Assembly: GCA_025363605.1 (NCBI GenBank)
Contig: JANYDO010000121.1
Coordinates: 1 to 32,956, forward strand
DNA: 32,956 nt
Source: Candidatus Kapaibacterium sp.
GTDB taxonomy: Bacteria > Bacteroidota > Ignavibacteria > Kapaibacteriales > UBA4661
Direction of reading: 5' to 3'
The notes beneath the pieces are model-generated. The model saw only the letters and a program-made list of their open reading frames with translations. It was not told the DNA's origin and did not search any database. Position 1 is the first letter of the stretch. Every line of letters starts with the position of its first letter. Made by a program: the position numbers and the translations under genes. Shown here piece after piece: positions 1 through 32,956 of this stretch.

Positions 1-1
1 C

Positions 2-43
2 ATCAATGCAGAACTCGTATTCCACCTCGGCTGGATGCCTTAA
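2..43 (+). CDS. Possible C-terminal tail of an upstream gene (partial)
   Basis: The second frame is open from the left edge to a TAA at 41-43 and would encode the last 13 residues of a protein ending HLGWMP. The piece is too short to name a family. It is called only because the following DUF433 relic begins 28 nt later, as expected for closely packed genes. It may equally be a chance open stretch. Confidence 0.25.
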   Translation: MNAELVFHLGWMP

Positions 44-71
44 ACTCTCAAATAAAATAAACTCAATAACG

Positions 72-259
72 ATGAACTATACAAATATAATCACCATCAA
101 TCCCGACATTCGCTTCGGGAAACCTTGTATCATCGGTACGCGCATTGCGATGCAAGATATTCTGGGCTGGCGGGAATGAGCGTGCAGGAAATTTGCGAGG
201 ATTTTCCTGAGCTTACAGAGGCAAGTATTCGAGAGGATTTGGAGTATGGATTTTGCTGA
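72..259 (+). pseudogene. DUF433-family antitoxin, frameshifted
   Basis: An ATG at 72 opens a frame reading a typical DUF433 N-terminus (a short beta strand, then GKPCIIGTRI and DILGW), but it hits TGA at 177-179. The family continues in another frame from 170 (AGMSVQEICEDFPELTEASI) to TGA at 257-259. The joint is a single CTGG where a tandem CTGGCTGG would restore WLAGMS and the reading frame, so a 4-nt slippage deletion explains the break. DUF433 proteins are small DNA-binding-like antitoxins usually paired with PIN-like (DUF5615 or VapC) toxins. The module looks dead unless the break is a sequencing error. Confidence 0.72.
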
Positions 260-344
260 AAACTACAAAGCTACTGGTGCTGAAGACTGCATCATTACTG
301 AGGATTTCAATGATTCAATTATTGATGGAATAATACACTGGTAA
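246..344 (+). pseudogene. Short ORF resembling the C-terminal end of a PIN-domain toxin
   Basis: A 32-residue ORF overlaps the end of the DUF433 relic. Its second half, with GAEDCIITEDFNDSIIDGI, resembles the last strand-helix region of VapC-type PIN ribonucleases, where an acidic (S/T)ED motif follows a hydrophobic strand and a GxxIDGV-like stretch follows. The rest of a PIN domain (first Asp, middle Glu) is absent. I infer a toxin remnant left after deletion of the main body, in keeping with the broken antitoxin just upstream. The match rests on a short motif only, so chance is possible. Confidence 0.33.
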
Positions 345-367
345 TCTCAACTAATACTTTGTAAGAT

Positions 368-739
368 ATGGAAATAAAAACGCATCTACAAATTCTTCAA
401 TCACTTGCAAATGGCTTCAACCCTATCACAGGAGGTAATCTAGCAGAAGATAATATCTATCATCATCCTCAAATTATTAGAGCATTGTTTACAGCAATAA
501 AGGCTTTAGAGCAAATAGAAATTCCTGATCACTTACCCAATACAACCAATAAAAAGGTTCTACCAGTTAATGCTGGAAAACCTTGGAGTCGTCCTGAGGA
601 TATACAATTAACTCAAAAATTCGATGAAGGAGTTTCGATAACAGAACTATCGCACATACATAGCCGTACAAGCGGTGCAATCCGTTCAAGACTCATAAAA
701 CTTGGCAAAATCATCATTTCCGACGAACTCCCATTTTAA
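368..739 (+). CDS. Small protein with C-terminal helix-turn-helix (Myb/SANT-like)
   Basis: This encodes 123 residues. The N-terminal two thirds is helical and contains NPITGGNLAED and a stretch rich in Ile and Leu, with no family I can name. From about residue 70 there is a recognisable module: KPWSRPEDIQLTQKFDEG, then SITELS, then TSGAIRSRLIKLGKI. This is the pattern of small helix-turn-helix tails (trailing-helix GAIRSRL) that recur in many bacterial proteins of unknown function, often fused to nuclease or helicase domains. Here the tail is nearly the whole protein. The gene ends 3 nt before the leuC start codon, so the two are probably co-transcribed. No clear Shine-Dalgarno is seen. The function is unknown; DNA binding is an inference from the HTH-like end. 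Confidence 0.7.
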   Translation: MEIKTHLQILQSLANGFNPITGGNLAEDNIYHHPQIIRALFTAIKALEQIEIPDHLPNTTNKKVLPVNAGKPWSRPEDIQLTQKFDEGVSITELSHIHSRTSGAIRSRLIKLGKIIISDELPF

Positions 740-742
740 TTT

Positions 743-2158
743 ATGCAACAAACTATGCCCAAAACTCTCTTTGAAAAAGTCTGGAACGCCCACGTCGTCT
801 CGCAAGAACCGGACTGCCCCGCAGTGCTGTACATAGACCTGCACCTTATCCACGAAGTTACGTCGCCGCAAGCATTTTCGGAACTGAAATCGCGTGGGCT
901 GAAGGTGCGCCGCCCAGACCGCACGCTTGCTACCTGCGACCACTCCACGCCCACCATCTCCCGCGACCTTTCCGTCGCCGACGCAATGGCAGTGAAGCAA
1001 GTGCAGACGCTCTATGCCAACGCAAACGAGCATGGGATCAGGCTCTACGACCTCACGAGCGACAAACAAGGCATCGTCCATATGATTGGACCCGAACTTG
1101 GCGCGACGCAGCCCGGAATGACGATTGTTTGCGGCGACAGCCACACTTCCACGCACGGCGCGTTTGGTGCGTTGGCGTTTGGCATCGGCACAAGCGAAGT
1201 CGGACACGTTCTGGCGACGCAGTGCCTTTTGCAACGCAAATCCAAGACGTGCCTCATTCAGATTGACGGCTCGCTGAAAAAAGGTGTTACGGCGAAAGAT
1301 ATTATCCTCGCCATTATCGCCAAAACCGGCACCGAAGGCGGTACGGGCTACGTGTATGAATACGCCGGTTCTGCCATTCGTGCGCTTTCGATGGAAGGAC
1401 GCATGACGATTTCCAACATGAGCATCGAAGGCGGCGCACGGGCGGGCATGGTCGCACCGGACGACACAACGTTTGAATACGTCGCTGGACGCGAATTTGC
1501 ACCCAAAGGCGCAGAATGGGACAAAAAACTGGCATACTGGAAAACCCTCCCCACAGACGACGGCGCAAGCTACGACCACACTGTTACGCTGGACGCAACC
1601 GCGCTGGAGCCGATGATAACCTACGGCACAAACCCCGGAATGGGCATGGGTATTACCCAACGCATCCCCGACCCCGCAAAAGCTGCAACGTCAGGCGACC
1701 GCGCAGCACTTGAAAAAGCACTTGCCTACATGAATCTCACACCGGGCGCACCAATACTGGGTCAGCCTGTGAACGTCGTCTTTATCGGCTCTTGCACCAA
1801 TGCCCGTATTTCTGACCTCCGCGAAGCAGCATCCGTGCTGAAAGGTCGTAAGATTGCCGATGGTTTGCGAACGCTCGTGGTGCCGGGTTCGGAGCAGGTG
1901 AAGCGTCAGGCAGAAGCGGAAGGACTGGACACAATTTTCCGTGAAGCAGGTGCAGAATGGCGCTCGGCGGGCTGTTCGATGTGTATTGCCATGAACGGCG
2001 ACGACGTAAAAGCGGGTGAATACTGCGTCAGCACTTCCAACCGCAACTTTGAAGGTCGTCAGGGCAAAGGCGCACGGACGCTGCTTGCATCGCCGCTTAC
2101 GGCTGCTGCGACGGCTGTTGTCGGGCGGGTGGCGGATGCGCGGGAATTTTTACGCTAA
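743..2158 (+). CDS. leuC: 3-isopropylmalate dehydratase large subunit
   Basis: LeuC with LeuD interconverts 2- and 3-isopropylmalate in leucine biosynthesis in the cytosol. The protein is 471 residues, the usual length for the bacterial LeuC family. It begins with the family signature [13 protein letters not shown] and has the aconitase-type motif [20 protein letters not shown] (about residues 131-150). The three cysteines that hold the [4Fe-4S] cluster are C351 (GSCTNAR), C411 and C414 (GCSMCIAMN). The call starts at the first ATG, 3 nt after the upstream stop; an ATG at 755 (MPKTLF) is an equally good start and matches common family N-termini better. The gene is followed after only 6 nt by a phosphatase gene. 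Its partner leuD lies about 3.4 kb downstream instead of adjacent. Confidence 0.97.
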
Positions 2159-2164
2159 AAATTT

Positions 2165-2863
2165 ATGCCTGAAACCCTTCTCATCATCGGCGACGTTCAC
2201 GGCTGCTTTTATACCTTCCGCTCTCTGCTGAAAATGTATTGGCAGCCCGAAACCATGCGCCTTATCCAGCTTGGAGACTTGACCGATAGGGGAAAATACG
2301 TTCCCGAAACCATAGAATTTGCGCGGCAGTTGGAGGAAGAGCATCCTGAAAACGTTATGTTTCTGAAGGGCAATCACGAAGCCATGGTGCTGGAATATTG
2401 GAATGCGATGCAAAATGCGCCCCCTCCGATAGCAAGGCTTTACAGCCAGCAAAATTCTACGACGTCGCAATACTATGCCCTACCGGAACGGCTTGAACGC
2501 CTCGCGGACGATATGAAATGGCTCAACAAACGCCCGCTTTTCTGGGAAAACGACCACGTATTTGTGAGCCATGCGGGAATTTCGCACGTTTGGAAGAGCG
2601 TGGAAGAAGCACTTGTGCCAGACCACGAGGAGAACATTCTCTGGACGCGCTCACGGCTCAAAAATATCGGTAAATTGCAAGTTATCGGTCATACACCACT
2701 CGAAACAGGCGAACCCGAATTCCGCGAAGCCGAAAATTGCTGGAACATTGACACTGCCGCAGTCTTTGGCTTAAACCTCACCGCACTGCATCTTTCGCTT
2801 GAGGGAACAGTCTTGGAAACCTTCATTCTTCCTTCACGGCTCGTCGATTATAAATTTTCGTAA
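2165..2863 (+). CDS. PPP-family serine/threonine phosphatase or ApaH-like metallophosphoesterase
   Basis: This 232-residue protein carries the full set of PPP metal-binding motifs in order: GDVHG at residues 9-13, GDLTDRG at 37-43 and GNHE at 69-72, then HAG near 134 and GHT near 177. These residues bind a dinuclear metal centre that hydrolyses phosphate esters. The length and single-domain build match prokaryotic PrpA/PrpB-type protein phosphatases and the related ApaH (diadenosine tetraphosphatase); sequence alone does not separate them. There is no signal peptide, so it acts in the cytoplasm. Its start is 6 nt from the leuC stop, which suggests translational coupling, although no known link to leucine synthesis exists. 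Confidence 0.88.
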   Translation: MPETLLIIGDVHGCFYTFRSLLKMYWQPETMRLIQLGDLTDRGKYVPETIEFARQLEEEHPENVMFLKGNHEAMVLEYWNAMQNAPPPIARLYSQQNSTTSQYYALPERLERLADDMKWLNKRPLFWENDHVFVSHAGISHVWKSVEEALVPDHEENILWTRSRLKNIGKLQVIGHTPLETGEPEFREAENCWNIDTAAVFGLNLTALHLSLEGTVLETFILPSRLVDYKFS

Positions 2864-2904
2864 TCATACTTTTATCTTTTTTTACCCGATTCATTTTACC
2901 CAAT

Positions 2905-4980
2905 ATGCGCACACCTACCACCATGGTTATCGCTTTCGCAGCTACTTTTTTGCAAATATTTTCTTGGCAAACGCTTACAGCACAAACACCACCTGTGGCG
3001 CAAAGCACAAGCAAACGCCCTTTGCAACCTTCCGACCTTTACCGCTTGCAAACTGTCGGCGACCCGCAAATCTCACCCGATGGCAAATGGCTTGCTTACA
3101 CGCTTTCCACCATTGATTCGGCACAAGACAAGCGCAATAGCGACCTCTGGATGGTGAGCTGGGACGGACAAGAAACCCTGCAACTCACGCACACCAAAGA
3201 CGAAGGCGAACGCTCGCCGCACTGGAGTCCCGATGGGAAATATTTGAGTTTCGTTACTTCACGCGGCGGAGCCGATAAAAAAAGCCAAGTGTGGCTTTTG
3301 GACAGGCGCGGAGGCGAGGCTTTCAGTCTGACAAATGTGAAAGGTGATTTGAATGATTATGCGTGGTCGCCGGACGGAAAAAAACTTGTGTTGGTGCTCA
3401 AAGACGTAAATCCGCTTGATTCGGCAAAGCCCAAAACCGCACCACCGATTGTTACCGAGCGCTATCACTTCAAACAAGACATTGAGGGCTATCTGTGGCA
3501 ACCGCAAAAAACGCATTTGTACCTTTTTGATCTTGCCACCAAAAAACTTGACACCCTCACGCGCGGAAATTATGATGACCGTTCGCCGCAATGGTCGCCG
3601 GACGGTACGATGATTGCTTTTGTGAGCAACCGCACTCCTGACCCTGATTACAACAGCAACACCGACATTTGGATCATCGAAGCAAAAACAGGCGCAAAGG
3701 AAAAACAACTCACCACATGGACAGGCGGCGACGACACGCCGCGCTGGAGTCCCGACGGCACGAAAATCGCTTACACGCGCTCCACCTCGCCTGACTACAT
3801 CATGTACGACCAGCCGGTGCTTGTAGTCATTCCTGCGAAAGGCGGCGAACCGACACCGCTTTCACTCGCTCTTGACCGCCCTGTTTCGCGCCCAGTCTGG
3901 TCTGCTGACGGGCAATCGGTCTATGCGCTCATCACCGACGACCGCCGCCGATACATCGGGCAGTTCTCCGCAAGCAGTCCAAAAGCACCCGTAAAAATTG
4001 CCGAAGAAAACCGCAGCATCAGCGACCTTATGTCAGTGCAAACTTCAGGGCAAACTTCAGGGCAGACAAAGACGCAACTTTGGGCAGCCATCGTGAGCGA
4101 ACCGCAAATGCCGGGTGAGATATTTGCCCTTGAACAAAGCGGTAAAGAACAAGGAAAATTGCGCCGTCTGACGAAACATCAAGAAGCGTTTCTTGCACCG
4201 CTTGCGCTTGCAAGCGTGGAAGGCTTTACCTCCAACAGCAAAGACGGCGCACAGGTCTCAGGCTTGCTCTTCCGTCCGGCGGGCGTAGCAAAAACGCAAA
4301 AATTACCGCTTATTCTTTTTATTCACGGTGGTCCCGTTGCTCAGGACGAATGGGGATTTGACCTCACGCGCCAGATGCTTGCTGCGGGCGGCTACGCTGT
4401 GGCGGCGGTGAATTACCGAGGCAGTAACGGGCGCGGCTTGGCGTATTGCAAAGCTATTTCGGGGGATTGGGGCAATAAAGAAGTGCTTGACCTTCACGGG
4501 GCGGTGGATTATTTGGTAGCGCAAGGCATCGCGGACAGCGCAAAACTTGGCGTGGGCGGATGGAGCTACGGCGGGATTTTGACGGACTACTTGATAGCGG
4601 CAGACACACGCTTCAAAGCCGCCGCGAGTGGTGCGGGAACGGCTCTGCATATCGCTACCTACGGCACTGACCAATACATCCGTCAGTATGAAGTCGAACT
4701 TGGCACGCCGTGGAAAAATCTCGACAAATGGCTTCAACTCTCTTCACCGTTCCTGAAAGCAGACCGCATCAAAACGCCGACGCTGTTCATGGCGGGCGAA
4801 AAAGATTTTAACGTTCCGGCAGCCGGCAGTGAACAGCTCTATCAGGCGTTGCGCTCACAAAACGTGCCGACGCAACTTGTGATTTATCCCGGACAGTTCC
4901 ACGGACTGACTACGCCCAGCTACAACAAAGACCGTTTTGAGCGGTATGTGAAGTGGTTTAATCAATATTTGAAACCGTAA
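2905..4980 (+). CDS. Exported S9 (prolyl oligopeptidase family) peptidase
   Basis: A 691-residue dipeptidyl/acylaminoacyl-peptidase-like serine peptidase. A cleavable signal peptide is visible (hydrophobic residues 5-20, then TAQTPP). An N-terminal beta-propeller follows, with at least six PD40/TolB-like blades marked by WSPDGK-type motifs (for example SPDGKWLAY, WSPDGKYLSF, WSPDGTMIAF, WSADGQSVYA). The C-terminal alpha/beta-hydrolase domain starts near residue 450 with HGGP as the oxyanion motif. The catalytic triad is Ser554 in GGWSYGG, Asp634 in GEKDF and His666 in QFHGL. Such enzymes trim peptides in the periplasm of many Bacteroidota. A short tandem TSGQTSGQ duplication sits in the propeller around 4045. 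It converges with hicA, the two stop codons being 6 nt apart. Confidence 0.95.
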   Translation: MRTPTTMVIAFAATFLQIFSWQTLTAQTPPVAQSTSKRPLQPSDLYRLQTVGDPQISPDGKWLAYTLSTIDSAQDKRNSDLWMVSWDGQETLQLTHTKDEGERSPHWSPDGKYLSFVTSRGGADKKSQVWLLDRRGGEAFSLTNVKGDLNDYAWSPDGKKLVLVLKDVNPLDSAKPKTAPPIVTERYHFKQDIEGYLWQPQKTHLYLFDLATKKLDTLTRGNYDDRSPQWSPDGTMIAFVSNRTPDPDYNSNTDIWIIEAKTGAKEKQLTTWTGGDDTPRWSPDGTKIAYTRSTSPDYIMYDQPVLVVIPAKGGEPTPLSLALDRPVSRPVWSADGQSVYALITDDRRRYIGQFSASSPKAPVKIAEENRSISDLMSVQTSGQTSGQTKTQLWAAIVSEPQMPGEIFALEQSGKEQGKLRRLTKHQEAFLAPLALASVEGFTSNSKDGAQVSGLLFRPAGVAKTQKLPLILFIHGGPVAQDEWGFDLTRQMLAAGGYAVAAVNYRGSNGRGLAYCKAISGDWGNKEVLDLHGAVDYLVAQGIADSAKLGVGGWSYGGILTDYLIAADTRFKAAASGAGTALHIATYGTDQYIRQYEVELGTPWKNLDKWLQLSSPFLKADRIKTPTLFMAGEKDFNVPAAGSEQLYQALRSQNVPTQLVIYPGQFHGLTTPSYNKDRFERYVKWFNQYLKP

Positions 4981-4986
4981 TATTGA

Positions 4987-5211
4987 CTACGATTGCAAAA
5001 AAGCATCAATGCTCATTTGAATATCTTTCGCAATTTGCCGGAGAAGAATGGGTGAAATATCCCGCCCTTGATGAACCGGCACCGTTGTTCCACGACCATC
5101 TGAATGGCGAAATTGCTTGTGTGAGCCGCGCTGACGCACTTCCACAAAACCCAAACGAAGGAGTATTGCAACGACTTCTTGGGGTTTGAGTATAGGAACA
5201 CCGCTTGCCAT
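4987..5211 (-). CDS. hicA: HicA-type mRNA interferase toxin
   Basis: This 74-residue protein has the double-stranded-RNA-binding-like HicA fold signature: LKPQEVVAILLRLGF, then RQRGSHKQF, then a TTVPVHQGRDI strand and an IAKDI helix. His31 in GSH is the catalytic histidine expected for mRNA cleavage in this family. It lies downstream of a HicB-like gene on the same strand with a 44-nt gap, the hicB-hicA order. The start codon ATG at 5211 gives slightly more N-terminal residues than needed; no Shine-Dalgarno supports or excludes it. The gene appears intact. Confidence 0.88.
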   Translation of the reverse strand: MASGVPILKPQEVVAILLRLGFVEVRQRGSHKQFRHSDGRGTTVPVHQGRDISPILLRQIAKDIQMSIDAFLQS

Positions 5212-5255
5212 CAGGCTTCGAGAACAAACTGCTCAGTTGTGACAAACTCGGATTC

Positions 5256-5438
5256 CTAGGTGGGCAACCCGTCTTCCACAAGCATCGCACAAACTTCACG
5301 CAAGTTTTCCATCAACTCTTGGATGGATGCACCTTGAGAATGCGCTCCCACAAAACCCGGAACGTACCCGACATACAGATTCGTCGCTACGCAGCGTTCG
5401 ATAACGGCTGTAAAGGTGGCTGATGACGATGATGACAT
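5256..5438 (-). CDS. hicB: HicB-type antitoxin, short single-domain form
   Basis: A 60-residue protein with the HicB core: FTAVIERCVATNLYVGYVPG, then AHSQGASIQELMENLREV. This is the partly degraded RNase-H-like fold that blocks HicA. No HTH or ribbon-helix-helix DNA-binding domain follows, so it is the short form common in UPF0150-like pairs. The start ATG is followed by a run of Ser codons. It lies upstream of hicA on the same strand and is divergent from leuD, so the 96-nt gap 5439-5534 should hold promoters for both directions. Whether this short form represses its own promoter is unclear. Confidence 0.82.
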   Translation of the reverse strand: MSSSSSATFTAVIERCVATNLYVGYVPGFVGAHSQGASIQELMENLREVCAMLVEDGLPT

Positions 5439-5534
5439 AACGGTTGCATGATGATTGCGAAAACCATACGTTTCTCAAATCTATTACTTGCCAAGCAGAT
5501 TATCAATATTTATCTTCTCAATAATCAAAACACT

Positions 5535-6119
5535 ATGGACAAATACACTGCCTTCCACTCCCACGCCGCATCGCTTGCGGTCGAGAATGTCGATACCGAC
5601 CAAATTATTCCGGCGCGGTTTCTCAAAGTTACCGATAAAGTCGGCATCGGCAATCACCTCTTCCAAGATTGGCGCTACAACGACGACGGTTCGCCAAAAG
5701 CGGATTTCGTTCTGAACCAAGCACCCGCCAATACCGCACAAATCCTTGTTGCGGGCAACAACTTCGGTTGCGGCTCTTCGCGCGAACACGCGCCGTGGGC
5801 GTTGCGGGGCTTCGGCTTTCGCGCTGTGGTTTCGTCGTCCTTTGCGGATATTTTTCAAAATAATTCGCTCAAAAACGGCTTGCTGCCTATTGTGGTCGGC
5901 GAGGCAGAACTGAAGCGCATTTTCAGTATCGTGCAAGCAAGCCCCGATGCTGCATTCAGCGTGGACTTAGCAGCACAAACGCTGACCTTACCTGATAGAA
6001 CGGCACTGACGTTTCCGATTGCTGCTTTTAGCAAGCATTGTCTGCTGAATGGTGTGGACGAGTTGGGCTATATTTTGCAGCAGGAGAGCGCTATTCAGGC
6101 GTATGAGCAGGCAGCGTGA
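5535..6119 (+). CDS. leuD: 3-isopropylmalate dehydratase small subunit
   Basis: LeuD forms the swivelling small subunit of isopropylmalate isomerase with LeuC. The protein is 194 residues from the ATG at 5535, the normal family length. It begins with a typical N-terminus and carries ENVDTDQIIPARFLK at about residues 17-31, then NNFGCGSSREHAPWAL at about 75-90, the substrate-specificity and active-site loop region. It ends with NGVDELGYIL as in other LeuD proteins. The frame extends upstream to 5448, but that part has no family similarity and would overlap the hicB promoter region, so the internal ATG is preferred. A hairpin just after the stop probably ends the transcript. Confidence 0.96.
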   Translation: MDKYTAFHSHAASLAVENVDTDQIIPARFLKVTDKVGIGNHLFQDWRYNDDGSPKADFVLNQAPANTAQILVAGNNFGCGSSREHAPWALRGFGFRAVVSSSFADIFQNNSLKNGLLPIVVGEAELKRIFSIVQASPDAAFSVDLAAQTLTLPDRTALTFPIAAFSKHCLLNGVDELGYILQQESAIQAYEQAA

Positions 6120-6133
6120 GAGCGAGTACAAAC

Positions 6134-6164
6134 CCGTTCTACGGTCAAGAACCGTAGGACGGGC
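6134..6164 (+). terminator. Hairpin after leuD, possible terminator
   Basis: A 13-bp stem (6134-6146 pairing with 6152-6164) with a 5-nt loop sits 14 nt after the leuD stop. The single non-Watson-Crick position is a G-U pair when read on the + strand, and would be an A-C mismatch on the other strand. This favours a + strand RNA structure. No U-run follows, so it may act as a 3'-end stabiliser, a factor-dependent stop, or a repeat unit rather than a classical intrinsic terminator. Confidence 0.6.
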
Positions 6165-6223
6165 GGACTGCGGAATAATCTAAGAGACAAACGAAATCGG
6201 GTGGGTTTCTGCCAAATTTTTCC

Positions 6224-6231
6224 TAGATTTG
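6224..6231 (+). promoter_or_regulatory. Candidate -7 element of a Bacteroidota-type promoter
   Basis: TAGATTTG matches the TAnnTTTG element known from Bacteroidota primary promoters exactly. It lies 41 nt before the preferred start of the efflux adaptor gene and after the leuD hairpin. No convincing upstream TTG-type -33 box is at the right spacing, so the call is tentative. Confidence 0.33.
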
Positions 6232-6272
6232 CACCTATCCACTATGCTTTCATGTACTTTTCAGAATCTTCG

Positions 6273-7583
6273 ATGAATATTCCTCCGTTCCTGAAACATA
6301 AAAACACCCAACGTGCTGCTCTTGTCGGCGTGGTTTTATGCGCTGTTCTATCGGGTTGGTTTTTACTCCGCACTCAGACAAAAGAACAAAATGATTTAGT
6401 CATTAGCCCCAAACGCGGAACCTTTCGTGTTGCGATTACCGCCACGGGCGAACTCAAAGCCAAAAAATTTGTGGCAATTCAAGGTCCAACCGATGGAACT
6501 TCGGTGGGAATTTACCAGATGAAAATCAGCTCACTTGTACCCGAAGGAACGGTAATTAAAGAAGGAGAAGTTGTTGCCACGCTTGATAAATCCGTCCTAG
6601 ACGATAAAATTAAGACCGCCGAACTTGCACTTCAAAAAGCGAATGCCCAATATACCCAAACTCGTCTTGATACAACTCTGTCGCTGGCAACTGCACGCGA
6701 GGAGTTGAACAATCAGCGTTTTGCTCTCGAAGAAAAGCGCCTTGCGAAGGAACAAGCCGTGTACGAAGCACCTTCCATCAAGCGTCAAGCGGAAATTGAT
6801 TACGAAAAAGCCGAGCGGGCGCAAAAACAAGGACTCATCAACTACCAAACCAAAGTGCAACAAGCGATTGCGAAGATGCAATCCTCTTATACCGATGTCG
6901 AAAAAGAGCAGCAAAAACTGGATGCACTCTATTCCCTTCAAAAACGCTTTGCCATTACCTCGCCCTCCGCAGGCATGGTGATTTACACCAAAGAATGGAA
7001 CGGAAAAAAAGTAACCTCCGGCTCCACGATTTCGCCGTGGAATCCTACCGTGGCGACGCTGCCAGACCTGAGCATTATGGAATCGCTCGCCTACATCAAC
7101 GAAATTGACGTGCAGAAAATTCGTACCGGACAGCAGGTGCAGATTCATTTGGATGCCGACCCGACCAAAAAACTCAGCGGTACGGTGGCAACTATTGCCA
7201 ACGTCGGCGAACAGCGCCCAAACTCGAATGCGAAAGTCTTTGAAATTCTTATTTCTGTGCAGCAGCGCGACACGACCTTGCGTCCGGGCATGACGACCGG
7301 CAACGAAATTATTGCTTCCACTCTGGAAAATGTTGTGTTCATACCGCTCGACGCGCTGCACGGCGAAAGCGGCAAGCAGTTTGTCTATAAAAAAACACGC
7401 ACCGGCATTATGAAGCAAGAAGTTCGCATTGGCGCGATGAACGACAACGAAGTCGTGATCGAAGAAGGCATCACGACTGATGATGCGCTCTATCTCTCTC
7501 TGCCCCCCGAAAGCGGTAATCTTGCCGTGAAGTACTTGCAAACTGCTTCCAACAATCAGTCTGCACAAAAACAAAAACAGTAA
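6273..7583 (+). CDS. HlyD/MacA-family periplasmic adaptor (membrane fusion) subunit
   Basis: This protein joins an inner-membrane ABC permease to an outer-membrane channel. From ATG 6273 it has 436 residues with one N-terminal membrane anchor at about 18-34. A first beta-barrel/lipoyl half begins near KRGTFRVAITATGEL. A long coiled coil of about 109-226 is rich in Lys, Glu and Gln, followed by the second lipoyl half (SPSAGMVIY) and a beta-barrel domain with RTGQQVQIHLDADP and LRPGMT. Earlier in-frame starts (6252 ATG and others to 6201) add residues without family character. It is first in an apparent adaptor-permease-channel cassette. The substrate is not indicated by sequence. Confidence 0.92.
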   Translation: MNIPPFLKHKNTQRAALVGVVLCAVLSGWFLLRTQTKEQNDLVISPKRGTFRVAITATGELKAKKFVAIQGPTDGTSVGIYQMKISSLVPEGTVIKEGEVVATLDKSVLDDKIKTAELALQKANAQYTQTRLDTTLSLATAREELNNQRFALEEKRLAKEQAVYEAPSIKRQAEIDYEKAERAQKQGLINYQTKVQQAIAKMQSSYTDVEKEQQKLDALYSLQKRFAITSPSAGMVIYTKEWNGKKVTSGSTISPWNPTVATLPDLSIMESLAYINEIDVQKIRTGQQVQIHLDADPTKKLSGTVATIANVGEQRPNSNAKVFEILISVQQRDTTLRPGMTTGNEIIASTLENVVFIPLDALHGESGKQFVYKKTRTGIMKQEVRIGAMNDNEVVIEEGITTDDALYLSLPPESGNLAVKYLQTASNNQSAQKQKQ

Positions 7584-7659
7584 CACCAGTTATATCTATT
7601 TTTATGGTTCTAAGTGATTTCAGTTGCACATGTTTCGTACAAATGGTAGAAACATCCGG

Positions 7660-7748
7660 CTGTCATACCGACGCAGGTCGGTATCCATATCGAAAGAAAA
7701 CAGTAATCATGCGCATCCAATGGATGCCGACCTGCGTCGGCATGACAG
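7660..7748. repeat. Palindromic inverted repeat pair (REP/BIME-like)
   Basis: Two 29-nt arms (7660-7688 and 7720-7748) are inverted copies differing at only two positions. Each arm has its own small palindrome, CCGAC-GCAG-GTCGG or the variant, so each could fold alone or with the other. The 31-nt spacer is unrelated. The layout, two inverted palindromic units in a gap between co-directional genes, is that of REP/BIME elements or short non-autonomous mobile repeats. It lies in the 217-nt gap between the adaptor and the permease genes and may end or stabilise the adaptor transcript. Confidence 0.75.
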
Positions 7749-7800
7749 GATTTTTTCAACTAAAATCATTTATTTCTATCTTCTTCCGGTCTCCTTTTGT

Positions 7801-9153
7801 ATGCTGAAACGCCTTCTTTTCAATTTTGCCATTGCCCTCGAATCCTTTTCCTACAATCGCTTGCGCTCGTTTCTCACGTCGCTTGGGATTGTTTTTGGCA
7901 CGGCTTCGGTCATTACCATGCTCGCCATTGGCAAAGGCGCGGAACAGGAAATCCTTGAGCAAATGCAGCTTCTGGGCGCACAAAACGTGATTATCAAACC
8001 GATTGTCAAGCAAGACGAAGGCGATATGGAGAAAGCGGGCAATCCAGCAAAGCAAGAAAAGAAGCGCTTCTCGCCGGGGCTAACGCTACTTGACGCTGCT
8101 GCGATTCAAGCTGCCATTCCGAATGTGGCGCGTCTCAGCGTGGAAACCGTTATCGAAACAACCGTGATGCGGACAGCATTGCAGCGCACGATTAAACTCG
8201 TCGGCGTAGATTCTGCATACTGCACCGTTGCTGCTATGCCGGTGGCGGAGGGCAGTAATTTCACAGACGACCATTTCCGCCTTTCTGCTCCGGTGTGTTT
8301 GATTGGACATGGCATAAAATCACGCTTCTTTCCGAATGAAGACCCCATTGGCAAGACGATTAAATGCGGCTCGACGTGGCTCACCGTCGTAGGGGTACTG
8401 AAAGAACGCTTCGTGGCGGCACAAACGCTGCAACGCCTCGGCATTCGGAACGTCAATATGGATGTCTATACGCCCATTACGACTATGCTCCTTCGTTACC
8501 GAAATCGCTCGGTCGTGACACAAGAAGAAATGCGCATTGCAGGGCAATCGGACGACGATGAAGCCAACAAAAACAAAGAACTCACCGAAGAAGCAAAAAA
8601 TTATCATCAACTTGATCGTATCGTTGTGCAAATGTCCTCATCAGCATACAGCACGGGCGCAGCTGAGGTACTGAGCCGAATGTTGAAACGGCGACACAAT
8701 GATGTAATTGACGTAGAAATCACCGTGCCGGAACTTCTCTTACAGCAAGAAAAACGCACGAAATCTATCTTCAGCATTGTGCTGGGCGCGATTGCCTCCA
8801 TTTCGCTCGTGGTGGGTGGCATCGGCATTATGAACATCATGCTCGCCTCTGTTATGGAGCGCATCCGCGAGATTGGTGTGCGTTTGGCACTAGGCGCTAC
8901 GCCGCGCGACATCACGATGCAATTCCTCAGCGAGTCCATCACCATCAGCGTTTTGGGTGGTCTTGCGGGCGTGGTGCTGGGCGTTATTGCCAGTTACAGC
9001 GTTGAGCGCCTGACGGACATCAAGACGATTATTTCGTTGTGGTCGGCTCTGCTTTCTTTCCTCGTATCGCTTGCCGTCGGTTTAGTTTTTGGCTTTATTC
9101 CCGCCCGCAAAGCCGCACAGCAAGACCCCGTTGTTTCCTTGCGCTATGAGTAA
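7801..9153 (+). CDS. MacB-type ABC transporter permease, FtsX family, without ATPase domain
   Basis: A 450-residue permease with the MacB layout. The first membrane helix at about 20-42 carries NRLRSFLTSLGIVFGTAS. A large periplasmic MacB_PCD region follows at about 45-315. The C-terminal FtsX domain has three helices (about 322-345, 377-402, 413-437), with REIGVRLALGATPRD at about 358-372 and a final FGFIPARKAAQQDP. E. coli MacB carries its ATPase on the same chain; here it is missing and must be a separate protein. The ATG at 7801 is chosen because an upstream extension to 7624 would translate straight through the inverted repeat. It overlaps the next gene by 8 nt if that starts at 9146. 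Confidence 0.94.
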   Translation: MLKRLLFNFAIALESFSYNRLRSFLTSLGIVFGTASVITMLAIGKGAEQEILEQMQLLGAQNVIIKPIVKQDEGDMEKAGNPAKQEKKRFSPGLTLLDAAAIQAAIPNVARLSVETVIETTVMRTALQRTIKLVGVDSAYCTVAAMPVAEGSNFTDDHFRLSAPVCLIGHGIKSRFFPNEDPIGKTIKCGSTWLTVVGVLKERFVAAQTLQRLGIRNVNMDVYTPITTMLLRYRNRSVVTQEEMRIAGQSDDDEANKNKELTEEAKNYHQLDRIVVQMSSSAYSTGAAEVLSRMLKRRHNDVIDVEITVPELLLQQEKRTKSIFSIVLGAIASISLVVGGIGIMNIMLASVMERIREIGVRLALGATPRDITMQFLSESITISVLGGLAGVVLGVIASYSVERLTDIKTIISLWSALLSFLVSLAVGLVFGFIPARKAAQQDPVVSLRYE

Positions 9154-10738
9154 AATACACGAACATCACACCTTGAATATCGCTTCTATCAATATCGCTT
9201 CTATGAATCTACTCCGCTCAATTATTCCGTTGTTTCTTCCGTTGTTCCGGCGAGCAATGGTATTGTCTCTTTGCCTGCTTCTGCCGTCAGCGCTTTTGGC
9301 TCAAACTACCATTCAGTCAGGCAACACCGCTTCTCCTGCAAGCCCACCACTGCTCACTTTGCAAGAATGTGTCCGCATTGCACGGGAAGAAAGTCCGCTT
9401 GGCATAGCAGCGCGGCGGGACTACGAAAGCTCCATGTTTGATTACCGCGCTTTTGAGGCAAGTTTGCTGCCGCAGGTGAGTTTGAATGGCAACGTACCAA
9501 ATTTCGTACGCTCCATTAACCCCATCACGCAGCCCGACGGCACGGTGCAATTTGTGCCGCAAAGCCAGATGTTTTCTAATCTTTCGCTCACCGCAACGCA
9601 GCGCGTTCCCTTCACTGGTGGCGATGTGATTTTGTCCACAGGATTGAGCCGGATTGACCTTTTTGGCGACACTCGTTCCACTGCTCTCTGGCAATCGGTT
9701 CCGTTTCAAATCGGTATCCGGCAGCCGATTTTCCAATTTAACTCTTACGCTTTCGACCAGCAATCACGCGCCCTGCAGCGCACTATTGCCGAACGGCGGT
9801 ACGTGGAAACACTGGAAACGATTGCGATGAACATCACTAATGCGTTTTTTGATGCGTATATTGCAGAATTGAATCTTGAAAATGCTAATCTAAACAGTGC
9901 CATCAATGACACGCTCTATCAGCTTTCCAAAGGGCGGTTTGAGGTTGGCAAAATCAGCGAAAATGAGCTTCTGCAAAGCGAACTTGCCACGATGAACGCG
10001 CGGGTGAACAAAGTACGCGCCGAACTCGCTCTGCGGCGCACACAGTACACCTTGCAAATTTCTCTTGGGCGCTCACCTGACGACAAGGTTTCTCTCGTGC
10101 CGCCAGTGCAGTTACCGCCAGTGCAGGTCATACCGGAGCGAGCACGAGCGCAAGCACTGGCAAACAGAAGCGAAGCAACCAATTTCGACAGCCGTCGCCT
10201 GAGCGCCGCTCGCACTCTGGAACAAGCACGGCTGACCAATGGCTTTAATGCGACACTCTCGGCGAGTTTGGGCTATAACCAAACCAATGGCGAATTGCCA
10301 CTTGCCTATCAGAATCTTCTTTCGCAAAGCCGCGCGAATATTTCCTTCCAAATGCCGATTTTGCAATGGGGCGGCGGGGCGGCACAGGTGGAATCAGCAA
10401 GAGCAAACGAGGCGCAAACCGAACAACTCATCATTGCTGATGGGTTGACGCTTGGACAGGAAGCGTATTTTCAGGCTGCGGAACTAACACTCTTGGAGCA
10501 ACAGGTTGTTCTCTCGGCAAAGGCAGACACTATCGGACAAAAGCGCTTCGAGGTGGCAAAAAATCGTTATATTATTGGCAAAATTGCGCTTAATGATTTT
10601 TTCATCGGGCAAAACGATAAAGATGCTGCACGGCAGAACTACCTTCAAACGCTGCGTAGCTACTGGGTAGCGTATTATCGCTTGCGGCGCTTGACGCTCT
10701 TCGATTTTGAACGAAATTTCCGCCTTACGCCGCCGTAA
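9146..10738 (+). CDS. TolC-family outer membrane efflux channel
   Basis: From 9146 the protein is 530 residues. A signal peptide ends near LLPSALLAQ. Two outer-membrane-efflux-protein repeats of helices and strands follow: LTLQECVRIAREESP opens the first and LTNGFNATLSASLGYNQ the second, as in TolC/OprM. The C-terminus has the typical helix pair with KNRYIIGKIALNDFFIGQND. The start at 9146 overlaps the permease stop (ATGAGTAA), which suits translational coupling. An ATG at 9203 (MNLLRSII) gives a more normal signal peptide. Between these two starts lies a tandem copy of AATATCGCTTCTAT, which may have added the extra N-terminal residues. It completes the tripartite pump with the two preceding genes. 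Confidence 0.92.
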   Translation: MSKIHEHHTLNIASINIASMNLLRSIIPLFLPLFRRAMVLSLCLLLPSALLAQTTIQSGNTASPASPPLLTLQECVRIAREESPLGIAARRDYESSMFDYRAFEASLLPQVSLNGNVPNFVRSINPITQPDGTVQFVPQSQMFSNLSLTATQRVPFTGGDVILSTGLSRIDLFGDTRSTALWQSVPFQIGIRQPIFQFNSYAFDQQSRALQRTIAERRYVETLETIAMNITNAFFDAYIAELNLENANLNSAINDTLYQLSKGRFEVGKISENELLQSELATMNARVNKVRAELALRRTQYTLQISLGRSPDDKVSLVPPVQLPPVQVIPERARAQALANRSEATNFDSRRLSAARTLEQARLTNGFNATLSASLGYNQTNGELPLAYQNLLSQSRANISFQMPILQWGGGAAQVESARANEAQTEQLIIADGLTLGQEAYFQAAELTLLEQQVVLSAKADTIGQKRFEVAKNRYIIGKIALNDFFIGQNDKDAARQNYLQTLRSYWVAYYRLRRLTLFDFERNFRLTPP

Positions 10739-10795
10739 TTTTAATTCTGGACAAAAATCTATACCTTTTCAATTTTACTTTTTAGCACATTTTCC

Positions 10796-11881
10796 ATGAA
10801 TGCACGTATTCTCATTCTCGCCGGAGACGGCGTTGGACCGGAAGTAACACAAGCCACAAAGCGGGTGCTGGAGCACGTTGCTCAAAAATTCTCACATAGC
10901 TTCACATTTTCTGAAGGCTTAATTGGCGGCTGCGCGATTGATGCAACCGGCTCTGCTTTGCCCGAAGCCACCGTCAAAGCGGCAGAGACCGCAGACGCAG
11001 TGCTTTTGGGCGCTGTCGGTGGTCCGAAATGGGACGACCCCAAAGCAAAAACTCGCCCCGAAGACGGCTTGCTGGCTATTCGCAAAGCGCTGAAACTGTA
11101 CGCTAATCTGCGTCCTGTGAAGGTCTATCCCGAACTCGCATACGCTTCGCCCTTGAAGCCGGAAATCATCGCCGGAGTAGATTTTCTCGTTGTGCGGGAG
11201 CTAACGGGCGGCTTGTACTTCGGGCAGCCCAAAGAACGCCGCACCCGTGCAGACGGCGGCACGACGGCTGTGGACACGCTTGAATATCACGACTACGAAG
11301 TGCAGCGTATTTTGAAATTGGCTTTCGAGCTGGCTGCCTCGCGGCGCAATATAGTGGCAAGCGTTGACAAAGCAAACGTGCTGGAAACCTCACGCCTCTG
11401 GCGCGAATACGCAACGGCTCTGGCGAAGGACTATCCCGCCACGACGCTTCAGCACGTGCTTGTGGATACGGCAGCCATGCGACTTGTGATGTCGCCCTCG
11501 CACTTCGACGTGCTGGTGACAGAAAACACCTTCGGTGATATTTTGACGGATGAAGCGGCTGTGCTGGTGGGTTCGATGGGCTTACTGCCGTCTGCCTCCA
11601 TTGGCGAAGTAAAAAATAGTAAGGGCTTGCCGCTTGGCTTGTACGAACCCATACACGGCTCTGCACCTGACATTGCGGGCAAAGGCATTGCGAATCCCGT
11701 CGGCACGATTTTGAGTGCGGCGATGCTCTTGCGTCATTCTTTAGGCTTGGTGTCAGAAGCCGACGCAGTTGAGAACGCCGTAGAAGCCGCTTTGAAAGAG
11801 GGTGCACGAACAGCAGACTTGACAAAAGCAGATGCCCTTTCGACTGCGCAGATGACTGATAAGATTTTGTCGCATTTGTAA
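10796..11881 (+). CDS. leuB: 3-isopropylmalate dehydrogenase
   Basis: LeuB oxidatively decarboxylates 3-isopropylmalate to the keto acid precursor of leucine, using NAD and Mg or Mn. The 361-residue length fits the family. Visible motifs include AGDGVGPEV at the N-terminus, [29 protein letters not shown] at about 133-143, the metal and substrate region [10 protein letters not shown] at about 245-254, and [14 protein letters not shown] near 288-301 (cofactor loop). The gene sits 57 nt after the tolC-like stop and its own promoter is possible (TACCTTTT at 10762 is a near match to TAnnTTTG). A strong terminator follows. Confidence 0.97.
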
Positions 11882-11902
11882 TCACCAGCAGCATACAACG
11901 AC

Positions 11903-11938
11903 AAAAGCCGCTTCGCATCATGCGTGAAGCGGCTTTTT
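11903..11938. terminator. Bidirectional intrinsic terminator between leuB and the V4R-like gene
   Basis: A 12-bp stem (11903-11914 with 11926-11937) of the form AAAAGCCGCTTC...GAAGCGGCTTTT encloses an 11-nt loop and is flanked by T-runs in both directions. It lies between the converging leuB (+) and the 11982 gene (-), so it can stop both transcripts. Confidence 0.9.
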
Positions 11939-11981
11939 GTTTCTTTAGTTCTTGTTTGCCATTCTCGTTTACCAATTTTGT

Positions 11982-12518
11982 TTACCACGTAATGTGGAAC
12001 TCATCGGTTGCGTCGCCATTTGCCCGCGCTTTTGTTTGTACGACTTTGCCAGTTTTTACGCCAGTCATCTCCAAAATGCCAAGAAATACACCTTCATAGA
12101 GTTTAGGATTATAGCCCGGTGCGGGAGCTTGTACCACGACATCGCCATCCTTTGCAGAGATAAACTTTCGTGGCTGTACATCGCTTCCCCGGTGATTTGC
12201 CAAGAAACCATCCGCTTCAAATTTGATAAAATCCAGAGGGGTCTTCAAATGCGGCGGCAGTCCGGTGCTTTTTTTGATGGTCGGATAGACATTGCGTCCC
12301 AGCGTCACGATAGCTCTTTCGCCGGAGACCGAATACCGCGCGTACGTTTCCATAAATAGATTGAAAAGGCTCGTGTCGTACCAACCCTCCGGGTCTAGTT
12401 CGGCAAACGTTTTGCCTGTTTTTGCGACAAGTCCTTTGTTTGCTTCTGCTAAACCATCTTTGTACAGGGTCATAAGACCTCCTGCAAGCATAATAAATTT
12501 GCCTTTCACTTCAGCCAT
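11982..12518 (-). CDS. V4R / heme-NO-binding-like small protein of unknown function
   Basis: The protein has 178 residues from the ATG at 12518. A Shine-Dalgarno GGAG lies 7 nt upstream, which decides this start over the upstream in-frame one. It begins EVKGKFIMLAGGLM, followed by a helical region. The C-terminal part, YNPKLYEGVFLGILEMTG and GDATDEFHITW, resembles V4R and heme-NO-binding-like small-ligand domains, in which a helix such as F-x-x-G-x-LEG is followed by a strand ending GDDxCEFxI. It has no cysteine and no signal peptide. The family match is by pattern only. It stands alone on its strand and may act as a cytoplasmic sensor or binding protein. Confidence 0.6.
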   Translation of the reverse strand: MAEVKGKFIMLAGGLMTLYKDGLAEANKGLVAKTGKTFAELDPEGWYDTSLFNLFMETYARYSVSGERAIVTLGRNVYPTIKKSTGLPPHLKTPLDFIKFEADGFLANHRGSDVQPRKFISAKDGDVVVQAPAPGYNPKLYEGVFLGILEMTGVKTGKVVQTKARANGDATDEFHITW

Positions 12519-12525
12519 ATCAATA

Positions 12526-12529
12526 CTCC
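12526..12529 (-). promoter_or_regulatory. Shine-Dalgarno deciding the V4R-like start
   Basis: GGAG on the - strand, 7 nt before ATG 12518. Most genes here lack a clear site, so this one is informative for start choice. Confidence 0.6.
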
Positions 12530-12860
12530 ATTCACACAAGAAAAATAAAAAAGGGGATTAAATAGAAAGAAAACACAACACGCTTGCACACAATATCGCG
12601 ATGAGGAATGGTGGCGATGAATCGCAATGATGATTGTGGCAAGAATTTCCAGTAGCTCCACTTTGCTTGAGAGCACTACATGGTTTCAGTTGAAAATAAC
12701 AGCCAATAAACGAACGAAAGACTGTGGTGACAACAATCTTTTGCCTGAGAGGACGCGTGATATAACCGACCGAAATCTATAACATTTTTGGGCAATGTGC
12801 AACAAGAATACTACAAATACTTCTTCCTTGAATTCAAGTTCCTTATATTTCTGCTTGAGC
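12530..12860. other. Non-coding gap between the V4R-like gene and the ABC ATPase gene
   Basis: About 330 nt without a convincing gene. Short frames exist on both strands but lack ribosome sites and family motifs. The right end must contain the 3' region of the ATPase gene, and the left end the promoter of the V4R-like gene. I see no strong hairpin, T-run or repeat in it. An A-rich stretch lies at 12540-12575. Confidence 0.6.
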
Positions 12861-13580
12861 CTAGACGAGTTTCCCCTCGTGCAAACGTACGATTCTGTCA
12901 GCTCCGGCAGCAATTTCGCTGCTGTGCGTTACGATAACAAACGTCTGCCCGCTTTCGGTACGGAATTGTTGTATCAAATCCAGTAGCATTGCGCTATTGG
13001 CGGCATCAAGATTACCCGTCGGCTCATCGGCAAAAATTAACACGGGGTCATTCACAAGCGCACGGGCAAAAGCGACACGCTGCTGTTCGCCACCGGAAAG
13101 CGCATCAGGCTTATTGCCAAGGCGATGGGAAAGCCCAACACGGTCAAGAAGGACGGTTGCTTTTTCACGGGCTTTGGCGTGGGAGATTCCTGCAATTAAC
13201 GCCGGCATCATCACATTTTCCAGTGCCGTAAATTCAGGCAGAAGGTGGTGAAATTGAAAAATAAAACCCAGCATGGAATTACGCATCAATGCCAACCCCA
13301 TATCACTCAGTTGTCCGTAGTTATGGCGAATGTAGTTCTCCGTCTCCCCTTCCAGCAAATCCAAATGATAGGTAAGAGTGATTCTTCCCTCATCCGGCTC
13401 GTCCAGCGCTCCCAAAAGGTGCAGAAGCGTACTTTTGCCCGCTCCCGACGACCCGACGATAGCAAGAATTTCGCCTTGCTCAATAGCTAACGAGACACCG
13501 CGCAGAACAGGCGTTTTTTCGCCACTGGCGGGCGAGGAATAGGATTTGACAAGGTTGTCGGCGTGAAGAAGTGTCGGCAT
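12861..13580 (-). CDS. ABC transporter ATP-binding protein, LolD/MacB type
   Basis: A 239-residue ATPase with Walker A GSSGAGKST at 43-51, Q-loop Gln109, signature LSGGEQQR at 161-168, Walker B LIFADEPT at 181-188, D-loop GNLDAANS and an H-loop His in IVTHS near 218. The EPT-GNLD pattern and N-terminus place it in the LolD/MacB/FtsE subfamily, which drives FtsX-type permeases. No permease adjoins it. The nearest FtsX-type permease without an ATPase is the one at 7801-9153, so this is its most likely local partner, though lipoprotein release (LolCDE) with distant permeases is equally possible. Confidence 0.93.
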   Translation of the reverse strand: MPTLLHADNLVKSYSSPASGEKTPVLRGVSLAIEQGEILAIVGSSGAGKSTLLHLLGALDEPDEGRITLTYHLDLLEGETENYIRHNYGQLSDMGLALMRNSMLGFIFQFHHLLPEFTALENVMMPALIAGISHAKAREKATVLLDRVGLSHRLGNKPDALSGGEQQRVAFARALVNDPVLIFADEPTGNLDAANSAMLLDLIQQFRTESGQTFVIVTHSSEIAAGADRIVRLHEGKLV

Positions 13581-13680
13581 AGTAATTGCAGCTTGTAACC
13601 AAAAGGGGGATTAGGGATTATTCTTTAGAAACACCCGCAAATATCGGACTTTCTCCCACAAGCCGCAAAGGATAAACCCA

Positions 13681-14340
13681 ATGAAATTGCTCCTCGTCCT
13701 CAAGACCGCACTAATTCTACTGTTCACACTATTACCGTTTTTTGCCTCCGCACAAAATTTCCGCTTTGGCGGCGGGATTTCTGCGCCCTACGAGCAGCTT
13801 GTCGCTGTGCGATTTTCTTTACCACAAGGAGGCGTATTCGTTTATCCTGTTTCGCAGGCGCAAAACCTTGGGTATCACATAGCGGCACGGTATCTGCTTT
13901 CATTGGAGAAAGGTCGTGGAATCACCTTTTCTGCTGCATTGCACCAATTTGAAACGCCGATTTTTTCCGTCTATGACCCCTCGCAGCCTACTTTTCCTAC
14001 ATCCGTGAAAGTTTCGCAAACCTTTATTCCGCTTGGTGCGGGCTTTGAATATCGCTTTTTATCACTGCTCGTTCTCCATGCTTACGTTGCCGGAGAAGCA
14101 AGCTATAATCTTATTCACTCGCGCAATGAGTACGGGCAGCCAAGCGGACTGACAAGCAACATCGCCACACTTTCGAGAATAGGCGGCAACGTGGCGCTCG
14201 GCGTGGAACTCTCTATCTTCGGCATCGGTGCGGATGTGTCGGCACGGTACTACTTCGCAAACTTGTTCTTGCGCGAGCAAAACGAACTCAGTCGGAGTTT
14301 TGTTGCGCTGAACGTCTCGCTCCTTTTTGGAGAAAAGTGA
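13681..14340 (+). CDS. Exported beta-barrel-like protein, probable outer membrane
   Basis: A 219-residue protein with a clear signal peptide (hydrophobic residues 8-20, cleavage near ASAQN). The rest alternates aromatic and small residues in strands such as GYHIAARYLLSL, PLGAGFEYRFL, and a C-terminal strand FVALNVSLLFG. Gly- and Ser-rich turns separate them. This is the pattern of small eight-strand outer-membrane barrels of the Bacteroidota. No named family was recognised. It is divergent from the ABC ATPase gene, the 100-nt gap serving both. Confidence 0.7.
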   Translation: MKLLLVLKTALILLFTLLPFFASAQNFRFGGGISAPYEQLVAVRFSLPQGGVFVYPVSQAQNLGYHIAARYLLSLEKGRGITFSAALHQFETPIFSVYDPSQPTFPTSVKVSQTFIPLGAGFEYRFLSLLVLHAYVAGEASYNLIHSRNEYGQPSGLTSNIATLSRIGGNVALGVELSIFGIGADVSARYYFANLFLREQNELSRSFVALNVSLLFGEK

Positions 14341-14440
14341 TTTTTTGGGTTTTCAGTAATGAACGTTGGAATTGATGCGGCTTTTCTCTAATTTTCCCGC
14401 CCTACTATCCACAATTTTCCGACCTTCTTTTTCCTACCGC

Positions 14441-14446
14441 AAGGAG
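14441..14446 (+). promoter_or_regulatory. Strong Shine-Dalgarno of the crotonase gene
   Basis: AAGGAG, 10 nt before ATG 14457. It is among the strongest ribosome sites in the window. Further upstream, TTG at 14366 and TAATTTTC at 14389 form a possible promoter with a 20-nt spacer. Confidence 0.6.
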
Positions 14447-14456
14447 ACAATTTTGT

Positions 14457-15245
14457 ATGTACGAAACACTCACGTATTCGCTTGAAAACGGCGTAGCAAC
14501 TATCATGCTGAACCGCCCCGATGTTTACAACGCGCTCAACGGGCAGCTCAAAAAAGACCTCCTCCACGCGGTGCAAGAATCCGGCAAGAACGATGCCGTC
14601 CGCGCCGTTGTGCTGACGGGCAACGGCAAAGCATTTTCGTCGGGTCAGGATTTGAAAGAAGCAATCGGTCTGAGCAAAAATGGCAAAATTGATTTTCAAG
14701 GAATGATTCAGCACGGCTATAACCCCATCATTCGCGCCATGCGCGACCTCCCGAAGCCAATTCTGGCAGGTATTAACGGCGTGGCGGCTGGCGCAGGACT
14801 AGCACTTGGTCTTGCAGCAGATATGCGCATTATGAGCGCTGATGCGCGCTTGGTGGAGGGTTTCACGGGTATTGCGCTTGTGCCGGATTCCGGTGGCACA
14901 TACTTTTTTGCCCGCATGATGAGTTACCCGAAAGCATTTGAGTTTATCGCCCTCAATGAACCAATGGACGCACCGACAGCACTCCAAATGGGCTTAGTAA
15001 ACCGCGTTGTTCCGGCGGCAGAGTTTGAAGCATCCTTGAAAGCAATGGGCGAGCGCCTTGCAGCCGCACCCACGAAAACGCTTGGCTTGGTCAAATCCAT
15101 GCTCCAACGCGCTATGAAAGATTCTCTCGAAGATATGCTCAATCTCGAAGCTGAAATGCAGGAAATTGCCGGAACAAGCGAAGACTGCATGATAGGGCTG
15201 GCTGCCTTTGCCAATAAGCAAGCACCGACGTTTGTTGGGCGATAA
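14457..15245 (+). CDS. Enoyl-CoA hydratase/isomerase family, PaaG-like
   Basis: A 262-residue crotonase-fold enzyme. It begins YETLTYSLENGVATIMLNRP and carries the CoA/oxyanion motifs SSGQDLKEA and GVAAGAGLALGLAADMRI. The second active-site region reads GIALVPDSGGTYF, where Asp of PDSGG takes the place of the second hydratase glutamate and the first is absent. This is the pattern of PaaG (ring-1,2-epoxyphenylacetyl-CoA isomerase) and related enoyl-CoA isomerases rather than of true hydratases. No other paa genes are nearby, so the substrate remains open; an isomerase for fatty or aromatic acyl-CoA is likely. It converges with recX; GCGATAACTC is duplicated at the stop. Confidence 0.9.
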   Translation: MYETLTYSLENGVATIMLNRPDVYNALNGQLKKDLLHAVQESGKNDAVRAVVLTGNGKAFSSGQDLKEAIGLSKNGKIDFQGMIQHGYNPIIRAMRDLPKPILAGINGVAAGAGLALGLAADMRIMSADARLVEGFTGIALVPDSGGTYFFARMMSYPKAFEFIALNEPMDAPTALQMGLVNRVVPAAEFEASLKAMGERLAAAPTKTLGLVKSMLQRAMKDSLEDMLNLEAEMQEIAGTSEDCMIGLAAFANKQAPTFVGR

Positions 15246-15266
15246 CTCTTGCGATAACTCGTAATT

Positions 15267-15977
15267 CTACTCGTCCTCATCGCTCTTGTCGCCTGAAGGA
15301 AGTACGTCCGAAAGCACTTTTTTAATAACATCCCACGAAAAGCCCTGACGCTGCAAGTAGCCCACCAGCGCTTGTTTTCGCTTTTCGGGGTCTTTCCGCT
15401 CTAGCGAGCGCATTTTTTTCTGCGCGGCTTCCAAAGCAGATTCCATCGCGGTTTCGCGCGATGTTTCCGGCGGAAACGCCTCAGCAAAGGCATCGGCTAT
15501 ATCGTGTTTGCTGACCCCGCGCTTCATCAGCTCTTGTCGTAAGCGGCTTTCGCCCGCAGGCTTGCGCTTCATGGTCTCGCGGATGAACGCCAGTGCGTAC
15601 TTGCGGTCGTCCACGTAACCAAATTCTTCCAAAAACTGAACGGCATATTCAGCTTCTTCCGGCGCAAAATCTTTTTCAAACATCTTACGGCGGACTTCCT
15701 CGCCTGTGCGCGATTTGTACGTGGCGTAGCGGAGAGCAGTTTGCTTCAGCACAATAATATCTTCCTGCTCTTGTAAACGCGCCAGTTCTTGCGAAGAAAG
15801 TTCGCGTCCCTTCGTCAGACTGAAGCGCACTGCGGTATCTATCGTGCAACCAAAAGCAAACTCGCCATTCAAAAACACCGAGCAACGTGCAGGATTTTTC
15901 TTTTGAGCAGCGATGGATGTGATAATAAAAGGCTCTTGAAGTGCTGATGTTACAGACTTCACGGCAATATTTTTCAT
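15267..15977 (-). CDS. recX: RecX regulatory protein
   Basis: RecX binds and limits RecA filaments. From the ATG at 15977 the protein has 236 residues. It shows the repeated three-helix RecX pattern: ALRYATYKSRTGEEVRRKM and AEYAVQFLEEFGYVDDRKYA in the first half, then RLRQELMKRGVSKHDI, and a last repeat LVGYLQRQGFSWDVIKKVL. A longer frame to 16019 would start inside the terminator hairpin, so it is rejected. The C-terminus is acidic (GDKSDEDE). recA is not in the window. Confidence 0.93.
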   Translation of the reverse strand: MKNIAVKSVTSALQEPFIITSIAAQKKNPARCSVFLNGEFAFGCTIDTAVRFSLTKGRELSSQELARLQEQEDIIVLKQTALRYATYKSRTGEEVRRKMFEKDFAPEEAEYAVQFLEEFGYVDDRKYALAFIRETMKRKPAGESRLRQELMKRGVSKHDIADAFAEAFPPETSRETAMESALEAAQKKMRSLERKDPEKRKQALVGYLQRQGFSWDVIKKVLSDVLPSGDKSDEDE

Positions 15978-15996
15978 AACAGGCTTTGACAATGAC

Positions 15997-16036
15997 AAAA
16001 AAAGCTGCCTCTCAAACACGTGGGAGGCAGCTTTTT
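15997..16036 (-). terminator. Intrinsic terminator of the respiratory operon
   Basis: A 13-bp stem (15999-16011 with 16024-16036) of AAAAAGCTGCCTC and its complement encloses a 12-nt loop. On the - strand, a run of seven T follows the stem. It lies 25 nt after the actF stop and before recX, so it ends the long leftward transcript. Confidence 0.9.
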
Positions 16037-16060
16037 GTTTTTCAGAAGATGGATGTGGTA

Positions 16061-17257
16061 TTATGACACCAATTCCAACGATTCTTTCAAGTACGGGTCG
16101 TTCACGGCAACGATGGAGCGGGTTGCAAGCTGGCGCGTAATCATAAAGAAGAACAAGCCTGCAAAGAAGAGCCAGCCTGTGATTTCTTGCCAGCCAATGC
16201 GCAACGTGGGACTGAAGTTCGGCAAAATAATGAACGACAAATCAATAAAGTGCATGAACAAAATCCAGCACCCAACACCGATAAGCACGGCGGGATTGCG
16301 TTTGTTATTTTGCGTCAGCAATGTTACAAACGGCACAATAAAGTGTCCGAAGACCAGTGCATATCCAAGGAACTGCCAGTTACCATGCGCACGCAAGATA
16401 AAGAAGAGTGTTTCCTCAGGCAAATTGCCGTACCAGATAAGGAAGTATTGCGAGAAGGTGATATATGTCCAGAACACGGTAAAAGCAAACATAAATTTGC
16501 CGATGTCGTGATAATGTTCGTCGGTAACACCTTTCAAATGCCCTTGTCGGCGTAGGTTTACGATGAAAATAGCAATCAGCGAAAGCGTCGAAACAAAGTT
16601 TCCGGCAAAGAAGTACACGCCGAACATCGTGCTGAACCAGTGTGGGTCGAGCGACATCACCAAATCAAAACCTGCAAAGGTGAGCGACATGGCGAAGAGC
16701 AGCACAAAAGGCGCAGCGCGTTTCATATTTGTGCGCGTTGGCGTATAATCCGTCGTGCTTTCATCTTGCTTGAACGAGTTACCAATGATGAGGCGGTAGG
16801 TAACAAACCAAATCAGAGCGTAAATAGCAAGACGAACAGTGAAGAATGTCGGATTGAGGAAAGCGTGCTTGGAAGCAAGAACTTCGTCAAAATGTGGTCC
16901 CGGCACATAAAGCTGAGGGTCAGCCCAGTGATAGAGTTTGTGCGAAGTCCACACATCTACCAACATTGGTATCAAGCCAATGAGAACAACAGGAAGAAAT
17001 CCTGCAAAAATTTCAGGAATACGACGTACCAGAGCGCTCCAGCCTGCATTCACAAGAAATTGCAGTGAGGAGAAAAACATAGAAACAATCGTAATGCCCG
17101 CAAAGTAGGTATAGCCAAGCAAATATGCTTGCAAGAAGCGCCCCATATCAAAAAATGCCGCACCCGCTAAGCCCAGAGCGCCAACGCCCAGAGCAATCAG
17201 CGAATACATACGCAGTTTCTGCACAAAGCTCGAATCGGCAATAATAACGGTATTCAT
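16061..17257 (-). CDS. actF: Alternative complex III subunit ActF
   Basis: ActF is the smaller of the two NrfD-like quinol-site membrane subunits of ACIII. From ATG 17257 the protein is 398 residues with about ten hydrophobic helices (for example LIALGVGALGLAGAAFF, FLPVVLIGLIPMLV and FVLLFAMSLTFAGFDLVMSLDPHWFSTM in pieces). The DPHWFSTMFG motif and the helix with TFSQYFLIWYGN are characteristic of the family. A TTG start 11 codons earlier is possible but less likely. It is the last gene of the operon, 7-40 nt after actE depending on start. The complex oxidises menaquinol and passes electrons to the ActB/ActA/ActE redox chain. Confidence 0.94.
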   Translation of the reverse strand: MNTVIIADSSFVQKLRMYSLIALGVGALGLAGAAFFDMGRFLQAYLLGYTYFAGITIVSMFFSSLQFLVNAGWSALVRRIPEIFAGFLPVVLIGLIPMLVDVWTSHKLYHWADPQLYVPGPHFDEVLASKHAFLNPTFFTVRLAIYALIWFVTYRLIIGNSFKQDESTTDYTPTRTNMKRAAPFVLLFAMSLTFAGFDLVMSLDPHWFSTMFGVYFFAGNFVSTLSLIAIFIVNLRRQGHLKGVTDEHYHDIGKFMFAFTVFWTYITFSQYFLIWYGNLPEETLFFILRAHGNWQFLGYALVFGHFIVPFVTLLTQNNKRNPAVLIGVGCWILFMHFIDLSFIILPNFSPTLRIGWQEITGWLFFAGLFFFMITRQLATRSIVAVNDPYLKESLELVS

Positions 17258-17296
17258 AGAAAGTTCATTGGTTAGAAGTTTCAGATTCAAGCCTTT

Positions 17297-17956
17297 TTAT
17301 TGAGCGGATGCAGCTTTTGCTGTACCGGCTTGGGCAGTTGTTTGTTTGTCGGAATGAGACGTGGATTGCGAAACCGCCGGAACAGTTCCACCTTTTTGCA
17401 TAACACGAATATAATGCACAATGCACCAACGGTCAAGCTCTGAGAGCTTATCTGCGTACGAGGACATAATATTTTGACCAGCGCTCATCACGTGGAAAAA
17501 TTTTCCATCTGTGTAAGCAATTGCTTCGGGACGCATAAGACTTGGCGGGTTGGCAAACCCTTTTTGGACGACCAAACCATTGCCTTTGCCATCGTGATTG
17601 TGGCAAGGCGTACACATCGTTTCAAAACGATTTTTACCGCGAGCAAGCACCTCAGGTGTTGCCGGAACGGTATTGATATTTTTCGTATCGGCTTCGTCCA
17701 TAGAGACGCTGTATTTTGTGCCAGTGCGCGGAACAGTGTATTCAATCGGATCGCGTGTGGCTTTGCCATCAGCAAAGAACGACGACGCTGCTTGCCCTTT
17801 TACTTTAGGCTGATTGTCCATATCGTCAAGAATCTGAAGCGGCGGTGTATCGGATGTCCAGAGGATATTACCGGAGAGTAATGCCACCCAGAAGAGGGAG
17901 AATACAAGGATTCCCACAACCGACCAAAAGCCAAATTTGCGTTTGTTTGTAGCCAT
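17297..17956 (-). CDS. actE: Alternative complex III subunit ActE, monoheme cytochrome c
   Basis: A 219-residue protein with one N-terminal membrane segment (about 9-30) and a class-I cytochrome c domain. The heme motif CTPCH lies at 115-119 with NHDGKGNG after it, and a methionine in the VMSAGQNIMSSY region is the probable sixth ligand. The tail of about 30 residues is Ala, Ser and Thr rich. ActE faces the periplasm in ACIII, and with ActA carries electrons towards the oxidase. It has no lipobox cysteine, so it is anchored by its helix. Gene order actD-actE-actF supports the call. Confidence 0.93.
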   Translation of the reverse strand: MATNKRKFGFWSVVGILVFSLFWVALLSGNILWTSDTPPLQILDDMDNQPKVKGQAASSFFADGKATRDPIEYTVPRTGTKYSVSMDEADTKNINTVPATPEVLARGKNRFETMCTPCHNHDGKGNGLVVQKGFANPPSLMRPEAIAYTDGKFFHVMSAGQNIMSSYADKLSELDRWCIVHYIRVMQKGGTVPAVSQSTSHSDKQTTAQAGTAKAASAQ

Positions 17957-17988
17957 GATTGTATTTGTACGGTGTTTAGGGTGGAAAA

Positions 17989-18552
17989 TTAGTCTTGTTC
18001 AATAGCTTCGTGGACGACGCGCACATCTGCTGCACCAAGTTTAGCAAGCAGCGCCTGTGCGGTTTCGGCGGTAAAGCGTGGGTCGTCAGCTTCCAATACA
18101 ACGCAGAAATTATCATCGGTGGCTGCTTGAAAGCCCGCATCATATTGATACTTCGAGTGCCAATTTGGAAGACGGCAAAGATAGCCGAACATCGTGAAAA
18201 ACACCGTCAAGCCGCAGCAGAGAACGGTTAATTCAAAAAACACCGGTGTACCGAATTGCGGCGCAAAGAGCGGTTTTCCACCAATATTAAGTTTATATTC
18301 AAATGCGCCCGTCCACCACTGAAGGGCAAATGCACTGGCAAGACCGAACAAAGCTCCTGCAAGTGCAAACTTTGGAAGGCTTGTTTTGGGCATACCCATT
18401 GCTTTTTCTAAGCCGTGGACAGGGTAGGGAGTGTGAATGTCAAATTTTGTAAAGCCTGCTTCGTGAATACCCTTAGCAGCAGCTGTTACCTTATTAGGGT
18501 CTTTGAAATCGCCCATCACAGCGATAACATTTCCTTGTGCAACTGTACTCAT
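17989..18552 (-). CDS. actD: Alternative complex III subunit ActD (DUF3341)
   Basis: A 187-residue DUF3341 protein. It has a soluble N-terminal part with VIAVMGDFKDPNKVTAAAKG and the family motif FDIHTPYPVHGLEKAMG, two membrane helices (about 59-80 and 103-127), and a soluble C-terminal tail with QAATDDNFCVVLEADDPRF. ActD is a structural subunit without cofactors that holds the membrane part of ACIII together. It lies between actC and actE in the standard order. Confidence 0.93.
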   Translation of the reverse strand: MSTVAQGNVIAVMGDFKDPNKVTAAAKGIHEAGFTKFDIHTPYPVHGLEKAMGMPKTSLPKFALAGALFGLASAFALQWWTGAFEYKLNIGGKPLFAPQFGTPVFFELTVLCCGLTVFFTMFGYLCRLPNWHSKYQYDAGFQAATDDNFCVVLEADDPRFTAETAQALLAKLGAADVRVVHEAIEQD

Positions 18553-18590
18553 AGTTCTGAAAAATTTATGGTTTCGTCTCTAATGGTTAA

Positions 18591-20111
18591 TTATGCTTTT
18601 TTGACCGCTTCTTCATTATCAACATAGTGTCCGCTATGATAATAATCGCCATGTTCACCATGGTCATCGTGATGGTGATGACTCGGCTGCGCACCGGGCA
18701 TAATAGACTTAATCTCGCCAAGCGCAATAATTGGCAGATACTTAGCAAACAACAAGAAGAACGTCATAAACAAGCCAAACGTACCGACGAAAATCGTAAT
18801 TTCCACCCACGTCGGCGAGTAGTAGTGCCAGCTTGAAGGCAAGTAGCCATGATGCAGTGAGGTCGAAATAATCGTGAAGCGTTCAAACCACATACCGATA
18901 TTCACAACGATGGACAATGCAAAGGTAAACCAGACATTACGACGCAATTTCGCATTCCAGAAGAACTGCGGAGAAAACACATTACACGTCATCATCATCC
19001 AGTACGACCAAGCATAATCACCCTTTGCACGGTTGATAAACACAAAACGCTCGTAGGGATTGCCGCTATACCACGCAATGAAAAACTCCATTGCATACGC
19101 ATACCCGACCATCATACCCGTTGCCAAAATGATTTTATTCATGTTGTCAATGTGCTTGAGTGTGATGTAATCATGCAAGTCAAGGATTTCCCGTGCAACA
19201 AGCATGAGTGTCAGTACCATCGCAAAACCGGAGAAAATAGCACCCGCAACAAAGTATGGCGGGAAGATGGTTGTGTGCCAGCCCGGAAGAATCGAAACAG
19301 CAAAGTCAAACGATACGATAGAGTGTACCGAAAGCACAAGCGGCGTAGAAAGTCCGGCAAATATCAAGTATGCAAATTCGTAATGATGCCAGCTACGGGT
19401 CGAACCCGTCCAGCCCAAACTGAAGATGGTATAACCAGCTTTGGCAATTTTCGATTTCGCACGATTCCGCAAGGATGCAAGGTCGGGAACAAGTCCTGTG
19501 AACCAGAAGAGCAGCGAAATAGTGAAATACGTACTCACCGCAAACACGTCCCATTCAAGCGGGGAGCGGAAATTTACCCACATTTTCATTTGGTTGGGAT
19601 ACGGCAAAAGCCAGTAATCAAGCCACGGGCGACCAGTATGAGTCAATACAAAGACCGCAGCATTAATAACGGCAAAAATTGTCATTGCCTCTGCCGAACG
19701 GTTAATGGCAGTACGCCATTTTTGACGGAACAGGAACAGCACCGCCGAAATGAGCGTACCGGCATGACCGATACCGACCCAGAAGACGAAATTTGTAATG
19801 TCCCAGCCCCAGCCGATAGTGTTATTCAATCCCCACACGCCAATACCGACCGCAATCGTATAAGTAAGAGCACCTATACCCGCGCCCGCCACAAGCATTG
19901 AAGCCAGAAGCGCCGCCCAGAATTTTGGTGTTGCTTTTTGTTCTGCCACACCGCAGATGTCTTCGGTAATTTGGTGTATGGTTTTATTGCCCAGCACGAG
20001 CGGCTCACGGACGGGCTTTGCCGATGGGCTGTCGTGATAGCCATTCAATGCCGCCCCATTCGTATGTCCCGCAGTGGCTGTCGCAACTTGTTCTTTTGCT
20101 TCCATTGCCAT
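18591..20111 (-). CDS. actC: Alternative complex III subunit ActC, NrfD-like quinol-oxidising
   Basis: A 506-residue NrfD/PsrC-type membrane protein with about ten helices. Family motifs include [39 protein letters not shown] and [16 protein letters not shown]. It forms the main quinol-binding membrane subunit next to ActB. The N-terminus is a 45-residue polar extension. The last 34 residues form a histidine-rich tail containing [18 protein letters not shown], which is not needed for the known function. The family member in Rhodothermus and Chloroflexus has a similar core length. Confidence 0.95.
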
Positions 20112-20162
20112 ACCTTTTGGATGAAGTTGTATAATTATTTAGTTCAAGTTTTTGAGCCACCC

Positions 20163-23100
20163 TTACCCGTGCTTCTCTGCACCGTTTTCTTGACCATGTT
20201 CCGCATCGTGTTTTGCTTCTTGATTGCGGACTTTAGCAAGATAGGTAATTTGCGGACGAACGTTGAGTTCTTCCAAGACCAAGAATCCACGCTCACTTTT
20301 GCGCGATTTCGAGACAACGCTTTCGGGATTGTTCGTATTACCGAAAGTAATCGCACCTGCGGGGCAAGCCTGCTGGCAAGCCGTTTGGAACGAACCGTCT
20401 GCGATATAGAGTTCACCGGCATCTTTGGTCTTCTGACGTGCTTCGGTAATACGCTGAGTGCAGAAGGAGCATTTCTCCATCACACCGCGCATACGCATTG
20501 TCACATCAGGGTTATAGACAAATTCCGTCGGTGTACGCTTTCCTTTGTGGAAGTTGAACCAGTTGAAGCGACGTACTTTGTACGGACAGTTGTTTGCGCA
20601 GTACTTTGTTCCCACACAGCGATTATAGGTCATTTCATTCAGACCTTCGGGGCTGTGTGTGGTCGCTGCAACAGGGCAGACATTCTCACACGGCGCACTT
20701 TCGCAATGCTGGCAAAGCATGGGCTGAAGCGTAACGTTGGGATTTTCTGGATTGGAGTGATCGTAGTAGCGGTCAATACGAATCCAGTGCATTTCGCGGG
20801 CATTGAGTACATTTGTTTTGCCGACAACAGCAATGTTATTTTCCGCTTGGCAAGCCGTAACGCAAGCCGCACAGCCAACACACGCCGACATATCAATCGT
20901 CATACCCCAGCGATGCCCTTTGTATGCAAAGCTCGGAATGATACTGTCCGGAAGCTCATCGTTTTTATGCGTTTTCTTACCCGGAACGGGTTCCTTCTCG
21001 AAAAGATGCTCGTCTTTTGCTTTGATTTGGCTTGCCGTTGTTTCCAGTGCAAGTTTGCGTCCGATGAGGTCGGTATGTTTCTGCGTCGTTGCAATACGAT
21101 ACGATTTATCGGTCACTTCGACTGTAACAGGCACATAACCGAACGATTGCTCGGCAGACATCAATGTATAGGCGTTTGCGCCAACATTCGCTGCAACTTC
21201 GCCAATTTTTCCACGACCGAAGCCCGTGCTTATAGCAACAATGCCATCTTGCATACCGGGCTGAATCCAAATCGGAAGTTCCACAACGCCATGCGCACTT
21301 TTCACACGCACAAGCACTGTATCTTCATACGGTGGTTTTTCTTCTGCGATGTCTTTTGCTCTTTTTTCACCAAGCAATTTTTTCGCGGTATTCAAGCTCA
21401 CAAGTGCCGCATTGTCCCATGTCATTTTTGTAACCGGATCGGGCAATTCCATGAACCAACTGGTATTGCTAAGACTACCATCGTATTGAGCGTAAGAAGG
21501 CGTTACAAGCGCTACAAAATCACCCTTTGCTACTTTTGCTTGAGCCACAAGCGTATTTGCCGCCGATGCATTCACATTCGCTGCGGGAGCTGATGCCGCG
21601 CTGCCAGCGATTGCACCATCGCGCAGAGTTTTTGCCCAGAAGGCATCAAAGGTTGAAGGTTTTTCGCCGGAAGTAGCGCTGTAAAGGCTTGTCCAGCGCT
21701 TACGCACGTATTCCACGTACGCTACTTTTTCGCCCAAATCAGCAAAAGCATCTGCTTTAACGGCTTTGGTAAGCATCATAAGCAAATCAGCAATAGAAGC
21801 ACTGTTTGGATTAAGCGGTGCAACAAGTGGTTGCTGAACGGAAAGTGAGCCGTCAAATGCCAGCACATCGCCCCATGACTCGAGATAGTGTGCGCTCGGC
21901 ACATACACGGAACACAAAGCAGTGGTTTCTTCTTCGTACATCGAGAAAGCAAAGCGATGCTCTACTTTTTTCAATAATTCTTGCGTTTCTGCATCAGCAA
22001 AGTACCCGGGATTCATGCCGGCAAAGACAACAGCACCAACTTTTCCGCCTTTCAGTTCTTCGCGGAATGCAGCAAGAGCAGCTTTTTTGCTTGTGCTAAA
22101 GGGGAACTGCTGTCCGGTGTTAATCGCTTTGTCTGCGCCAATAGCTCCAACGGCTGCGTTAATGGCGATACCAAGAGCGTGAGCGCCGGCGGGAAGATGG
22201 TCGCCAACAGCAACAACTGCTTTGCCGGAAGCGGCTTTGAGTTCCTCGGCTACTTTTTTCGCATCTTCTTTTTGTTCAGCGGAAAGCGCAGAATCATCAC
22301 CGGAAACACTTGCTCCTACGCCCTTTGCAACCGCAGCAAGAAACGCTACAAGTTGATCGGGTGTTCCCTTAATGCGCTTATCCGCATTCATGCCCGTCAG
22401 CGACATCATGCCTTCAGCAACAATGAGTTTGCTCATTGCGGGCTTATCGTATGATGGCTTGCGATTTTTAGCAAACTGGCGGATATTGAAGACAGAGTTT
22501 TTGTCTGTACCTAAGAAGTCCGCATCAACGCTCAGGATAACATCAGCTTTTGCGTAATCAATCGCAAATTCCGCATCAATTCCCAAGACCTGCTTATTTG
22601 CTTCGGCAGCATTTCCACCGTTCAGAGCAGGCATAACGACAAACTTCACACCGGGAATGAGCGTCTCTACTTCTTTCACCAACGCATCGAAACTAGGCGA
22701 GGCATATTCACCGACGAGAACTCGTACTGATTTACCGTTTGCTGCGGCTTTCGTAATTTCTTCAGCCATTGTACTAATGGCAGTACCGATAGACACATAT
22801 CCCGGAGCAATTTTTTTAGCCGTACTGGGTGTAAAACCGCCTTTATTAACAAAGGGGTTTTTCATGCGGTCGGGGTCATAGAGAGACAGCAAGGAACCTT
22901 GTATCCATGCTGACGACGAACCGCCCGAAGCAATATGCTTTTCGTTGCCTTCCAATTTCACCGGTCGTCCGTCGCGGGTCTTGGCAAGAAGTCCCACAGC
23001 AGCGTTGCCATGCGAAAAAACGGTGGTATAGAAGGTCGAAAGTCCGGGTGTAAGGAATTCGCTTGCTTTGACCACCGGCACGATTTTCGTGTCGGGGCGG

Positions 23101-23297
23101 CGGCAGCCTGTGGCTGCAAACGCCATCGAAGCAGACAGAATGCCGATAAAACTCCGGCGATTAAGCCCGCTTGTTTTCTCCATGATGTTGTCTGCACTGC
23201 CGTCGGCGAACTCCGCGTTCATCTCAGAGGAGTATTCTTCGGAGAGCGACGATTTGGCAGACAATTCATCGAGACTTTTCCAGTATTTACGCTCCAT
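20163..23297 (-). CDS. actB: Alternative complex III subunit ActB, fused molybdopterin-like and Fe-S protein
   Basis: A 1044-residue periplasmic subunit. A Tat motif NRRSFIG at 46-52 precedes a hydrophobic stretch and a lipobox-like ATGC with Cys65. Residues of about 75-760 form the molybdopterin-oxidoreductase-like domain, which in ACIII has lost the cofactor. The C-terminal ferredoxin-like domain holds four cluster sites: C806, C809, C812, C816; C862, C865, C870, C874; C894, C900, C904; and C943, C946, C974, C978. In the third set Thr897 takes the place of a cysteine, giving three [4Fe-4S] and one [3Fe-4S] as reported for this complex. The C-terminus is His/Glu rich. It takes electrons from the ActC quinol site. 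Confidence 0.96.
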   Translation of the reverse strand: MERKYWKSLDELSAKSSLSEEYSSEMNAEFADGSADNIMEKTSGLNRRSFIGILSASMAFAATGCRRPDTKIVPVVKASEFLTPGLSTFYTTVFSHGNAAVGLLAKTRDGRPVKLEGNEKHIASGGSSSAWIQGSLLSLYDPDRMKNPFVNKGGFTPSTAKKIAPGYVSIGTAISTMAEEITKAAANGKSVRVLVGEYASPSFDALVKEVETLIPGVKFVVMPALNGGNAAEANKQVLGIDAEFAIDYAKADVILSVDADFLGTDKNSVFNIRQFAKNRKPSYDKPAMSKLIVAEGMMSLTGMNADKRIKGTPDQLVAFLAAVAKGVGASVSGDDSALSAEQKEDAKKVAEELKAASGKAVVAVGDHLPAGAHALGIAINAAVGAIGADKAINTGQQFPFSTSKKAALAAFREELKGGKVGAVVFAGMNPGYFADAETQELLKKVEHRFAFSMYEEETTALCSVYVPSAHYLESWGDVLAFDGSLSVQQPLVAPLNPNSASIADLLMMLTKAVKADAFADLGEKVAYVEYVRKRWTSLYSATSGEKPSTFDAFWAKTLRDGAIAGSAASAPAANVNASAANTLVAQAKVAKGDFVALVTPSYAQYDGSLSNTSWFMELPDPVTKMTWDNAALVSLNTAKKLLGEKRAKDIAEEKPPYEDTVLVRVKSAHGVVELPIWIQPGMQDGIVAISTGFGRGKIGEVAANVGANAYTLMSAEQSFGYVPVTVEVTDKSYRIATTQKHTDLIGRKLALETTASQIKAKDEHLFEKEPVPGKKTHKNDELPDSIIPSFAYKGHRWGMTIDMSACVGCAACVTACQAENNIAVVGKTNVLNAREMHWIRIDRYYDHSNPENPNVTLQPMLCQHCESAPCENVCPVAATTHSPEGLNEMTYNRCVGTKYCANNCPYKVRRFNWFNFHKGKRTPTEFVYNPDVTMRMRGVMEKCSFCTQRITEARQKTKDAGELYIADGSFQTACQQACPAGAITFGNTNNPESVVSKSRKSERGFLVLEELNVRPQITYLAKVRNQEAKHDAEHGQENGAEKHG

Positions 23298-23432
23298 AGT
23301 GTCTTCGTGATAGAGTTTAAGGAATATTCAATTTCGCTATTGGGTTGTTAGAAGAATGAAGGAAATAGTCAGATTATTTCTAACACCTTCATTATGTCCA
23401 TCGCATTCGGCACGCGATGGAACGCTCTTCTT

Positions 23433-24185
23433 TTAATAATGGCATGCACCGCAGTTTTCCGGTCCAAGAGCCAATTTTTTCGGCATTACCAATCCTGCAA
23501 CACTTGCTTTACCAACTTCGTGTTCGTACACGCCTGCGCCTTCGATAGCGCAATCGCGCATCGAAATCCATTTGCCTTCCCCACGAGAAGGAGCATCATT
23601 CTTGATTTTTTTTGCTGTCTCTTCATATGAATCAAGACCGGTGAAAATGCCGGAAATTTCACGTGCCGGTACGACATTCGCTTGCGGATTGCGGTGGCAG
23701 TCCAAGCACCATCCCATAGAGAGCGGTTTCATCTGGGTGACAACGCCCATTTTCTCGACTTCGCCGTGGCAAGAAGCACAATCTACACGAGCGCGAATGT
23801 GGCGTGCATGGCTAAAATTGACGTAATCGGGAAGTTTGTGAACTTTGCGCCACTCAAGCGGCTTGCCAGTCTCCCAGCTTTCCTTGATTTTCGCAATTTT
23901 CGGACTTTCTGCTTTCACTGCTACGTGGCAGTTCATACAAGTGCTGGTTGCCGGAACGGTCGAGTGTTTAGATTTCTCCACCGATGTATGGCAATACATA
24001 CACTTGATTTGCAGGTCGCCCGCATGGAGTTTGTGCGAAAAAGGAATCGGCTGCTCAGGGCGATAGCCCACGTCGGTAACAAGATTGTCAAAGCCAAAAT
24101 AGCTGACAACGCTGATAAACCCCAGAAGCGCAAGTCCCGCCAAGATAGTATTCTTGGTCTTTTGATTTGTCTTTGCGGTAAACAT
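23433..24185 (-). CDS. actA: Alternative complex III subunit ActA, pentaheme cytochrome c
   Basis: A 250-residue protein from ATG 24185 (a TTG three codons earlier is less likely). One membrane anchor lies at about 13-31. Five CxxCH heme sites are present: 62-66, 83-87, 136-140, 160-164 and 245-249, the last one residue from the C-terminus. The number and spacing match the pentaheme ActA of Rhodothermus and Chloroflexus. It starts the act gene run and is followed by actB after 135 nt. It transfers electrons from ActB clusters to a soluble or anchored cytochrome. Confidence 0.96.
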   Translation of the reverse strand: MFTAKTNQKTKNTILAGLALLGFISVVSYFGFDNLVTDVGYRPEQPIPFSHKLHAGDLQIKCMYCHTSVEKSKHSTVPATSTCMNCHVAVKAESPKIAKIKESWETGKPLEWRKVHKLPDYVNFSHARHIRARVDCASCHGEVEKMGVVTQMKPLSMGWCLDCHRNPQANVVPAREISGIFTGLDSYEETAKKIKNDAPSRGEGKWISMRDCAIEGAGVYEHEVGKASVAGLVMPKKLALGPENCGACHY

Positions 24186-24233
24186 AGCAAACAAAAGAAA
24201 ATGTGAAACGGTCTGTTAAAATTATTCGTAAAA

Positions 24234-24524
24234 TTACACGCCAGCCGCATTGTTTCCGGCTTCGCGGTATAGATGCGTCTTATCATTCGCATCCATTTGA
24301 CGCTTGATTTTCACTACCAAGGTAATAATGATTGCCACCGGCATAAGAATCATTAAATAAATCGTATAGCCGTAGGCAATACCAATGCCGCCACTGGTGG
24401 TGTTCAGGTCAAAATTGTCTTTGCAATTGGGACACGCAAGCATAACAGTTTGCACGAAAGGCAGCATAGTGCCAAGGAGTGCAAAAAAAGATATGCGCCG
24501 TCCAATAGAATGAAGAGTTTTCAT
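24234..24524 (-). CDS. Small CPNC membrane protein in the oxidase/ACIII operon, function unknown
   Basis: A 96-residue protein from ATG 24524. It has a hydrophobic N-terminal segment (about 11-30) that is either a signal peptide or a helix. Directly after it comes CPNC at 31-34, then a short polar stretch, then a second helix (about 47-70) with GYTIYLMILMPVAIIITLVV, and a basic, cytoplasmic-like tail. The CPNC would face the periplasm. I recall similar short proteins beside ACIII or cytochrome oxidase genes in other phyla, but know no function. A role in assembly, copper or heme handling would fit the cysteine pair and place, but is inference only. The earlier TTG or GTG starts overlap the preceding oxidase gene. 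Confidence 0.75.
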   Translation of the reverse strand: MKTLHSIGRRISFFALLGTMLPFVQTVMLACPNCKDNFDLNTTSGGIGIAYGYTIYLMILMPVAIIITLVVKIKRQMDANDKTHLYREAGNNAAGV

Positions 24525-24567
24525 TGTGAGGCAAAGATTAGTTCTTGAGAAATTGTGTAACACGCAT

Positions 24568-24882
24568 TTACAGCGTCGGTCCACCCAAAACCGTCAAGGC
24601 AAACACCAAAACGGAAAAGAGAAAGAGCGGAACATAAATGAATACACGGATGTAAGGATTATCAAATTTGATGTGCATGAAAACATACACAACCATCCAT
24701 GCTTTAGCAACAGCAATGATAAGACCGATGGTAACGTGCAGCATTGTTGAGACACTCCCCCAACTTTCGGGAAAATGGACAAACTTTGCCGCTATAATCG
24801 TCAAAAGAGTAAAGAACATCAATGCGCCGAAGATTTTGAGATAGCTTTTTTGCATTTCTTCTGCTGACATACTTGCGCTCAT
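24568..24882 (-). CDS. Cytochrome c oxidase subunit IV-like protein
   Basis: A 104-residue protein with three hydrophobic helices: FGALMFFTLLTIIAAKFV, MLHVTIGLIIAVAKAWMVV and VFIYVPLFLFSVLVFALTV. The motif AVAKAWMVVYVFMHIKFD is typical of the prokaryotic oxidase subunit IV/CoxD family that stabilises the bacterial enzyme. A good ribosome site (GAGGTGAG) lies just before the ATG. It follows subunit III in the operon by 50 nt. Confidence 0.9.
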   Translation of the reverse strand: MSASMSAEEMQKSYLKIFGALMFFTLLTIIAAKFVHFPESWGSVSTMLHVTIGLIIAVAKAWMVVYVFMHIKFDNPYIRVFIYVPLFLFSVLVFALTVLGGPTL

Positions 24883-24932
24883 AACTCACCTCGTAGAATA
24901 AGATTTCAGTATTAGTAGTTTCGTAGGGATTT

Positions 24933-25520
24933 TTAGAAAATGAGATAGAGAATCGGGAAGAGGAAAATCCACACAAGGTCAACGAAGTGCCAGTAAAGAC
25001 CAAGTATTTCGACACGTTCCCAGTCGCGGTAGCCACGCTTGGTAAAGGATTTCGCCAACATCCAGCCAATCGGAATCATACCGCCAATAACGTGCATGGC
25101 GTGGAAGCCGGTCATGGTGAAATAGAGACCAAAAAACGAACTTGTTCCCGGATAAATACCGTGGCTGAATTTTGTCGTGTATTCAATATATTTGATAACC
25201 AAGAAGCCACAAGCGCACAAGAACGTAATGCCCATGTACAATTGAAATCTTGATTTATTACCGTGTTCAAGGGAAAGAATCGCCATTGCCATCGTAAGAC
25301 TGCTAACAATCAGGTTCACGGTGTTCAGTGCCGCGAGTTGCCAGTTCAGTTCGGACGCGCCATGTGCGAAAACAGGAAGGTTAGTATTGCGAAGAATAAT
25401 GAACGCTGTGAAGAAACCGGAAAAGAACATCACTTCGGATGCAAGGAAAATCCACATACCGAGTTTTCCATGGCGGATGCCTGTTACCGGCTCATGCGCG
25501 AGAGAAAGAGCGGACGACAT
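24933..25520 (-). CDS. coxC: Cytochrome c oxidase subunit III
   Basis: A 195-residue, five-helix short form of subunit III. Motifs include LGMWIFLASEVMFFSGFFTA, FGLYFTMTGFHAMHVIGGMI and a C-terminal GLYWHFVDLVWIFLFPILYL. These are diagnostic for the CoxC/CtaE family. The protein supports the proton and oxygen path of subunit I. It lies 89 nt after the ctaB stop and before the subunit IV gene. Confidence 0.95.
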   Translation of the reverse strand: MSSALSLAHEPVTGIRHGKLGMWIFLASEVMFFSGFFTAFIILRNTNLPVFAHGASELNWQLAALNTVNLIVSSLTMAMAILSLEHGNKSRFQLYMGITFLCACGFLVIKYIEYTTKFSHGIYPGTSSFFGLYFTMTGFHAMHVIGGMIPIGWMLAKSFTKRGYRDWERVEILGLYWHFVDLVWIFLFPILYLIF

Positions 25521-25609
25521 AGACTATACTTTCGTGAAGATGGAACAATGTTTCATTGACAAGATTTTTAGAGTAGAGCGTAAGAAAGGCTTAATTATTG
25601 AAGAAGTAA

Positions 25610-26557
25610 TTAGACTTTATCAATAAAGATAAGCACAAATATTCCAACAAGATACAAGTACGATGACAGCAACACTTTTCGTGCGTTCACCACGCTGACA
25701 TTACGCAAAAGTTGGAGTGAGAAATAGAGAAAAATAGCACAGAGAATGGAAGCGCCCGCAAGATACACCATTCCCGTTTCTCGCACAAATGTTAATGCAA
25801 GCGTACACGGGATGAGGAGTACAATGTACAAAACCGTTTGCAAAGCCAAGCGTTTGCCCGTTTCATCATGCACGGCAAGCATTTCATAACCGCCGCGCTC
25901 GTAGTCTTGCTTGTACATCCAAGAGAGTGCAAGGAAATGAGGCATTTGCCAGAAGAACATGAGTGCAAAGAACATCAACCCGCCAAGCCCGACCGAACCT
26001 GTTGCCGCTGTCCAGCCACCAAGCGCCGGAATTGCTCCCGGAAATCCACCAACGATAAGTGAAAGTGTTGTTCTACGCTTGAGCGGCGTGTATATGTTCA
26101 CATACAAAACAAAGGTCAGCACTGCCAGCGCGACAGTCAGCATATTCACAAACGACAAGGCAAGAACACCGAACGCACCAAGCGCCAAACCGAAACCAAG
26201 CGCTATTTTGGGAGCAATTATCCCCGCAGGTATCGGGCGAAGCATTGTCCGCTTCATCAGTTTGTCAAAATCGCGTTCGATGAAATTATTCAGCACACAG
26301 CTACCCGCCGAAACCATTGCCGTACCGAGCATTGCGAGAAAAAAGTTCACAACGTTTTCAGCAACGGCAAAGTGTTCTGTTGCTCTTGGAACGCCCAAAT
26401 AATATCCGGCGGCAGCGCTCAAAACGACCATGCGTGTAATACCGGGCTTCGTCATTTCGTAGTACGAAGCTACTGTTGACAATAACCCAACTCGCACAGA
26501 CTTTTCAGCAGGCATTTTCTTTTCGGATAGTATCAATTCTGTTTGAAGCGTTTCCAT
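25610..26557 (-). CDS. ctaB: Heme O synthase (protoheme IX farnesyltransferase)
   Basis: A UbiA-superfamily prenyltransferase that makes heme O, the precursor of heme A for this oxidase. From ATG 26557 the length is 315 residues with about nine helices. The first prenyl-binding motif is NNFIERDFDKLMKRT. The second region has MYKQDYERGGYEMLAVHD. KPGITRMVVLSAAAGYYLG opens the first helix as usual. A longer frame from a TTG at 26629 would include one arm of the upstream hairpin and is not preferred. It sits between oxidase subunits I and III. Heme A synthase (ctaA) is not in the window. Confidence 0.95.
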   Translation of the reverse strand: METLQTELILSEKKMPAEKSVRVGLLSTVASYYEMTKPGITRMVVLSAAAGYYLGVPRATEHFAVAENVVNFFLAMLGTAMVSAGSCVLNNFIERDFDKLMKRTMLRPIPAGIIAPKIALGFGLALGAFGVLALSFVNMLTVALAVLTFVLYVNIYTPLKRRTTLSLIVGGFPGAIPALGGWTAATGSVGLGGLMFFALMFFWQMPHFLALSWMYKQDYERGGYEMLAVHDETGKRLALQTVLYIVLLIPCTLALTFVRETGMVYLAGASILCAIFLYFSLQLLRNVSVVNARKVLLSSYLYLVGIFVLIFIDKV

Positions 26558-26628
26558 GAAGTTCAAGGGAGAAATACAACAAAGCCAATACAAGTGTAAA
26601 TACAGATGCTTTTTCCTATCAGACAGCA

Positions 26629-26677
26629 AATTCCCAAACAGGAGATGTACTCTAATGAGTTATCCTGCTTGGGAATT
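26629..26677 (-). terminator. Strong hairpin between coxA and ctaB
   Basis: Two 15-nt arms (26629-26643 and 26663-26677) pair fully on the - strand RNA, with one G-U pair; on the + strand that pair would be an A-C mismatch. The 19-nt loop can add a 4-bp inner stem (ACTC with GAGT). No U-run follows on the - strand. It may be an attenuator, a processing site, or a stabiliser of the coxB-coxA mRNA 3' end. Confidence 0.6.
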
Positions 26678-26690
26678 ACTTCTTTTATCA

Positions 26691-28529
26691 TTAGTGCTTT
26701 TCTGCGATAGTTGTTTCCTGCTCTACGTGAGCAGGGCGAATCCACTGTGGTAGATAATCGCGTTTAGATTCGGGCGAGGCAAATTCGTAAGGACCACGAT
26801 AGACAGTGATGTCACGGTCGAAATTGCCGTGTCCCGGATGCGAAGGAGCAGCCCACTCAAGAGTGTTTGCACGCCAAGGATTGCGTGGCGCTTTGCGACC
26901 AAACTTCAAACTCCAGAGAAGATTGAAAATAAGGATAAGCTGCGAAAAGCCCATCGCAATAGCAAAAATCGTAATAAACTGGTTAATCGGCTGGAAAGGC
27001 TTCAGGAACTCGTACACATATGGATCGTAAATACGACGCATATGACCACCGACACCAATCATATGCATCGGGAAGAAGCAGAGATTGAAGGTGATGAATG
27101 TAAGGAAGAAATGGAATTTGCCAAGTGTTTCATTATACATTTTGCCGAACATTTTCGGATACCAATAGTACACACCAGCAAAGATGCCGAAGAGCGCTCC
27201 ACCAAAGAGAACATAGTGGATGTGCGCAACGATAAAGTAGGTGTCGTGGATATACACATCTATCGGACCAACGGCCATAAATACACCGCTCAGACCGCCG
27301 CAAACAAACGTTGAGATAAAGCCTAGCGCGTTCAAGTTTGCTGATGTGAAATGAATATTTCCTTTCCAAATCGTACCGAGCCAATTAAAAATTTTGATAG
27401 ACGACGGCACGGCAATAACAATCGTGGAAAGCATAAACGTAGTACCCAAAAGCGGACTCATACCCGAAAGGAACATATGATGTCCCCACACGACAAAGCC
27501 CAAGAAGGCAATCGCCATAATAGCAAAAACCATCGCTTTATAGCCAAAAATTGCTTTACGAGCAAACGTTGCCAAAACGTCAGAGACAACGCCCATTACC
27601 GGCAAAATCATGATATACACAGCAGGGTGCGAGTAGAACCAGAAAAGGTGCTGCCAGAGTACCGGCTGACCACCACCACCCGCGCCAACGTTTGCACCAC
27701 TTGGATACAAGCCGCCATTGGGCGTAAGGAGATTCTCAGGAATAAAAATACCAGCGTGAAATACTTGGTCAACAAACAACAATGACATAGCAGAAGCAAG
27801 TACGGGCGTACCCAAAACTTGCAGCACAGAAGTAATAAACAGCGCCCAGACGGTAAGCGGCATATCGAACATTCTCATACCTTTAGCACGCTTATTGAGC
27901 GTGGTGGCAAGGTAATTCATCCCACCCAAAATAGACGAAAAGCCTACCAAAAAGACACCAATAACCCAAAGCATATGCCCTGTTCCCGACGCACTCAGTG
28001 GAGGATAGTTTGTCCAACCCGCTGCTGCCGTACCACCTTCGACGAAGAAGCCTGACATAATAGTCAGACCGGCAACCGGCACAAGCCAGAAAGAAATCAT
28101 GTTAATTGTTGGCATCGCCATATCGTCGGTGCCAATCATAAGGGGGATACAGAAGTTTGCGAATGCCCCCGTCGCCATCGGAATAATCACAAAGAAAATC
28201 ATAACCGTAGCGTGCATCGTCACAAGCTGCGTATAAAAACCGGGCTGCACCGCACCATTGGAAACAAGAGTATCCGGCAACCATTTTCCGACAAGTGGAA
28301 TTGGTTCGCCCGGATAAGCAAGCTGCCAGCGAATGAAAAGAGCAAAAGCGCCACCGACCAACAGGAAAAACATGGAGGTCGTTAAGAACTGCTTTGCAAT
28401 CGTTTTGTGGTCAGTAGAAAAAATATACTTGCGAATGAACGACACGCTGTGATGTGCGTGGTCGTGCGCATGGCTTTCGTCGTGTGTGGCGACGTGAGCG
28501 TGGTCATGCTGTGTTGCAACTGCTGCCAT
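26691..28529 (-). CDS. coxA: Cytochrome c oxidase subunit I, A2 type
   Basis: The catalytic heme-copper subunit, 612 residues from ATG 28529 (an upstream TTG is unlikely). Low-spin heme ligands are His106 and His438, the high-spin heme ligand is His436, and CuB ligands are His301, His350 and His351, with Tyr305 as the His-Tyr crosslink partner. The helix-VI sequence is FYSHPAVYI: Tyr299-Ser300 replaces the glutamate of A1 enzymes, marking the A2 subclass known from the Rhodothermus marinus caa3 oxidase. The first 30 residues are histidine rich (HDHAH, HAHDHAHH). It lies 72 nt after the subunit II stop. Confidence 0.97.
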   Translation of the reverse strand: MAAVATQHDHAHVATHDESHAHDHAHHSVSFIRKYIFSTDHKTIAKQFLTTSMFFLLVGGAFALFIRWQLAYPGEPIPLVGKWLPDTLVSNGAVQPGFYTQLVTMHATVMIFFVIIPMATGAFANFCIPLMIGTDDMAMPTINMISFWLVPVAGLTIMSGFFVEGGTAAAGWTNYPPLSASGTGHMLWVIGVFLVGFSSILGGMNYLATTLNKRAKGMRMFDMPLTVWALFITSVLQVLGTPVLASAMSLLFVDQVFHAGIFIPENLLTPNGGLYPSGANVGAGGGGQPVLWQHLFWFYSHPAVYIMILPVMGVVSDVLATFARKAIFGYKAMVFAIMAIAFLGFVVWGHHMFLSGMSPLLGTTFMLSTIVIAVPSSIKIFNWLGTIWKGNIHFTSANLNALGFISTFVCGGLSGVFMAVGPIDVYIHDTYFIVAHIHYVLFGGALFGIFAGVYYWYPKMFGKMYNETLGKFHFFLTFITFNLCFFPMHMIGVGGHMRRIYDPYVYEFLKPFQPINQFITIFAIAMGFSQLILIFNLLWSLKFGRKAPRNPWRANTLEWAAPSHPGHGNFDRDITVYRGPYEFASPESKRDYLPQWIRPAHVEQETTIAEKH

Positions 28530-28601
28530 AGCGTTCACCGTAAAAATTGAGTTGTGAAAATTTCTGTTTGATTCCAAAAATACCGTCTGGGCGACTACCT
28601 T

Positions 28602-29450
28602 TTAGTGGGAGCTACCATGATGCTCGCCTTCGGGCGCAGCAGCCTCTGCCGGAGGCGGAGCTACGGGCTGGGGATTAGCAGCTTCGGCGGCTAAGACAGC
28701 CTTTTTCGCGGTAATCTTCCCATCCATCCATTTTGCAAAATCCGCATCAGATTGCATATTCAGCACAGCCCGCATTGCATAGTGACCGCTTCCGCAAAGT
28801 TCTGCACAAGCAAGTTCATATTTGCCGGATTTCGTACCGTTATGCCAGACTTCAATCCACGAACCCGGCACAGCATCTTGCTTAATACGGAAGTTCGGGA
28901 GAAAATAGCTGTGCAAGACATCTACGGAGGAAAGGTGAACAACAACATTTTTGTTGATTGGGAGATTGAACTCGCCTGTCATTACAATGTCATCTTTACC
29001 ATGTGCGTCCGTGGGGTCAATACCGAAGAGGTTTTGTGCGGAGCGATAACGAGCATGGCGTTTACCCAAGATACCATCGGCACCCGGATAGCGAACGTGC
29101 CAGTTAAATGCCTGACCAACAACGTCAATTTCCATATCCGGTGTCGGGATGCGTGACGAATACTTCATCACTTTCCACATTTCGTCGCTGTACAAACCCA
29201 AGCCGGCGAAAAGAACCGTCGGCGCAAGCGTCCAGACAAATTCGACAACGTTGTTACCATGATAGTAAATGGATTTGTGTCCCGGACGATTGCGATAGCG
29301 AAAAATAAAAGTTACCAAAGTAATCTGTACGAGCAAGAAAATAGCGACGGACAGCCAATACACAAGACGAAAGAGATCGTCGTGCGCTTCGCTATACGTG
29401 CTGATTCCCGGCGGGAAATACGTTAGCATATTCCACGAAAAATCAAACAT
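28602..29450 (-). CDS. coxB: Cytochrome c oxidase subunit II (CuA)
   Basis: A 282-residue protein with two membrane helices (about 28-50 and 68-88) and a periplasmic cupredoxin domain. CuA ligands are His180, Cys215, Glu217, Cys219, His223 and Met226 (motifs VDVLHSYFLP and CAELCGSGHYAM). Unlike classical caa3 subunit II there is no fused cytochrome c domain. The tail is Pro and Ala rich and ends in EGEHHGSSH. The heme protein is instead encoded just upstream as a separate gene. No signal cleavage site or lipobox is evident. Confidence 0.96.
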   Translation of the reverse strand: MFDFSWNMLTYFPPGISTYSEAHDDLFRLVYWLSVAIFLLVQITLVTFIFRYRNRPGHKSIYYHGNNVVEFVWTLAPTVLFAGLGLYSDEMWKVMKYSSRIPTPDMEIDVVGQAFNWHVRYPGADGILGKRHARYRSAQNLFGIDPTDAHGKDDIVMTGEFNLPINKNVVVHLSSVDVLHSYFLPNFRIKQDAVPGSWIEVWHNGTKSGKYELACAELCGSGHYAMRAVLNMQSDADFAKWMDGKITAKKAVLAAEAANPQPVAPPPAEAAAPEGEHHGSSH

Positions 29451-29541
29451 AAATGCTCCACAAAAACAAAGTGAAAGTAATAGTTATATCTAAAACCTAC
29501 GTGGTGAGTACGTAAAAAAAAAACCAGAGCCTCAGCCGATA

Positions 29542-30096
29542 TTACAGCGGCTTCAAAAGCTCTGCTTCAGAAAATGCACCCGGACGGGCAAGCGTTTTAG
29601 AACGGACATCGGCAACGTCTTTCGGGTCAATCGCAGGAGCGTTATTACCCCAGCTAGAACGCACGGTCGTCAGAACGTCAGCAATTTCTTGGTCAGAAAG
29701 CGCATCTTTCCAAGGGGTCATTACGCCATTATAATCTTTCCCTACACGCTGAATTTTTCCTTGATAGCCGTGGAGTACAATGCGAATCGGAATCGTAACA
29801 TCAGCATTTTGAGCAAATTCAGAACCGGCAAGCGGCGGATAAATACCCGGCAATCCCTTGCCGTTTCCTTGATGGCAAGCAGCACACTTTTGATTGAATA
29901 CGCCTGCACCCGGACCTTTTGCTGCATCCGGATTAGCACTTGCAGCATCGGCAGCCTTCGCTGAATACGGCTCTTTCCATGTCGGATCATCTTTATAGCT
30001 TGTAAAAAAGCCGGACATATTCGATACAAAGATGAAACCAATGCAAACCGCAACGAACACTATCGTTATGCGCATAAAGGGAAACAAATGGTTCAT
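29542..30096 (-). CDS. Membrane-anchored monoheme cytochrome c, probable oxidase partner
   Basis: A 184-residue protein with one N-terminal helix (about 9-27) and a class-I cytochrome c domain. The heme site is CAACH at 71-75, and Met126 in YNGVMTPW is the probable sixth ligand. A spacer rich in Ala, Asp and Lys joins anchor and domain, allowing reach. It is the first gene of the oxidase-ACIII run. Its position before coxB suggests it is the electron carrier between ACIII and CuA, replacing the cytochrome domain that caa3 enzymes have on subunit II. A site GAGG lies 9 nt before the ATG. Confidence 0.92.
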   Translation of the reverse strand: MNHLFPFMRITIVFVAVCIGFIFVSNMSGFFTSYKDDPTWKEPYSAKAADAASANPDAAKGPGAGVFNQKCAACHQGNGKGLPGIYPPLAGSEFAQNADVTIPIRIVLHGYQGKIQRVGKDYNGVMTPWKDALSDQEIADVLTTVRSSWGNNAPAIDPKDVADVRSKTLARPGAFSEAELLKPL

Positions 30097-30123
30097 ATCC
30101 CAAACCTCAATTACTGTATGAAA

Positions 30124-30137
30124 AATATTATAATATT
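30124..30137. other. AT-rich perfect palindrome in the operon leader
   Basis: AATATTATAATATT is self-complementary and lies 28 nt before the cytochrome c gene start. It could be a regulator site or simply part of the AT-rich promoter zone. Confidence 0.3.
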
Positions 30138-30174
30138 ATTATCGGATTATCGTCGAATATAAGAACAGCCAAAC

Positions 30175-30182
30175 CAAAAATA
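30175..30182 (-). promoter_or_regulatory. Candidate -7 element for the respiratory operon
   Basis: On the - strand TATTTTTG matches the Bacteroidota TAnnTTTG element. It lies about 80 nt before the cytochrome c start, downstream of the nuoB hairpin. No clear -33 box is found. Confidence 0.25.
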
Positions 30183-30313
30183 TCATTGAGCAAAGCACTG
30201 GTTCTGCTGCTTCAGACTATGTTTGTACTCTTCCACTTCACAAGGTGTTGGCAAAATGCAAAAACAGATTGCAATGTTACAGAAAAGTTGCATCAGAACA
30301 AATGCAATTTTGC

Positions 30314-30333
30314 AAAACCAAACACTTGGTTTT
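30314..30333 (-). terminator. Short hairpin after nuoB, possible weak terminator
   Basis: A perfect 8-bp stem AAAACCAA/TTGGTTTT with a 4-nt loop lies 20 nt after the nuoB stop on the - strand, with TTTTGC following. It is AT rich and may only partly stop the transcript. Confidence 0.45.
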
Positions 30334-30352
30334 ACACACGAGCATTGAGTAA

Positions 30353-30880
30353 TTACGCCATTTCCAGCGAAGTCATTGTAGGTAAAGTCGTTGGAGAAGC
30401 ATCAATAATAATTGGCTTCGAGCGGTCAATTTTTTCTTGAATGGTAATAAGCCCTTTCAGCAGTGCCTCTGGGCGCGGCGGACAACCGCCAATATACACA
30501 TCTACGGGCAAAAACTGGTCTATACCCTGCACAACGGGGTAGCTACGAAACATTCCACCTGTCGAAGTGCAGACCCCCATAGCGATTACCCATTTCGGGT
30601 CAGCCATTTGGTCGTAGATTTTACGGACAACCCACGACATTTTGTACGTTACTGTTCCTGCGACAATCATCAAGTCAGCTTGTCGGGGCGAAAAGCGAAA
30701 AACTTCCGAACCGAAGCGCGAACCGTCCGTGCGAGGTCCGGCAAATGCCATCATCTCAATAGCACAGCAGGAAATTCCAAGCGGCATAGGCCAGACAGAA
30801 TTGCGCTGCGCCCACTTTGCAACAGCCTCGACGGTTGTCAAGACAAAGCCGTCACGCTCAAGTGTTTCGTTTAGTCCCAT
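30353..30880 (-). CDS. nuoB: NADH-quinone oxidoreductase subunit B
   Basis: NuoB holds the N2 [4Fe-4S] cluster that hands electrons to quinone in complex I. From ATG 30880 it has 175 residues. The four cluster cysteines are C38 and C39 ([10 protein letters not shown]), C104 (GVCTSTGG) and C133 (GGCPPRPEA). The frame is open further upstream, but that part overlaps nuoA and has no similarity. The start overlaps the nuoA stop by 10 nt (ATGGGACTAA), so translation is coupled. nuoC and nuoD do not follow; the next gene is a cytochrome c. Confidence 0.97.
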
Positions 30881-31227
30881 TCTAAAGCTCCTTTTTTGAC
30901 GACATAGATGAATCCGGCGAAAAGCAAGACCATAAACAATATCATTGCTATCAATGCTTGACCGCCGAGCTGTTTGAATTGTACCGCCCACGGGTACATG
31001 AAGACAATTTCGATATCGAAGAGGATAAAGAGAATCGCAACAAGATAAAATTTTACCGTGTGGCGCTCTTTGATGGAAGATATAGGCTCCATGCCACTTT
31101 CGTAAGCGCTGGCTTTCTCTACGTTTGCGCGGCGTGGTCCGAGCCATTCGTGCAACTTCACCATCACAATACCAAACACTGCGCCGACGATGATAGTTCC
31201 AAAAATCGGGATGTAGGTTTCGAGCAT
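30871..31227 (-). CDS. nuoA: NADH-quinone oxidoreductase subunit A
   Basis: A 118-residue, three-helix membrane subunit of complex I. It shows [16 protein letters not shown] in helix 1, the conserved loop with ESGMEPI, and [22 protein letters not shown] in helix 2, the latter carrying the acidic residues typical of NuoA. The ATG at 31227 is preceded by an AGGA site. It overlaps nuoB by 10 nt. Confidence 0.96.
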
Positions 31228-31466
31228 AACTATTCCTGCTTTTGTAGCATTAACGTATTAAAAATACCCGTCGTATTCGTAAGTCTAAGTCTAGCCTTGG
31301 GTAGGCAAGATGAATGATGCAGCATAAATTGCGGTGTTCACAATCGCACCACAAAATACTCAACCAACACGGAACTGCAAAGCACGTTTTTGAATTTTCC
31401 ACATTTTACCGTTTTTTTGCCCTACGGAGTTTTTGACCTGAAGAGTAATCTTCCGCTTCCTACTCC
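31228..31466. other. Non-coding gap right of nuoA
   Basis: This 239-nt gap must hold the nuoA promoter and the 3' region of the T9SS gene. I see no strong hairpin with a T-run and no clear promoter box. Confidence 0.5.
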
Positions 31467-32956
31467 CTACCGCCCCACCACCAAACGCTGCATACTCTTA
31501 CCACTTGCCGATTCCAGCACAAGAAAATACACACCTGCCGGAAGGTCAGATGTTTGAATCAAAGCGGTATGCTCGCCTGCTGTTTGCGCCTCTTGAACAC
31601 ATACCCGCACAGAGCGACCCAGAATGTCGAAAAGCTCTAAGCGCACACGGCAGGGAGTGGGAAGGAGATATGACGCAATGGCTATACCATTTGTAGGGTT
31701 AGGATGTACAGATAAAAGTGGTGCATTAGGAAGGGATTCTTGGGCACGAGCAACAGAAGTAGTTAGCGGTCGGGTGTATGCTTTGAAAGCAGCAAGACCG
31801 CTACCACCTGCATAGACAACGTTGTTGTGAACCAGAAGAGTATTGATTTCGGATACATATCCCATAGTTGTATCTGCTTGCCATATCTTTTTTGTACCGT
31901 CCTGCATATCAAAGGCTATGGGACGATCATAATTAGAGGAATACAGAACGGTATTGTCTATCGCAAAGGTATTACCGCGGGCATAGAGAGTATCTTGAAA
32001 GTTTTGCTCATTTCGTCTGGTGGTCACTATTGTATCAATAAATGGCAGTGCGGTTTGCAGTTTGCCTGTGATAATATCAAGCGCGGCGACTCCTGTATAT
32101 CTAGATGGGCGAAGATCAAGAAGACCTGAAATTAATACACTATTAGACTGAAAACTAATTTTTCTTACAAAAGAAGGATAACAATTCTCCTCAATTAACC
32201 CTTCTCCACATGAAGGCGGTGATAGATTGAAGAGATTTGCGCTCCAATTACTAACTGTTAAGCTATCAATCTGAATGGCTGCAAGACAAAAGCGAGGTTC
32301 ACTAAAATTCTGAGGATATTTGGGTGTCCGTATACCGGAAAACGCACCGCCTACATATAATATTCGATCCTTAACTGCAAGAGCACGATAATATCCGATT
32401 CCGGATTCAATTGCCCACAGATACCGTGGCGTTTGAGTAAAAATTGATGTATCACGGACATAAATGAGTACCCCTGTGGCAGCATCAAGTTGATAAATAA
32501 AACCTGCTCCACCAACAAATAACCTGTTACTGTCTAAAGCGAATGACAATATCTGTGTACCGTTTCTGAATGGCGAAGCAAAGGATTCTACTATTTTTCC
32601 ATCGGCAACGTCAAATGCAGCAAGAGATTCACGTGAGCGACCACTCATAACAGAAAATTTTCCACCAACATAGAGACGGGTTGGTGTCAAATGGAGGGCA
32701 TCCACTGAGACAGAAGATTTGTCTCCTTCTGTCGGATTCCACGGTAATATCTCGCCTGTTTTGCAGTCAAGCGCAGCCAGACCTTCGCGTTGAATATAGG
32801 GAATGCCACAAAGAGAAAAACCGCCCCCAACAAACAACCGTTTGTTGACAAAACTGAGACATCGAGCACCTCCGTTGGTATATGGCACCCAATCAGTGAG
32901 TTTGCCGCTCGGTAAGTGAAGAGAAGCAAGACCAAATCGTTTTATTTTATTTATTG
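31467..32956 (-). CDS. T9SS-secreted beta-propeller protein, cut by the right edge
   Basis: The frame runs without a stop to the window edge, so the start lies outside; the GTG at 32888 is internal because the repeat pattern continues before it (GLASLHLPSGKLTDWVPY). Repeats of about 50 residues contain RLFVGGGFS, RLYVGGKFS, ILYVGGAFS or LAALDCKTGEI and LAAFDVADGKI, typical of propeller blades. The last 79 residues form a type A T9SS C-terminal sorting domain: HPNPTNG, then LELFDILGRSV, then LPAGVYFLVLES and a basic end. It should be exported by the Sec system and then by T9SS to the cell surface. The ligand or role is unknown. Repeats resemble those of other Bacteroidota surface proteins. Confidence 0.9.
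   Translation of the reverse strand, partial: INKIKRFGLASLHLPSGKLTDWVPYTNGGARCLSFVNKRLFVGGGFSLCGIPYIQREGLAALDCKTGEILPWNPTEGDKSSVSVDALHLTPTRLYVGGKFSVMSGRSRESLAAFDVADGKIVESFASPFRNGTQILSFALDSNRLFVGGAGFIYQLDAATGVLIYVRDTSIFTQTPRYLWAIESGIGYYRALAVKDRILYVGGAFSGIRTPKYPQNFSEPRFCLAAIQIDSLTVSNWSANLFNLSPPSCGEGLIEENCYPSFVRKISFQSNSVLISGLLDLRPSRYTGVAALDIITGKLQTALPFIDTIVTTRRNEQNFQDTLYARGNTFAIDNTVLYSSNYDRPIAFDMQDGTKKIWQADTTMGYVSEINTLLVHNNVVYAGGSGLAAFKAYTRPLTTSVARAQESLPNAPLLSVHPNPTNGIAIASYLLPTPCRVRLELFDILGRSVRVCVQEAQTAGEHTALIQTSDLPAGVYFLVLESASGKSMQRLVVGR

Follow-up and report, generated by a model that had tools for sequence, protein, structure and literature searches.

A conserved small CPNC protein encoded with cytochrome c oxidase genes in Bacteroidota is a candidate maturation factor with probable selenoprotein forms in Planctomycetota

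The DNA examined in the present study, hereafter the window, is a stretch of 32,956 nucleotides from Candidatus Kapaibacterium sp. (GCA_025363605.1, contig JANYDO010000121.1, positions 1 to 32,956). Compared across loci, the gene order on its minus strand is nuoA, nuoB, a cytochrome c gene, coxB, coxA, ctaB, coxC, coxD, the gene under study and actA to actF, names that we presume from the sequences. The gene under study, here called the CPNC gene after a motif in its product, occupies 24524..24234 on the minus strand and encodes 96 residues (coordinates including the stop codon), while the plus-strand frame at 24234-24524 is interrupted by a stop. The original prediction had placed a 96-residue protein at 24234-24524 between oxidase and ACIII genes, which is correct, with the strand now given as minus, coxD on one side, actA on the other and all three genes on the same strand. 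Directly upstream and separated by 43 bp is a gene at 24568..24882, placed by comparison, which we take from its family to be coxD, encoding a small oxidase subunit; directly downstream and separated by 39 bp is an ORF at 23433..24194 with CxxCH motifs, presumably actA for the multiheme cytochrome c subunit of ACIII. Farther upstream on the minus strand are coxC for oxidase subunit III (24933..25520, with a PF00510 match at G000:C552:24942-25541) and a gene at 26691..28577 that we take from its sequence to be coxA, encoding the heme a3-CuB subunit I. The gene for subunit II, coxB (28602..29450, minus strand), carries the CuA motif CAELCGSGHYAM, following the pattern CXEXCX3HX2M given for this subunit in a passage of PMC9145763.

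The CPNC ORF is a real, conserved gene under purifying selection. Matches to its product at E<1e-4 were obtained in 31 of 60 related genomes (the window's own genome left out), the closest with 79% identity, and dN/dS against five relatives was 0.14, 0.08, 0.19, 0.16 and 0.23, a sixth comparison being not computable owing to saturated dS. An alignment of members of the window's order, in which 27 of 32 rows were used, has M1, C31, P32, C34 and G48 invariant and A30 and K35 nearly so; both motif cysteines are also invariant in a wider alignment of 25 rows. Named relatives were found in metagenome genomes called Kapaibacterium, Ignavibacteria or Bacteroidota, as well as in two Planctomycetota (Pirellulaceae and Blastopirellula). 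Searches of the window protein and its relatives against Pfam and NCBIfam gave matches below curated cut-offs only and hence no family; for the window protein, Pfam at E<=10 returned only DUF7385, DUF805 and YnfU, all below cut-off. In the PDB, neither the sequence nor the 25-row profile found more than weak similarity to unrelated proteins (RING fingers and receptors, for example), the oxidase-supercomplex entries being searchable as far as depositors named and modelled their chains, and no match was found among plasmid records.

From its basic start the protein runs through a hydrophobic stretch with Ala at its end, the sequence CPNCK and a linker of polar residues to one hydrophobic helix, which is followed by a basic tail. 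Judging from the sequence and aligned family members, codons 1-30 (24435..24524, minus strand) probably form a signal peptide ending in ...VMLA, so that the CPNC motif (codons 31-34, 24423..24434, minus strand), whose Cys columns are the invariant ones of the 27-row and 25-row alignments, would be the N-terminus of the mature protein. Codons 51-71 (24312..24374, minus strand) are predicted to form a transmembrane helix, followed by the basic tail KIKRQ, as suggested by a G/Y/I-L pattern conserved in both alignments and by the positive-inside rule. The residue before the first motif Cys is Ala in 30 of 31 aligned sequences and Ser in the other, and the residue at -2 appears by eye to be unrestricted, including E, K, D, Q and N, which fits a signal peptidase I site rather than a lipobox. 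The first helix therefore resembles a signal peptide that is cut off immediately ahead of C31, which would leave a mature protein that probably has one transmembrane helix. The original description of a two-helix protein with a Cys pair right after the first hydrophobic segment holds for the pair, since CPNCK follows directly on codons 1-30, and for the presence of two hydrophobic segments, but the first appears to be of signal type and the mature form probably keeps only one.

Several known protein classes were considered and rejected. A bacterial lipoprotein is excluded by the missing lipobox and the charged -2 residue of several members, and a c-type cytochrome by CPNCK in place of CxxCH, the second Cys being followed by Lys in >90% of the 27 rows; the motif likewise gives no support to the heme half of the original suggestion of a copper or heme assembly factor. 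Thioredoxin-like oxidoreductases (TlpA, ResA) gave no Pfam match, and a mature chain of ~65 residues with one membrane helix is probably too small for their fold. Membership of the Cox11 family (CtaG_Cox11) likewise finds no PF04442 match in the window protein, and membership of Sco (SCO1-SenC) neither a PF02630 match nor the CXXXC motif, the motif here being CXXC.

Among 34 loci fetched from the window's order, the CPNC gene lies directly before actA (<300 bp) in all 32 that hold both, the remaining two being an oxidase-only locus of G028 (L063) and a chance match (L064). A Sco gene, often followed by DUF420, lies between coxD and the CPNC gene in other families of the order (PF02630 and PF04238 matches on example loci), while in the window's genus (7 loci) sco and DUF420 are gone from the cluster and the CPNC gene is retained. 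The window genome has one DUF420 gene (G000:C545:8761-9147) and one Sco gene (G000:C234:3646-4026), both away from the oxidase cluster, unlike the order's other families.

The unbroken run of positions directly upstream of actA would suit a protein that belongs to ACIII as a subunit or joins it physically to the oxidase, the latter role having been raised in the original prediction. A wider sample speaks against this: in 40 Bacteroidota loci, 39 of them from outside the window's order and one from G012, neighbours within 6 kb on the same strand included oxidase genes in 32, DUF420 in 30 and sco in 26, but never an ACIII gene; ACIII genes are present farther off in 14 of these 40 stretches, with oxidase genes in between. 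Where the two complexes are encoded apart, the CPNC gene is found with the oxidase. It follows coxD in the oxidase loci of G012 and G028, with ACIII elsewhere, and G025 has the order coxB-coxA-coxC-coxC-CPNC gene in one locus (L211), with ACIII and ctaB-sco-DUF420 on another contig that lacks the gene (L212). In G021 one copy lies in an oxidase-ACIII cluster and a second in a second oxidase cluster (L213, G021:C55). The CPNC gene, COX3 and DUF420 are present in G252, which has no ActC match, and by hand comparison the CPNC gene lies ~29-58 kb from ActC in seven genomes of f32. Co-occurrence cannot distinguish between the complexes, because ActC, matched in 219 of 296 Bacteroidota genomes, is also present in 86 of 87 CPNC-positive ones (hand comparison), with 133 of the 219 lacking a CPNC protein at E<1e-8; it is position that decides. 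We therefore reject an ACIII subunit, as the gene is not encoded with ACIII wherever it is found, consider any subunit or linking role in ACIII very improbable, and regard the constant place before actA in the window's order as a reflection of operon order. The proposed ACIII-oxidase link is thus unsupported, whereas the broader expectation that homologues would lie beside ACIII or oxidase genes in other genomes was confirmed by the homologue and neighbourhood search.

A search with the 25-row alignment identified CPNC proteins at E<=0.01 in 96 of 296 Bacteroidota genomes, 87 of which reach E<1e-8, the stricter count leaving out nine genomes with E between 1e-8 and 0.01, including G025, G064 and G112, which by position look like true divergent members. 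DUF420, present in 149 of the 296, was detected in all 87 CPNC-positive genomes versus 62 of the 209 others (Fisher p 1.9e-34), and lies directly upstream on the same strand in 61 of the 87. The nearest annotated upstream gene in the 40 loci is DUF420 in 31, coxD in two and none in seven. The gene is accordingly linked to oxidase genes or known oxidase assembly genes. The COX3 search (PF00510, E<=1e-10) failed to detect the gene in at least five of the positive genomes (G017, G062, G081, G099 and G102), some of which have a coxC-like gene beside the CPNC gene. The protein is not generally needed, because at least 62 DUF420-positive genomes of the 296 have no clear homologue and a possible small CxxC counterpart, judged by motif and hydrophobicity only, was seen in just three of 20 oxidase loci from genomes without one. 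Divergent CxxC proteins are encoded between coxD and coxB in G064, G112 and G295. Very divergent small CxxC single-helix proteins, either homologues or look-alikes, occupy the same interval in Bacteroidota loci L208, L209, L210, L258, L267 and L269, and in two loci of f34 genomes (L203 and L204) DUF420 is head to head with actA with no CxxC protein found nearby.

The CPNC gene directly follows coxD in several loci (L169, L163 and Planctomycetota L225 and the L234 region), and it stays with the oxidase when sco and DUF420 move, as might be expected of a small structural oxidase subunit whose Cys pair forms a structural disulfide. We consider such a subunit unlikely, as the gene is missing from many oxidase-bearing genomes and stands alone, away from oxidase genes, in seven of the 40 loci (f27-type genomes and others). 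Moreover, the protein has no relative in solved structures, as far as oxidase-supercomplex chains were named and modelled, and the selenocysteine that Planctomycetota members probably carry would have no reason in a structural disulfide. Among the isolated copies, L175-L178 and L216 have a CxxC without a following Lys or Arg, and have possibly moved or changed function.

Family matches at E<=0.001 were obtained in 46 of 149 Planctomycetota genomes, and in 31 three-kb loci from this phylum the neighbours included DUF420 in 17, sco in 12 and cox genes in nine. The motif was read in 49 loci from 47 genomes (the 46 plus G333, leaving out second copies in G409 and G349 and a weak second match of G333), and is CxxC in 25, UxxC in 20 and CxxU in four, where U denotes an in-frame TGA exactly at the motif Cys; neither TAA nor TAG occurs at this position in any of the 49. 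The 24 TGA loci are L221, L227, L231, L235-L237, L239, L242, L243, L246, L247, L249, L270-L279, L283 and L287. A downstream hairpin with a 6-bp stem and a 4-base loop, at codon positions fixed relative to the TGA, is complete in 14 of the 20 UxxC loci versus none of the 25 Cys loci, the remaining six UxxC loci having 3-4 of the six stem pairs. Its loop is GGTC in 15 of 20 UxxC versus one of 25 Cys loci, and a GGUC-type loop is a feature of the E. coli fdhF element. The stem arms vary between loci yet pair (GGAGGC/GCCTCC, GGAAGC/GCTTCC, GGACGT/ACGTCC), to an extent reached in none of 2000 dealings of the 3' arms; when the 3' arm is slid by -3, 72.5% of cells in the Sec set still pair versus 85.8% in register, with 30-47% for other slides. 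Downstream folding z-scores are modest (median -0.47 for UxxC, -0.8 for CxxU and +0.5 for Cys, with Cys locus L181 left out), the four CxxU loci having been covered by folding and the UxxC and Cys loci by the stem comparison as well. A tRNA-Sec above the family cut-off was detected in 22 of 24 genomes with Sec forms, the exceptions being G396 and G363, versus 12 of 23 Cys-only genomes (p 0.003).

A pseudogene or sequencing error as the cause of the TGA was rejected, because the codon falls only on the motif Cys in 24 loci, is never replaced by TAA or TAG, and is supported by the hairpin and tRNA-Sec. Genome-wide reading of TGA as a normal amino acid is ruled out because TGA also ends several of the same genes. 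A TGA at a conserved Cys, a SECIS-like hairpin and a tRNA-Sec were thus all found in the Planctomycetota, in which the TGA forms are probable selenoproteins on the strength of these sequence features. Parsimony on a tree of ~60 residues gave 14 changes of form, against a shuffled mean of 19.0 with five of 1000 shuffles as low, although such an alignment is too short for the origins of Cys and Sec forms to be counted. Table 1 of a 2026 prokaryotic selenoprotein inventory, listing 119 families or subfamilies, has no recognisable counterpart (PMC13188914), and none appears in the portions of PMC9312934, PMC1794560 and PMC4807772 covered by a survey of openly licensed literature; the planctomycete selenoprotein list in the supplement of PMC4807772 may hold an earlier notice. 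The family looks like an undescribed selenoprotein family, and this likely selenoprotein branch is the unexpected part of the result. Selenocysteine at the motif is no proof of redox work, because several entries of the same Table 1 place it in metal-binding motifs (PMC13188914). Nevertheless, bacterial Cys-to-Sec changes mostly affect thiol redox families with UxxC or CxxU, according to a passage of PMC1794560, and a redox role is therefore favoured over pure binding.

The copper half of the original suggestion stands by inference from the sco, DUF420 and oxidase neighbours, and the distribution of other copper assembly factors bears on how such a role might be filled. Cox11 (PF04442) was detected in two and Caa3_CtaG (PF09678) in one of 80 Bacteroidota genomes, consisting of 52 with the CPNC protein and 28 COX3-positive genomes without it. 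This scarcity, together with the predicted single helix, the outside-facing Cys motif and the DUF420 and sco neighbours, would fit a Cu(I) metallochaperone without redox work, in which Cu(I) bound by the pair is passed on to CuB in the manner of the Cox11 CXC motif, filling the gap left by Cox11 and Caa3_CtaG. However, the 28 genomes without the CPNC protein lack both factors, and the three that have either factor (G078, G129 and G091) all carry the CPNC protein; a simple presence-absence trade is consequently not borne out and the protein is no simple substitute for Cox11 or CtaG. Since Sec at either motif position fits redox turnover at least as well, we regard a purely metallochaperone role as doubtful.

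On balance, we lean towards the CPNC protein being a maturation factor dedicated to the heme-copper cytochrome c oxidase that acts as a thiol or selenol redox couple with Sco and CtaM, and not a part of ACIII. Sco was detected in all 58 genomes searched (CPNC-positive genomes and close relatives of the window). According to part of PMC13344008, oxidase assembly requires the DUF420 protein CtaM, whose proposed task in Bacillus is to export copper for Sco and/or to reduce it; the same source discusses the need for a localized cupric reductase and notes Sco-DUF420 fusions in planctomycetes. In a passage of PMC9145763, Sco and the CuA cysteines are said to need reduction, for which TlpA serves only in some bacteria, CtaM is listed as essential and further oxidase assembly proteins are expected. 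The electron or Cu(I) step that is missing would be matched by a membrane-tethered CxxC or UxxC protein encoded in a sco-DUF420 cluster. Following signal cleavage, the CPNC protein would span the membrane with a single helix, its N-terminus outside, and would carry the Cys-Pro-x-Cys pair right at that terminus on the outer face of the membrane. The pair would serve as a thiol-disulfide redox couple, or a selenol-thiol couple in many Planctomycetota, and would work with Sco and the DUF420 protein CtaM in copper loading. Possible recipients of electrons from the pair are Sco, the CuA cysteines of subunit II and Cu(II) that arrives via CtaM, and the pair would probably hold Cu(I) briefly. What was observed is a conserved family, linkage to oxidase, sco and DUF420 genes, an invariant pair and, in Planctomycetota, TGA accompanied by the hairpin and tRNA-Sec; the topology, the partners, the redox chemistry and the direction in which electrons or copper flow are what we infer. 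Counting against the redox reading, the CPNC chain appears to have neither a thioredoxin or cupredoxin fold nor a recognised electron source. Oxidase synthesis might alternatively be under the control of the CPNC protein, as a regulator or as a sensor of redox state or copper. The only point in favour is that signalling would be compatible with a reactive pair on the outer side and a basic tail in the cytoplasm; loci annotated with a set list of oxidase and ACIII genes showed neither a signalling domain nor a linked regulator, and we give this reading very little credence.

The protein bears on the loading of CuB and CuA in bacteria other than Proteobacteria and Bacillota. The CPNC protein is a direct candidate for copper loading, because Cox11 and Caa3_CtaG are nearly absent from the sampled Bacteroidota and its gene is tied to the oxidase, sco and CtaM, and the candidate could be deleted in Flavobacterium-type genetic hosts. 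Should the Planctomycetota forms carry Sec, an oxidase maturation step there would depend on selenium, and the Sec position would mark the reactive residue for mechanistic work. We offer a bolder form of the proposal only tentatively, namely that this is a selenoprotein family linking selenium to oxidase building, in which an N-terminal dithiol or selenol-thiol on one helix would provide the Sco-CtaM route with its localized copper reductase or its Cu(I) insertase, as a stand-in for Cox11 and Caa3_CtaG in Bacteroidota and Planctomycetota.

Four known systems invite comparison. The TGA-containing members in Planctomycetota resemble bacterial UxxC and CxxU selenoproteins in having a TGA at a Cys of the CxxC pair, a downstream hairpin and a tRNA-Sec in the genome, although no selenoprotein family in Table 1 of PMC13188914 is recognisable as the CPNC family and NCBIfam gives no match above cut-offs. 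Cox11 (CtaG_Cox11, PF04442), a CuB assembly factor needed for heme-copper oxidase, shares with the topology predicted here a single membrane helix and a copper-related Cys motif on the outer face, as described in part of PMC9145763. The CPNC protein differs from it in having no sequence match, a CXXC rather than a CXC motif, the predicted helix after rather than before the motif, and no soluble domain. An oxidase-linked Cys pair outside the membrane is the feature in common with Sco (SCO1-SenC, PF02630) and the thiol reductants of TlpA type, and the Sco gene is often two genes away from the CPNC gene, but Sco and TlpA have a thioredoxin fold, whereas the CPNC mature chain would have ~65 residues and one membrane helix. 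CtaM/DUF420 (PF04238) shares a role in oxidase assembly, a neighbouring gene and complete (87/87) co-occurrence with the CPNC protein; as a protein of 4-5 helices with no sequence in common with it, CtaM is a probable partner rather than a relative.
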